Source: Micractinium sp. NFX-FRZ
Lineage: Eukaryota > Chlorophyta > Trebouxiophyceae > Chlorellales > Chlorellaceae
Assembly (NCBI GenBank): GCA_029339195.1
Contig: JAPTJF010000288.1
Location: forward strand, 1-64,000
Reading direction: 5' to 3'
Length of the DNA stretch: 64,000 nucleotides
A model generated the notes under the pieces. That model did not search any database, was not told the DNA's origin, and saw only the letters and a program-made list of their open reading frames with translations. Shown here piece by piece: positions 1-64,000 of the stretch. The number at the start of each line of letters is the position of its first letter. The first letter of the stretch is position 1. The position numbers and the translations under genes were made by a program.

Positions 1-161
1 CGGCCATGCGGGCTGATGCGCATGCAAGGCCGCAGTGTGCAGCATGGCAAGGCACTGGCCTCGAGACGGAGCCCAACGTGCGTGACGCTTGGCGCAGCGA
101 GCGGGCAGCTTGGCATCACCACCCCGCACCCTCCCACACTTGCCACCTGGCGCGGCAACGC

Positions 162-191
162 CTTGTTGCGCAGGTGAGCCTGCGCAACAAG
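162..191. repeat. Perfect 13-bp hairpin with 4-nt loop
   Basis: Positions 162-174 and 179-191 are perfect reverse complements around the loop TGAG. It lies about 50 bp beyond the stop codon of the small minus-strand gene at 242-526, so it could be a 3' UTR structure or an insertion footprint. No function is claimed. Confidence 0.8.
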
Positions 192-241
192 ACACCGCCA
201 CGCTGTCTTTGTCAGCTGCATGGCCAACTTCCGCACCTCCT

Positions 242-526
242 TCACCGGAAGGCTTCCAGCAGCCGCTGCTCTGACTTCTCCCGCGCCGCCGCCAGCTCTG
301 CCCGCATCGCCCTCTGCTCCGCCGCCAGCCGCTGCTCCGACTTCTCCTGCGCCGCCGCCAGCTCTGCCCGCATCGCCCTCTGTGCCGCCTCCACTCTCTC
401 CACCGACTTCTCCAGGCGAGTCACGCTTGTCGTTAGGACGGCTACCGCGACGCCCACAACGATAGCACCCGCCACGATGCCGAGTACCGCCGAGGTTTGA
501 TTCAGCACCTGAGAAAGCGCTGTCAT
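242..526 (-). CDS. Small membrane-anchored coiled-coil protein, unknown function
   Basis: A 94-residue reading frame opening with a true ATG (526-524). Residues about 13-33 form one hydrophobic segment rich in Val, Ala and Ile, with no charged residue. After it comes a charged alpha-helical region (residues about 38-91) with a 22-residue repeat (RAMRAELAAA..EKSEQRL) present twice, matching a 66-bp tandem DNA repeat. This predicts a tail anchored in a membrane with a short coiled-coil stalk. I do not recognise a family. The last codon sits in a good donor context (CG|GTGAAG just before the TGA), so the gene might splice to a further exon towards the window edge instead of stopping here. Confidence 0.5.
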   Translation of the reverse strand: MTALSQVLNQTSAVLGIVAGAIVVGVAVAVLTTSVTRLEKSVERVEAAQRAMRAELAAAQEKSEQRLAAEQRAMRAELAAAREKSEQRLLEAFR

Positions 527-1496
527 GTTGTAAGAAGCTGGGAGAGAAGAAGACGGAGGTGACGCTCTGGGTGACCAGGAGGACTGGCGCGCCCGCCATG
601 GCGCCCGTCGTGCTCAGCAGCGCGGCGGCGGCTTTGCCGCGCGGCGGCCCTGTGTGTTAGCGCTGACCAGAGGCCCAAAGGGGAGGCAGCGCCCTCCAAG
701 TGAGCGGTTCACATTCAGTCAGTGGTTCAGCAGCGCCACCCGCCACCCGTTCCGCCGCTCCACACCGCCGCCGCTCACCGCTGCCGCTCGTCGTGAACGC
801 CCTCAATTCCCTGCCTTCCCACAGCCTCTGCATCTGACTGTGCACCGACCTAGGCTGCAACCTTGGATAAGGTTGTGCATCCTCCAGGGACAGCTCAGGT
901 TATCCAAAGGGGGCCCCTCTGAAACCTTGGCTGCGCTGCAGCTGCTCAGGGGGGCTAATCGCACTGCGCTTGGTTATGATGGCTGCCAAAAGCTTGCCCG
1001 CCAAGTGCCAAGTAAGCCAAGAACGCACGAAGTCGGCTGCCTGGAGTGCGTCTCACAGAGGGGCGCCGCGTCCGGCTGCTGCTGCGCATGCTGCGGCTGG
1101 CACTTTCTGAACACCTTCTGTCTTGTGAACCAGCGTTTTGAACCAGACGTCATTTTTTGCAGTTGCCTGGAATTGATACAGTGAATGTCAAGCGCATAGG
1201 GCGGCACACAGAGAGCTGAGGGTAGCGGGGGAGCGACAGCAACGAGCAGCGCAGAGAAAGCAGGGGATGAGCAGAGCAGAGAAAGGGTCGTGCATGCGGG
1301 TGTGTCAATGGGGAGTCATTCGGTCACAGCAGAGGCAGGGGCCTTGGCTGGGGGCCAGCGTGGGGCCTTGCATGGGCTTTGCAGAGGCCGGATCAGCCTG
1401 GGCCTCAGTCTCAGCCTCAGCCTCAGCCAATCCTCTCGCAGCGTCATGAAGAAAGCGAGGCCCCGGTCTCATGCAAGGTGCAGGCCCACTGGCGCG
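527..1496. other. Intergenic, no gene seen
   Basis: Holds the upstream region of the small minus-strand gene and the downstream region of the TXNDC9-type gene. Open frames here lack coherent codon patterns or splice partners. A short CTCAGC-type imperfect repeat lies near 1402-1430. Nothing else is supported. Confidence 0.5.
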
Positions 1497-3506
1497 TCAG
1501 TCAAAGTCGGAGTCTTCGTCGCTCTCCGTGCGCCGCTTCTGCGCCAGCCCCACCCGCATCGTGCGCGACCGCAGCTGCGCCCCCTCGTCATCCGAGTCGT
1601 CCCGCGGCGGCGGCGGCTCCTTGATCACTCCCCCCTTCAGCAGCTTCTTCTCTACCTGCGGCAGGCGTGGGCGGGTGGGGCCGGCAGGGAGGAGGTCATG
1701 ACAGGGCGCCGCGGCAGGGCGGAACTTGCAGCAGCAGCAGCAGCGGCACAAGCAGCATGGAATTGCCCCGTGTCCCTGATTCAGCGGCAGCAGCAGCAGC
1801 AGTGGCGGCAGCAGCAGCAGCAGCAGCAGCGGTGGCAGCAGCAACAGTGTGCAGATCATAGACGAACCCCAGCGCTTCGTTAGATAACTGCTCCATTTGT
1901 GGGAGGGGAGCCGTCCGTGGGGCCCAGGGTTCGTCAAACCCTGATCTGAGGCCTGCCGCACGCCCCCATCCCACCCTGGCACATCTTGCCTGTGCGGTGG
2001 GGAGCCGTCTGTGGGCCCCAGCGTGTTGTCAAACCCTGTGGTGATGCGCACCACCTCTAACTGCCGCATGCACCCAGCTACCCTGGCACAACCGGCGGCC
2101 CTTGCCTGTGAGGTGGGGAAGTCGTCTGTGGCGCCCAGGGTGTCAAAGCCGATGATGCGGTCCACCGCCACGCCGCCCACAAACATGACCACGCACGGCA
2201 GCATGCGCACTTGCAGCTTCTCCACGAAGAAGGGGGCGTCCTGCAAGGGTGGCAGGGCAGTGTGGGGGGCCGTGTACGGCATGGTTCGCACATGAGGGAG
2301 GGGGAGAGGAGGGAGCGTGAGGTGGGAGGCGGCCAGGGCAGGGCAGGCTGAATGGAGCACATGGAGCCATGCTGCACCACTCACCATCCCACCAACCCAG
2401 CGGCCCCGGCAGCCCAATGGGACAGGTGTCAAGTGCTGCCCCCAGGTGCTTGCCCATGGTGCAGCAGCGCCCCCGACCCACTGCTATAACAGCAACTCTA
2501 CACCAACTGAAGGCAAGCACCCACCGGCGCCGACAGCTTGATGAAGCGCGTGTCAAAGTGCTGCTTGCACAGCGCCGCCAGGTGCTTGTCCATGATGCGG
2601 CAGCGCTCAAAGTCGCGGTGGAAAAAGTGCGCTACCACGCGCTCTGTCTGGGTCACCACCTCCAAGAAGTCGCCCTCTGCCACCTCCTCATACGAGCCTG
2701 CAGTTTAAGGGAGAGACAGAGAAGGGCAATGGGGGGGTCGAAACATTGCCAGGCGGCTGCAGCTCAACACAAAGCTGTGCTCCACAGCCTTGCACATGAG
2801 CGTGCGAGGCAGGGGAGGAAGTGGCACTGGTTCAAGCGTGTGGTCGCCAAGCGGACGGCCCGGAGGGGGATACCGGTGAGCCAGGCGGGAACCCTAGCTG
2901 ATTGCCATGCAGGCCTGCTGCAAGAGAAGCGAGGCCTTGTTACGCACAGAGCGCTGCACTGCGGTACACCGGCAGCAGTGCCAGGTAGTGCAGCACACCC
3001 AAATGCATGGCCTGCTGTCCTTGCAACCACCCACGCCACACACTTCACATCAGGGCACCGCCACGCACCATGCCCCTTCTGCTGCATCTTTGCGCGCTTC
3101 TCCGCCTCTCGCTGCATGGCTGCCAGGCGCTCAGCATGCAGCCGCTCAAGGTCTGGGTCATCCAGAAGGTCATCCATGTCTACCTGGGCATACGAGGGGC
3201 CCGCTGAAGCAGCCGCCTCGGATGCCAGCAGCTCCTGCAGCGGGTGGCGGCGGCGGCGGGTGGGCGGGCGGCAGCGGCGGCGCAGTGTGCTGGTGGCAGT
3301 GCGTGCTCATAGCTGCGCAATCATCTGGGCAGCATGCTCTCCATTCCGTTCTGCAGCAGTGCCGCAAGGCGCTCATCGGGCCGCCTCGAGCAGGGCTCCC
3401 CCGCCTCCCTCACCCTTTTGTAGTTCTCCGCCGCTGCTGCCATCGCCTGGCCCATAGCAAAGCTATGCATCTGCCCCTTCCGCTTCTCTATCGTGCTTTT
3501 GTCCAT
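1497..3506 (-). CDS. TXNDC9: TXNDC9-type thioredoxin-domain protein (phosducin-like)
   Basis: Five exons: 3506-3414, 3234-3069, 2697-2525, 2240-2106, 1655-1497. They give 241 residues with consistent phases; the human protein has 226. An acidic helical N-terminus (DMDDLLDDPDLERL) leads to the family motif GHGSYEEV, a thioredoxin fold without a CxxC (VVAHFFHRDFERCRIMDKHL), the conserved GFDTLGATDDF segment, and an acidic, basic C-tail ending in DSDFD. Known TXNDC9 proteins modulate CCT/TRiC chaperonin folding of actin and tubulin; this role is inferred by family. The last intron uses a GC donor (CAG|GCAAGG), supported because direct joining aligns TSQVEKKLLKGGVI with the family without gaps. 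The first exon is less certain. Confidence 0.87.
1724..1850. repeat. Interrupted CAG-trinucleotide tract inside an intron
   Basis: Runs of CAG/CGG on the plus strand, interrupted near 1750-1785, inside the last intron of the TXNDC9-type gene. In the transcript sense this is CTG-rich. It is not coding in the accepted model. Confidence 0.7.
1895..2170 (-). repeat. Three decayed tandem copies of an exon 3' end plus its GC donor
   Basis: The 3' end of exon 4 (2106-2165) and its donor recur at about 1985-2050 and again, more decayed, at about 1895-1950. The copy at 1985 keeps the same CTTGCCTGTG junction as the real GC donor. Both extra copies lie in the intron directly after the exon. Confidence 0.8.
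2432..2612 (-). repeat. Decayed intronic copy of part of exon 3
   Basis: The stretch 2432-2475 resembles 2561-2612, which encodes the RCRIMDKHLAALC part of exon 3. Read in the gene's sense, the copy still gives RCCTMGKHLGA. It lies in the intron just after exon 3. Confidence 0.7.
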
Positions 3507-3788
3507 TTTGACTGTCGCTCGGGCTCCCCCTTGGCCGTCTAGTGACGATTGTCGATCTGAAACGACTGTGCCTGATGGTCTGGCGATCCCGGACGCGACA
3601 GCACCAGTTGGGGAGCGCCCAAAGAGCCTCCATTGGGTCTGCGTGACACGCTGGCACGATTGACTTTGCCATCTGCCAATTGCGCCTGTTTGCTGCTCCA
3701 ATTCTTACTGGGCATCGCCCCCGGACACCATTGGCGTGCCGCTGCACCGCTTCCTGCACCTCCCCTGAGCGACAGTTTCGGAGCTCAC

Positions 3789-6700
3789 ATGGCGCTGCCG
3801 GGCTCCCCATTCCCCCGCCCACATGGTCTGGTGGTGGCGGGAGGCGGCAGCGCGTCTTGGGATGGCGGCACCAGCCTGGCGCACCGCCCGGCAGCGGCGG
3901 GCGGGTGGGCACCGCAGCGGCCCGCACCCGCAGGCGACTTCGACTCGCTGGACATGCTGCTGGGCGGCGGGGCCGGCAGTGTGGGGCCCTCCCCCACACA
4001 TGCAAGGTGGGTGCTGCAGTGTTGCGCAGGGAGATTTGCTTTACGCTGGTATTGCTGAGACCCCCCGCCAACCGTCCCCGTCTCGCCGCCATGCACCCAA
4101 CTAACTCTCTGCAGTGCATGCCTTCTGCCCGTGCGTTGGCTGCCTGCAGCTCCCGCCCCATCACAGCTGTGACCCGGCCGCTGGCAGACGTCAGCACTGC
4201 CTCCAGACCCACCACGCAGACCAACCTCTTTGCAGGCAAGAGCCGCAGCTTTCGGGCTGGCAAGGGCAGGGGCACGGTTATGGAGGCAATGCTATGGCGG
4301 CTTTGCAGGCCGCTCAACTGCCCTGGCGCCAGCCATATCTCCCTATGTGCACTCAGCTGCCCGCGTGTGTGCCTACCTGCAGATGACGAGTCCCTGCCCC
4401 TGCCTGGCGATGAGCGGTCAGAAGCTGGTGATTCTGCGGCTGCCCTCCTGGATGCTGCCGTTCAGCCACCAGCTGTCAGTCAACAAGAACCATCACGCCC
4501 GCCTCAGCCGCAATACCAGCAGCCGCAGCCACCTCTGCAGCTGTATCGGCCATCACAGGTGCAACAGCCGCTGCACCTGCAGCAGCAGATTCAGCAGCTT
4601 CAGCAGCCGCTGCACACACCGCAGCAGGCCCAGCAGCCACAGCAGTTGCTGCACACGCAACAGCAGGCCCAGCAGGTGCAGTACCAACAGCAGACAAGTC
4701 GTTCAACACCGTCTGCGCAGCAGCCCGCGCACCAGCCGCGAGCGCAGCCGCAGCAGATGCAGCAGCAGCCTGCGTCGTACGCCCTGCATTCCAACCCTGC
4801 CTACCAGTCGCGGCCTGGCACTGCCGCTTCGCCCGACCCCGCACCTACACTCACATCCTCCCAGCCTCTGGCTTCACTGCAGCAGCAGTTCGCTGGGCTG
4901 CAGCAGCAGCATTCGCAGCTGCAGCTGCATCAAGAGCTGGCAGCGCTGCGGGGTAGCCTGGCGGAACGGGAGCGTGAGCTGGCTGCACTGAGCGAGCGGT
5001 GTGCAGCTGCCGAGAGCGGCGAGGCTGCGGCACGGGCTGCAGCCGCTACGGCACAGGCAGAGGTGGCACAGCTGCAGGCGCAGCTGGAGGGCACGAATGA
5101 GGCGGCTGTTGAGCAGATGCTGTCAGAGGTGGACCGCCTTGCAGCGGCGAAGCAGCAAATAGAGCAGCAGGCGGCAGCGCTGAGTGCGCAGCTGCAGGAG
5201 GCGCTGGCACGGAGCCAGGGGCTGGAGGGTCAGCTTGCGGAGGCAAACCATGAGCTGGAGGAGGCAAAGGTACAAGTGGCGGAGGCGCGGGGGCGTGCAG
5301 ATTCAGCGGCTGACGATGCGCGGCAGCGTGGTGAGCAGCTGGCAGCGGTGCAGGCGCGGCTGGCCGCCGCCGAGGCGGGCAACACCGCCGGGGCGGATGC
5401 AGCAGCCCATCTGCAGAGGCGCGAGGCAGAGCTTACCGCTGCCACCCAGCATTCGGCTGCGTTAGCCAAGCAACTGGCAGCGGCCGACTCGGAGGCAGCG
5501 TCAGCCAGCGCCGCGGCCCGGGCGGCGCTGGGGCGGCAGCAGGACGCAGAGGCCGTGGCTGCTGCTGCTGAGGGACAGCTGCGTCGCACAGCTGCCGAGC
5601 TGCAGGAGTGCCGGCAGCACCTGGCTGCAGGGCAGGAGGTAAGCTGGAGTACACAGGCTGGGCTGCCCGTTCGGGGCAGGGGCTGGATACAATCGGAGAG
5701 TGTGTTTTGATCACCCAGCACTGCAGTTGCCGGCACGCCATGCACCTGCCTGTACTTCCAATTTTAATCCAATAGGGAGGCCATCGCTGCTGCTCAAAAC
5801 CAAACCGCTGCCTGCCCAAGTGCCTGCCTATTTGACGCGCCTCCTCTGCAGCTGATGCGGGAGTTCGAGGGGCACCTGCGCACGGTGGCTGGCGAGCGAG
5901 ATGCGGCGCTGGAGGAGCTGCAGTATGCGGAGGGGCGGAGGGAGGAGGCGGAGCGGCGGCTGAGGGATGCGGTGCACAAGGAGGTGAGGCGGCGCATGGG
6001 TGCCGGGCAGTGGGAGGCTGTCAACGCCCTGACATGTGTGGCTTGGCGCTGGTGGCTGGCTTACCCATACCAGCAAGTCAGGCCGTGCTGTTGGGATGGC
6101 CTGCATAGGACTGCAATGTTGGAAGTTTGGTGAGTGGGGATCCGCACTATAATCTGACTGTGGTGTCTGTCTGTGTGCCCTGCAGAACGAGAATGCGCGG
6201 CGGCAGGCAGACCTGGATGTCCTGCAGGCCGAGGCCGACGGCGTGGTGCAGCATTTGCGGGAGCGGCAGCGGGCGGCGGCGGCCCGGGAGCGCGAGGCGG
6301 TGGGGCGGGAGAAGCAGCTGGCACTCAGGTAGGCAGGCTGCAGCTGGTCTGCAATGCAAGCTGGACAGAGGGCAGGCAACTGGCGTATTTGCAGACAAGC
6401 GGTGTCATGCTCGCGCCAGAATCTGCTGTGCCAACCTGTGCACCTAGCGGTCTTGCTCCGCAGGGAGAGGGATGCGGCAGCGCGGGACGCTCTGCTGAAG
6501 GAGCAGCAGGCGGAGGCGGTGCGGCAGGAGGAGGAGGCACTCGCCCTGAAGCAGCAGCTGCTGCAGCAGCAGCAGGAGGTGGAGCGGGCGCGGGCGCAGT
6601 TGAACCAGCAGCGCTCGGCGCTGGAGGCAGCCCAGGCGCAGGTGTGTAGGTTGATGGGGCGGGCGGCACCTGGGGTGGGACGGCACAGTTGCAGGCAGCA

Positions 6701-9154
6701 GAGGGCAGGCTAGCGGCAGTCTGGCGGCAGCAAGGCATGAATCCAACGGGGCCCCACCCAGGCTCCCCTCTGCACCCTATCATTGGCCGCCTGCCTCTCC
6801 TGCATACCTCGTCTGACTGTGCTTGCATCCCTGCCCTTCCCACTCACCCGACCTTTCCTTCCCTGCAGGCCCCAGCGAGAACAGGCGGCTGCAGCTCAGC
6901 AGCTTCCTCTGCTAATCACCTGCCTCCTCTTGTCCACCTGAACTGGGCTCACTTGCCTCACCTGGCTCCCCCACCCACTCAACCTTCCCTGTCCCCTGCA
7001 GGTCCAGCGGGACCAGGCGGCTGTGGCCCAGGAGCGCACCCTGCTGGCGGAGCTGCGCTCCCAGCGCATGGCGGAGCAGGAGTCGCTGATTGCGCAGCTG
7101 GCGCAGGAGCGCACGACGGCGGCGCGGCAGCAGAGCAGCGCGGAGCGCGCGGTGGATGCGGCGCGGGGCGCTGAGCTGGCGGCGGCCAAGCTGCTGGCGG
7201 ACCTGAAGGCGCAGGTGGGGCAGGCAGGGAGGCAGGAGCAAGGTCAAGGTTCTGTGCAGCTGCAGCATCTGTCGAGTTGGCTGGCAGTCCGGTGCCTGGC
7301 AGGCACCAGCACTTAGGCTGCCTCTCAGGCTGGACGGGCTGTGGTCTGCCGCCCCCCCTGCCCACCTGTCGATCGGTGCTTGCTGTTGCGCCTGCAGGCC
7401 GCCGCTGCCAAGCAGGCTGTAGACGCTTCCCAGCAGCGGCTGGCGCAGCTGGAGGAGCGGTGTGCTGCGGAGGAGGCGCGGCTGGCGGCGCTGCAGGCGG
7501 CGGTGGCCGACCAGCGGCAGGGGTTTGATGCCCAAGTGCAGGCGCTGCTGGAGCTGGGACAACAGGTGGGAGGCCGCCGAGATGGAGGAGGAGAGTGGCT
7601 TGCAATGGCTGACCTCTGCTGTGCTTTATGTGCAGGCAAGGCAGCCTGCAAGCCACTGTGCAATCCCCTGCCAGGCAGCATTGGTGGAGTGACCTTGCAT
7701 GGTCCTTCTGCCTGCAGGTCAAGGGGCAGTCGGAGGAGCTGTCTGCTGGGTACAGCCAGCTGCAGGCGGCGCAGGCCGAGCTGGCAAAGCAGCAGGCACA
7801 GGTGAAGGAGCAGTGGGAGGCGGCAGAGGCAGACAGCAAAGCTGCCAAGGCTGCCAAAGAGGCAGCTGAAGCAGCGGCTCAGAAGGCTGCAGAGGCCAAG
7901 CTGGAGGCAGCCACCGAGCAGCGGAAGCTGGGGCAGGCGCGGCTGGAGAGCCTGCGTGCAGCAGAGGCGGCGCGGGAGCTGCAGCTGCGCCTGGCGGGAC
8001 ACGTGCGGTCTGCGGTGGCGGCGCAGGTGCCGCACGCTGCAGAGCTGTGGCGGCAGCTTGCTGCAGCAGAGGGGGCGGGAGCCAGCCCTCTGGCGTCCTG
8101 GCAGCCTGAGGATGTGCTGCTGTCGGCACAGCCTGGCCTGGCAGATACGCAGCAGCACTCGCTGTACCAGCCCCCTCCACACAGCCCCGCATCCCTGCCC
8201 CCGGGGTCTGCTGTGCCGAGCTCACCGGCAGCGGTATCAGTGGCAGCAGCCCCGCCTATTGCATATTCTTCTGCACGCCAGCCAGCGGCGGCGCTGGGCA
8301 GCCGGCAGCCGGCAGAGGAGGGCGCCCGCTACCGCAGCTTGCTGGCAGACCTGGAGGGCAGCATTGACCGGTGGCGGGGGCAGCTGCGGGCGGGTGAGCC
8401 CCTGACGTTTGGCGCCCTGCCTGGCAGCAGTGCCCTGGGCGGTGCCAGCTTCTTCATGCCAGCACCGGCTGCCGCAGCAGCCCCTGCTGTGACCAGCGCT
8501 GGCGGCGGCGACGGCAGCAGCAGCCCCAAGCGGCGTGGGAAGCAGCCACCCAAGGCAGAGCCAGAACCAGAGCCTGGCTCAGAAACAGACGGGGAGGAGG
8601 AGAGCGGCGGCGAGGAGGGGCAGGCAGTGGATGTGCAGCCCCGCAGCCCCAGCAAGTGCACAGCCGTGCAGACCACTGTCAGCTACATTGATGCGCCCCG
8701 TGCCTTCATGGAAGGCGGCCAGCGGGGGGGTGCTGGCACCAGCCGCAGCGTGCCCAGCTCCCCCGCCAAGCAGCGCAGCGGCGCCCAGCCTGCTGCGGCT
8801 GCGCTGCGCCCCGCCAGCGCCGGCCCAGCGGTGCGGAGCAGGGGCAGCAGCGGCAGCAGCGTAAGCAGCCCTGGCGAGGTGCGTGCGGTGCAGGGGCAGG
8901 GGCTGACGCTTGACGCCGACTACTCCCTGCCTGGCAGCCCGCAGCACGCCAAGGCCCGCAAGTGGCTCAAGTTCCGGAGCAGCAACGGCAGAGAGGCGGG
9001 GGAGGCACAGCAGCTGCAGAAGCAGCCGAGCGGCCACTCTGAGGGGTCAGCAGAGGGCGGCATCGCAGCCAAGGGAGGGCTCAACAGCAGCGGCGGGTGG
9101 GGAGGCATCTTCAGCTTCCGGCGCAGCGTGGATGGCAGCAGCGGCAAGCAGTAG
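3789..9154 (+). CDS. Long coiled-coil protein, unknown function
   Basis: Begins with ATG at 3789 and ends TAG at 9152-9154. Well supported exons are 3789-4006, 5852-5983, 6186-6328, 6464-6641, 7002-7214, 7398-7565 and 7718-9154, plus a large one ending at 5638 that probably starts at 4383. A small exon at 4236-4276 would restore phase but has a weak donor; with it the protein is about 1261 residues. The N-terminus is Gly/Pro rich with DFDSLDMLLGGG, followed by a Gln-rich stretch, then about 650 residues of Ala/Glu/Gln/Arg heptad coiled coil, then a Ser/Pro/Gly-rich basic tail. Ciliary or centrosomal scaffolds such as FBF1 have comparable layouts, but composition alone cannot place it. Polyadenylation signal at 9203. 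Confidence 0.7.
6866..7035 (+). repeat. Intronic copy of an acceptor and exon start
   Basis: The acceptor and exon start at about 6995-7035 (CTGCAG followed by VQRDQAAV) have a decayed copy at 6866-6900, in the same intron, with matching polypyrimidine tract and matching ACAGGCGGCTG bases. Confidence 0.6.
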
Positions 9155-9202
9155 CCACGGCTCCCAACTGATCGCAGCAGGCCCCATACTCCCCTGTTTC
9201 AA

Positions 9203-9207
9203 TGTAA
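9203..9207 (+). terminator. TGTAA polyadenylation signal of the coiled-coil gene
   Basis: TGTAA lies about 50 bp after the stop codon, as is usual for chlorophyte nuclear genes. Confidence 0.65.
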
Positions 9208-9907
9208 AGCTCTTTTCCCGCTGCTTGTGTATTGATAACACACAATGGTACGTTTACAGAGGTGCGCTTGTGATTCAAGAACTGTGTGCAGTGGGTGTAT
9301 TCAGAGCGGACAAAAAGGGGAGTGGGCGGAGGGCTGCATCACTTCATCATTCAGTGCGGCGGGACGGCGACATTCGTTGGGACTATGTATGCATTGACGA
9401 GGGGCGGGCACAACGAGACGTGCATCGATCGGCTAAAATGCAGGCACAAGGGGACAGAGTGGGTATCTATTGGCTGCAAGGCAGGCACACGTAAGACTCA
9501 GGGGGTGTCAAAAAAGAGGGAGTTCATGCAGGGTGCAGGAGACGAGGCGGGCTGGGGCAGATACAAGGCAGGCCAGAATCAAGCACTAGTTCACGACTAG
9601 GAAGATTGGAGGATGAAGGTGTAGGCAAGCAAGGGAGGGAAGGACAGGAGAGTCGGCCGGGGAGTGCAGCATCTCATCTACAACAAGAATGATTGGCTGG
9701 GGGTTGGAGTGAGAGCCACACGAGCACATGGTGCACGCGTTTTTGTTTTCATGGGTGCGCCCATGCGGTATCTGTAAATCGTAGGGGAGGTACATGGGTG
9801 GGCCCAGAGGGGACAGAGGAGAGGACACATGGTGGGGGAGAGGCAGCTCGGGCGCCCTGCGGGGCCTGCGCCAGGGAAGCCTTGCCGCCACATGCGGCCA
9901 CATGCTG

Positions 9908-12424
9908 CTAGCAGCCGTCGGCGGAGGTGGCGCTGGGAGCAGCTGCAGCCGACTTTGCTGCTAGCGCAGGCGGCAGCCGCGGGCGGTCTGGGTTCAACCA
10001 GCGCGTGCAGCACACCCCCTTGTGTGCCTTCACTGGCTGCTGCTGGAGGGCTGCCGCGCCTGCGCGCGCACCCGGGCGCCGCGCCACAGCCCCAGGTGTT
10101 GCCCCGCCGCCGCCGCCGCCGCTATCGATGCCGCCTCCTCCCTCTGTGCTGCTGCTGCTGCTGCTGCTGCCGCCACCGCCGCTGCTTCCTTCCACCCGAG
10201 ACTGCCAGTGCGCCAGCAGCTTGCGCTCGGCAGAGCTATTGAGTGCCGCGCGGCCAGGGTGCCAGGCGACGATGCAGTTGGCGGCGGCGGGGACGGGCAG
10301 CTTGGAGGGGCGGGTGGACCAGTTGAAGCCGGCGGCTCGCAGGTAGGTGCCCACTGCGGCGGGCAGGCAGGCGGGCGGGCGGGCGGGCGGGCGGGCAGGT
10401 AGGGTGTGCAGCGTGAGCAGGGTGGGGGAGAGGCCGGCAGGCGGCGGACTTGCTGCGTGGGCGCGAGCAGGCAAGCACTGATGGGGGCGAGATGTGACGG
10501 GTGCGCCGCTCACAAGCACTGCGGCAGGCTCCAACAGGTGCGGGGCGCTGCCGCAGGCCGTACGGCCCGGGAGCACTCTGCAGGCCCAGCCGCACGACCC
10601 AAGTGCTAGCTGCAGGCTGCAGTACAGCAGGCCCTCGCCTGCGACTGTGAACGCGCCCATCCGCCCGCACTTGTCCAGCGCCGGCGCAAAGCCCTGCACC
10701 CACACCAAAGGGTGCAGCGTGGCCAGCAGCTTAGAGCATCCATTAGAGCTTCCACGACACCTCGTGTGGCAGGCAGGCAGGTTGGTGCTGGCTTGCAAGT
10801 TCGGATGGGAGGGAACTGCAGACAGCGCCAGGCCGTGCTGGGCTGCAGCTCATCAGCTCTTAGGGCAACACACGTGGTGCCCCTTGTGCACGCGCTGACC
10901 CCTCACCCAGCCATTGGTTGCACCCACTGAGTGCGATGCCCCCCACAACCTTGCCCGCCTTGGCCGCCTGGTCGTCTGACAAAAAGGAGCCACCATGCCC
11001 TCCCCCCGCCTGGCCCCACCTGGTCGTTTGACACACAGATCACGGCGCCAGCGGGTCCGTGCTCTTTGGCAAACATCATCATGTCGCCTGCAGGCACGGG
11101 GGCAGTTGTAATGCTCATTGGTGCGACCGCCTGCCCTAGGAGAATGAAAGTGCTCTTCAACTAACATCATCATGTCGCCTGCAGGCACAGGGACGGCCGA
11201 CCAGTGCGTGTGTGTTGATGTGGCCGACTGTTGGGCTGTCGAAAGTGCGCCTTGGCAAACGTGAGCATGGCAGGGGCGACGCCGGGCCGGGACGGGGGGC
11301 CAGGGGGAGGCTACGCCAGCCGTGCCGCCTCCCGTCACGCTGAGTGGGCATCAAACCCTGCTGACTCACGCTGCATCAGCAGATCTGCCGCATCCTTCTC
11401 CAGCCCAGCAACCACCAGCTTGGCCTGCAGCACATCCAGCACGGCCTGCAGACATAAACGGGGCAGTAAGGAAGCAGTGGTGGGCGGTAATTGTGAGTGG
11501 CGATGCAGGCACCAAAAGAACCCGCCCCCACAGGCAGCGCTGCCTGCAGCACATCTGGCAGGCCTGCAGGCCTGCAGGCAGGTATTTAGGCAGGCAGCAG
11601 CAGGGGCATAAAGCAGGGGGGCGGCAGCAGTGGCGCACTTGCGCTTTTACGAGCACCGCTAGAGCAGCTGCTGCCGCAGGACTGCAGGCGCTGGCAGTGG
11701 CAGCTGCCACCGTGCAAGCAGCAACCATGTACCACGGATCTGCACCGTCGCCCCGCTGCCCTGCCCCCCGGCAGCTGCCAGGTCTGGGCATCGCTCGTGG
11801 GCCCAGCTCTGGTATCCCAACGGTTCGGCTGTACACAGTCAACCACTGCCCACCACCCACGCAGCGGAAGAGGCCCCCACTCACGTCCCACGACTCTGCG
11901 CTGTCGCCCCGCTCCCGCAGGTGCTCCACCGTGCGCTCGTTTGCAAATGCCGACAGCTCCGGTGTCACCCCAGTCAGCCTGTGCGCCGCACGCTTCAGGC
12001 GGTGCCCAACCACCAGGGCGTGCTCCGGCGAACGCGCATTGATGTTGTCTCTGCACCCGCAGCGAGCAGAGGTGAAGACACAAGAGGCAGGGGGGTTTGC
12101 GGGGAGGGAAAGGGAAGCTGCATTCTGGCGGGCTGGTGACGCACGGGGCAGGCGCCAGGCAGGGGGCGGCAGGCGGCGGCAGCGCGCTCACAAGTCCCAA
12201 AAGATGCGCGCTCGTTGCGCACGACACGTGTTGTCTCTTGGGCGCTGCAGGCAGCAGAGAGGGGCGGGCTCAGCGCGCAGCTAACATGGTGTCCGCTGGT
12301 CAAGAAACTTTTCTGCGTGCCGACTGGCACGCAGCTTGGGCGCATAGCGATCACACACCTGCAGGGATGCTATGCAGCCGTGCCGGCGGGCCGGTAGCCC
12401 AGGAGCTAACAACACAAGCGCCAT
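9908..12424 (-). CDS. NYN-domain (PIN-like) ribonuclease-type protein B
   Basis: Exons 12424-12359, 12244-12192, 12050-11885, 11445-11370, 11087-11020 and 10693-9908; phases agree and the total is about 404 residues. The N-terminus MALVLLAPGLPARR is hydrophobic and basic, perhaps a targeting peptide. The NYN fold is clear: ARIFWDLDN (first Asp pair), an ANERTV helix, KDAADLLMQRD, and VSNDQGFAPALDKCGRMG. NYN domains are metal-dependent RNA-cleaving PIN relatives; the four acidic positions appear kept, so activity is plausible. The last 260 residues are low complexity, and an intron between about 10505 and 10345 cannot be excluded. It sits downstream of another NYN gene in the same direction, an apparent tandem pair. 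Confidence 0.8.
10959..11197 (-). repeat. Duplicated flanks of NYN exon 5
   Basis: The acceptor side of the exon (about 11059-11105) is copied at 11149-11197, a 90-bp shift. The donor side (11013-11040, CCTGGTCGTTTGAC) is copied at 10965-10987. Both copies fall in the adjoining introns. Confidence 0.8.
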
Positions 12425-12635
12425 TTTTGCAAACCCAGCTCTGAGCGCCGCCTCCGCGCCTCTACACAAGTATGCTGCGGTAGCCGAGATGAATCGCTCG
12501 GGGAGCTCGGGCAACAAAGATCTGGGATTTTTGTTCCTGAAGTGCCTGCTGTGCCAACGGCGCCAGCGCCGCCACCCAGCACCCCGGTTTGCTGGATTCC
12601 AAAAAAACGTGAAAGGTGTCACTGCCGCAGCGTGC

Positions 12636-12640
12636 TTACA
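12636..12640 (-). terminator. TGTAA signal of NYN gene A
   Basis: TTACA on the plus strand, about 25 bp beyond the stop at 12664, separates the two NYN genes and supports reading them as two transcripts. Confidence 0.6.
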
Positions 12641-12663
12641 AAAAGGACAATGTATAGGAAGTC

Positions 12664-13778
12664 TCATGCCTGCAATGCACGTGCCCGCCAAACCGCCGCG
12701 ACGCCGCCACGGCAGGGCAGCGGCGGGTGGGGCACCTCGCCAGCTGCCGTCCATTGTGCCACCAGCGCTGCCTCCTCTGCCGCTTCTTCCTCGCTGTCAG
12801 GCACCCAGGAGGGGTCCCACACGAGGCAGCACCCAGCTGCGGCCGGCAGCGGGAAGCGGGCATAGTCGGGGGGTGGCGCCCAGGGCGGGCGGCGGCGGGT
12901 GCGTAGCGGGTCTGTGACCGCTGCCACTGTGCAACTGCAGGTGGTGGCTGCATACCGCAGCACCCCAGTGAAGCCGTTGTCGCCGCTGACGCAGGCAATG
13001 GCGGCTGCTGCGCCGTGCAGGACTGCCCACGCATGCATGTCAGAACGCAGCGCACAATCCGCGGCATTCCTGCTTGGAGATGGGGAGGCAGGAAGGGAGG
13101 GAGATGGGTGGGCCAAGGAAAGGGGAGACTTGACGTGGCAAGGGTACGGCGATGGTGGATACGCTCTGCCCTCAGCTGGGGCAAAAGGGGCACAAAACAA
13201 AGCAATGAGAGTGAGTGCGCAGGCCCAGCAGTGCAGCCGCCCAGTGCACCCGCCCGCCCGCCCACCCACCTGCGTGTCTCGACTGTTACAAGCCTCCCGC
13301 CCACGAGCCCCAACGCATGGGCGGCAGCCTCTGCGCCGCTGCTGCCTTTGCTGCCACCATCCGTGCCAAAAGTGAACCGTGCCAGCGTGCGTTCATTGGC
13401 ATAGGCCGTGAGCTGGCAGGTGGGCGGGGGCCGCCTGGGCGACCGGTGCTCCGCTGGCAGCAGGTGCTGGCGCACAGCACCCAGCAGCCGGCGCCCCACC
13501 AGCGGCAGGTGGGCCAGGTACTGCACAGGCATGTTGTCCAGGTCCCAAAACACGGCGGCTGCCATGGCTGGAGGCTCGCGTGGAGGCGCGGTGGGCAGGT
13601 GGTCAGCGGCGGCGCCTGCGGCGGCAGTGCTGCTGCCACGGAGCTTGCGGGCGGCTTTGCTCTCGGCCAGGCCAACCTGGCGAGTTGATGCAGTAGCGGG
13701 TTGACTGTGCCGCGCCAGTCTTGTGCAGCTCGAGCAGGAGTGGCCAGGGCGGCCGGCTGCGGCAGGGCGCAGCGCCAT
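12664..13778 (-). CDS. NYN-domain (PIN-like) ribonuclease-type protein A
   Basis: Two exons, 13778-13270 and 13069-12664, join in phase (AG|GTGGGT donor) to give 304 residues. ATG at 13778 is preferred to an upstream in-frame GTG. The first 60 residues are rich in Ala, Arg and Ser with few acids, fitting a plastid or mitochondrial transit peptide. The NYN core shows AVFWDLDNMP, an AYANERTLARF segment, VTVETRRNAADCAL with its following Asp, and CVSGDNGFTGVLRYA. Compared with protein B the C-terminus is short, Pro-rich and acidic. Organellar RNA processing or turnover is an inference from the family and the predicted leader. Confidence 0.82.
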
Positions 13779-14274
13779 CGTCACAAGTTGTATAATAAAC
13801 GTGCTGGTGTCGCTAGCTCATGCACCGCGAGCTGAAGTGGACAGCAAGTTTGCTTTGCAGCAAGTGCCGCCACTGCAGCCGCCACAGCGCACAGCGCTGC
13901 AGTGCAACAACCCATGGCGGGTGCACCTCCTCATCGTGCCTCCCTCCCCCTTCCAGAAACATTTGCGGACAATAGAGCCTGCTCAAGGAGTGGTGGCACT
14001 TGGTGCACCGTTCTTAAACGGCCCGGAGAACTCCGAGGTGTGTAGCAAGCAACAAAGTAATGAAGGGGGTCACCAGGCCAACAGAGAAGGTGACGGACGA
14101 AGTGCATGCATTGCTGGAAGATGGGCACACTTTAAACAGGAAGATGGGAAGCCACTTCGCTCCACCGTTGTACTTTTTTGTGCCGCTGAACTGCCGCGGC
14201 GTGTGGGGGCATGCCGCTATGCACGCTCTGCACCCCCGCTATGCACGCTCTGCACGCCCAGCATGCTGCCAGTG
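13779..14274. other. Intergenic between FkbM 3' end and NYN A 5' end
   Basis: About 500 bp with no gene. A short direct repeat (CTATGCACGCTCTGCAC-like) occurs twice at about 14217-14252, just beyond the FkbM stop. Confidence 0.5.
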
Positions 14275-17219
14275 TCACCGCAGCGTGACCTCCGTGATGT
14301 TGGGTGCATGCGCCAGCGCGCCCCACGCGTCTGTGTGCACGAAGACAGTGTTCTGCTGGTTCATGGCCGTCTTCGCTGTCTTGGGGAGCGCCTTCAGGCC
14401 TGCCGCCTCCACCAGCGCTACGACCTGCGCGTCCTTCTCCTTGTTATGCCCGTCCAGCTCTGCAGGCAGAGAAGGTAGGGAGGGTTGGGGCAGGTCAAGT
14501 TAACACTACTGGGAGAACAGGGGCCACCGGGGCGGCCTCTTCACGACTTGCCCGCCCCGCTCTGCAGCGGGCAGAGGCAGGGGAGGAGAGGGATACCGGA
14601 GCGGGAGCAGGGCTTGGAGGGGGGCCAAGGTTGCGCAGCGCAAAGAGGCACAATGTTGGAGTGTGGGGCCAAGGGGTGGGTGCTTAGGGCTTGTGCCGTC
14701 CCTCCAGCTCAGCAGGAGCACAACCCGGGCAGGCTAGGGGCGCAGGCTGGGGTGCAGAGGGAGGGGGGACCAAGCGAGCGCCACCCCCGCACCCAGCGAG
14801 CCAACTTGTGCCACACCGTGTGTGCACACGAGCCTGCAGCTCAACATGCAAGCAGGCATGCGGGCGAGCAGGATACGGACGTGCGGGCACGCCAGCCTAG
14901 CTGAGCTGGCAGGCAAGCGGGCGGCAGCGAGTGCCTGTCGTCTGAAATGCCTTGATCACGAGCGCTAGCGCGGCACACCCAACCACAAGGACTGTGAGGT
15001 GCAGGCAACATGCACATTGCATCAGGGCGGCACGTGCGCAACCCTGTGCCATGCTATGATGTGCGCACCGATCATGAGGACCTTGACGTGCAGGCGGGAG
15101 AAGTCCACCGTGCGCAGCACCTCCAGCTCAGCGCCCTCCACATCGAGCGACCAAAAATCAATCGTGTCCACGCCAAACCTGCACAGCGTGCAGTTGCATT
15201 TTGGGTTGGGGCAACATGCTGACAATGCAGTGCATGCTTGTTCACCACCCAGCAGCCCCCATGTTGGCACCCAGACGCCGCGCTCTCCCACCACCTGATG
15301 TTCTGGCGCACCTGTCCAGCAGGTCGTGAAGCGGCGCACACGGAATCTCAACCATGTCTTCCACCTGCACCATCACGAACACAAGTTTGCTAGATAGAAC
15401 GAGCATCCTGGCACAGTGTTGCGGCACGATCGCCAGCGCTGTGCCGTGTGCTCATACACACTTTGGCCACCTTGTCGTGCCTGTGGAAGTTGTATGGAGA
15501 CGCCCGCGACGCACGGGCGTGCCAGCGACAACCGCCCTTGCCCCAGAATAACTCCCCTCCAAGCCTCCTACCGCTTCCCCGTGTCACCTTTTTGTTTTTG
15601 TGGAAGATGTCCTTGAACCCCTGCGCCATGAACTCCCAAATGCCGCTGACCGCGCCTTGGCTGACCCAATGCACAGGCATGCGCTCGCTGCACACGGCGG
15701 CGTGCACGTTGATCGAGTCCTCCGGCCGGCGGCCCTTCATCACGTCGTACAGCACTGGAAGGGAAGGAAGCAGGCAGGCGGGGTGCGGGCCGCTGTGTGT
15801 GCTTTGTGTGTGTGGTGTGAGAAGCCACATTGCAACGCAGTGTGGGAGCACACACTCGCGCGCTCTCACTGCCTCTGTCTCATTCAGTCAGTCAGTAGGG
15901 GCGGCCATGCGCGTGCCCGCCTGGCTGCCCGTTTTAACACGGCCGTGCTGCTAGTAGCAACTCACCTGGGTCGGCTTCAATGAGCATCCCCTTCCAGCCG
16001 GCGGCGTGTGCCAGCCAGTACGTGTTGCTGAGGTGGAAGCCGTCGTGGCCGCCCACCTCCAGGAAGAAGCCGCCGGTGAGGTTGTAAAACAGGTTGTGGA
16101 ACAGCCACACGTCCTCCTCAAACTGGGACTTGAAGGGCTCCTGAGTGGGCAGGGCGGGGGCGGGGGCAGGGGCGGGGGGGAGGGTACAGTGCAAGTTCTA
16201 GGTGTCTTGTTTTCCTGGGGGGGGCACCCTCTACCCATTGGCACATTGGCACATGGAAAGAACTTCTTCTTTCGTCCCAGTGGACTAGGCACAGAATGTA
16301 GGACAATGCGGGGACAATGATGCCTCCAGTGGCTGTAAACAGGTTTGGGAAGGTCACCAACCCCCCTGCCCAATAGGGGCTCGAGGCGCAGCTGGGGGAG
16401 AGGGAGGCGCGGTGGGAAGGCAGCGCTGGCTGGGTGGGGCAGTGCAAACCCATGGCAACTTAAATGCCGCAGGCATGCAGGTGTGCGCTCCTAGGGGCCT
16501 GTGGCGGCGGGGTGTGCACCACAGCAGCACCCGGCATGCACCCTGTTCGCGCTAAAGCGTGCCACCCTGCACGGACCCCTTATCTCGCTGAAGCGCGCCA
16601 CGGCCGGCTGTCTGCTCGGCCCTGCCGCACCCTGCCTGCAGCGCCCCCTGCAACACTTCCCACTCCCCTGCCCACTCACCGACATGTTCACAGGGCCAGG
16701 CACCATGTTGCCAAACTTGCAGGGTGGGCTGGGGCATTCTGCCCACGCCGGTTTGGTGAAATTCAGCTGCAAATCGTCTGCCACCGCTGGCTGCTGCTGC
16801 TGCTGCTGCTGCTGCTCCTCAAGCTGCTGTGCCTGCTGCTGCTCCTGCTGTGGCTGCTGTTCTTGCTGCTCCTGCGCCTGTGCCTGCTGCTCCTGCTGCT
16901 GTGCCTGCTCCTGCTCCTGCGCCTGCGCCTGCTGCTCCTGCAGCTGTGCCTGCTGCTGCTCCTGCTGTGCCTGCTCCGCTTGCTGCTCCTGCGCCTGCTG
17001 TACCTGCTGCTCCTGCTGTGCCGGCTGCGGCTGTTGTTGCTCCTGCTGCTGGGCCGCCGGCAACTTGATCGCTGGGCAGCGTGGGCACTGCGGGCAGCTT
17101 GCAGGCGCCTGCCGCGCCCCAAGCAGGAAGCCAGCAACCAGCAGCGCCACCCCCACAGCTAGCTGGGGCAGGCGGGGCCCCCGCTTCAGCCGGGTGCTGG
17201 CTGGCGCCAGCACGGCCAT
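14275..17219 (-). CDS. FkbM-family methyltransferase, type II membrane protein
   Basis: Six exons (17219-16680, 16140-15966, 15754-15588, 15364-15312, 15178-15069, 14459-14275) give 409 residues with matching phases. ATG at 17219 is used; an in-frame GTG lies just upstream. Residues about 20-36 form one membrane anchor, then a Cys-Pro motif and a roughly 90-residue Gln/Glu/Ala stem (16790-17060), likely a coiled-coil stalk. The catalytic domain carries [18 protein letters not shown] (SAM-binding loop), MLIEADP, and [15 protein letters not shown], typical of FkbM enzymes. The anchor and stem suggest a lumenal Golgi enzyme that methylates glycans or another small substrate, which is inference. 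Confidence 0.88.
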
Positions 17220-17773
17220 TGCCACCGCTAGATGGACAGACCAGTGCTCCCACGCACTATGCAGCGCCTAGATTGCAGAAGCCTGCGAGGTGGCAAGTGC
17301 ACGGATGGATGGGCCAGGTAAGGTTCCCCACGGTTGCGTGCAGGCCCAGCAGGGGTGGGGCGCAATGCAAGATGGGAGGCTGGGCAGCGGCGCAGCGGCG
17401 GCGGCGCCCTGCCAGCAGCAGTCGGGCAAGTAGTGGCCATGCCGCCCAAGCTTGCTGGATTTTGATGGCTCCCATAGCATGGATAGAGGGCGACACCAAG
17501 GCGTCGAGAAGCCCTAGCGATATACCATACATGTGCCCCAAAGTCCTGGGACCAGCCCAGACCAACATCGTGGGGACCCCTGGCCTCACTGCGGAGCTCA
17601 CTGCGGAAGATAATGTGAAGCAGTGAATGGCGGGGAGTGAGCGATGGCCTGAGCGAAGGCAAACTTGGGCAGACGCTCTTCTTCTGCGTGGCGCCCTTCC
17701 CGCATTTATTGGCTGAAAGATTAGTAGCTGTACTTAGTGTTGAAGTACTTAGCTGCAGATCTGCTCCACCGCG

Positions 17774-17877
17774 TATAAATGACTCGTCCACCGTGGCACA
17801 GGTTTCCTCATGATCTCAAGGACGTGCACCCAACTTAGCAACATGTAGACTGAATCAGCTACATCCGCCATATAAAG
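17774..17877 (+). promoter_or_regulatory. Two plus-strand TATA-like boxes in an otherwise empty interval
   Basis: TATAAAT at 17774-17780 and TATAAAG at 17871-17877 face the plus strand. The interval 17220-18789 has no gene in my reading apart from the FkbM-exon fragment at 18039-18142, so these could be remnants of a lost promoter or a distal promoter for the antenna gene. Confidence 0.3.
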
Positions 17878-18038
17878 CAGGTGCCTTGCAGGCCATGCCC
17901 TGATTGCCTTGCATGTGGCCAGCACATTTATTGCGGCGTCAGCACCGCATCAGTGAGGCTGCATCTTGCCGGCGCATGGCGCAGGGCATGCCCCCCTCAT
18001 GTTGACAGACAACAATTGAACACTGCTGCTGACGTTGT

Positions 18039-18142
18039 GAGCACTGTGTGTGTCCACCTTGACGCGTGGGGCGCGCTGACGCATGCACCCAACATCACAG
18101 AGGTCACGCTGCCGTGACACTGGCAGCACGCGTCCTGGCGTG
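18039..18142 (+). pseudogene. Inverted fragment of the FkbM last exon and 3' flank
   Basis: This stretch matches the reverse complement of 14259-14360 with few differences. It still encodes [17 protein letters not shown] before a stop and continues past the stop into matching 3' flank, so it arose by DNA duplication, not from a spliced transcript. It lies on the opposite strand, 0.8 kb beyond the 5' end of the FkbM gene. No other part of that gene is visible here, so it is called a fragment. Confidence 0.85.
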
Positions 18143-18789
18143 CTCACTGCTCACCCTGCTCCCACTCGCCCACCGTCTGCCCATGGCACATCCATGTGAT
18201 CGGCCTGCGAACATCCTTCTTCCATCTTGAAAGGGCCAGCAGAAGCAGTTCAGCAGGATGCAGGGGGGCGGGGCTGCGGCGGGGCTGTACCGGCCAATCC
18301 AGTTGGCTCAACTGGGTGCGCAAGCTGAGGCGCTCCCAACAGGGGACCACTCTGAAGGCTCGCCAAACGGGTTTTTAATGGACTGTAGCTAACGTCATTT
18401 GCGAGCAATCCAGCCCTGCGGTATTTTCCTGTGGCTGCTGCAGCGGCGGGGGGGCGCAGGTGCTGCGCTTGCGCTCGGCGGCGCCAGCGCAAAGGGGCCG
18501 CACCTGTGTTTCCCAGCCGCCTGATTCTGGATATGTGGGGCTGGGTTACGTGAAGATCTCCCCAGCTATGCATCAACCTCTTTGATCGCACATGATGCAC
18601 GATATTGACCGAGCATTCAAAGGCTGCTGGTACTGCAGCACGCCGCCAGCTGTCCCGCCACGCGCGCGCTTGCAAGCACTGGTGTGCCTGCAACCGACCC
18701 CCCCCGGAGCCATAAAGCCGACCTCGACGCCTTTCTACGCACCTCTTCCTGCTCTTCCTGCTCTTTCCCTCGCCTGTACGCCACCAACC

Positions 18790-21700
18790 ATGCAGACTGT
18801 CGCTGCTGCCTCCCGCACCTTCGTGGGCGTTACCGCGCGCAAGACCGCCGGCTCGAGCAGGGTGAGTGACATGTTCGCCGTTCAATGCATCGACTGCAAG
18901 GAAAAGGGATCCGCTCACCTCCGCCAAGCCACCATGTGCACCGCGACCGCCATCTCTCCATCATGTCGGCGGCGGCCCTTCTTAACTGCGCAGGCTGCCG
19001 CCAAGAAGCAGGTCACCCGGGCCTCAGTGGAGTTCTACGGTCCGGGTGAGATGAAGCAACTGGTGCCCGGCTGCTTGAGATCCCGATTCATGCGGGCGCG
19101 CACTGGTGTAGCGGCAAATGGGCGGCCACTTCCCGCCCACGCAGCCCCTGCTGCTGGCACCCTGAGCCTCATCTTCTCACTGCTCCCCTGCCTCCCACGC
19201 CCCTGCAGACCGCGCCAAGTGGCTGGGCCCTTTCTCTGATGGCGCCGTGCCCGACTACCTGAAGGGTGAGTGAGCAGCCAGGAGGTGCCCATGTGTGAAC
19301 ATGCCGCCGAAGGGACCCCCCTATTCTGGTGATGTGTGACGGGAGCAATGTTGAGTCAACATCGCTGCCTTTCCGGCACTCGACAGTGCGCCTCGCCATG
19401 GCCTCCGCATGCCCTGGAAGCAGCTGGCCCGTTCATGCTGGCCCTGCCGCTGGCGGCCACCCTGCGCCGGCCAAACTGTGCCAGCAGCATCCCTGATTGT
19501 GCGAGGCCGTTCCGCATGCCGCCGCTGCTCAGATGATGCCGTCTCTGCCCTGCCAGTACCATTGCCCCGATCTGCCGCTGCTGTGTCGCCCGGCGACCCC
19601 CAAGCTGCCGGTCTGCCCCGGGTTTTCTCCTTTCACCTGCCCGTCTCTGCCGACCTCTGCGCCTTGACCAACCAACCACCTCATCCCACCCCACTGCCTG
19701 GGCACTGCAGGCGAGTTCCCCGGAGACTACGGCTGGGACACCGCCGGCCTGTCCTCCGACCCCCAGACCTTTGCACGGTACCGCGAGATCGAGCTGATCC
19801 ACTCCCGCTGGGCCCTGCTGGGTACGCTGCGCTGCGCCGTGCCGGGCCGGGCTGCTCTGCGCTGCGCTGCGCTGTGCCGCTGGGTGCGACGCGCAAGCTG
19901 CAGCCTCTGTTTGCCCCCTGCCAGCCTCCCATGAGCAGCTGGCTTACTGTACCCCGCACCCACCCCGCTCACTGCCACACTCAACCCCTCGCCCTCTCAA
20001 CCCCACCGTGCATCTTAGTGCATCTCCCCCTCCCCCCACCCCACACCCCCCGCAGGCGCCCTGGGCATCCTGACCCCCGAGTACCTGCAGCGCAGCGGGC
20101 TGGTGGACTTTGACGGTGACGCCGCCGTCTGGTTCAAGGCGGGCGCCAGCATCTTCAAGTGAGCACCCACCCTTGCCTTTGCCCTCCAGGGACGGGGCGG
20201 CGTTTGTTTGGCGTGCTGTAGTACAGCCGGTGCAGCTTTGATGGGAGGGCGCTGCTGCCAACTGGGTCACCCTGGTGGTCGGGCGGGCGCCAGCACAGAG
20301 CTGGTGGTTTTTCCAGCCAGCCAGCAGGCATCTGGGTCAAGGAAGGCGCCAGCTTCTGACAAAGCCCAGAGCGGTTGGCGTTGCCAGCCAGCTGCCCTGT
20401 GCCTTACCCCTGCACCCTGCTGGCCCCCCTGCCCGCAGCGAGGACGGCCTCAACTACCTGGGCAACCCCTCCCTGGTGCACGCCCAGTCCATTGTGGCCA
20501 CCCTGCTCACCCAGATCGTGCTGGTGGGGACGGCAGAGGCGTACCGCGCCAGCGGTGAGCGGGGCGGGGGCTTGCGGGGCGGGGGACAGGAAGCGATCTG
20601 CCACGGTATGCGCTGTGGTTAGCTGTGGTTGTTACGGCTGTGGGGCTGCGGAGCAGGACGGCAGCACTGGTGGGTCAGGGGGGTGGCCCAAATGGACGCA
20701 GCTCCTGCCCTCCACCACGCTGTGCGGCCTGCTCTGCCACTGTGTGCCGCTCATCTGGTCTGCTGCCGTCTGCCCCATCGCCTGCCCGCTGCATTTCTTG
20801 CCCACCGCTCTTCCCCCCTGCTGCCCGTCGCCTGCCCGCTGCCCCCCCTGCCCCCCCTCCCCCCGTCACCTCCCAGATGTAGGGGTGGTGCCTCCCCCCA
20901 CCCCTCCCCGCACCTCACAGGCACACCCCGCACTCAGCTCCCTCTCAACCCCTGACCCCTTGCTCACCACGCTGCAGGCGACGGCCCTGTGGACACCACC
21001 GGTGACTCCCTCTACCCTGGGGGCACCTTTGACCCCCTGGGGCTGGCTGACGACCCTGACACCCTGGCTGAGCTCAAGGTGAGGATCTCATAACACGACG
21101 GCATCTGCGTGTGTCGACGAGAATTGAACCTTGTGGCTGGGTGGGCGGACAGGGCGGGGGGAGATGATGGGCTGGAAGGCGGTGCAGACGCCCCGGCAGT
21201 GCTGTGCGTGTGGTGAGGATGGGTGGGTGAAGGGGCAGCGATCGGGCATGGGCGGCACTGCATTGTGTGTGGAGCATCGCCATGGTGTGGAGCCTGTCAT
21301 CCCACGTCGCCCGCTGCCCTTGAAGCCACCCCTCATGCAGCTTTGACGACTTGCCACCAGTGTGCACACCTCCCGGCCACTCACCGCCCCGCCCCGCCTG
21401 CTGTGCCCGCTGCGCCCGCAGGTGAAGGAGCTCAAGAATGGCCGGCTGGCGCAGGTGTCCGTGCTGGGCTTCTTTGTGCAGGCGCTGGTCACCGGCAAGG
21501 GCCCGCTTCAGAACCTGGAGGTGGGTGCACGTGGGGGGGATTGTGCGGATGCAGCGGGGAGGGGTGCAGGGTGCTGTAGCGATGCCAAGGTTGGGATTAG
21601 TGAGGAACTTGAGGGGGCCCGCTCAACCTGGCAGGTTGAGCGGCGGGCGGCCTCCTTGCCAGCCAGCACTCCTAGCCAGGGACAGCAGGCTACCTATCAC

Positions 21701-21822
21701 TCAGTGCTGACACCGTGCCCCACCCTTGGGTCCCAATGCCGCCGCAGGACCACCTGGCGGATCCGTGGAACAACAACGGATTTGCCTACGCCGCCAAGTT
21801 TGTGCCCGGCCTGAACAACTGA
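18790..21822 (+). CDS. LHCBM: Major light-harvesting chlorophyll a/b protein of PSII (LHCII)
   Basis: Nine exons (18790-18861, 18994-19045, 19209-19265, 19711-19821, 20056-20158, 20439-20554, 20978-21078, 21422-21520, 21748-21822) give 261 residues. A short Ser/Ala/Arg transit peptide precedes [16 protein letters not shown]. Helix B is [14 protein letters not shown] with the Glu/His/Arg ligand set; the middle has [11 protein letters not shown] and [11 protein letters not shown]; helix A is [17 protein letters not shown], followed by the amphipathic [15 protein letters not shown] trimers bind chlorophyll a/b and carotenoids in thylakoids. [10 protein letters not shown] replaces the usual KNGRLAMFSM, which is unusual for a major LHCII. 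Polyadenylation signal at 22054. Confidence 0.95.
20120..20365 (+). repeat. Two decayed copies of an LHC exon end in its intron
   Basis: The end of exon 5 (CTGGTTCAAGGCGGGCGCCA, about 20128-20158) is echoed at about 20270-20300 (GGGCGGGCGCCAGCAC) and at about 20328-20362 (TCTGGGTCAAGGAAGGCGCC), both inside the following intron. Confidence 0.65.
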
Positions 21823-22053
21823 AGAGCGGGCCCCCCCCTGCGGAACGCCCCACTGGCTCGTGCACCCAACACGCACTGATACCTGCAGCACGTGCTTGCT
21901 CGCCCTTTCACTCACCTTGGAGCAACGATGAATGAATTTGCCCTTTCATCTCACCACCTGTGTACCGCCCCCTGCGCCTCCTGTGCCGCCTCTGTGCGCC
22001 TGTACCCGATTGAGCTGAGCTCGGCAGTCTTAAGTTGATGAGCTGCACTCTGT

Positions 22054-22058
22054 TGTAA
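22054..22058 (+). terminator. TGTAA signal of LHCBM
   Basis: TGTAA about 230 bp after the LHCBM stop codon. Confidence 0.6.
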
Positions 22059-22468
22059 CAAACCACCTGTACCCTCTTATGAGCGGCTCGGAGTGCATGC
22101 ATGGCCAAACAGGGTGCAGTTCCATGTGGGGATCGACCGCGCAGCGCCGTGACACCTGGCGGGCGGCTGCACACATGTCGGTGTCTGCCCGAAACCGATC
22201 ACCAAGCGCTCTCCGACACCGTGATTTCGTCAAATCAGCTCACATAACACTTTCTGGCCCCTCGTGTGCTCATTCTCCACCGCCTCGTTGGCTAGCCAGT
22301 GCTGGCCTGCCGCTTCTCAGTCCGGCTGCGTCTCTGACCCACCCAAATCGCCGCTCGGACACCCGCCTATCGCTGCGCCATCGCTGCGCCCGCCCCGCAC
22401 CAGCAGCCGGTGCTGCTGCCCTCCGCCGCCGCCGCCCCTGCCTGCGCCCGGTATCCCTCGCGCCGCTC

Positions 22469-24568
22469 ATGACGCGCACCGTGCCCATGCAAAAAGGCCT
22501 GCACATCCGTGCAGCCACCCACACTGTTTCAGAGGTTCCCACAGCCTGCCCACCGGCAGACCACAACGCCATCAACCCGCGAGCCTACGGAGCGCTGCTT
22601 AAAGTGGGCAAGGAGGCGGGCCGCAGTGGGCAGCAGCGGCAGCGCTGGTGGGGGTGTCATGCCCGCTCTGCTTGCCGCCCTGCTATCAAGCCGCTTCTTG
22701 GCGGCTGACTTCCATCACGGCCTTCGAACACACTTCACACTGGCACTGGCGGCATGGGAGCCACCCAGCCAAGTTGTACTGGACAGAGCGACCGCCGCTC
22801 CGCCCTCCCTCTTTCACACCAGCGCACACTTGCTCCCTTTCTCCCCTGCTGCACCGCCCACAGGCTGCCGACCCGCAGCACCTGCTGCTGGCCGAGGTGC
22901 CCCTGAGCGAGCGGCTGGGCAAGCGGGTGGTGCTGGTGTACGACAGCAGCAGCCAGGGGCCTCCCAATGCGATTGCCTCCCGCCTGACCACGGGGGTGGA
23001 GGACGGGCTGGCGCTGGAGGTGTGCGCTGGGCTGCGCTGTGCTGTGCTGTGCTGTGCTGTGCTGTGCCTTGCTAAGCCTGACCCCCGGGGTGGACGGCGG
23101 GCTGGCGATGGAGGTGTGCGCTGCGCTGTGCTGTGCTGTGCTGCGCTGTGCTGCGCTGTGCAAGTGCAGTGCATGCAGTGCATGCTGTGTGCGGCTGCGG
23201 TGCACCTCCGGCTGCACCCTGCTGTGCGTCGCACACTAGGGCGGAGGAGGGGCCGACGTTTGAGGCTGTGCTGTGCCTGCCATGCTTACCATCCCCACCC
23301 CTGTGCCCATTCACGTGTCTCAACTCTCTCATGCCAGAACTGGTGCAACAGACGTGCCTTCTGTGGCCCCCACTGCCACCAGACGTTGCCACACCCGCAC
23401 CCCGACCCCTGTGCCCCGCCCCCCCCTGCAGATCAAAGGCGATGCTGTGGCCTTTTATGGCAAGCCGCACGCCGACCTGGGGCAGAATGAGTGGCAGGCG
23501 CTGGACAATGCAATTTACGGCGAGCTGAGCAGGGTGGGTGGGTGGGAAGGAAGACAGCAGTACTGTACTAGTTTCTTGGGCTGGGAACGGGGCTGGGGCG
23601 TCGTGGGCGCTGGGCAGCAGTACTCCCGGGGCGCTGTGGTCCCAGCGCGGGCGGGTGTGTTGTCATTCCTCACAACCGGTCCTGGGGAGCAGGGGGATGG
23701 GGACTGTGGCAGGCGGCAGGCAGCATGATTTGTTTGGGAGGTCAGCGGGGTGGGTGGGCAGTGGAGATTGGGGCTTGTTGCCTCTGGCCCAAATGCCGGC
23801 GAACTGCTTTCCCTGGCACATTGGAACGTGCCCTCCCCAGCCTTGCTAGCTGCCAGAGTGCCCTGTCGTTGTTAAAGACTTAATCCCCTGCCTCCCCTCC
23901 CCCCCTGCAGTTCTTCCAGCAGGGATGCAAGCCAACAGAGGCCGACGTGCAGGCTCTGGCGGAGGAGTTCAGGGCAGGTGGGCGCCTGTGTCGTGCAATG
24001 CCGGGGCACGGCAACTGGCTGCCGGGTGGGTGGTGGTGCAGCAGTACCCAGGTGCTGGTAGGCGAGTGCGTGTGAGGCAGGGTTGGAGGGAGGGAGGCCG
24101 GCTGGGCTTGGCTTGGCTTGGGGTCCTGTGGGGAGGCTGCCCGAGGGCGGGAGGAGGAGCTCAGGGGTGAGATGAGGCGGTGCAAGTGTGCGGTGTGGTG
24201 CAGTGTGGGGTGTAACAAGACCAATGTTGCCTGGCGACACCTGCCTCCTCACTGCTGCATGCCCGGTGGCCTCCCTTGCCACACACTGCCCCAATCTGCT
24301 TGCCGCCTAGCCCCCCCATGCCTCTTGCATGCCACCTTGGTGCCTCCCCTGCTCTCCCACCTTGGAGCCGCCGGCTTTACAGCCACCAAAGGGAGGGGAG
24401 GAGGGGGAGGATGTCAACACACATGATTCTCACTCTGGACAGCCGTTGTGCTGCCCCCCCCCTGCAGGCCGCTACGACTACAACAGGCGTCGGGAGGGGG
24501 AGGAGGGGGAGGACGTGAACAAGGATGATGCGGGGGAAGATCTGCAGGATGCGTTGAAGGAGCAATGA
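22469..24568 (+). CDS. Unrecognised 186-residue protein
   Basis: Five exons (22469-22603, 22864-23019, 23432-23533, 23911-23977, 24468-24568) join in phase and end with TGA. I do not recognise the family. Visible features: a basic first 15 residues, a central region with LSERLGKRVVLVYDSSSQGP and FYGKPHADLGQNEWQALDNA, a helical FFQQGCKPTEADVQALAEEF, and a strongly acidic, charged tail. The ATG at 22469 is the nearest before the first donor, but the frame stays open upstream to about 22079 and a longer, transit-peptide-like N-terminus (Ser/Arg/Pro rich) is possible. Exon 2 is followed by a decayed copy of its own end. Confidence 0.7.
22981..23165 (+). repeat. Exon end, donor and pentamer tract duplicated in tandem
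   Basis: The block 22981-23040 (exon 2 end, donor and the start of a TGTGC-type pentamer run) recurs at about 23075-23135, a shift of 94 bp, including the GAG|GTGTGCGCTG splice context. The pentamer runs extend to about 23070 and 23160. Confidence 0.85.
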
Positions 24569-24869
24569 GGGCGCGTGGGAAGCGGCTGTCTGATTGCATC
24601 TCATGAGGCCTGGCCTGGCTGCGCCCCCCGTGGCTGGGTTTCAAGGCCACTGCACGCCCAGGTCTGGCCAGCCACCTGGGAGTGCACTTGAAAAATTGGC
24701 TGGGGCGGGGCCTGGCTGGCATCCGGGTGGTGGAACTGCCAACTTCCCGGTGCATGAGCCTGCCGAGATGGCCCCCCACTCGCCGCGGCGCGACACCTGA
24801 GCTCACGTTCCCTCTTGCTCACACATCTTCCCTCTTCTACACCTCGCTGCACCCCTGTAGCATTGCAAC

Positions 24870-24874
24870 TTACA
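24870..24874 (-). terminator. TGTAA signal of DCC1
   Basis: TTACA on the plus strand, about 240 bp beyond the DCC1 stop codon. Confidence 0.5.
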
Positions 24875-25115
24875 CTTGTCTCACATTGGGACATGTTGTT
24901 AAATGAATCATGATACACAGATCAGGGGCATCAGCGCCAAACAGGCAGCAGGCAGGGCACATTTGCGGTGCCTGCCTGGGCAGCGGCCGCAGCAGGCAGG
25001 GCTGCGCCCCTGCCTGCCAGCCTGCCCGCCGCAGCGGCAGCCTGGCCCCACAGCACCGCCGCCGTTGCCGTCAGCTGGCTGCCAGCTGGCTGCTTTCTTA
25101 GCCAGCCCTGCCCCC

Positions 25116-27616
25116 TCAGCGCATGGAGTAGGTGACAGGGTCTGTGGGGCGCTGCTGGCTGGCCCGTGTATACTTGAGCAGCAGCGCCTCTGCCGTCTGC
25201 CCCGGGCCCCGCAGGTTCTGCACATACGGCGCCAAGTCCTCCCACTCCCACCGCTCCCGCTCCTTGAACAGCGCGGCAAAGCGGGCGGGCGCGTCGGCGG
25301 GTAGGGTGGCCAGGGGGAGGTGCTTGATGCGGCGGGGGGTGGGCACGCCGTGGGGGCCCGTGCCGCCGCCGTACAGCAGCGCCTCGCCCCGCAGCATCTC
25401 CAGGCCCGGCAGCATGCCCTGCAGGAGTGAGCACACACACACAGTGGGGGGCAGGAGAGGCAGATGGTAAGGGCGCAGGGGAGCTGCATTCCCAGGCGGC
25501 CCCCCTTTGGCGCTCACAAGCACAACGCAGGCGGAGAAGGAGAGCACGAGGCGCAGTGGAGTGGGCGCAGGCTGCGGGCGGCTGAGAAGCACAGTGTAGC
25601 CCCACCTGGGCGGCATGCCATTCCACTGGAGACGTTGGGAAGCAGAGCAGGAATGCCGGCAGGCAGCAGGCACACAATCATGGCGTTCAGCAGCACTCCA
25701 CCCTACCAGCCATCTCCCCCACCACAGCGCACCTCTGGTACCGCGCGCTGCCAGGCCGCCTCAAAGGCGCCCAGCTCCCAGTCTGGCTGCGCCTTGAGCA
25801 GGCTCTGAGCAAAGTGTAGGCACACAGCCGCCTCGTCCAGAGCATAGCAGCCGCCTCCACCGCTGCTGCCTGCACATGCCTCCTCCCGCCCGCCCTGGCT
25901 GTCCTCTGTGTCCATTGCCTCGCCCCCTGCTGCCTGCGAGGTGCCGCCCCCTGCCGTCGCGCTGCCGCCGCCGCCCGCCGGCGACCCAAAGCTGGCCAGG
26001 CAGTGCAGCGTGACCCTGCATAACAGCGGCAGGCGGTGGGAGGGCAGGGGAGGAATCGGCGTGCGGCAGCCCTGCAATAGGGACGCAGCTGGAGGCGACC
26101 CAAAGGGCTGTGTGCTGATGGCAGCATGGTGCCCTGGCCACCCTGGGGAAGACAGCTCCCCCGCATTGACAGGGAACACAAATCACGTCTAAACCCTCCT
26201 CACACTATTCACCCCAAAGCAATTCAAGCCTCCATGCAGGCTCACCGTGGGTCATAGCCATGCGGTTCCAGCGCCGCCGCCACACGCTCCCCCGGGAGCT
26301 GGCTGAGCGGCCAGCCGTGCTCCACGGCGGTCAGCAGTACCAGCTCCAGCAGCATGCCCTGGTACCCGGCATCCACGCTGCAGTACCGCCCACCTGCATC
26401 CAGCAAAGGGCAGGCGGCAGCAGCGGGGCAGGGAGCTGAGGAGTCAGGGCAGCTGCTGTGCGTTGTGGGCACATGGGGCGGGACTGTGAGCCCAGCTGCG
26501 TGCTGCTGTCAGAGGGCGGGCACAATCGGGGAGGCGTGACACAAAGGCGGGCAGGCAGAGCAGGGAGGCGTGACACAAGGCAACAGCGGGCAGGCAGGCG
26601 GGCAGGCGGGGGGAGGTAGGGCCAGTTGCGCCTGCCCGCCCACGCGCTGCCGCCCACAACCCGGGCAAAGGGGTGCAAGGTCCCCCCCACCAATCCACAC
26701 GCATGTCGCACACCCGCCTGCGGCACCCCACCTAGGCAGAGGGCCTTGCGGTCGCGCAGCGCTGCCCGCAGCTCCCCCAAGCTGCACTGCACCCGCGCCA
26801 GCAGCTCCTCTTCTGTGTACCCCCCAGCAAAGCCGCCGCGGCCGCTGCTGCTGGGGTCGCCGCCGCCGTCGCCGGCATAGCTGCCGCCGTCGGTCTGCAT
26901 CTGCTCGGTCCCCTCGCTGCCGGCGTGGTACAGCCCCTCATCTTGGCCCTCGGCACCGTACCGCGCCCCCCTCAGAAGCGCATCCAGCTGATGCAGCCGA
27001 GGGGCCACTGGTACCAGCTCCAGATGGCTGGACACCACCGCTGTGGCTGTAAGGGGCGCGCGCACTGCTGCCGTCGCGTTCTTTGCCAGCTGGCTGGCCA
27101 GGCCCAGCAGCTGGCCAGGAGGGGTGGGTGCTGGCGCAATGTTCACGTCTTGGCTTGCCAGCGGCGCACCCGCCGCCGCGTCCCCTGCCGCCGCCGTCTC
27201 CTCCTCTGGCTGCTGCACCAGCAGCACCAGGTTGGTGGTCTCCACGTTCTTTACGGCGTACGTCTTGCTGCCGGAGCACAGCACCGCTTCCTCATCAGGC
27301 GCGCCCTTCAGGCACAGCCTGCGCACGGGCAGGCAGGCGGCGGGGCGGGAAGCGGCGGCAGTGAGGGCCAAGCGGAGGCCAAGCGACGTCGGTACACATC
27401 GATCCCTGGTTTATCCTCCTTTGCGGTAGCAAACAGAGGGCAGGGCAGGACTCAGCCTTCGTCGGCTGCGCCATTTTGAACCCACCCGTCCTGCAGCAGC
27501 TCTTGGAGCAGCTCTTCATCCGCCTCGAGCAGCTTGAGGTCTTTGCGGATGCCGTGGGTGTAGGCCAGCGAGCGGGGCTGCCCGGCGCTCAGCTGCAGGG
27601 CTTGCCCGGCCGACAT
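25116..27616 (-). CDS. DCC1: Sister chromatid cohesion protein DCC1
   Basis: Five exons (27616-27486, 27318-26732, 26393-26246, 26015-25733, 25418-25116) give 483 residues; the human protein has 393. The DCC1 order of motifs is kept: LLEADEELLQELL, LCLKGAPDEEAVLCSGSKTY, a lineage-specific Gly/Ser-rich insertion, GGRYCSVDAGYQGMLLEL, then a long Gly-rich acidic insertion before CLHFAQSLLKAQPDWELG, GMLPGLEMLRGEALLY, and the winged-helix end WEDLAPYVQNL and TAEALLLKYTRASQQR. DCC1 with CTF8 and CTF18 forms the alternative clamp loader used in cohesion and S-phase. The two insertions explain the greater length. Confidence 0.92.
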
Positions 27617-27783
27617 TGGTGCACGCCTATTTAATCGCAGCGCAGTGGGCACGGAGAACGAGCTGATGCTGATCAGGGCTGGGCCTTGCCAATGCAGGCA
27701 CCCGCCAGGCGGCGCCAGCTGCGCGTCAAACCTCGTTGTGCACAGAAGTACTTCTCCCTCCCCTTCACTTCAGAGTGTGTAAA

Positions 27784-27788
27784 ATTAC
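27784..27788 (-). terminator. TGTAA signal of EMC7
   Basis: TTACA on the plus strand, about 100 bp beyond the EMC7 stop codon. Confidence 0.65.
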
Positions 27789-27884
27789 AGGTAACTTGTT
27801 GAACACAGGATGGTACAGGAGCGAAGTGTGCGCTTCACGGCAAGGTTCGGCTCCCTGTGTTGCTCCGTGCGGGGCAGGCGGTGC

Positions 27885-29298
27885 CTAGTCCGCCCGTGCC
27901 TTCTTCCCGCCGCCAATGAACTTGTCCTTCTCCGCCACCATCTCCTGCCAGGATGGAAGGGCGAGTGGTCAAACGTTGAATTGACAAGCAGCGATGCAGT
28001 CTGGGATTCTTGATGGAAGTGCAGTATACATCCGGTATCAGGGGAGGATGCACCCCGCCCCGACGGTCAGGGAGAAGAAACAAAGAAGACAGCGCCCCAA
28101 GCCGGCCACAGCACACCCGCCCAACAAGCAGCTCACCTTGTACTCCTCTGGGTCCACCTTGAGCTTGGGCATGATGAACATGGAGAAGATCATGAACCCT
28201 GCGCATTGGGAGCGGGAGGAGATTTCTATAAAGCGGGGACTTCCAGGCAGGCCAACCATGGCTGTGGCTGCGGAAAGAGCCAGCTGCCAACGTGCTGCAC
28301 GCTGGTGCACGTCTGTGCCTCTGCCTCGGTTGCACACCTGCCATCATGCCGTAGGGAGTCTTCAGGAAGGCCAGCAGGTTGAAGCCCTGGCGCTTCTGCA
28401 CGGGCGGCGGCGGCGGGGCGGACGTTGCACGCAGCGTGTGGGAGTGAAGTGCAGGCAAGGCAGGTAGGTGGGACGCAGTGATGCGGTCAAAGCAGTGTGG
28501 CGACTGCTTCCCACGGCGCCGGCCTGCCCTGCGCTGCAGGCGCTGGCCATCAGGTCTGCTACCCTCCGGGATGCCCATCGCACGCTTCAAGCCCAGGAGG
28601 CCTGAAGCGTAACTCACATCAAAGTACTCCATGCGGGCGTAGGGCCGGATGAGGAGGGGATAGGGCAGCGCAGGCGTCTGCAGGGGGGGGTGGGGTTGCA
28701 GGGCAGAGCAATGCAGGTGAGGCGCAACCGCACAGACCACTGGGGCGACCAGGTGCAGGCAGGCAGAGCCGTGCGCTCCTGTCCCCGACAACCAGCCCTC
28801 GCACCCACCCCCGCTCACCCCAGGCGCGTCTACCGCCACAGCCGCCACCTTGCCCTTGCGTGCAGCACCCACGTCCAGCTTGATTGTGGGGTACACGAGG
28901 CCGATCGCATCGATTGAAAGGGTGTGCACGCCCGCCGGGACCGCAGCGAACGAGAAGCTGCCGTCGGGGAGCGGGAACGCCACCAAACGGCGGCCGCTCT
29001 CCAGCTGCAGCACGACCTCTGCCTGCGCCAGCATCGGCGCCTCTGCAGGGGTGGAGAGTGCAGAGGCGGAGAGCAGGTGGGGCTTGGGCAAAGAACGGCA
29101 CCGGCACCGCCACCGCCACCGCTCGCGCTGATGGCGGCCCACTGCCCCCCCTACTGTCGCAGCGGTATGGCGGTCCGCCCAGCCGATATGCGCACCTGGT
29201 ACCAGCACCCTGCCGTGCACAGGCAGAGCCTGCACCTCTGCCTGCGCCCGCTGCGCGAGCAGCAGAGCGGCCAGCAGCAGCGCCAGTTGTCGCAACAT
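27885..29298 (-). CDS. EMC7: ER membrane protein complex subunit 7
   Basis: Six exons (29298-29196, 29042-28819, 28677-28618, 28395-28338, 28198-28137, 27944-27885) give 188 residues. A signal peptide (MLRQLALLLAALLLAQRAQA) precedes a lumenal beta-sandwich with PVHGRVLVPEAP, DGSFSFAAVPAGVHTLSI and DAIGLVYPTIKLDV. PLLIRPYARMEYFD and GFNLLAFLKTPYGMMAGFM lead into one transmembrane helix and the IMPKLKVDPEE motif typical of EMC7. The EMC inserts tail-anchored and multipass proteins into the ER membrane. The tail is short and basic. The gene is head-to-head with the ERAD mannosidase gene, only 225 bp apart. Confidence 0.93.
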
Positions 29299-29523
29299 GT
29301 TTCTGGTTGTCAAGTGTCGCTTGTTGGGTGCGTTGAGAGACCAGGAAGCCGGCCCTGCTCTGCCTGCTGCCCATTGTCCCGCCATTGTGCCGAGGACCGT
29401 CCCTGTCTCTCTAAATTCTCCAGGTATCGCTAGATCGGTCTTGTCAAGTGGATGTCTACACACAGAAGTGGGCGCCAATGTCCACAGGCTCAAGCTCCGG
29501 CCGCTGGAGACACGCAGGACGCC
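29299..29523. promoter_or_regulatory. Divergent promoter region of EMC7 and EDEM
   Basis: Only 225 bp separate the two start codons, so both promoters and 5' UTRs must lie here, overlap each other, or overlap the coding regions. No canonical TATA box is visible. Confidence 0.6.
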
Positions 29524-30230
29524 ATGTGGCCCGACCGCAGGGTCTGTGCCAGCACGCTGGTGCGCACCTTGCAGCCAGTACTTCGGCGGCGGCGCCGCTG
29601 CCGCTGCCAGCGTGCCGCCTGCCTGCACAGGGCACGTGCCCTGCACCCACCAGGTTGACTTCCGCCCTCACCTGCCACTGTCTGCCTGCCTGCAGCTGGC
29701 ACTGGTGCTGGCCCTCATAGGGTGCCTGACACCTGACGGCGACAGCTTTGGGGGTCATGGCAGCAGGCCAGCGTGGCAGGTGGCAGCGCAGCCTGTGCCA
29801 CCGGCTCACGTCAACCTCACGCAGCTCCGGTGGGTGCTGCATGAAGCCAGCTTATTCTTCTGCTAATACAGAGCCGCACAACATGACAGCTGCATGCCAC
29901 GCTGTTGCTGCAGCAGCTTGGCATCGCTGCTGCTGCCTCGCTTGATGCTGCCCACGCCATGCTGCCGCCACGTAGCACAGCATGCCACCTGCCCTGCTCG
30001 CTTTGCTGCCCCCTTCACCTCGGCTTCTCACACGTCCTTCCGCCTTGGGCAGGGAGGAGTCGCTGGGCATGTTCCGCTTTGGTTATGGGCAGTACATGCA
30101 GCACGCCTTCCCGAAGGACGACCTGCGCCCCATCAGCTGCCGCGGCAAGGACTCTCAGGGCGGCATCGCCCTCACCCTCATCGACTCCCTCGACACGCTC
30201 ATCGTGAGTTGGGAAGAACAACTGGGGAAG

Positions 30231-30266
<36 letters not shown>

Positions 30267-33200
30267 ATGACCCCTGCAGCGCCAGATTGCACAGCTTTGC
30301 TGCCCGGAGGAGCTGCCAGGGCGGCGTCAGACTGGCTGGTGCATTTGGACACAAGTTGTGGCCCAGGCGGGGCCTGCACGCCGTGCACAGCGGACTTGGC
30401 TCACTTTTGCGGGGCACAGCTCGCACCACGTCGAGTTGCGCTGCCGCTGTTCCTCCCGCTCAATTCTAAACCCTGCCCCTTACACCCGAAATCTCCCGCA
30501 GGTCATGGATGAGCGGCAGCAGCTGGAGGAGGCGGTGCGGTGGCTGGCAGCCAACGTGACGTTTGACGTGGATGCCCGGGTGCATGTGTTTGAGCTGACC
30601 ATCCGAGCCGTGGGTGGCATGCTGTCCGCTCACATGCTGCTCGAGCAGGTGCGCTGGTCATGCACAAGCTGATCAAATCGAACTTGTGCGCTGGTCGGGC
30701 ACACTCTTGGTCCGTGCTCAGCATGCTTGCAGCGCATGCGTGGTGCGACACGGCAGTGCTCCGCAACCCACCTGTTCCTTTCTGTACCGCAGGACCCCGC
30801 CCTTGTGCCTGGGTATGACGGCAGCCTGCTGCGCCTGGCAGTGGACTTGACGGACCGCTTCATGCCCGCCTTTGACACGCCCACAGGCATACCCCTGTCC
30901 TGGGTGAACCTCAGAAAGGTGCGGCGGCTGGGGCGGCGGGGGTGGCTGGGGTGGCAGAAGGAGGCCTAGATGGTGGGACAGGCAGGGCAGCGAGCGGGGT
31001 TGAGGCGCCGGGGCCGGGACGGCTGGCAGGGACAGGGGCAGGGGCAGGGGCAGCGGCGGGGCAACAACTGGTGGTGTCATGGTTGGGAGTGCAGGGTGAG
31101 CAAGTGCAGCGGGCAAGGCAGCCTGCCCTGCCCGCTCGCCTTCTCTTGCACACCGCGCCTGCCGCACTCTGTATGCCCACACCCCTGTGCTGCGCACGAC
31201 CCGTTCTTCCGCCTGTTCCCCGCCACGACCCTTCTCTCTCGTACCTGCCCTCCCCCCCATCCGTGCTGCGCTACACTCGCTCTCTTCCCTGCTCCCCCAC
31301 CTGGCTCTCCTCTCAACCTGCCCCACCTCCCTCCCTGCAGGGCCAGATCCCCGGGGATGTGCGCTCCACCTGCACCGCCTGCGCAGGCACGCTCCTCCTC
31401 GAGTTTGGGGTCCTCTCCCGCCTCACAGGTGTGGGCAGCTGGCAGGCTGGCTGGCGCCCCTGGGCTGGCAGCGCTGGCAGCTTGCAGGCTGGCACCCTGG
31501 GGCTGGCAGGGCTGGTGGCTGGCGAGCCATCCCCGAGCTGACAAGTGCCTGTGGCCTGTCCCCACGTAACGCCCCCAGGCTGCAACACCCCTCTGCATCT
31601 TCCTTGTTTGTCTCTCGTGGCTCGCAGGCAACGCCACCTATGAGGCGGCCGCACGGCACGCGGTGGAGAGCATCTATGGCATGCGCAGCGCGCGCGGGCT
31701 GGTGGGCAACACGCTCGACTGCGACAGCGGGCAGTGGGTGCGCACCGACGCGGGGGTGGGAGCCGGGGTGGACTCCTTTTACGAGTACCTGCTCAAGGCG
31801 AGTGCTGGTGTGGGGGCTGTGGCGGTGTGTGTTGGGTGTCGGTGTTGGGAGAGTGGTGGTGGTGTGTGTTTTGCTTGTGTTGGCATGGGAAGTTGCGGCT
31901 GATCGAGGCGGTTGCGTCCTCAAGATAAACAGCATCATAGCTGGCACACTGGGTGAGCCAGGCAGCCAAAAACAGCGCTGGGGCACGCCGTGGGTGGCGT
32001 GCCCCCAGCAAGCCCTGCCCGCTAGCCCTGAGCTGGCGTGCCCTGACGCCGGCCTCTTGCATGTTGAGCTTCTTGCTAGCCCTCTACTGATTGCAATCCT
32101 TCCCTGTCTGGTCCCTGTCCGCCTGCACCCCTACCAGGGCCTTTGGCTGCCTTTGCATGCTCAGTTGTTTACCTCCTGAACCCCGCCTTCCCGGGCCCTT
32201 CATCTCACAACCCTTTCCTTCTAGTGCTTGTCCTTGCCCACCTGGCGCATTGGCACACCAACCCTGGCACGTGCAGCCCTCTCCTCCCCCCATGTCGCAT
32301 AACCCCTTGCCTGCTGTCCCCCCTCCTTCTGCTGCAGGCCTACCTGGCATTTGGGGACACCGGCTACCTGACCATGTTCAGCGAGGTGTATGCTGCAGCC
32401 ATGACCAACCTGCAGCTGGACCCCAACTGGAACGGAAATGTGTGGTGAGTGAAGGCGGTGCAGGAGGGATGGGGTGGCGGGAGAGCTAGGGGAAGAGAGG
32501 GGGGGACATGGGGTGCCTGGGGCTGGGGCCGGGGCAACGCCGACTGGAGTGGGGACATGTGGTCACAGGGGGTGCGGGAGGGGACGCGTTTGCAGGTCTG
32601 GAGCTTGGCACGCCCTCCCTGTTCATTTAGACGTCCCCTTTGCTCATCTCGCACCGCTGCGCCCCTGCAGGCTGGTGGACGTCGACATGCAGGCAGGGCA
32701 GGTGCTGCACCCCTATGGTGAGCCTCCGTTGCTGGTCTTGGAAGCTGGGCAGGCCCATGAGGCGGGCCGGCTCCCAGGCTGCTGTGCAGCAGGCCTGGCG
32801 CCGCCGTACAGAACCCGTCCCTGCTGCTTTCTGTTCATCCCATTCACCCTTGTGCGCCCCACCCCTCGCCTTTCCCGTACGCAGTCTGGAGCCTGGGCGC
32901 CTTCTGGCCGGGCCTGCAGGCGCTGGCGGGGCAGGTGGAGGAGGGGGCGGCGCTGCACTCCAACTGGACCGCTGCATGGAACCGCTTTGGCTGGCTGCCC
33001 GAAATGTTCGACCTGGGGATGGAGAACCGACACCCCACAGAGTCGGGTGGGTGATGGAGCGGGGTGGGGCCGGGTTAACATCACTGCCTGCCTGGGATGT
33101 TCCGGTCAATCATGGGTCGCGAACCGGCACCCCACAGAGTCGGGTGGGCGATGCCATTGGGGTGGGGCCACCCAACAGGCTACCCTCTGCACCCCGAGGT

Positions 33201-36200
33201 CGCCATCCGTGTGCTGCACACTGCCCCCGGCGACTCCGGCCTGCCTGCCTGCTCAACCATCGCCATGTCACGCTCCGGCCTCCCACAGGCTACCCCCTGC
33301 GCCCCGAGCTGATGGAGTCGACCTTCCTGCTGCATGCCGCCACCAGCGACGCCCGCCTGCTGGGCGTGGGGGCGGCGCTGCACAAGCGGCTGCGGGAGAA
33401 GAACCGGGTGGCGTGCGGCTACGCCAGCGTGGGGGACGTGTCCACAGGGAGGCTGGAGGTGAGAGTTGGAGGCAGTACAGGTGTGGGGGCAGGCAGTACG
33501 GGTGGTCGGTGGGGGCAGGCGGTACGGGTCCCCACGGGAGGCTGAAGGTGAGGGTGGTGGGCAGTACAGGTGTGGGGGCTGGCAGTGCGGGTGGCGGTGC
33601 GGGTGGCAGGGCAGAGCTGCACAAGCGTTTGCTGGACAAGAGCTAGCGTTGGGGAATGTCAGCATTCCCTCCGGCCGCCTCATGTCACTGGTATGCTGCT
33701 ACCGATCTGCCTGCAGGACACGATGGAGAGCTTCTTTCTGAGTGAGACGGTCAAGTACCTGTACCTCCTCTTCTCCAATGCCTCCTCCGTGGTGGACCAC
33801 TTTGTGCTGTCCACAGAGGTGGGCTGGCGCCGCCGGGTGGCACTGGGTGGGAGGGCCGGTAGGCAGTGCAGCGGGATAGCGTCGAGTGGCTCTTTGCTGT
33901 CCACGGAGGCGGGGCGCATTTCAAACTCTGCTATTTTTGGACAGCAATCATTGTGGTGGGGAGGTCAAGCTGCTGTGTCGCCCCACGGCGCCAGGCCTGC
34001 TCACTGCGCTGCCCACTCTCCTCCGGGTTCTGTTTGCTGCCCCCCCTTTTGCAGGGCCACTTCCTGCCCCCCTTCCCAGATGCATTGGAGGAAGGCAGCA
34101 CCAAGCCTCAGCCGGGGCAGCAGCAGGAGCAAGAACAGCAGCAGCCGCAGCATGAGGAGCAGCAGCAGCAGGAGCAGCAGCAGCAGGAGCAGCAGCCCTC
34201 TCACCGCGAAGGCAGCACCCCCGCCAGCCCAGAGGGCACAGAAGGCTGCAGCTCTAGCGACGCCGAGGCACCCCAGGGGCAGGGACAGGCCGAGGGGGCC
34301 CAAGGCGGAGGCTCCTGCAAGTGGGGAGAATCCCCAGAAGCGCAGGCGCGCCGGGAGAAGCAGGCGCAGGCGGCGGCGGCGGCAACACCCAGCAGCCGGT
34401 TCAGTGTCACGGCAGAGTGGGATGAGCACTGGCAGCAGCGGCTGAAGGCTGAGGTGGCCCGGAAGTGCAGCCCGCTGTGCCGGCATGATGTGCAGCAGCA
34501 GGAGCATGTGGCGGAGGCGGCAGCGGTGCTGCGCGCCGCCATGCCGCTGCTGCCGCTGCAGCCGGGCGCACCGGCGCTGCTGCGCCAGCGCCGGTGCACC
34601 GCGTGCCAGGAGGTGACGCGCGCTGTGTGGCGGGCGGAGTGGAAGAAAGCGCAGGCAGCGTCCAGCCAGGCGCAGGCGCGGCTCAAGGAAGCTGAGGGGA
34701 AGGTGCTGCTCACCAGCCAGCCCGCCGTGGCTGCCAGCGGTGCGCCAGTCAACCGTCAGTTCCTCTGCGTCATCGAGGTGTGGCGGGTGGGGCAGATATG
34801 TGGAGCAAGGGGTGGGGCGTGTCTCATCTGGGGGCTGCAGCCTGTTTATCCGCTCGCTTCCGCCGTGCATGCCCGGCAGTGCTGCACGCCGTGCCCACCC
34901 GCGCGCCTCGCCTGCCCACGCTGCACGCCCTGCTGCGCCGAGCTGTGCTGCTGGAGACGCGCACGAGTCGTTCAAGAGCTGCCCGCTAAGCACACCTTCA
35001 ACGCTGTGCTCCTGCTGTGCCCGCTGCGCTGTGCCTGCTGTGCTGTGCAGGAGACGCGCAAGGGGTCCCTGGGCTGCGCCATCTTCAAAGAGCTGCCGGC
35101 CAAGCAGATATCCAAGCGGCGACTGGGCCTGCTGCCCCACAACTACATGCTGATCCAGCTGGCGGACCCACCACAGCAGGCGCAGCAGCAGCAGGCACAG
35201 CGGGCGCAGCAGCAGCAGCAGCAGCAGCAGGAGGGCTGCGCCGCAGGTGAGGCCTGCTGCTTTGGGGCGCAGGGGGCGCTTGCCTGCCTGGCGGATGGGT
35301 CGTGTGCGTTTGATGTGCTTGAGGCAAGGAAATCCACTGCTGCCTGGCGGGTGTGCACAGTAAGGTGCTGCCTGTGCCCATCACACAGAGCAACTGACCG
35401 CTGACCGCCCGCCCTTTGGCACCCTTTTGTGTCACCCTGGCTTGCAGCGGGCCCCCCAGCCGACATGGTGACCGTGGAGCTGGTGCACTTGAATGGCACC
35501 ACCACACAGCTGCAGTCCATGCTGGCAGACTTTGGGCCTCTATTTGAGCTGGGTTGCTGGGACAGCGTGGGTGCCAACAACAGCAGTGACGGCAGTGACG
35601 AGGCCAGCAGCAGCAGCAGCGGCAGCGACGGCGGCAGCAACAGGGGAGCAGCAGCAGCGGCAGGGGAGGCGGCGGAGGCGCCGCCGACGCCCGCGCACCC
35701 AGAGCGCTGGCTGGGGCGGCCGCTTCAGCTTGTGACGGGCGGCCCGCCGGGGCGGCAGTTCCGGGTGCTCAGTGTGCTGGACCCTGATGGAGATGAGGTG
35801 GAGGATGAGGATCCTTATGAAGACCCGGAGGAGGAGGAAGAGGAGGAGGCACTGGCGCCAGGTGGCGGCAGCAGCGGCGGCGGCGGCGGCAGCAGTGCCG
35901 GACAGAAGGAGGCGGAGGAGGATGATGACCCTTATGATGACGGGGAGGAGGAGGAGGCGACAAGTGGCAGTGCTAGCGGCGGCGAGCGCGGCAGCAGCAG
36001 CGGCGGCAAGAGCAGCGGTGGTGGAGGCCAGGGCGGCAGCGACTCTCCGCTGGCGCTGTGCTCTCTGGAGGCCCCTGCCGTGCTGGCAGAGCCCCAGGAG
36101 GCATGCTCAGCGCTGACCAATGCTGAGGCTCTGAACGGCAGCATCGCACTTGTGCGGCGGGGCAGGTGCGGCAATGATGGGGGCTGTCTGCGCATGGGTT

Positions 36201-37153
36201 GTGCCCGCTGCCGGACAGTGCGCTGTGCTTTGCCAGCTGGCTGGCTGGGGCTGGGGCAGCTGCAACAGACTGCACTGGAGCGGCTTTTTGCCGAAGCCAC
36301 CCACCCTACCGAGGCACCCCAAGTTGCCCGTGCTTCCCGTCTCCCTCCCTGCCCTGGCTCGCTCTGCCCCCGCCCCGCCCCGCCCGTGTCCCTGCTCTCC
36401 CCTTCCACCTTGCCTGCAGCTGCATGTTCATCATCAATAAGGGGCTCAACACTCACCCTCTTGCCCCCCCCCCCCCAACTCCCCTCCCATCGCTCCCCGT
36501 GCCTCCCCACTTGCAGCTGCATGTTCATTGAAAAGGTGCTGGCCGCTCAGGAGGCGGGTGCCGTGGGCGTGGTCGTCGTCAACACGCAGCGGCGGGACTT
36601 GATGGCCATGGGGACCGACCCAGGGGGCACCCAGAGCCACATCCCGGCAGTGATAGTTTCTGGGGACACGGGGGACACGATCCTGACGGCGCTGCACGCG
36701 GCCGCCGGGCAGTGCAGCAGCAGCGACGGCAGCAGCAGCCAAGGGGGCAGTGGCAGTGGCGAGGGCGCAGCCGGCGCAGCCAGCGGCAGCAGCAGCAGCA
36801 GCGGTGACAGTGCCAGCGGCGGCAGCGGCAGCGTGCGCTTGCGCCTGTTTGCGCCGGCGCAGCAGCCCGCCGGCGCCGGCGCCTCTGCCGGCGCTGGGGC
36901 GAGCCAGTGCAGCTCGGCGGCTGGCGTGGCTCCTGGCCTCGCAGCCCCCCGACCGGGGCAGGGTGGCGGCTCACGCAAGCCGCCTGGAGTGCAGCAAATG
37001 GTGGAGCTCCTGCTGAGCCCGGGTGCTCAGATGTGGCTGTTCAACAAGGTGTCTGGCACCGCCGGCGGGGACACCAACGCCGCCTTTGCGCGCATACTGC
37101 AGCAGCTGCAGCAGCACTTTACGGAGAACCCGCCGCCGGATGCGCAGCCGTGA
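29524..37153 (+). CDS. EDEM3: EDEM3-like ER alpha-mannosidase (GH47) with PA domain
   Basis: Sixteen exons sum to 3714 nt (1237 residues) in phase: 29524-29559, 29696-29829, 30053-30203, 30502-30648, 30793-30918, 31341-31428, 31628-31797, 32338-32444, 32671-32717, 32885-33046, 33289-33458, 33717-33818, 34055-34777, 35051-35246, 35448-36165, 36517-37153. A signal peptide ([10 protein letters not shown]) precedes the GH47 barrel: [59 protein letters not shown]. Next come a Gln-rich insert, a Cys-rich stretch, and a protease-associated domain ([22 protein letters not shown]). EDEM enzymes trim mannose from misfolded glycoproteins for ER-associated degradation. Exon 7 uses a GC donor. No KDEL-type tail. 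The first 12 codons are the least sure. Confidence 0.9.
30241..30266. repeat. CA dinucleotide run, 13 units
   Basis: Uninterrupted CA repeat in the third intron of the EDEM gene. Confidence 0.95.
33023..33308 (+). repeat. Duplicated exon end, intron and next exon start in EDEM intron 10
   Basis: The exon 10 end and donor (33023-33070) recur at 33118-33170. The exon 11 start and acceptor (33285-33308) have a twin at 33174-33199. So the intron holds a second, internal version of the whole junction pair. Confidence 0.88.
33371..33685 (+). repeat. Exon 11 end copied twice in EDEM intron 11
   Basis: The block 33441-33502 (exon 11 end, donor, intron start) recurs at 33529-33594. A third, more decayed copy at 33611-33685 resembles the exon interior 33371-33458 (GAGCTGCACAAGCG). 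Confidence 0.82.
33799..33916 (+). repeat. Exon 12 end copied in EDEM intron 12
   Basis: The exon 12 end at 33799-33830 (GCTGTCCACAGAGGTGGG) is echoed at 33891-33916 (GCTGTCCACGGAGGCGGG). Confidence 0.7.
34949..35112 (+). repeat. Exon 14 start copied in EDEM intron 13
   Basis: The exon 14 start at 35047-35112 has a shortened copy at 34951-35000: GGAGACGCGCA and AAGAGCTGCC are shared, with an internal deletion in the copy. Confidence 0.72.
36415..36540 (+). repeat. Exon 16 start copied in EDEM intron 15
   Basis: TGCAGCTGCATGTTCAT appears at the real acceptor (36512) and about 96 bp earlier at 36416, so a second, decoy acceptor is present. Confidence 0.8.
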
Positions 37154-37298
37154 CGCCCTTGCAGCAAGTTCGCGTGCCCCGTCTGGTGTTATACCTGCCC
37201 CTTGCTCGCCTCCTTCACTTGTCCACCCACCTTTCATGCGGCCTCACCCACCTTTCATGCTGTCCCACCTTCCCTGCTTCAAGACCATCTTCTTATGC

Positions 37299-37303
37299 TG
37301 TAA
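37299..37303 (+). terminator. TGTAA signal of the EDEM gene
   Basis: TGTAA about 146 bp after the stop codon. Confidence 0.65.
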
Positions 37304-37582
37304 ACCTGAACCCGTGAACACCTGGATACCTGCATCTGAGCAGTGCCATGTGGCGACTGCAGTGCAGCTGCCGACATGTGCGGCTGTGCAGCTGAGCATC
37401 TTGTGAGCATGTGGTGAGCTTACAGGGGAGGAGGATTTGAGCAGGGAAGAAAGGACAAGGGGGGAAGGGGCTCTGAGGCAATGTTGAGGATACCGTGCAA
37501 GCATGTATGTGTTGGTTGGTTGGGTGGGGGAGGGGGTTCACATGAAATCAAAATCAAGCACTGCCACGCTAGCTGCCGCAAG

Positions 37583-37587
37583 TTACA
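37583..37587 (-). terminator. TGTAA signal of the PP2C gene
   Basis: TTACA on the plus strand about 410 bp beyond the PP2C stop; a second TTACA lies near 37418. The EDEM and PP2C genes converge here. Confidence 0.45.
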
Positions 37588-37996
37588 GAATGGGCGATTC
37601 AGCGGGGGCGAGAGGGGGGCCTCGTGCGTTCAGTGTCTGCATCCCAACGGCGGGCACCGTTTGCAGGAAGGCTGGCCACCCGAAAGAATGGACGAAATGG
37701 CGGCCTCAGCTGGCGAGCCTGAGAGGGCTGTAGCTGGGGCTGGGGCTGGGCTGATCTGGCGGCAGTTGGTGCCTTGGCTGAGCCTCGCTGCTCCACCAGC
37801 TGGCCGCTCTCAGCCAGCGGCACCCGGCTAGCGAGTTTTTGGGAGCATCACTCCACAGCAGGCTGCGCCTCAATTGAGTTCCCGCACCAGCTGCAGCCGC
37901 AGCCCATTTGGCAGCGGCTAGCTTGCCCACGTGCCCAATTGCCAGCCCGCCCAACAGAGGTAGCGGCCTCACTCAATCGAAGGGCTGGCAAGCTGC

Positions 37997-40900
37997 TCAG
38001 TTGAGCTTGAGCACAAGGGTGGTGACGTCGTCTGTGCTGCCCGACTCCACCGCCGCCTTGCCCAGAGCGGCGGCGATGGCCTTGCACGGCTGGGAGGCCA
38101 TGCGGGCGCAGGTGGCCGCAATCTCGTCGTTGCTGCAGGGTTTGAGGGTGTACAGAGGAGGGTGGGATGCACAGTGGTGGTCTAACCGAGGCAGGGCGCA
38201 ACCGGGTACAGCCGCGTCCCACCCTCCTGCAACTGTACCACCAGCTCCGCAACTGCTTCCCTTTGCTCGCGGCCAGCCCTATAGGCCATCGATGCCGGCA
38301 GCACGTACCGCGCAGGCCGCCAGTGGCACACTGGACCTTCACCCCTACAGCCACGCACCCGAGGCCGCCGCCGCCGCCGCGCTCCTCGTTTGCCAGCAGG
38401 CCGTCGGAGCAGACAATGAGGAAGGAGTCCTCGGCGGTGAGGTCAGTCATGGAGGTGTGGGGCTCGGCAATCACGCCTGGAAACGAGGGGGGGCAGGCAG
38501 GGCGCAGTAGCGTCGGGCGCTGTGCCGGGCATCGGCAGCGGTGAGGCCTGTCTGGGTGCGTAGCGTAGGTGTCTGGAGGCAAGAGGGCTGCACCCCAGCA
38601 GAACCACTCATTTCGAGAGCGCGGATGCACAGCTTCACCGCATCGCACACCGCCCCACCAGTGCCAGCAAAGGATGCGTGGGGGTGTTGAATCGCAAACG
38701 GGACGGGCAACACAGGGCTCCTAACCAGGATGCACATTCATGTGTGGCGTTGCAGCAGTGAACTGCTGCTGCAGCGGTGACTCACCGAAGCCGGAGGCGT
38801 AGCTGTCAGAGGCGTAGAATGACACGCCCTCAAACTGGTCGCTGCCCTGCGGCCGGGGGAAAGGGGGGGAGCCGGGGAGGCAGGCGACGAGGCAGGCAGG
38901 CGCAGGTCGAGGCAGCGCTGCACTAACCCTGCACTAATAATCCATTCATCAAACGAAGAACAAACCACCGACAGGGCCAGCACGCCGCCCCATCTCTGCC
39001 CTTGCTCCCCTTTGCTCCAACACATTGCCACCCCCCACCCCCCACCCCCACCCCCTTCCTTCCACCCACCCACCCACCTTCATGTAGGCGTCGCCAAATG
39101 CGCGGGAGAGGGCCAGCAGGCCGCCCACGCGCCAGGTGCCGCCGACGTAGCGCACCAGCGGCAGGCGGGGGTTGGGGTTGAAGTTCTCGATTCGCTTCCG
39201 CTCCGCCTCGTTGTCTGCGGGGGGGAGCAGCGAGCGGCACAAAGTCTTCGCACAGCACCACCGGCTTGCCTTCCCGTGCCAGCATGGTGCACAGCCCCTA
39301 ACAGCAACAGCTTCCTAGTAAAAGTACGTCACCATGCGCTGCCCACTCTCCCTTACCCGGCACGTGGTCCTCAGACAGCACAACCGGCTTGCCGCCCCGG
39401 ATCATCATGATGCGCGCATCGCCCGAGTTGGCCGTCAGCAGCTTGCTCTTGCCCTGCGGAAGGAGCACGGCGTGTGGGGGAGCGTGCGCTTGAGCGCGAT
39501 GCTGCCAGGCATGTGCCCAGGTTGCAGGCGGCATTGGGGTGCTGTTTGGACCGCTGGTGCCCAGGACTGCAGCGCCCACGGGGCTGAGGGACAAGACAAA
39601 AGCTCTGCTGCCGTCTGCTGTCCGGCGTGCACAGAAAGGACTAGGACATAACGCACGCCAACCTGCACCAGTCGAGCGCACACGTCCCAACAGACATGCA
39701 CACGAAAGCACGTCCGCACCCCACCCACCCACCCGTCTGGCTCCCGACGGGCCCCCGCTCACCTCCCCCTTCAAGCCAAAGCTTCCCCCAAACCAGCACA
39801 ACCCAAATGAAACCAAACAGAACACAGCAGCAGCCCCACCTTGCTCTTGAAGATGATGGCGACAGCGGCGGTGCTGCCGCACTTGCTGCCGCCGATGCCG
39901 CGCTCGCCCACCATCCCCATGAAGCCTCCCTTGGGAGCCAGGATCCTCTGCAGGCCAGGTGGGTGAGGGCCAGGGGGTGAGGTAGGAGAGAAGCAGAAGG
40001 CTGCGGGAATGAGCACCTGAGAGGCTGCAGGGGAGCGTTCCCATACCCCCCCCCCCCCCACCACCACCACCCACCACCCACCACCCACCTCGTTTGCCCT
40101 GCATGAAGGCGCCGGGGTCACTGCCGACGTGCTCCCGGGCAGGCATCCCCGGTGCCGGCCGTGTCAACCCCTCCCTAACGCCCCTCTCATCATTCCAACC
40201 TTCTCCCGCCGCTGCAGGAGCGCCTCGCTGGCGGCAGCCACTTGCCAGCCACTTCCCTGCCCGCCGTTACCACCCCTGGCTACCCCTCCTCCACTCCCCC
40301 CTACCTTGTCCGCCTGCAGGAAGGCCTCGCTGATGGTGCGCTCTCGGGCGGCTGCCCGACAGACCACACAACCCAGACACTCAAAACCCCGCAACCTTGC
40401 AATTTTTTCCATGCACACACACCTTGTCCGCCTGCAGGAATGCCTCGCTGATGGCGCGCTCCGGTGCGCCGTCCTCCCAGAACTTCTCCACATAGTTGAG
40501 CAGGTTGGTGGACAGCCACTCGGCGGTGGCGTTGCCGCCGTGCCCGTCAAACACGGCGGCGTAGATCTCGGGGATTCCCTCCGCCACAGCGCTCTCCGCA
40601 ACCTCCAGCTGGAACCGGTCCTCGTTCTGCTTCCTGTGGGGCAGGAGCGCGAGGGCAACAACGTACACGTGAAGTCCTGGTACTGTAGGGGGGTGGGGAG
40701 GAAGGCATGCCATCGCGCTCTCCGCGCTCTCCAGCTGGAACCGGTCCTCGTTCTGCTTCCTGCACAGGCATGTCGACAGTTTCAAGGTGGCGCGGTATGG
40801 GATAAGGGGCTTACTGCCTCATGCGCTTGGCACCTCCAGCTGGAACAGGTCCTCGTTCTGCTTCCTGTGGGGCAAACAATTAGGGAAGTGAAGGGCAATT

Positions 40901-41464
40901 CAAGGTGGGAAACGCTCTCTGCCGCCACCTCATGTGGCAGTGGCAGCCCTCATTCAGCTCCCCTGCAGGGGCGGCGTGGGTGTCGTGCGTTTGCCGACTG
41001 TGTAGGAGGGAGGGAGGCACGCTGGGTTGTGGGGCATGGTGGGCCGTGTTGCCGTGCCCTGGGAGGTTCTGTGCCCACACACACTGCCACTGAGCAGCAT
41101 GCAAGGCTGTGCAGCCCTCTGATGCGGACAACGGGCTAGCTGCCATCAGTTGTCAGCCCGTGCTCAGAGCACCGGCGAGAGTGGCGGCACCACCGGCGGT
41201 GCAGCTGGCACACTGGCTACAGGAGGCGCTTGCAGGGCACAATTCTGCTTTACGTGAGTCTTGCCACGCCCCAGAATGCGGCAGCTGCAATGTAGCTTGC
41301 CTGGCAGTGCCCTGACGGGTGTTGGAGCCTGCGCCCTTCAGCTTGATCGCGACGGGTGCAGGGGCGGCCTGTGCGTCGGCGGCCTTGACAACGACAGCCC
41401 GCCGCGCCGCACGCTGGCTGCACGGCCGAGCCGTGAAGGCCCGCAAACAAGTAGCGGTGGCCAT
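37997..41464 (-). CDS. PP2C-family Ser/Thr phosphatase, probably plastid-targeted
   Basis: Eight exons (41464-41301, 40633-40423, 39947-39840, 39453-39357, 39214-39078, 38846-38786, 38476-38359, 38132-37997) give 343 residues. The first 35 residues are Ala/Arg/Thr rich, a likely plastid transit peptide. PPM/PP2C motifs follow in order: KQNEDRFQLE, AAVFDGHGGN, TAAVAIIF, TANSGDARIMMIRGG, DHVPDNEAER, GGTWRVGGLLALSRAFGD, CSDGLLANEE, DDVTTLVLKL. Metal ligands are present, but the usual SDGLWD is SDGLLAN, with a Gly run after it, so one conserved Asp is shifted or lost. The first intron uses a GC donor (AG|GCAAGC). The substrate cannot be read from sequence; thylakoid phosphatases such as TAP38/PPH1 are possible analogues but not clear orthologues. 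Confidence 0.9.
40208..40465 (-). repeat. Exon 2 end copied twice in PP2C intron 2
   Basis: The exon 2 end at about 40415-40465 (CTTGTCCGCCTGCAGGAATG) recurs at 40300-40350 and, weaker, at 40208-40242. Confidence 0.82.
40580..40875 (-). repeat. Exon 2 start copied twice in PP2C intron 1
   Basis: The exon 2 start with acceptor (40580-40640) recurs at 40712-40765 and 40825-40875, all containing CCTCGTTCTGCTTCCTG. Each copy keeps an AG acceptor, giving three candidate 3' splice sites. Confidence 0.88.
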
Positions 41465-42135
41465 GGTGCGCTGTCAGACACTCCAACACGCTCGCTGCCG
41501 GCTCTAACAGGCTTGCGCAGGGGTGTAGTTAGCAAAGCTGCACACAGAGCGCGTGATCCGGCGGGTCCCGCTTCACCCCATCCTCCTCATCCCGCCCTGC
41601 TGGCAGCGGCGGCGGCAGCAGCAGCGGCAGCGGCAGCGGAAGCAGGCACTGGCAGGATTTGTGAAGCAGAGCGATGGACATGAGACAGCAGTGTTTCGTG
41701 GAGATTGCAAATGCTGACAAGCAGAATGCCTCGCACAAGAGGCTTGTAAACAGCAGCGAACGGGCGTCAGCAGCCGCCACGGCCCAGACCCCCCGCTTGC
41801 AGCCTTGGGGACAGAGCACGATATGAGAAGAGGAGTTTTACATACACGCCTGATAGCAGGCATCAACTCAGTGTCATATTCGTGGCATTGGGAGGGTTGT
41901 GCTCATCTGTTCCTTTCTCTCTCAGCTGACGGGTGAGCTGACGGGGGGGCTCCCAGCACCCGCTGAGCCAGCATTGCGGCACCATCCGCGCCAGTCCCAA
42001 CTCAAAAAACGGGATCCCAGTTTGGTGGCTGCGAGCAGCGCAGTCCTGCCACCAGCACCCCAGGTCCGCTCCGCTCGCCTGCCCAACCCACATGCCATGC
42101 GCACACATGCATGCCCAGATGAGAGGGGCCGCTCT
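41465..42135. other. Intergenic: PP2C promoter side and DUF3181 3' UTR
   Basis: No gene seen. TTACA at 41838-41842 is a minus-strand TGTAA, a possible polyadenylation signal for the DUF3181 gene about 300 bp after its stop. A GCAGCGGCAGCGGCGG-type run lies near 41601-41640. Confidence 0.5.
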
Positions 42136-43829
42136 CTACAGGTTGCATGCGTAGTCGTCGCACAGGCGCTCCAAGTCACGGCTGCAGGCGGCGGGCAGCA
42201 GATCCGACAGTGGCAGCGTCACCTTGCCGCCTCCCAGCTTCATGGGCACCTGCCAGGAGGGGGGCGGGCGGGCGGGCGAGATGAGATGAGGGATGAGGTG
42301 CGGGGGCAAGCCCAGTGAGCCGTGCCTGTGCCCAGCCTCAAAGGCACTGCTGGGCGGGGGAAATAACTCAGAGGAGAGAACAGGTGTGAGTCAAGGGCAG
42401 GACATTAAGAGCAAGAATGTGTGGGCGTGGACAGGTTACCTGTGAGGCCAGCCCAGGGGAGAGGGCAAGGGCAGGGGCTCAGCGCAGGCTCCTGGTTTCA
42501 GACATCTAGAAGCACATATTTGATGTCTGAAACAGAAACATGCAGCTGCAGGCTTACCCGCCCGCACCCTCCCCACCTTTTTGAGCAGCGCCTCGAGGTC
42601 GGCCCCGCTGAAGCGCCCGCCCTGCAGCTGCGGCCCGATCTGGGAGGCCAGCGCCTGCGCCAGGGACAGCCCCTGCCCCACCTTGACGTCCTTCAGGTAC
42701 CTGCACGGGGGGAGGCGTACCACGCAAGATGGGAGTTTTCAGGGGGGGGCGGCGGCAGGAAAGCACGATTGCTGGGCCTCCATCACAGGCCTGCATCGAG
42801 CGGCAGCAGCAGCAGGGACGTGACATGGGGACGAGGGGCGCTTGTGCACAGGATGGGGGGCTGGGCGGCCACCCTGACGTCTTCCAGGGTCCCCCTGCAC
42901 AGGAGGGGGGCGACGCCAGATGAGGGACGCCAGATGAGGGACGCCAGATGAGGGACGCCAGATGAGGGACGCCAGATGAGGGCACGGCTCCCAGGTGGGT
43001 GAGCTTCCTGGACCACCCCTGCAATGAGGCACCACAGGGCTGCACACCTGCAGGCGCCAGCTCAGCAGCCATGCGCACACCCAAGGTGCTAACACGAGAC
43101 AGGGGCACTCAAACCGGGTCCCATCATCGCCCTGCAAGGTGCACCCTGCCTGAGAGTGCGCGCTGTCCGCCCCACCACAGCCGCCAAACCTGCACCCCAA
43201 ATCACGTGCCAAGCCCTGAGGGCCGCAGCACTTGCAGCCGTGCCACCTCTCCCCTCCTCCGCTTGCCCAGATCCACCGCACAGACACAGACCGCACACAC
43301 GGGGCACTCACAGGTGCCAGCCCTGCAGGTCGCAATAGATGTCCCGCCCAATCTTGTCTGCCAGCTCATCGTAGGGCGTCCTACCCCCGCTGCTGCCTGC
43401 CGAAGACACCAGGGATGCCAGGTCCAGGAAGCCCTTCACCACGTCGTCCCCGGCGCCATGGGCAAGCGTCGACCGCCGGGTGGGCGGCGTGGCACGGGCC
43501 GCGGCGCGTTGCACGGGCGCTGCAGCGTGGGGCACGGGGGCCATGCTGTGGTCAGCAGTAATGCAGGAGGCTGCAAGTGTGGTTCTGAGCGCGAGTGTGC
43601 AAGAAGCTAGCCATGCGCTGCTGACGGTCCGCTCCGTCCCCAAGGCCAGAAACCACGGCACACGGCCCGGCAGGCACCGCCGCCGCCGCTGCCACCTCCC
43701 GATCCATACAAGCAACCCTTCGCGATACGTTCTCCCGCCCCCGCTTCATCTACCTGCTGCACCAAACGAGGGCTTCGACGGCCGCACTGAGGCGGCCAGG
43801 CCGCAAGGCGAGAGCACGGCGCTCAGCAT
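42136..43829 (-). CDS. DUF3181-family protein, probably plastid
   Basis: Four exons (43829-43754, 43570-43312, 42700-42577, 42249-42136) give 190 residues. About 70 residues of Ala/Pro/Arg/Ser-rich sequence form a plausible transit peptide. The remaining part matches the small cyanobacterial DUF3181 layout: DELADKIGRDIYCDLQGWHL, YLKDVKVGQGLSLAQALAS, LEALLKKVPMKLGGGKVTLP, LSDLLPAACSRDLERL. The family has no assigned function that I know of. A nuclear gene of cyanobacterial type with a leader suggests endosymbiotic transfer. The second intron carries a minisatellite and a decayed copy of the exon 3 boundary. Confidence 0.8.
42675..42912 (-). repeat. Exon 3 boundary of the DUF3181 gene copied in its intron
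   Basis: The acceptor and exon start at 42675-42716 (CACCTTGACGTCCTTCAGG) have a decayed twin at 42867-42912 (CACCCTGACGTCTTCCAGG). Confidence 0.75.
42912..42981. repeat. 14-bp minisatellite, five copies
   Basis: GACGCCAGATGAGG is repeated five times without a mismatch in intron 2 of the DUF3181 gene. Confidence 0.97.
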
Positions 43830-45099
43830 ATCGTTGCACAGCTGCACGGGCCTTGGAGAGGTGCGGGACGAAGATCGAAAGTTGTGGAGGCGCGCGCGAC
43901 ACCGATTAATAGCTGAGCTGATTAGGAAGTGGCGATGAAGGAAAGGCGGGTGTCCGGGGCGGCGGCGGTGCTGCTGACTACTGCCCCTGCTTTGCTGGTC
44001 TTGCATGCAGCGTGCTTTCAAAGGTGTGCCAGAGAGTTCACATTGCTCATACCACCATGTGAATGCAAGCGTAAGCTGCCACCATAGTTTGGGCTGGCAG
44101 GCAGGCAGGCGGTGCAGGGCAGCAGGTTCGGGCAGCTCCCTCGGCACCGGGCTGGCCAGACGCTGCCAAGTGGGCAGGCAACCAGGCAGGCGTGTATGCA
44201 TCCTTGAATAAAAAAGGATGCCATGTGTAATGGTTCTTGATTTACAACGTGGGCCCACGAGTGCTCGGGACCGTTTCCAAGCGCCGGTACGGCACGCAAT
44301 ACCCATACGGAGCAGCCCTCTCATATCTGGTGCGCTGTGCTTGCTGGCCCACGACTGAGCAAATGGGTGTTGCCATTCAGGAGGGTTGATCAGTGTGCAC
44401 CAGAGCCTAGACCACGCAGAGAAGCACGAAGATGCTGGCTGACTGATGGGTTGTCCGCTAGAGCGAAGGGTGCGACAGCAGCGGCAGGCGCTGGCATGCA
44501 CGCAGCCCTTGCAGCGGGCTGAAACTGCGTACAATGTACTATATTCTTCGAGATTGTTACAACGGGCACACATCACTTTTATTTTTGTTGTAAGGGCAAA
44601 CATTTACAGAAGAAGGGCTCGGCAGTCGGTGGGCGCGGCAGCTGCGCTGAGAAGGTGCAGCTGGCTGGCGGGTCATCTGCTGATGAGATATTTGAGGAGT
44701 GCTCTTGCCCCATTCTCTCACTCCTCCGCTCTCAACGTTGTTTCCGGGACCTCCAAATTCTTCCCTGACACCCAGAGCCAGGCCCACAAGGAGGTGAGCA
44801 CGTGAGCAGGACCGGTCGCGCACACACACTCCGCACCCGAGGGCCTGTCCACTGTGGGTGAGTGTATATAGACAAGAAGCTTATTACATGTCAAGAGGTG
44901 GCTCCGAGGGGTGAGCCCAGCACGCAGGCCCCTGGCCCTTTGGAGTGCCGGCCTTTCATCCCACGGGCCGCACGTGAATCTTGCCCTTCACTGCAAGCGT
45001 CCGCTCTCACTGCACCTGCTCCTGCTGTATGCAGCAGCCGTGACTGCGGCGCTGGGGCGCACAGCCCATCCCGCGCTCAGACCCCAGCCCCACACCGTC
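43830..45099. other. Divergent promoter region of the DUF3181 and DUF506 genes
   Basis: About 1.27 kb between two divergent start codons. A TATATA box at 44865-44870 lies 230 bp before the DUF506 ATG. Plus-strand TTACA motifs near 44557 and 44603 have no obvious gene. Frames here do not look coding. Confidence 0.5.
44865..44870 (+). promoter_or_regulatory. TATATA box upstream of the DUF506 gene
   Basis: TATATA on the plus strand 230 bp upstream of the ATG at 45100, implying a long 5' UTR if used. Confidence 0.35.
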
Positions 45100-47400
45100 A
45101 TGGGGGTCCTGAACAACCTGTTCGGACCTTTGCGGCGCAGCCGGTCAGGCAGCTTTCGCGACGGCAGCAGCAGGCGAGGGAGGCGCTTTGGGAGCGGCAA
45201 GAGTGTAAGTTTCCCGCTGCGCTGTCAGCGCAACCCGCCTCTGTGACCTGCTTGGTTGCGGGCAGGGGCGAGGCGCACACCCCGCAGCCAACCCAGAAGC
45301 TGGCCGGCAGCAGAAGGGGCCGGCGGCCGCCCACGCTCAGCTCAGCCGTCTCAGCGCGCGAGGCCACGCCGTGCGGCGGCCCCGCAGCCGCCCACCTGCA
45401 GCATTCCTTATACCCTGTTGACCAGCACACCCGCTGGTCAGCCATCGCCCATGGCTGCTTGCCAGGTTGCTGGCCGGCAGCACGCGGCCGTGCACGTGCC
45501 CCCCGCCCCCCGTGCGCCAACCGCTCTGCCGCCGCCGCTGCCGCCTCCGCTGTTCTTTTCTGCCTGCAGGGCCATGACGAGGCCTCTGCCTCTGGAAAGG
45601 GAGGCGACTCCTCCACCCACTCCGCTCTTTTCGACCTGGAGCTCTCCTCCCGCGGCCACGGCAGGGGCGCCGCTGACCTGCTGGCGCGCCTCAACACCTC
45701 TGTGCACGACGAGGGGTCGGTCAAGGGGGGAGTCAGCGCGGACCCCTCGGTCCGCCTGCCCTCTGGCCTGCTGCAGCGAGTCATCTACCTGGGCCGGCCC
45801 GTCATGGAGTTTGAACTGGACGTGAGTGCCAGCTCAAAGGTTGGGAGGGGCTGCTGCTGGCGGGGTTGCCGGCGGGGCAGGGGCGCCGCGCCGTCTGCCC
45901 GCCCACCCCCAGCTGCGTGCTGCCTGCGCGCTACGCTGGCAGTCCCGGCCTGCGGTGCAGCGTATTTCTGCGGTGCGGCGACTGCATCAGCACGATGCTC
46001 TGAGCGCAACACAAAGCTGAGCACGCCGTACGACCGCCCCGCATGCCTCCCCCGCCCGCCTGTGTGCCTGCGCCTGCAGCTGCTGCAAGACATGCGTGCG
46101 CTGCGCGCGACGTGCCAGCTGCAGCCCGACGGCCAGCTGGACCTGCCCAGCCTGGTGACTCAGCTGCAGGACCTGGGATACGCCTGCTACCTGAAGCACA
46201 ACAACCCAGGTGGGTGCTCAACTCACGCCTTACTCTGCCTGCCAGGGATGCACCGGGGTGTCACGCAGCACAACCCAGGAATGAGGGCGGGCCTGCCTGC
46301 GGTGGTAGGTTTGGCAGCAGCCGCTGCGGGACATGGCCAATGGCGTTTGTGCTGCACCATCTCACCCTCCCCCGCCACTGCCCCACCCCCCCGCCCCCTG
46401 CAGCCGACCCCGGCCACCGGCACAACGTGCAGCCCAGCTGCCTGGAGAAGCTGCGGCACGAGTACATCATGTGCGCGGGGCGGGCCGACGGCAGCCTGAG
46501 CCACTGGTGCATGGTGGACCCCCGCTTCCGGGAGCAGTTTGCCATCGCGCAGCCCACGCCCGCCTACGACCGCCTGCTCAAGGTGCGTGCACGCGTGGCG
46601 CTGGGAAGCGTCCACGGGTGGTTGTGGGTGCAGTGGGGAGCAGTTGTGCCGTGGCCACGCCTGCCTGCCCGATGTGTATCTGGTGGGGCAGAGGCCAGTG
46701 AAAGAGCAGCTGCGTTTTGCCTTGGGGTCGCGATGCACACAGCTTGCCTTGGATTGCGTGGGCCTTCAGTTCCACTTCCTCCGCTCCCCCGCTCCCATGC
46801 CCTGTTTGCTCACCGCTTCCCCGCCTGCCTGCTCCTGCCCCCTGCGTGCAGGCGGTCCCACTCGAGTTTGTGGGCACGCAGCTGCGGCTGCAGGCGCTGG
46901 TAGAGACGCTGTGCGGGGAGATGGCAGAGGCGTTTGCCTCCCAGCAGCGCACGCTGCCGCCCTGGCGCAAATTCAAGTCCATGCTGTCCAAGTGGTTTGA
47001 CCCGGAGGAGATGCCAGCTCAGCAGCACCTGCCAGCTCGACAGCCGCTGCCACATCAGCAGGCAGTGCAGCTGCAGGCCACGGCGGGCCCGCAGCCCTCG
47101 GCCTTCCAGCCCGCGCAGGCGGCCGCCTCCGCGACGACTGGCGCCGGCGGCATGCCCCTGCGGGAAGCCCAGCCGCCAGCAGGCGTGCCGCTGACGGCGC
47201 TGCAGCAGCAGGCGGCTGCGGCACTGGCGGAGCGCACGGGCAGCGGCGGCGGCAGCCAAGATTTTTTCGAGGCAGTGGAGATGCACAAGCAGTCGATGCG
47301 GCTGCAGCAGGGGCAGCAGCAGCAGCAACGGCAGTCGCCGCCGCTGCGCGGATCGCCGGAGACGGCAGCCGCCGCCGCCCAGGTGCTGTTGCAGCAGCAG

Positions 47401-47435
<35 letters not shown>

Positions 47436-48722
47436 CGCAGCGCTTTCCAGCGAGAACCTGCGGCAGCTAGATGCGGCGTACTACGCCGCTGTCAACGCGC
47501 CCGCCGTGGCGGCAGCCTGCGACGGCGACGCGCGGCCGGGGGAGCGCAGCAACAAGCCGCGGCGGCGGCGGCCCCCGCCGGCGGGCCTCTCGCTGGCCAC
47601 TGGGACGCACCATCATCATCAGTTGCAGGCAGCTGCCTCTTTGTGGGACGAGGAGGAGGATGGGCTTGACGGCATGGGGGGCGCTCTGGAAGCGCTGGGC
47701 GCCAACCGGGCGCAGATGCAGCAGATGCAGCAGCTGTATGCCAGCGGCAGCTGGAGCGAGCTGAGCACCATCTTAGAAACGCGCTCCAACGCCAGCAGCC
47801 CCGCCACCGCCGCCCTGCTGGCCGCCAGCAACGCCCCTTTGGGCACCAGCTGTGCCAGCCGGCGCTCTGCTGGCAGCGCCGCCGCCATTGCAGCAGCCAT
47901 GGGACAGCAGCAGCCCTCCGGCAGCCTGGCGGGTCACCCGCGCCGCTCCCCCGGCCGGCTGGATCAGATCTACCCGCCGTCCTCTGCCGCTGGCAGCGCC
48001 GGCGATGCAGCGCGGCAGGCTGCGGCGCAGCCCTCCCTACCGAGCTCGCTCGTCGGCTTTGCTGCGCCCCCGCTGGGCCGCGCCTCGCTCGCCAAGACGT
48101 CTGCCGCACCCAGCAGCACGGCGCAGCAGCCCAGTAGCCTGGAGAACAGCGGCGGCAGCAGCCCGGTGGCGCCAGCAGGGCGGCCCGCTGACCTGGGCCC
48201 ACCTCGGCATGCTGCGGAGGGGCCCAGCGCGCGGGGAGGAAAGAAGGTTGTCTCTCTGCTGGCAAAGGGGCTGAAGAGCGTCGGCCAGAAGCAGACGTGG
48301 ACAAACCTGCTGCCGACAGTCAGCACCGGTGAGGGGGCGGGACGGCTGGGGGCAGCAGTGGCACGCAGCTGGCAGGGTGTGTGTGTTTGCATTTGCGAGC
48401 GAGCGGGCGGGTGGGACGGCACACCGCCTGCGTGAGCAGAAAGCCGCGCCAGCTGCGCTTCGACCGTCTGCCAGCTTTTGCTCTGCCCTGCATGCCCGGC
48501 CGGGCGGCTGTCGACGCCTCTTGAGCGCCCTCTTTCTTGCTCGCCCCCGCCTGCCCTGCAGTGCGCCGCGTGGGACCCAACGGCCCTCTTGCACCGCAGC
48601 GCACCTGGTCCTGGCGCTCTGACGACGGATCCAGCAAGCGAGGCCGCAAGGCAGCAGCCGATGCCGCCGCCAGCGCTGCCCCACGTGCGTCGGCGCATCC
48701 GCCGCTGTACCCGCGCCACTAG
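45100..48722 (+). CDS. DUF506 (PDDEXK-like) family protein
   Basis: Six exons (45100-45204, 45570-45821, 46080-46209, 46404-46582, 46852-48328, 48562-48722) sum to 2304 nt, 767 residues. The DUF506 core runs from about residue 120 to 270: RATCQLQPDG, LVTQLQDLGYACYLK, HEYIMCAG, SHWCMVDPRFREQFAIA, PAYDRLL, VPLEFVGTQLRLQALVETL, and the closing LPPWRKFKSMLSKWF. This plant and algal family is fold-related to PDDEXK nucleases but its biochemical role is unsettled; some land-plant members restrain root-hair growth. The 490-residue C-terminal extension is Gln/Ala/Ser-rich and basic, and is specific to this lineage. The N-terminus is Arg/Ser-rich. Confidence 0.9.
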
Positions 48723-50993
48723 CAGCAACCCCCGTGCCTCCTGTAGCGCCCCCCTGCTTGCGCCCGCCCACATTCTGGGCGGCGCGTGGCCGGCTGCGGC
48801 AGCAGGGCCCCTCCACGCCACCCTGCCAGCCCACTCAGACCGCTGGCAGGGTTGCGCCCCTGCTGCCCCTCCACTTGTACGCACTCCTAAGCTACACTGC
48901 TCATCCTTTTCATTTCCCTGCCCCTCTTCCCCCCTTGTCGCCCGGCCCCTCTTTTCAGCCACCCGTTTCTGTTTAGTGGCTCAGTGCTTTCCCTGTCCCT
49001 GCGTGTAGCGCCCCCTCTCTCTGCCACCCCAGGCAGCAGCGGTCTCTGACCGCCCCGAGAGCCAATTCTTTGCCTTCCCTCCTTACAGCCCGCGCCTGCG
49101 CGCCCTCTTGAGAGCTGCGGCACCCTCGCCCGCCGTGGCGAGGCTCGTGCATCCCCCATCCCTCCGTGCCACACGCGCCTCGCCCTCCAGCGTGTCGCCG
49201 CCAGAGCCTGCGCTGGGAGCGTCCCATCGCTGCCGCAACAGCGCCCACCCCCGCCCCCTACCAATCCTTCCACCGACATCTCTCCACCCCATGTGCCAGG
49301 CTCCGCACGTGCCTGCCCGCCTTCCTGCCTGCCTGCCTGCCTGCCCTCCCCACCCATACATCCATCACCAAGCACCCCCCTATCCCAAGTCTTTCCTCCT
49401 CGCACACACCCGCACGGGGCAGCCCCTGCCGCCTCCTCTGCCCCTTTTTGCCTTGCGACAGCGCCCCCCCCCCCCCCCAACCCAGCAGCTTTTGCGCCCG
49501 TTTTGTAGAGGACAGCCGCCCCGCCACGCTCTCCCCCTCCAGTGTCCCTGTTTTGAGATGTCCCAGCAAGTCGCCCCACTGTGTGCCCCCTGCCCCCGGG
49601 TCTGGCTGCCTTGCAACCCCGTCACCCTCGTGCCCCCCCGTCTCCCTCTTTGGGCTTCCCTGCGGAGCATCCACGAGTGCCACGAGTGCGACAGCTGATA
49701 TCAGCACACCACCCCAAATTCCTGCTCATCCCCGTCTTAACTTCTACATGTAACCTTACAGCTGATCAGCCATGCATGATGTGAAGTTACTTGGTTGGCA
49801 TGCCTGACACCCTCAGGGGCTCAAGTTGGCCACCTGGGCGTTGGGGGCGAGGCGCAAAGGGTTTCTTCAGGCCCGCCTGGCAGGCTGGCAGGCAGGCAGG
49901 CTGGCTGGCTGGCCATGCATGGCAGGCTGGCAGACTGCCCACAGGGCACGGCTCACGGGCGGCCCTGAACTGCAGCCGGCGCTGCGAAACTCCTGCAGTC
50001 ACTAGCCATTCGATGGTCGAAACATTCCCAGACCAGGGCACGGCTGCTTGTTCGCAGAGGCCAGTGGGGAGTGGCACCTCTTCTTCAGCCCAGCACCCCG
50101 TCTCCCCACGCCCTGCTTGAGGCCTCAGCTCGACTCAATTCCCAGCAGGGGCCAGGGCTCATAAGAGTCGCTCGAACCGCCCACCCGCCCCGCTCTGCCG
50201 TGCCCTCCACACCTGCCTCCACCCAAGCATATGCCTCCACACAGCCGTCCCATGCTCCCTGCAGTCGCAGGCGTGCCTGGAGGAGACACCACCTCTCTCG
50301 TCGCATTGTTATTTCACTCATCCTCCTCGGCCTCAAGCTGCTGACACTAACATTACGTGCCTCGCTTCCGCCCCCCCATGGAACAGCTGCTGTCTGCTGG
50401 AGATTGCGCCAGACAGCATGGCCCCAGCTGGTGAACTAGTACAGGACCACCTGTAAGATTCACAGTTCACAGAACTTGTGGCGGCACTGGTTCAAGGGGG
50501 CTGTGACAGCAGGGGCATGAGAGCATCGATGCTCACATGACATGACGATATCGTCAGGAAAGAACCCGGATGCCACTCTTTTGCGGTACAGCCAGCCGCC
50601 ACACAAAGAAAGCTAGGCAGGGCGATTGAATGTGCTGGATTGTACGGATGCGGTAGGTAGGGAGCCGAGGTGGCCTGGAGGGAAGGTGGCCTCAACAGCA
50701 GGTCCCCACAAGTGTTGTGGGCAGAGAGAGGGCGCGGCGGAAGCATGCGGACTGCGAGGGGAAGGGCGTTCCCAGGCGCAGGCAACATCGTAGAATTGAG
50801 CTTAAAAATCGCACTAGGGGCGCTTTCCGACTCGTGAAGAGGCAGGACGGTGTTCCCTGCAAACATGTTCCGGGTGCGAATCGAACCTGCGTTGGAATTC
50901 AAAATTTTCAAGTGGAAGGGGTTCTGGGGTCTAGAGCTGCACTCTGTCTGTCATCAGCTGACAACGGCTGGTTCGGCCTTCTGTCAACGTGTT
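48723..50993. other. Long 3' flank of the DUF506 gene and empty interval
   Basis: No gene is supported. TGTAA at 49749-49753 fits the end of a roughly 1-kb DUF506 3' UTR. CCTG/GGCA-type simple repeats occur near 49325-49350 and 49885-49935. The tRNA gene starts at the right end of the interval. Confidence 0.5.
49749..49753 (+). terminator. TGTAA signal, probably of the DUF506 gene
   Basis: First TGTAA after the DUF506 stop, about 1 kb downstream. Confidence 0.5.
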
Positions 50994-51075
50994 TGCGAGA
51001 TGTCCCGAGTTCGATCCTTGGTAACTCCACACCCTGCATGGGGTTATAGCTCAGTGGTAGAGCGCTCGCTTCGCA
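50994..51075 (+). tRNA. trnA-CGC: Circularly permuted tRNA-Ala (anticodon CGC)
   Basis: The 3' half (50994-51029) comes first, then a 10-nt spacer (51030-51039), then the 5' half (51040-51075). Rejoined between positions 37 and 38, the 72-nt RNA folds perfectly: acceptor GGGGTTA with TAACTCC, including G3:U70, the main alanine identity pair, and A73; D stem GCTC/GAGC with a 7-nt loop; anticodon stem CTCGC/GCGAG with loop TTCGCAT; 5-nt variable loop; T stem CCGAG/CTTGG with loop TTCGATC. The B box (51007-51017) therefore precedes the A box (51047-51057). Permuted tRNA genes are known in the red alga Cyanidioschyzon, some prasinophytes and nucleomorphs, where a circular intermediate is cut by splicing endonuclease. 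Confidence 0.95.
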
Positions 51076-51079
51076 GATG

Positions 51080-51083
51080 TTTT
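51080..51083 (+). terminator. Short T run, RNA polymerase III terminator
   Basis: TTTT begins 5 nt after the end of the tRNA 5' half, the minimal Pol III stop, and fits transcription of the permuted gene as one precursor. Confidence 0.6.
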
Positions 51084-51297
51084 GTAGCTATCAGGGAGCG
51101 GGGAGGAGCAGCTGTGAGGCATGAATATGGGAAGCAGAGGAGGGTGATCCAGATGCCAAACAAGAGCAGTGGGTTCACTGCCTGCCCGCCATCCCTCCTA
51201 ACCTGACCCCACCCCACCCTTGCTGCTCCCAATGTGTTATTCTCGCGCAGCTGTCTATTCGGGGACATGTGTGCTACAAAGAAGACGACGGAGGAAT

Positions 51298-51302
51298 TTA
51301 CA
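51298..51302 (-). terminator. TGTAA signal of the LysM gene
   Basis: TTACA on the plus strand about 450 bp beyond the LysM stop codon. Confidence 0.5.
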
Positions 51303-51751
51303 GCCCGAGGGGCGTGGGGTTGAGGAAGCCAAAGGAAATTAAGCCAAAGGGCACCAGTCAGCTGCCATGCTAGGGCCCCTTTCAGAGAATGAACAAGTTG
51401 AGTCATGGATGTTACGGAAAAAAGGGAAGGACAGATGTGCGCACCGGCATCCGCCTTGCCCAGCAACACGCTGTGTGCCGCCTACTTGTGTGCTGCGCCA
51501 CACCGGGTGCAGGGGACAACCTGGTCGGTACCAGAGCAGTCCTTGGTCAGCCTGCACACGGGCACAAAAGAAGAGGTTGGGTGGGGGGTGGGGCGTGTCG
51601 GCAGCATGTGGTCCGGCAACCGAGCGGCACCAAAGCTCAACTCCCCTGGTTACCTTCTTCCCACTTTCAATTAATCATCCCTGCGGCAGTTTCCTGCCCC
51701 GTTGCCTGATGCCGCGCTACCAGTGTGCCACAGTTTGCCCCCGGCCCACAC

Positions 51752-54700
51752 TCACGCAGGCGGGAGGAGGAGGGGGTCTCCAACGCTCAGGATGGGTGTC
51801 GCTGCCAGCGTGGGGTTGGATTTCAGCAGCCGGGCGTAACTGGTATTGAACTGCAAGGGGGAGCAGGCAAACTTGTCGTAAGAGGCAAGGAGGGTGCTGC
51901 AGACGTGTAAAGCCACGTGGTGGGGTTGGCGACGCTGGCTGAGTGAGTAAGCTCCTTGGACCACCTCAAACCCACTCTGCTCTTGCCCAACCATCACACA
52001 GTGTCGTTCTTGTAGCACGTCTCTTGGAACCTACATGCTTGGCAATCGCTGTGATCGTGTCACCCGCTCGCACCAGGTATACACTGCAGCGAGGCAGCTG
52101 GGCAGGTTCTGATGCCATGGCCACAGGCACGCCTGCAAGGAAATGATGCAAGGAGAGCAGGGGTGGCTACATTTGGGCGGTGGTGCCCAACAGCATGCTA
52201 GGGAGGGTAGCTGCAGCTACCTGTTTTTCTGCCCAGCTGTCCGTGCTCCGCAGTCCTCACTAGCCGCTGCGGCTGCCTCCGCAGTTGGCCCACCTTTGCC
52301 GCATGCGGCGCTGAAGGGTGGCAGGCGGAGCTGCAGGCCCGGCTGTAGCGCGGCACCAGGCGCAAGTTTTGCCACCTTGGGGTTCAGCTCCTGCAGGCAA
52401 CGGGCATTGTACAGACACAGGTGCCAGGCATCAGCCGCTTCACACGGCTGGCAGAGGCATGCCCCATGTATGCATCGGGCACCGGCCTTGCTGCTGCTGC
52501 TGCTGCTGCTGCTGGGCACGCCCAGGGTTCATGCTGCTGCGCTGCTGCCCTTCCGGCGCAGCTGCCCTGAGAACAGGGCCTCGTCCGCTAAACCAGGCTG
52601 CGGCTGCCCATCAGCTCAACCTACCCGGACATCTGCCAGGAGCACACCAAAGCCGCTGGAAACTGTGCCAAGCAAGTCGCCAGGCTGAGCAGTGTACACC
52701 CGGCAGGGCGGCTTTTCCAAGGGAATGCCGCAGTCGATGCACCTGGAGGGCGGAGGTGTGCAGGCGGGCGGTGCCAGGGAGGGCAGAGTGGCTGGGGCGG
52801 TGAGCAGGCAGGCGCATAGCGCGTGGGCTTGGCCGCCCAGAACTGCTTGCTTAGATTTCACCCATGCACAGGCTGAGCACTCGGCATAGAGGCAACGGCG
52901 TGGCTAAAGCCATAGCAGCAGTTGGCAGGCATGCACGAGGGCACAGGCACGCTGTGCAAGGGCGCCCTACACACAGGCACAAGGCCCTCAGCTGGCGGCA
53001 GACCTTCCAGGTTGGCCCGCGTGAAGGCAGCACCTCGCCACAGGGCCCCACCCTGATCACCACCGGGCCCTACCCTGATCACTGCCATGCCCCACCCAGC
53101 TCACCAGCCCGGCAGCTTGACGAGGGAGTTAACCTGGAGGGGGCGCCGCGCCAGCTCAGCATCCAACGCCTGCAGCATGTTCACCGACGTGCCCAGCGAC
53201 GCGGCAATGCTCCCCAAGGTGTCCCCGGGCTGAACGACGTAGAACTTGCATCGATCCATGGGGCTGGGGCCAGCGCTGCTGGGGCCTGCAAGGGCATGTT
53301 GGGACGAGAGTGAACACGGCAGGGTTGGCAGGGGGCATGGCTGGAGGGAGCCAGGGAGGCGCCTGCCAAGACAGCGGCTGCAGACCAGCACGGGTGCTCT
53401 GGTCTGGGAAGAAGGCCGCAAGGGGGAAGCACAGCGCAAGGCACGGCGGAGGCGGGGCGGCGGGCGCCACTTGGTTGGGAGCATGCAAGTGCTGCTGCCG
53501 CTGCCAGCTGCGCAAGAGCAGGTGCGCACTTGCGCGCATGACGGAGGAGCAGGCTGGTCTCCAGCCGGGCAGGCAGATCAGCTGTCCAGGTATCAGGAAC
53601 GTGCTGGGCACGTAGCCCCTGACGCACTCCTCCAGAGCTGCCTCCATCTGGCCTGCAAGGGGTCAAACCACAGCATTGCTCAGCGGGCCTGCTTGGGTTG
53701 ATCCCCTGCATGGCTCAGCCAACTTGCACCACGGCAGACCACAGCACCGCCCAGCAGGCCTGCTTGGAGGGGACTCACAGCAGTCCTGCAACAGCGCAAA
53801 AAACTGCACAGAGCTGCACAGAGCTGCAGGCTTGCATGGCTGCACTTCCCAGCGCGGCTGGACACGCCAGCAGGGAAGCGAGGGAGGGAGGCACCACTCA
53901 GCTGCTGCGGGCTGTTGAGGTGGCTGCTCCCAGCACGCGGCTGCCCAGAGGGCTGCAGCGGCACAGTGCATGGCGGTGGCGCTTGCAGGAGCTGGGCGTG
54001 CCCGCAGGCGATGGCACACCACACATCTCCCCAGCCAATGGATGGCCTGCGGTACCGCCTCCCTTACGTGTCGAGTAGCCAAACTTGTTGGCAATCTTGG
54101 CAACAGCATCTCCAGCTCTGATAATGTAAATTTCGCATATGCCTGCACACGTTCGTGGGCTCGCAGCAGGATGGCGGTGACAGAGCGGTAGACGGTGCAC
54201 AAGGCGGCAAGTGGGGGGAGCAAGCGGGCGGGTGCCTGCCGCGGATGGTATGCGGGCGGCAGGCGGGCGGGTGCCACCAGGCGGGCGAGTGCCAGCATTG
54301 CTACCGGCGTCAGGCCTCTGGCTGCGACCAGGCACCAAACCAGCTGCAGGATGAAGCAAGCCCTGCCACAGCGCACCTGGCGCGCAGCAGCCGCCCCGGC
54401 ATGACTGCCCCGGGGGACAGGTGTGGTGCAGCTTGCCGCAGTGCTTGCGGTTGACTGACAGGTCATAACAGACGCCCTTGGTAGTCGCGTGGCCTACACA
54501 GCATGCGGCGGTGGGCGTGCGTGCGTGTGTTTGTGCGTACTGTGGGGTCAGGGTGGGGGCCCACACGACAGCCTCGGCACCTGCTGGCCCCCGCCCGCTT
54601 CATGCAGCGCTCGGCTCACCTGCCGGGCAACACACGCCAGCAGAGCAGTGCTTCCCTGCCGCGCACCGAAGGCCACACTGCACCGGGGTGTTTGTTTGGG

Positions 54701-55296
54701 AGAGAGGGCGGATGTGGCATTCGGTGGAACAGGAGGTTGGGTGGGTGCTTGGGGCATACAACAGCTGCGAAAGGCAAGAGCCTGTTTACACTGCCCCGTT
54801 GCTGGCAGGCCCGGCACCCAAACATCACTGGGGACGTGCTTCCTGCCAATGCATGCGGATGCGCAGTGCAACCGTGGCATTGGATGCCAGGCTGATGCCA
54901 CTCACCCGGCCACAGTTGAAGCGGTCGCTCGTCAGCCGCCTGCACTGGCGCTGCTTGCTGCACCAACGGGTGCCTGCAGGGGGCAGGGGCCATTGCATCA
55001 CCCTTCGGCCGCCTGTGATGATGCTTATCAGGAGGTGGCAAGCAGGTGGCAGCGCCCAGCAGGGCGGGCCCAGCAGGGGTGCAGAATGCATACAGATCAG
55101 CCGGTTACTACTCTGTAAAATGAGCCACACCTTTGGGGCATGTAGGGCGGGTTAAGAGGTGTCGAGCGGCAGGGCCGGCGGCAGACGCCGGCGCCACGCA
55201 TGCCACGCACGCGAGCGCCAGCACCAGCACGGCCAGGCGGCTCTGCCCGCCCGGCCCCTGGCCAGCCCGCTTGAGTTCAAGACGCCGATAAAACAT
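51752..55296 (-). CDS. Secreted protein with Cys-rich N-terminus and four LysM domains
   Basis: Ten exons (55296-55131, 54973-54906, about 54476-54377, 54142-54068, 53652-53530, 53285-53105, 52742-52625, 52390-52221, 52083-52035, 51850-51752) give 382 residues in phase. ATG at 55296 is used; an upstream GTG is not. A signal peptide or anchor (LAVLVLALACVACVAPASA) is followed by a Cys-rich module (GTRWCSKQRQC, FNCGR, GVCYDLSVNRKHCG, CPPGQSCRGGCC) like plant STIG1 repeats. Four LysM units follow, each starting (C/S)xxYxxxxGD: CEIYIIRAGD, CKFYVVQPGD, CRVYTAQPGD, NSVYLVRAGD. LysM binds N-acetylglucosamine polymers, so the protein probably acts at the cell wall or outside the cell. The exon 3 acceptor is the weakest junction. 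Confidence 0.88.
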
Positions 55297-56925
55297 GCCA
55301 GCCACTCCCAGAGGTCAAGCAGCTGCAGGCAGCGTTGGGGTGTGGGGTTGAGCCTTGGTGCAGGCCTGCAGCCACCGTCGCGCGGCAACGGCGGCAGCGG
55401 CAAGGCCTGCAGCCACCGTCGCGCGGCAACGGCGGCAGCGTCAAGACCTGCACGGCACCGCCCTCAGTGCCTCCGCCTCCGACATGCTCGTTGAGGCGCC
55501 GATCCAGCGAAAACCCGCGAAAACCCGACGCCGCCCATCGCGTGCCGCGCACCTGCTCAGGGTGCCGCTCCGCAAGCACCTACCAGCTCACAACTGCTAG
55601 AAGTTGGCGGGTTGGTGTTCTGAGTGCGGTGTCGAAACGAGAGAAATGTACACAGAAGAGCAGGATACTGGTTGATTGGGTGGCCTGCCGCCAGTGCAGC
55701 GCAGGGTTCAGGCCTTGGCAGGCTTGTGTGGCGATGACCTTGACATCTTACAGTGCCTCATGTGCAACATGTGGTTGGGTAACTTGCCCGTTCTTTGGTG
55801 CCTGCGCTGCAGCAGGACAGTTTCTGACTGCAGATGTGTCCCCCGCTGCGGCCGCAAGCACAGCCCTCCCTCATCCTCTCCCGCCATTTCCTTCATGCCC
55901 CCTGGGTTGCTGGCTGCTTGCGCAAGAGATGATCAAGGTTTGGACGCCACATACAGCATCCCTTGGATTGTGAACACCACAATCACAACACGTGCGCACT
56001 GAAGCTGGGCTGGCGGGGGCCCTCGAACCGCCAAAGCACCAGCAAAGCCAGGCGTGCACACCAAACGTGGGGTTGGGGACCTGGCAGCATAGAGGGGGGC
56101 AAGGATCTCTGCAAAAACCTGGCAACAAAACAAGCCCAGCGTCCTTGGCAACTACTGCCAGCTGCCACTGGCACCTGGCCCGTGGAATATGGCAGTGCGC
56201 TCGCCCCCGTTGGCGGCGGGCACCAGCCTCCCGGTGCCCGGTCGGTTGGCGGCACCGGCCGGTGACGGACTCGTTTGCTGAGAGTATGGCAGCTGGAAAT
56301 GGTTCAAGTTCTTTAAGAAACTAGAAATGATGGCAGATCTAGACGTGGCTGCAAGAAGGCAGCGGCGGCAGCCACGTGTGCAGGCGGCGGGAGGCGGTGG
56401 CAGCGGCGGCCTTGGCAGGGTCGCCTGCGCTCTTTTGAGCTGCGGCCAGCTGGCTCGTGCTGTGCATGGATGGATCCTGCCCGATTACCGAGCATCACCC
56501 GCTGCACAGCTTGCCCCGAGACGGCCGCATTTGTTCCTCCTGTTTTCTTCCAAAATTGAGGCGGCTTGCACTTTCACAAGCCTGGTCGGCGACCATTATA
56601 AACTGTTTGCATCGCTTTCAAACAGCTTTCCTAGTGCTGCTGGGCGGCGCCGAGCTCACCAGAGAGACCCGCCCGGCAAATCGTGCACCACGGGCCGACA
56701 GAGGTGCGAGGCGAAGTGCATGTGCTTGCAATTTGATGAGGAAGGGGTGTGCAACGGTTGAGGCCCCGATCAGGCTGCTGCAAGCCGGCAGCCCTGCCCC
56801 CGGGCTGCCCGTCGCGCCGCCGCCCCGTGCGAGATGCGTTTGCGTTTTCTGGCTTCCTACAACACATCAACCAATCCACCTTCCCTTCTTCCCTCGCAAT
56901 TTTGCAGACTGCATGCACCAACCAG
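55297..56925. other. Divergent region between the LysM gene and the first paralogue
   Basis: No gene is clearly supported. A short frame beginning MMADLDVAARR at 56327 may be a 5' exon of the next gene but has no certain partner. A 41-bp direct repeat occupies 55362-55443. Confidence 0.45.
55362..55443. repeat. 41-bp direct repeat, two copies
   Basis: Two nearly identical 41-bp units (55362-55402 and 55403-55443), containing CAGCCACCGTCGCGCGGCAA, lie just upstream of the LysM start codon, on the promoter or 5' UTR side. Confidence 0.93.
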
Positions 56926-58739
56926 ATGTCTCTGGAAGAGGTGAGCACGGCAACCCTGCACCTCCGCTTGCCTGCCCGCTTGCTGGGCCCCGCCCCACCT
57001 GTTGCGCCCTTGACTCGAGGTTCGGACCCGCCAGTCGCAGCGCCCCGTTTCCCCCCTTCCTTGGCTGCAGCTCCAAGATGAAGCAACTCATGCAGAGTTT
57101 TACAACTACAGCACAATAACATTTCTCGACGATGGGAAATACCTGGAGACGGCGCCTCAAGGTTCAACAGCGGTGCCGGCAGCAGCGGCGGGACTGCTAG
57201 TTCCAGACAAGGCTGACGACATCTTCGACCACACCGACCCCCGCTTGGACGACTTTGAAGTGGACCTGCGCAAAGCCCGACTGCTGGAGGCGGAGTGTCC
57301 CGCGTCCCCCCTGCCAGCGGGCGCAGCAGCTGGCGGCACCTGCAGCACCCGCCGCCGCGGTAGAGAGGAGGAGGAGGCGGAGGGCGAGCAGCGGCGCCAG
57401 CGCCGGCGTGTTGTGGCACTGGCGCCGGCAGCTGTGGCGGTGGCAGCAGATGCGCCGGCGTCCTGCGCAGCTGCTGAGGTGGAGGCGGCGGGGGCAGCAG
57501 TGAAGGTGGAGCAGGCGGCGGGGGCGGCGGTGAAGGTGGAGCAGGAGGCGGTGAAGGAGGAGCAGGCGGTGGAGGACGCACAACAGGTGGAGGCAGTGGC
57601 AGCAGCGGCAGCTGACCTGGCAGCTGTACAGGTCAAGCAGGAGGAGCCTCCGGAGCTGCCGACGGGCCCGCTGCCTGCTTCTGGCGTGGACCTGCTGTCC
57701 TCTCTAACAGCAACCCCGACACACAGGTGTAGTGGAGACTGCTGATTGGGCGCATCCGTGCCCGTTGCAATCCATGGAGCCCCGCCCAACCTGTGCAAGC
57801 TGCCATGCGCAGCTTTCAGGCCCGACCTGTGCACCCACTGCCCCACAACCACGTGTGTGCAGTGTGCGTACCTGTGTGGATCTGGCACTGGCGGAGCAGC
57901 TGGTGCCCACCGCTCAGGGGAAGCGCAGCGGCGGAAAGCGCAAGGCGAGCCTGGGGGAGAGAACTGGCGGGCGGCCCCGGCCAGGATGCAGCCCTTACGA
58001 CAACCTTTCACAAGAGGAGCTGTATACGCTGCTGCTGCACTACCACTTGGATGATCGAGGAGACGTGCTGGGGCGCAGGAAGAAGGTGTGTTACCACCTC
58101 AGTCTTGCAGTTTGGGGATGAGAGGGTCAGCGGGGAAGGGATACCTCTGTTGCGCTGCATGGGAATACTAGGCCAGAGCGTCGGCGAAATTTGCGGCGTG
58201 CTCGCTGCTCAGGTGGAAACACAAGCGCCCCTCCTCTCCTCTCCCGGGAGGCCCCCCCCTGCTGCTTGCAGGATGTGGCTGACGAGCTGGGTGTGAGAAC
58301 CGACTCCCTCATCGCCAAGGTGTACGCCTGGCTGCGCCAGCACGTGGTGCCGCGCCTCACAGACCCCGACCTGGTGCTGGAGGTGCGGCGGGGCGAACCG
58401 GGGTGATGGTAGGCGGGAAGTGGCAACAGCTGGGGGTGGCAGGCTCGATGGGCAGGCCGACATACAAGCATAGTGCATGCACATGCCATGCAGCTGGTTT
58501 GTTTCAGTCCTACTGTGTACGCACATGCCTCTGCGGCTCCTCTGCTGCTGCCCCCGGCTGGACCGGACGCCCAAAGAGGCACACCCACGCCGGCCCCGCA
58601 GGTTACCGACCCCGCCTCCCGCAATGGCGCCATCAATCTGGACAAGGAGCGGCTGAAGGAGGAGGGCATCCTCACCTGGGCGGTGCTGGAGGCAGAGTAC
58701 TTGGTGCCTATGCAGGCAGGGGACGATGTGCCGGCCTAA
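56926..58739 (+). CDS. Paralogue 1 with unnamed C-terminal algal domain
   Basis: Exons 56926-56940, 57071-57726, 57863-58085, 58272-58382 and 58602-58739 give 380 residues in phase; an extra 5' exon is possible because an acceptor lies just before the ATG. The N-terminal part has LQDEATHAEFYNYSTITFL and an acidic segment, then a long Glu/Ala/Val tract with imperfect VKVEQ repeats, a basic patch (GKRSGGKRKAS), and the C-terminal domain: EELYTLLLHYHLDDRGDVLG, ELGVRTDSLIAKVYAWLRQH, RLKEEGILTWAVLEAEYLVP. I do not recognise this domain. Its basic patch and mostly helical make-up would suit a nuclear factor, which is inference. The second paralogue follows 1.6 kb downstream in the same direction. 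Confidence 0.75.
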
Positions 58740-58948
58740 GGGCGAGTGACGGCTGCTGAACGGCCAGGCCTTCGTGTGCGTGAGGCAGCAGACGGTGGCG
58801 ATGGCGGGAATCTGATAGAGGATGCTGCACCAACCCTCCCACAAGAAGGCAGGCAGGGGGGGCGGCAGACAGCAGGCGGCGGGAGGGCCCGAGCGCCGTG
58901 GCTGTTGCGGGCTGTAAGGCCCTCCTTGAGCCCTCGCGCTCTCCTACT

Positions 58949-58953
58949 TGTAA
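58949..58953 (+). terminator. TGTAA signal of paralogue 1
   Basis: TGTAA about 210 bp after the stop; a second lies at 58991-58995. Confidence 0.6.
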
Positions 58954-59017
58954 CTCGTGTACCAATTTATACAGTGTAGCTGGGCACCGTTGTAATGCGC
59001 ACTTCGCACACCACTTG

Positions 59018-59849
59018 CAGGGGGGTACAGCTGCACTACATCCGGCTGGGCGATGTGAAATTTGGTGTCGGATGTATCTCGCTGCTATCTTTGCCTAACG
59101 TAGGGCCTCTCAGAGCCCTCTGAGAGGCAGGAGAGCCCCGGTCCGCGTGAATGGGCGAAGAGCGGAAATGCGCCAAGCGCGACAAGCGCTGTAGCACAGT
59201 GAACAGCCGCAGATTAGATGCGGAGCATCATTTAGAGATGTCAGCCGGGCGGGCGGGCAGACAATCCACCGTAGCCGCCACATATAGCAGGGCCGAGAGG
59301 GCTGCCGCCGCCGCCCCGGCCCGGCGCTGCCGCCGCGAGCGTCTCTCTTCCCTGCTTCTGCACGCCTGCCCGCTCGCAAAACAAGTATCATCCACCTTTT
59401 ATAAGTGTTTCTGAAGAACGTTTCCGGCCTAGGAGGCAAAAAAAGAGATGAAATTTTGGGAGCAGGCAGGCACCTGCCTGCCGTTCACGCCAGGCTGGCG
59501 GCGGCAGTTACGCCCCGGAGCGCGCTCTGCGGTGCGCTGAGACGGGCGTGGGCATTTCGCACTGTCCTTTGGTGTTATAGGGGGCAGATAATATTGCGGC
59601 GGAGCGTCCAGAAGCGGCGCAAAACGGCAAGCTGCCAGCGCCGCCCGTGGCGCCGCCGCCCAGGGCGCCGCCGGGCCCATGGCCAACCCAAGGTTTGACC
59701 CATCTCGCAAGCGTGTTCATTTGTGCCCTCCTGGACTTAAGCTTCTCATACTGTCAGGAGGAGGCGTGCAAAAGGAATCAAATGAACACGCTTGCGAGAT
59801 GGGTAAAATCACATGGCCCAGCCGGATGTAGTGCAGCTGTACCCCCCTG
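59018..59849. mobile_element. hAT-like non-autonomous DNA transposon (MITE-like)
   Basis: The ends are 41-bp terminal inverted repeats (59018-59058 and 59809-59849) with one mismatch, starting CAGGGG. They are flanked on both sides by the perfect 8-bp target duplication ACCACTTG (59010-59017 and 59850-59857). A CAGGG-type terminus plus an 8-bp duplication is the hAT signature. At 832 bp it has no transposase frame and would need to be mobilised in trans. The inside carries a 26-bp perfect inverted repeat near the right end. The insertion sits between the two paralogous genes. Confidence 0.88.
59698..59804. repeat. 26-bp perfect inverted repeat inside the hAT-like element
   Basis: Arms 59698-59723 and 59779-59804 are exact reverse complements with a 55-nt loop. 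The right arm abuts the transposon's right terminal repeat, so the element's end can fold on itself. Confidence 0.95.
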
Positions 59850-60317
59850 ACCACTTGGCGGCAGCTGCAGGCGGGAGTACAGCCGGCTGGCCTCAGCCGG
59901 CGGCCCCTTTGCAAGGCAACGCATGAAACTTCGAGCGTATAAAACGTTTAAACGCCCCCAACCCAAGAGGGCCATCATTGAAGGGCGTTCTTCCGCTTGG
60001 AGCGTGCTGAGCAAGGGCGAGGACAGCTGGGTCCACAAGCACTCCCGTCGTGCTGCAACGGGCTCATTTTAAAAGTGTGATCTGTACCAGAGGCTGCACG
60101 CCCTAGAAGTGCCCGGCACTCGACTGCAGGAGCAAGGCAAGCTGGGGCGTGTGCTTGCAGGGTGCTTGCGAGCTTGAACCGCCCCGGCTTGGCTCGAAGC
60201 AGAGTCTGCAGCGCCCGCCGGCCGGGCCAGACGCTTGGCCGCCTCTCCACCACACACCCTCCGCCGACGTCCTGCCCCCGCCCTGCCCTGCGCCCCCCTT
60301 GCCCGTCGCCCCTGCAG

Positions 60318-62849
60318 ATGGCTCAAAGGCGGTGCTTGCATGGGCTTGCAGAGGTGAGAGCGGAGCACATGTATGTCACCTCGTTTATTGGCCGTCCCAT
60401 TGTGAAGCTGCTCTGCTCCGAGCCAGCCTGCGGGCGAAACGCAGCTCGCCGCCCAACTCGCTGCCTGCATGGGGGCCCGCCCCTCTGGCCTACTATGTTC
60501 TTCCATTCTACACGTTGATACATGTTTTTATAGCAGAGGCATGCTCAACCAATGTGCACTCCTCCAGACAGTGCCTCTTGCATGTGCCTAGCACCACTCC
60601 CAGGTGGCTGCGCTGCACCTTCGCCAGTTTACGTCACTGCCCCACTCCCCACCCCAAATGCAGCTCGCAGACCCGGCAGAGCACCGCAAGTTCCAAACCT
60701 TCTGTTACAAGTTCGCATACAAGGGCTGCTACAGCAAGGTGTGGCCGCATACGTGCGCACCTTACCGACCCGGCGACTGCCCGCACCTGCCCTCGGCGCC
60801 CCCGCAAGACCCGCCACCCCGCCCCGCCGACCTCTGCGCCCTCACTGCCACCGGCGCCCCGCCACCCGACCCGCACACTGATTTCCAAGAGTTTTACGCG
60901 TCCATCTTCAGCACCCCTGTTGCCCCCAGCGCCGCCCCCGACCCCTCTCTCATCCTCGACCATGTGCTGGCGCTCCCCGACCTGCTCACGAGCGGGGAGC
61001 TCGCCCCTGCCGGCGGCACCACCTCTTCACCCCCCGCCGCCAACATCCATTCTGACATTTCTCTAATCTGGGGCGGCTGGTCCGGCGCCGCGGCCCCGTA
61101 TGAGGAGGCACCAATATGCCCCTGGAGCTCCAAAAAGATCAAGCTGGGCCCAGACACATGGGCGGTCCTCATGGAGCCCTCGCCAGCTCCGCCAGCAAAG
61201 GCAGCGGGCTCAGGGCTGCCCAACACGGCGCCGCCTGACCAGCCCATTCACGCCAGCACGACGCCTCCCAATTTGGTGGGCGCGCCGCATCTGGATCCGC
61301 TGGCAATGCCGGCCTCCAAAGTGGTGGCAGCCACAGCTATGCCGAAGGCTGCATGCGCCGCACAGCTGCATGCGCCGCCGCCGCCAGAGGCGCCGCTGCC
61401 GGAGGCGCCGCTGCAAGCGACGGGGCAGCCGGAGGGGGCACAGGGGCCGGCAGCAGTGTTGCTTGTGGCTGCCCAGCATGCCCAGCACGCCCAGCATGCA
61501 GTCCGGGATGAGCCCCACACGGGGCCAGTGGGCCCAGGGGTTGCGGGCAAGAAAAGCACTAGGCGGACCAGCGTGGAACTGAGGACGCGCGGTGAGCAGC
61601 CGCGGAAGCGCAGGTGAGGGGTGGGGTGCAGCATGGTGTCTCGATTACAAACCTGACCTGGGCACTGTGCTTGCCTCACATCCTCAATCGTGCACACACC
61701 TGCTGCTCTGGCCCGCCAGCCCACCTGCTGCCCTGCCTTGCCAGCCGGCCAGCCCGCTTCTCTCGTATGCCTGATCACCTGCTGCCCTGTGCTGCCCCAC
61801 CGTAACCCGCCAACCCTGCTGCTGCTCACCCCCGCCCGCCTGCCCGCCTGCCTGCCTGCCTGCCTGCAGCTCTCGCTCCACCAAAGGGGCAACAAAGGCA
61901 AACAACAAGGCAGGCACAATTCGCACCGAGAACAAGCGGTCTGGTGGCAAGCGCGGGGCCAGCTCGGGCGGGCAGGCTGGCGGGCGCCCCGCCAAGGGGT
62001 GCAGCCGTTATGACAGGCTGGACCGAGAGGATCTGTACACGCTGCTGCTGCACTACCACTTGGATGATCGAGGCGACGTGCTGGGGTGCAGCAAACAGGT
62101 GTGCAGGGAGGAAAGGTTGCGGCCTGCGGCGGCCTGCCGCTGCCGCTGTGCAAGGGACCTCTGCTCACTGCTGCCGCACACAGGGCGAGGGTTCTGGCTC
62201 CGCTCTGCTGTCGGTGCTGCTTTTCAACATGCATTTCTTGCATACATCTTGGTGGCTGCTCGTTCAAATACCACGGGCGCCCCTTGCCTCCCACCCTCCT
62301 GTGTGCAGGCAGTGGCTGACACCCTGGGCAAGAGAAGCGACACTCTGAACGTCAAGGTGTCCGAGTGGCTGCGCCAGCATGTGTTACCGCGCCTCACGGA
62401 CGGCACCCTCGTCCTGAATGTGTGTGTGCGTGTGGGGGGGAGGGGTGGATAGGGCGGTGACTGGGGCTGGAAGGCTTGACGGACGACGGGCACACACCAG
62501 CGCGGTGCACGCATATGCCATGCCGCCGTGTTGTGCCACCCACACCCTATGCGCACATGCCGTCGTGCCTTTGCTGCTGCTGCCCCGGGCCTGCCCTGCC
62601 GCCTCCCACTGCCATCCCACGCCGGGCCCGCAGGTCACCAACCCCGCCTCCCGCCATGGCGCTGTCACAATGGACAAGAAGCGGCTGAAGGAGGAGGGCA
62701 TCCTGACCTGGCCGGTGCTGGAGGCAGAGTACTTGGTGCCTGCAGAGGCTGTTGGTGCTGGTGCTGCCGATGGCGATGCACACAGTGATCTGCCACCGAA
62801 GAAGCGCCAGCGCGTCGGCGGTGCGGCCAGACGCCGCGAGCTGCGGTGA
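60318..62849 (+). CDS. Paralogue 2 with unnamed C-terminal algal domain
   Basis: Exons 60318-60353, 60664-61613, 61870-62098, 62309-62419 and 62634-62849 give 513 residues in phase, with the same intron phases as paralogue 1 and an identical 111-nt fourth exon. The N-terminus LADPAEHRKFQTFCYKFAYK resembles LQDEATHAEFYNY of paralogue 1, then Cys- and Pro-rich sequence (GCYSKVWPHTCAPYRPGDC) not found in paralogue 1. The middle is Ala/Pro-rich. The shared domain reads EDLYTLLLHYHLDDRGDVLG, DTLNVKVSEWLRQHVLPRL, RLKEEGILTWPVLEAEYLVP. The tail ends PPKKRQRV and an Arg-rich segment, a likely nuclear localisation signal. Function unknown; the start codon is tentative. Confidence 0.75.
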
Positions 62850-63048
62850 AGCAGCAAGTGGCTGCAATTGCTTGCAATCGCCGTTACAGCAGAGGTTGCT
62901 TCCCTCTGCAGCCGCAGCTCCGAGGCAGAAGCAACCAGCGGCGGCAGCAAAAATGAAGAACAGCCCTATCTGTGTTTCCCTCTCTGCGTTTGATTGCCAG
63001 TGGCACTTTCGCCCTTCTCCGCCTGTGCCACACTGGGCCTTGCCGCGG

Positions 63049-63176
63049 TGCTCCCATGCTGCCTGTTATTATGAATTGCGTGCTCCCATGCTGCCTGTTA
63101 CTTTGAATTCCGTGCTCCCATGCTGCCTGTTACTATGAATTGCGTTTTTCCATGCTGCCTGTTACTTCGAATTCCG
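63049..63176. repeat. 32-bp tandem repeat, four copies in alternating types
   Basis: Four 32-bp units share CCATGCTGCCTGTTA. Units 1 and 3 end in ATGAATTGCG, units 2 and 4 in GAATTCCG, so a 64-bp dimer has been doubled. A partial fifth unit begins at 63177. Confidence 0.93.
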
Positions 63177-63353
63177 TGGCTCCCATGCTGCACTTTCTCC
63201 ATCCTCGCTAGCAGTGCCTTCGTACGCCTCCATGCGCCTGTGCATGAACGCTGCATCCTGCCTTGCGTCCTTCACTTTGCTCACCCGTGTGCCTGTGCAT
63301 GCTTGTTGATTTTGACTAGTCCTCCATGCCCCTGTGCATGATGCTGGACCGCT

Positions 63354-63358
63354 TGTAA
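63354..63358 (+). terminator. TGTAA signal, probably of paralogue 2
   Basis: TGTAA about 505 bp after the paralogue 2 stop codon. Confidence 0.45.
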
Positions 63359-63856
63359 GACACAGGCGGGCAGGGTGGGGAAGGTGCGGGTGCTTTCTAG
63401 CCTGACATCTCAGACTCGCGTGATGCTGGTGCTATCACCTTCGGCTCAAATCTTGGAGTGCTGCCACAGCCATTGATAGACCAGGTCTCAGCCCTGCCGC
63501 CTGCTCTTGGCCTCGAGTTTGCCTGGGGGCTGCCAAGCACTCGCCTGCCAGTCCCACCCTTTTCGCTGGCCCTCACCATGCCAACACCTGAAGGCGTGTG
63601 CCCAGCCCCAGAAGCCCGAGGGGGCGTCCTGGTAAGCGGCCAGCGGCCAAGAAGTGCGCAGCTGCGGCCGCGGGAACTGCTACACCGGTGCTGGCTGCGA
63701 GTGCCTTGTCTGCTAGGGGCGAGCGAGGGCCCCCAGTGTGGCCTCCAGCACCCTGTGTCGGGCGCCACCGCCCGCCCCGCCCGCCGCCGCTCTGCCCTTG
63801 CCCCGCTCACCGCGAACTGCCGCCCTGCCCGCCTCGCTGCCCCAACCCAGGGCGTC

Positions 63857-64000
63857 ATGGCGGCCACTGCACAAGTGTTCCTGGACAGCGACGGCACCGT
63901 GTTTTGGATGCTGTTCCTGGCCGTTGTGCTGTTCATTGTGCAGTGGGTGCTCCTGTCCTTGTGGCGGTGGCCCCACACCAGCAAAGCGCTGGGCGCCGCC
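63857..64000 (+). CDS. N-terminus of a membrane protein, cut by the window edge
   Basis: ATG at 63857 opens a frame that stays open to the last base (48 codons). After about 15 residues it has a strong hydrophobic segment (FWMLFLAVVLFIVQWVLL), then SLWRWPHTSKALGAA. This predicts a type of single-anchor or first transmembrane helix. No family is recognisable from so little. Confidence 0.5.
   Translation, partial: MAATAQVFLDSDGTVFWMLFLAVVLFIVQWVLLSLWRWPHTSKALGAA

Follow-up and report, generated by a model that had tools for sequence, protein, structure and literature searches.

At positions 50994-51083 of the DNA analysed here (the window, 64 kb in length), the two halves of a tRNA-Ala(CGC) lie in permuted order, with the 3' half ahead of the 5' half. 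This locus very probably represents a functional nuclear gene of the circularly permuted type II, with the junction at 37/38, and one of four copies in the genome. The functional reading is based on the gene order, the complete cloverleaf, covariation, the lack of a detected linear counterpart and the presence of candidate enzyme exons. Permuted tRNA genes as a kind are already known, and the locus is a further, well-supported example of this rare form; it extends the few permuted tRNA genes listed for eukaryotes by the isoacceptor Ala(CGC) and by an arrangement in several copies. Furthermore, it illustrates that genes for tRNAs which are probably indispensable to a green alga can escape the standard finders. 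An earlier note on this DNA had interpreted the locus as a permuted nuclear tRNA-Ala(CGC) gene that widens the known distribution of such genes; the first part of this interpretation stands, whereas the second is outdated.

The window corresponds to contig C288 of a 66-Mb assembly of Micractinium sp. NFX-FRZ comprising 838 contigs. Three of the ten window open reading frames (ORFs) tested matched Pfam families above cut-off (EMC7, PA and PDDEXK_6), and the contig is accordingly of nuclear type, as had been claimed for the gene. Organellar genes are carried by separate contigs, with mitochondrial genes such as nad9, nad3 and atpA at loci on C837 and plastid genes such as psaC, rpl20 and rps12 at loci on C838. 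These were named by eye from their translations, and nad9 and psaC were confirmed by further search. The second entry matched by psaC, 6zzx, is from Chlorella ohadii, which gives no more than a hint of the host's affinity. On the plastid contig, about 1.5 kb near position 64020 of C838 (locus L072) reads N and represents withheld or masked sequence.

The permuted locus and its detection

The following features were assigned in the window:

50901..50908, + strand: AT run AAAATTTT, 93 nt upstream of the gene; a possible, weakly indicated upstream promoter element
50987..50993, + strand: end of the leader, ACGTGTT, with CGTG at -6..-3; candidate relaxed bulge-helix for the splicing endonuclease
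50994..51029, + strand: 3' half of tRNA-Ala(CGC), positions 38-73 (3' strand of the anticodon stem, variable loop, T arm, 3' strand of the acceptor stem, A73); letters checked and called after rejoining; same sequence at 3 further genome places
51030..51039, + strand: intervening spacer of 10 nt, CACCCTGCAT, between the acceptor ends
51040..51075, + strand: 5' half of tRNA-Ala(CGC), positions 1-37 (5' strand of the acceptor stem, D arm); same sequence at 3 further places
51047-51057, + strand: A-box-like TAGCTCAGTGG, within the 5' half
51072-51074, + strand: anticodon CGC, within the 5' half
51080..51083, + strand: TTTT, likely RNA polymerase III terminator, beginning 5 nt past the 5' half; no T4 inside the gene

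Letters and coordinates agree with the order described previously, including the 10-nt spacer. The T arm of the 3' half carries the B-box-like sequence AGTTCGATCC, and CCA is not encoded in this half. When the halves are rejoined, ARAGORN calls a 72-nt tRNA-Ala(CGC) with the G3:U70 pair, A73 and the anticodon CGC, in which 21 of 21 stem pairs are standard; the fully paired cloverleaf proposed in the note is thereby reproduced. Another B-box-like sequence, GGTTCGATTC, is located on the minus strand at 50878-50887, about 107 nt upstream of the permuted gene; no T stem was seen around it by eye and no tRNA model matched there.

The expectation that standard finders overlook such genes was borne out in the window, where ARAGORN without introns called no tRNA and Rfam at gathering scores reported nothing. 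Allowing introns of up to 3000 nt, ARAGORN called a tRNA-Pro with a 1096-nt intron, which was taken as spurious. Detection of permuted genes was based on two covariance models, R1 and R2. Model R1 includes three of the genes it finds and R2 none of them, since the latter was built from 21 linear tRNAs of the assembly, nuclear and organellar, permuted in silico and with no real permuted gene among them. In a scan of all 64 kb with filters off, R2 returned 11 matches with E up to 5. This permuted-tRNA search, of the kind suggested in the note, gave the locus a score of 70.8 bits (rough E 1e-26), about 60 bits above the next-best place in the window, at 9.1 bits.

Other searches were less informative. 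A general tRNA search of the assembly was incomplete, with 63 of 639 candidates scored, and had 20 of its 64 rows outside C837 and C838. A chain of plant tRNAs had 0 matches in a search that is sensitive to near-identical DNA only and hence uninformative on absence. A pattern for the D arm of iMet was swamped by 214 places, the matches listed starting at 2 mismatches, and was discarded.

Further permuted tRNA genes in the assembly

At least nine permuted genes are present on seven contigs of the assembly, namely four for Ala(CGC), three for Cys(GCA) and two for Ser(AGA). In addition to the gene in the window, these are:

C155:118963-119044: permuted Ala(CGC), halves 100% identical, spacer of 8 nt
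C29:22377-22463: permuted Ala(CGC), halves 100% identical, spacer of 13 nt
C29:22725-22811: permuted Ala(CGC) on the opposite strand to the other C29 gene, halves 100% identical, spacer of 13 nt
C47, C180 and C376: three permuted Cys(GCA) genes, spacers of 15, 14 and 37 nt
C25: two permuted Ser(AGA) genes as an inverted pair, spacers of 6 and 6 nt, found via a Ser/Leu pattern

The junction lies at 37/38 in all nine, and each of the nine rejoined genes was called by ARAGORN as a complete tRNA with the expected anticodon, CCA not being encoded. Scores of R2 for the six Ala and Cys genes outside the window range from 64.9 to 70.7 bits; permuted Ser(AGA) scores 30.9 bits with this model, which has no long variable arms. 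A DNA search with the rejoined tRNA returned the halves at 100% identity in the four permuted genes together with a linear Ala(AGC) on C281 (85% identity).

A literal D-arm pattern, searched with up to 3 mismatches, occurred at 40 places versus 17 for the reversed control. Nine of the places were exact: two lie on the plastid contig, and the seven in nuclear DNA each belong to a permuted gene, namely to the four for Ala and the three for Cys(GCA). Loci were extracted for 30 of the 40 places, and R1 was run on 25 of them, the 5 omitted being on C837 or C838. Another pattern search yielded 17 places, 7 of which were searched with R1, and the Ser/Leu pattern yielded 25, from which the C25 pair alone was fetched. 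Because only some of the pattern places were fetched, the number of nine is a lower bound.

The spacers of the Ala genes (8, 10, 13 and 13 nt) are not conserved between the loci, and the flanks of the loci are dissimilar with the exception of the C29 pair. Comparison of the two C29 genes gave no difference in the halves (0 of 72 positions) and 16 differences among the 124 positions formed by the spacer and 110 nt of upstream sequence (Fisher p 6.5e-4). Halves that stay unchanged while the flanks diverge are therefore under constraint or subject to conversion. In the C155 gene and both C29 genes, letters 38-39 are repeated directly after the 5' half, so the exact cut is ambiguous by up to 2 nt. 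None of the nine permuted cores contains a T4, and in eight of them a T4 or T5 starts within 10 nt downstream; the exception is the plus-strand gene on C29, where TTT occurs at +5 and a T4 is not reached until +30.

Pairing was compared across the seven class I permuted genes (4 Ala and 3 Cys), in which all 147 of 147 cells pair. These genes are relatives of two kinds, and the cells are not independent events. Changes on both sides were found in 11 of the 21 pairs, compared with 0 or 1 when the partners are shifted by 1-3 columns. Eight of the 11 doubly changed pairs bridge the swapped halves, five in the acceptor and three in the anticodon stem. Compensatory changes in these two stems are also seen among the three Cys genes themselves.

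Convergent inverted tRNA pairs were observed three times, as permuted Ala genes at C29:22377-22811, as permuted Ser(AGA) genes at C25:204560-205600 and as linear Ser(GCT) genes at C714:245-772. The inverted arms of C29 are 92% alike over 236 bp, and those of C25 are identical around the genes. A lone stretch resembling the 5' half of tRNA-Glu(CTC), 97% over 34 nt, was noted at C246:61897-61930, with no partner half found by eye within 200 nt on each side. Neither this stretch nor a candidate on C170 is a tRNA gene according to ARAGORN or the permuted model. Two further tRNA-like loci stand apart. A stretch of 91 nt at C21:132004-132094 (L026) is read by ARAGORN as SeC when an 18-nt intron is assumed and as an unknown tRNA when introns are disallowed, its anticodon arm being indistinct, and a tRNA-Leu(TAA) on a large contig (C5:370915-371000, L023) has a D arm that looks plastid- or bacteria-like by eye.

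Linear counterparts and competing explanations

An intact linear tRNA-Ala(CGC) elsewhere in the genome had been named as evidence that would count against the gene, and none was found in the assembly, which is possibly incomplete, by DNA searches and pattern searches with up to 3 mismatches. Four places genome-wide match the contiguous Ala(CGC) anticodon arm when up to 3 mismatches are allowed, and one of them is the linear Ala(AGC). By eye, two of the other three keep four stem pairs and one keeps five, and one of the three carries the triplet CGC at the anticodon position; tests of the whole gene therefore matter at these partial arms. The 5' half stretch, likewise with up to 3 mismatches, occurs at 19 places, comprising the four permuted genes (exact), Ala(AGC) and 14 weaker ones. 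At the remaining 17 places (the 14 weaker ones and the three arms), neither ARAGORN nor R2 nor Rfam recognised a tRNA.

In the small sample examined, the codon GCG makes up 11 of the 23 Ala codons within stretches matched to Pfam and 84 of the 255 across the three whole ORFs. Inosine at position 34 does not read G, and Ala(AGC) alone would therefore not serve GCG. The permuted genes appear to be this genome's only supply of a tRNA that is in frequent use. A more far-reaching reading, which we regard as doubtful, is that the permuted form is the normal and only one for the whole isoacceptor families of Ala(CGC), Cys(GCA) and Ser(AGA), being present in multiple copies, spreading and homogenised without return to linear genes. 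If true, decoding of GCG, the commonest Ala codon in the small sample, would depend wholly on RNA circularisation, and the identical halves, unlike spacers and convergent inverted pairs would indicate that permuted tRNA genes are copied, or undergo gene conversion, by a route of their own.

The locus might also be explained without a functional permuted gene. It could consist of dead tRNA fragments, that is, of halves left by tandem duplication and deletion which are no longer expressed. One proposed origin of permuted genes is tandem duplication with subsequent loss of the outer halves (PMC3978253), and a lone Glu-like half does exist on C246, but dead halves are hard to reconcile with seven class I genes that show no non-standard stem pair, with compensatory changes and with nine successful tRNA calls out of nine rejoined genes. 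The identity of the halves in four Ala copies despite diverging flanks and the failure to find a linear Ala(CGC) point in the same direction, and we consider decay very unlikely. A still smaller chance is given to a tRNA-mimic non-coding RNA in the manner of bacterial YrlA (Y RNA-like), which has a tRNA-like domain resembling the D, T and acceptor arms (PMC8394870). YrlA (RF02553) was the best sub-threshold Rfam match within 50500-51400 (24.2 bits, E 0.012); however, this score is far from the gathering score of 69. The permuted genes moreover have an intact anticodon arm with U33 and a fitting anticodon (Ala with G3:U70, Cys, and Ser with a long variable arm), the anticodon stem covaries, and three different isoacceptors are represented.

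Least probable of all, and close to negligible, is an origin by chance or by an assembly artefact. Two sets, those on C29 and C25, are inverted pairs, a form that assembly can create, but two points speak against it: the nine permuted genes are spread over seven contigs and differ in their spacers and flanks, and a distance of about 60 bits separates the locus from the next place in the window.

Known permuted genes, proposed maturation and upstream sequences

The genome of Auxenochlorella is much smaller than the 66-Mb assembly analysed here. Permuted tRNA genes in this member of the class Trebouxiophyceae were reported in 2025 (PMC12636532, PMC12633428), and they pre-empt the claim that a trebouxiophyte host widens the known distribution. 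As in Micractinium, a trebouxiophyte is concerned; in strain UTEX 250-A, the genes were detected after tRNAscan-SE had given an incomplete tRNA set (PMC12636532). No other trebouxiophyte case was found by titles and abstract openings in a literature collection that omits most subscription papers.

Soma's review tabulates 34 permuted genes from six algae and one archaeon, among which Cys(GCA) and Ser(AGA) are present and Ala(CGC) is absent, and describes type II with a short spacer as the usual green-algal form (PMC3978253). The genes found here resemble those of the prasinophytes Ostreococcus and Micromonas (Maruyama et al. 2010, in PMC3978253) in having the 3' half first, in the 37/38 junction (with one exception in the prasinophytes) and in being nuclear. 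According to the same table, prasinophytes likewise permute Cys(GCA) and Ser(AGA), while Ala(CGC), which has four copies in the present genome, is missing from the table; spacers measure 11-64 bp there and 6-37 here (PMC3978253). Expression has been confirmed for some of the prasinophyte genes (PMC3978253). With Cyanidioschyzon merolae (Soma et al. 2007, in PMC3978253), they share the gene order, the T run past the 5' half and the presence of several genes for one tRNA, two for Gly(CCC) in that alga and four for Ala(CGC) here. In C. merolae, breaks occur at four sites and the permuted Ala gene is an Ala(TGC) of type IV (59/60), in contrast to nine of nine at 37/38 here (PMC3978253). Permuted Ser genes for Ser(AGA) and Ser(CGA) are also described from two chlorarachniophyte nucleomorphs; Ser(AGA) is broken at 37/38 as here, with a spacer of 5 bp compared to 6 nt (PMC4494063, PMC3978253). 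These nucleomorph genes differ in not being nuclear, and Ala and Cys are not listed for nucleomorphs in the review's table (PMC3978253). Since Cys(GCA) and Ser(AGA) are permuted in Micractinium as well as in prasinophytes or nucleomorphs, one can test whether these permutations go back to an early green alga or originated repeatedly.

Candidate exons for processing enzymes were detected in the assembly. SEN-type domains (PF01974) are encoded at two genome places, the translations of which contain YPGDPSLYHAQF and GADMVLYQRHPALTHSDY; judged by their signatures, we take the former stretch to be SEN34-like and the latter presumably to be SEN2-like. RtcB exons are located on C265 and C74, and one stretch on C74 holds four stops. 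In the proposed maturation, RNA polymerase III would produce one linear RNA consisting of leader, 3' half, spacer, 5' half and a trailer ending at the T run. In this precursor, the acceptor stem would form a hairpin closed by the 10-nt spacer CACCCTGCAT as its loop, and the anticodon stem would draw both ends together. The tRNA splicing endonuclease (SEN) would then remove leader and trailer at 37/38, and a ligase, for which the RtcB type is present, would join 37 to 38 to give a circle. Excision of the spacer from the acceptor loop by RNase P and tRNase Z and addition of CCA would lead to a mature product that reads GCG codons. The same route of linear transcript, 37/38 cleavage, circle, spacer excision by RNase P and tRNase Z and CCA addition is described in PMC3978253, and by analogy to it we infer the RNA steps of maturation in Micractinium sp. 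NFX-FRZ. A circular intermediate of this kind has been shown in C. merolae (PMC3978253).

Folding of the linear precursor (112 nt) revealed no preference for the permuted cloverleaf (z +1.22), 183 of 200 shuffles folding at least as well. The core cloverleaf lies 0.9 kcal/mol above the best predicted fold, and 13.6 above it in the Cys gene on C376.

The leaders of the Ala genes are otherwise unlike between the three loci compared, yet all four carry CGTG at -6..-3. This motif can pair with positions 32, 34 and 35 of the anticodon loop and in three of the four copies also with 36. The Cys leaders share GC at -6,-5, which pairs with loop positions 34 and 35 in all three genes. Per permuted gene, 2-4 of 5 possible pairs between leader and loop are formed, with 3 of 5 in the window and 2 of 5 in Ser. 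Random leaders on Ala and Cys loops reach 3 of 5 in 26-37% of draws and 4 of 5 in 8-10%, and the 3 of 5 of the window leader are matched by 37% of random leaders. Since random leaders often pair as well, leader pairing alone is weak; its recurrence amid unlike flanks carries more weight.

A motif learnt on the upstream regions of linear tRNA genes did not arrive at a single position and gave only a loose AT-rich signal. AT runs of at least 6 letters are located 45-130 nt upstream of 13 of the 18 linear and 5 of the 7 permuted genes examined; among 565 control stretches taken from the window, 6.7% contain such a run. For these counts, 2 of 20 linear rows were dropped (Leu on C5 with its plastid-like look and Trp on C19 near a contig end), the C29 and C25 pairs were each counted once, and Ser was represented by 85 nt of flank only. 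The runs loosely fit an upstream promoter common to linear and permuted genes, like that suggested for C. merolae (PMC3978253).
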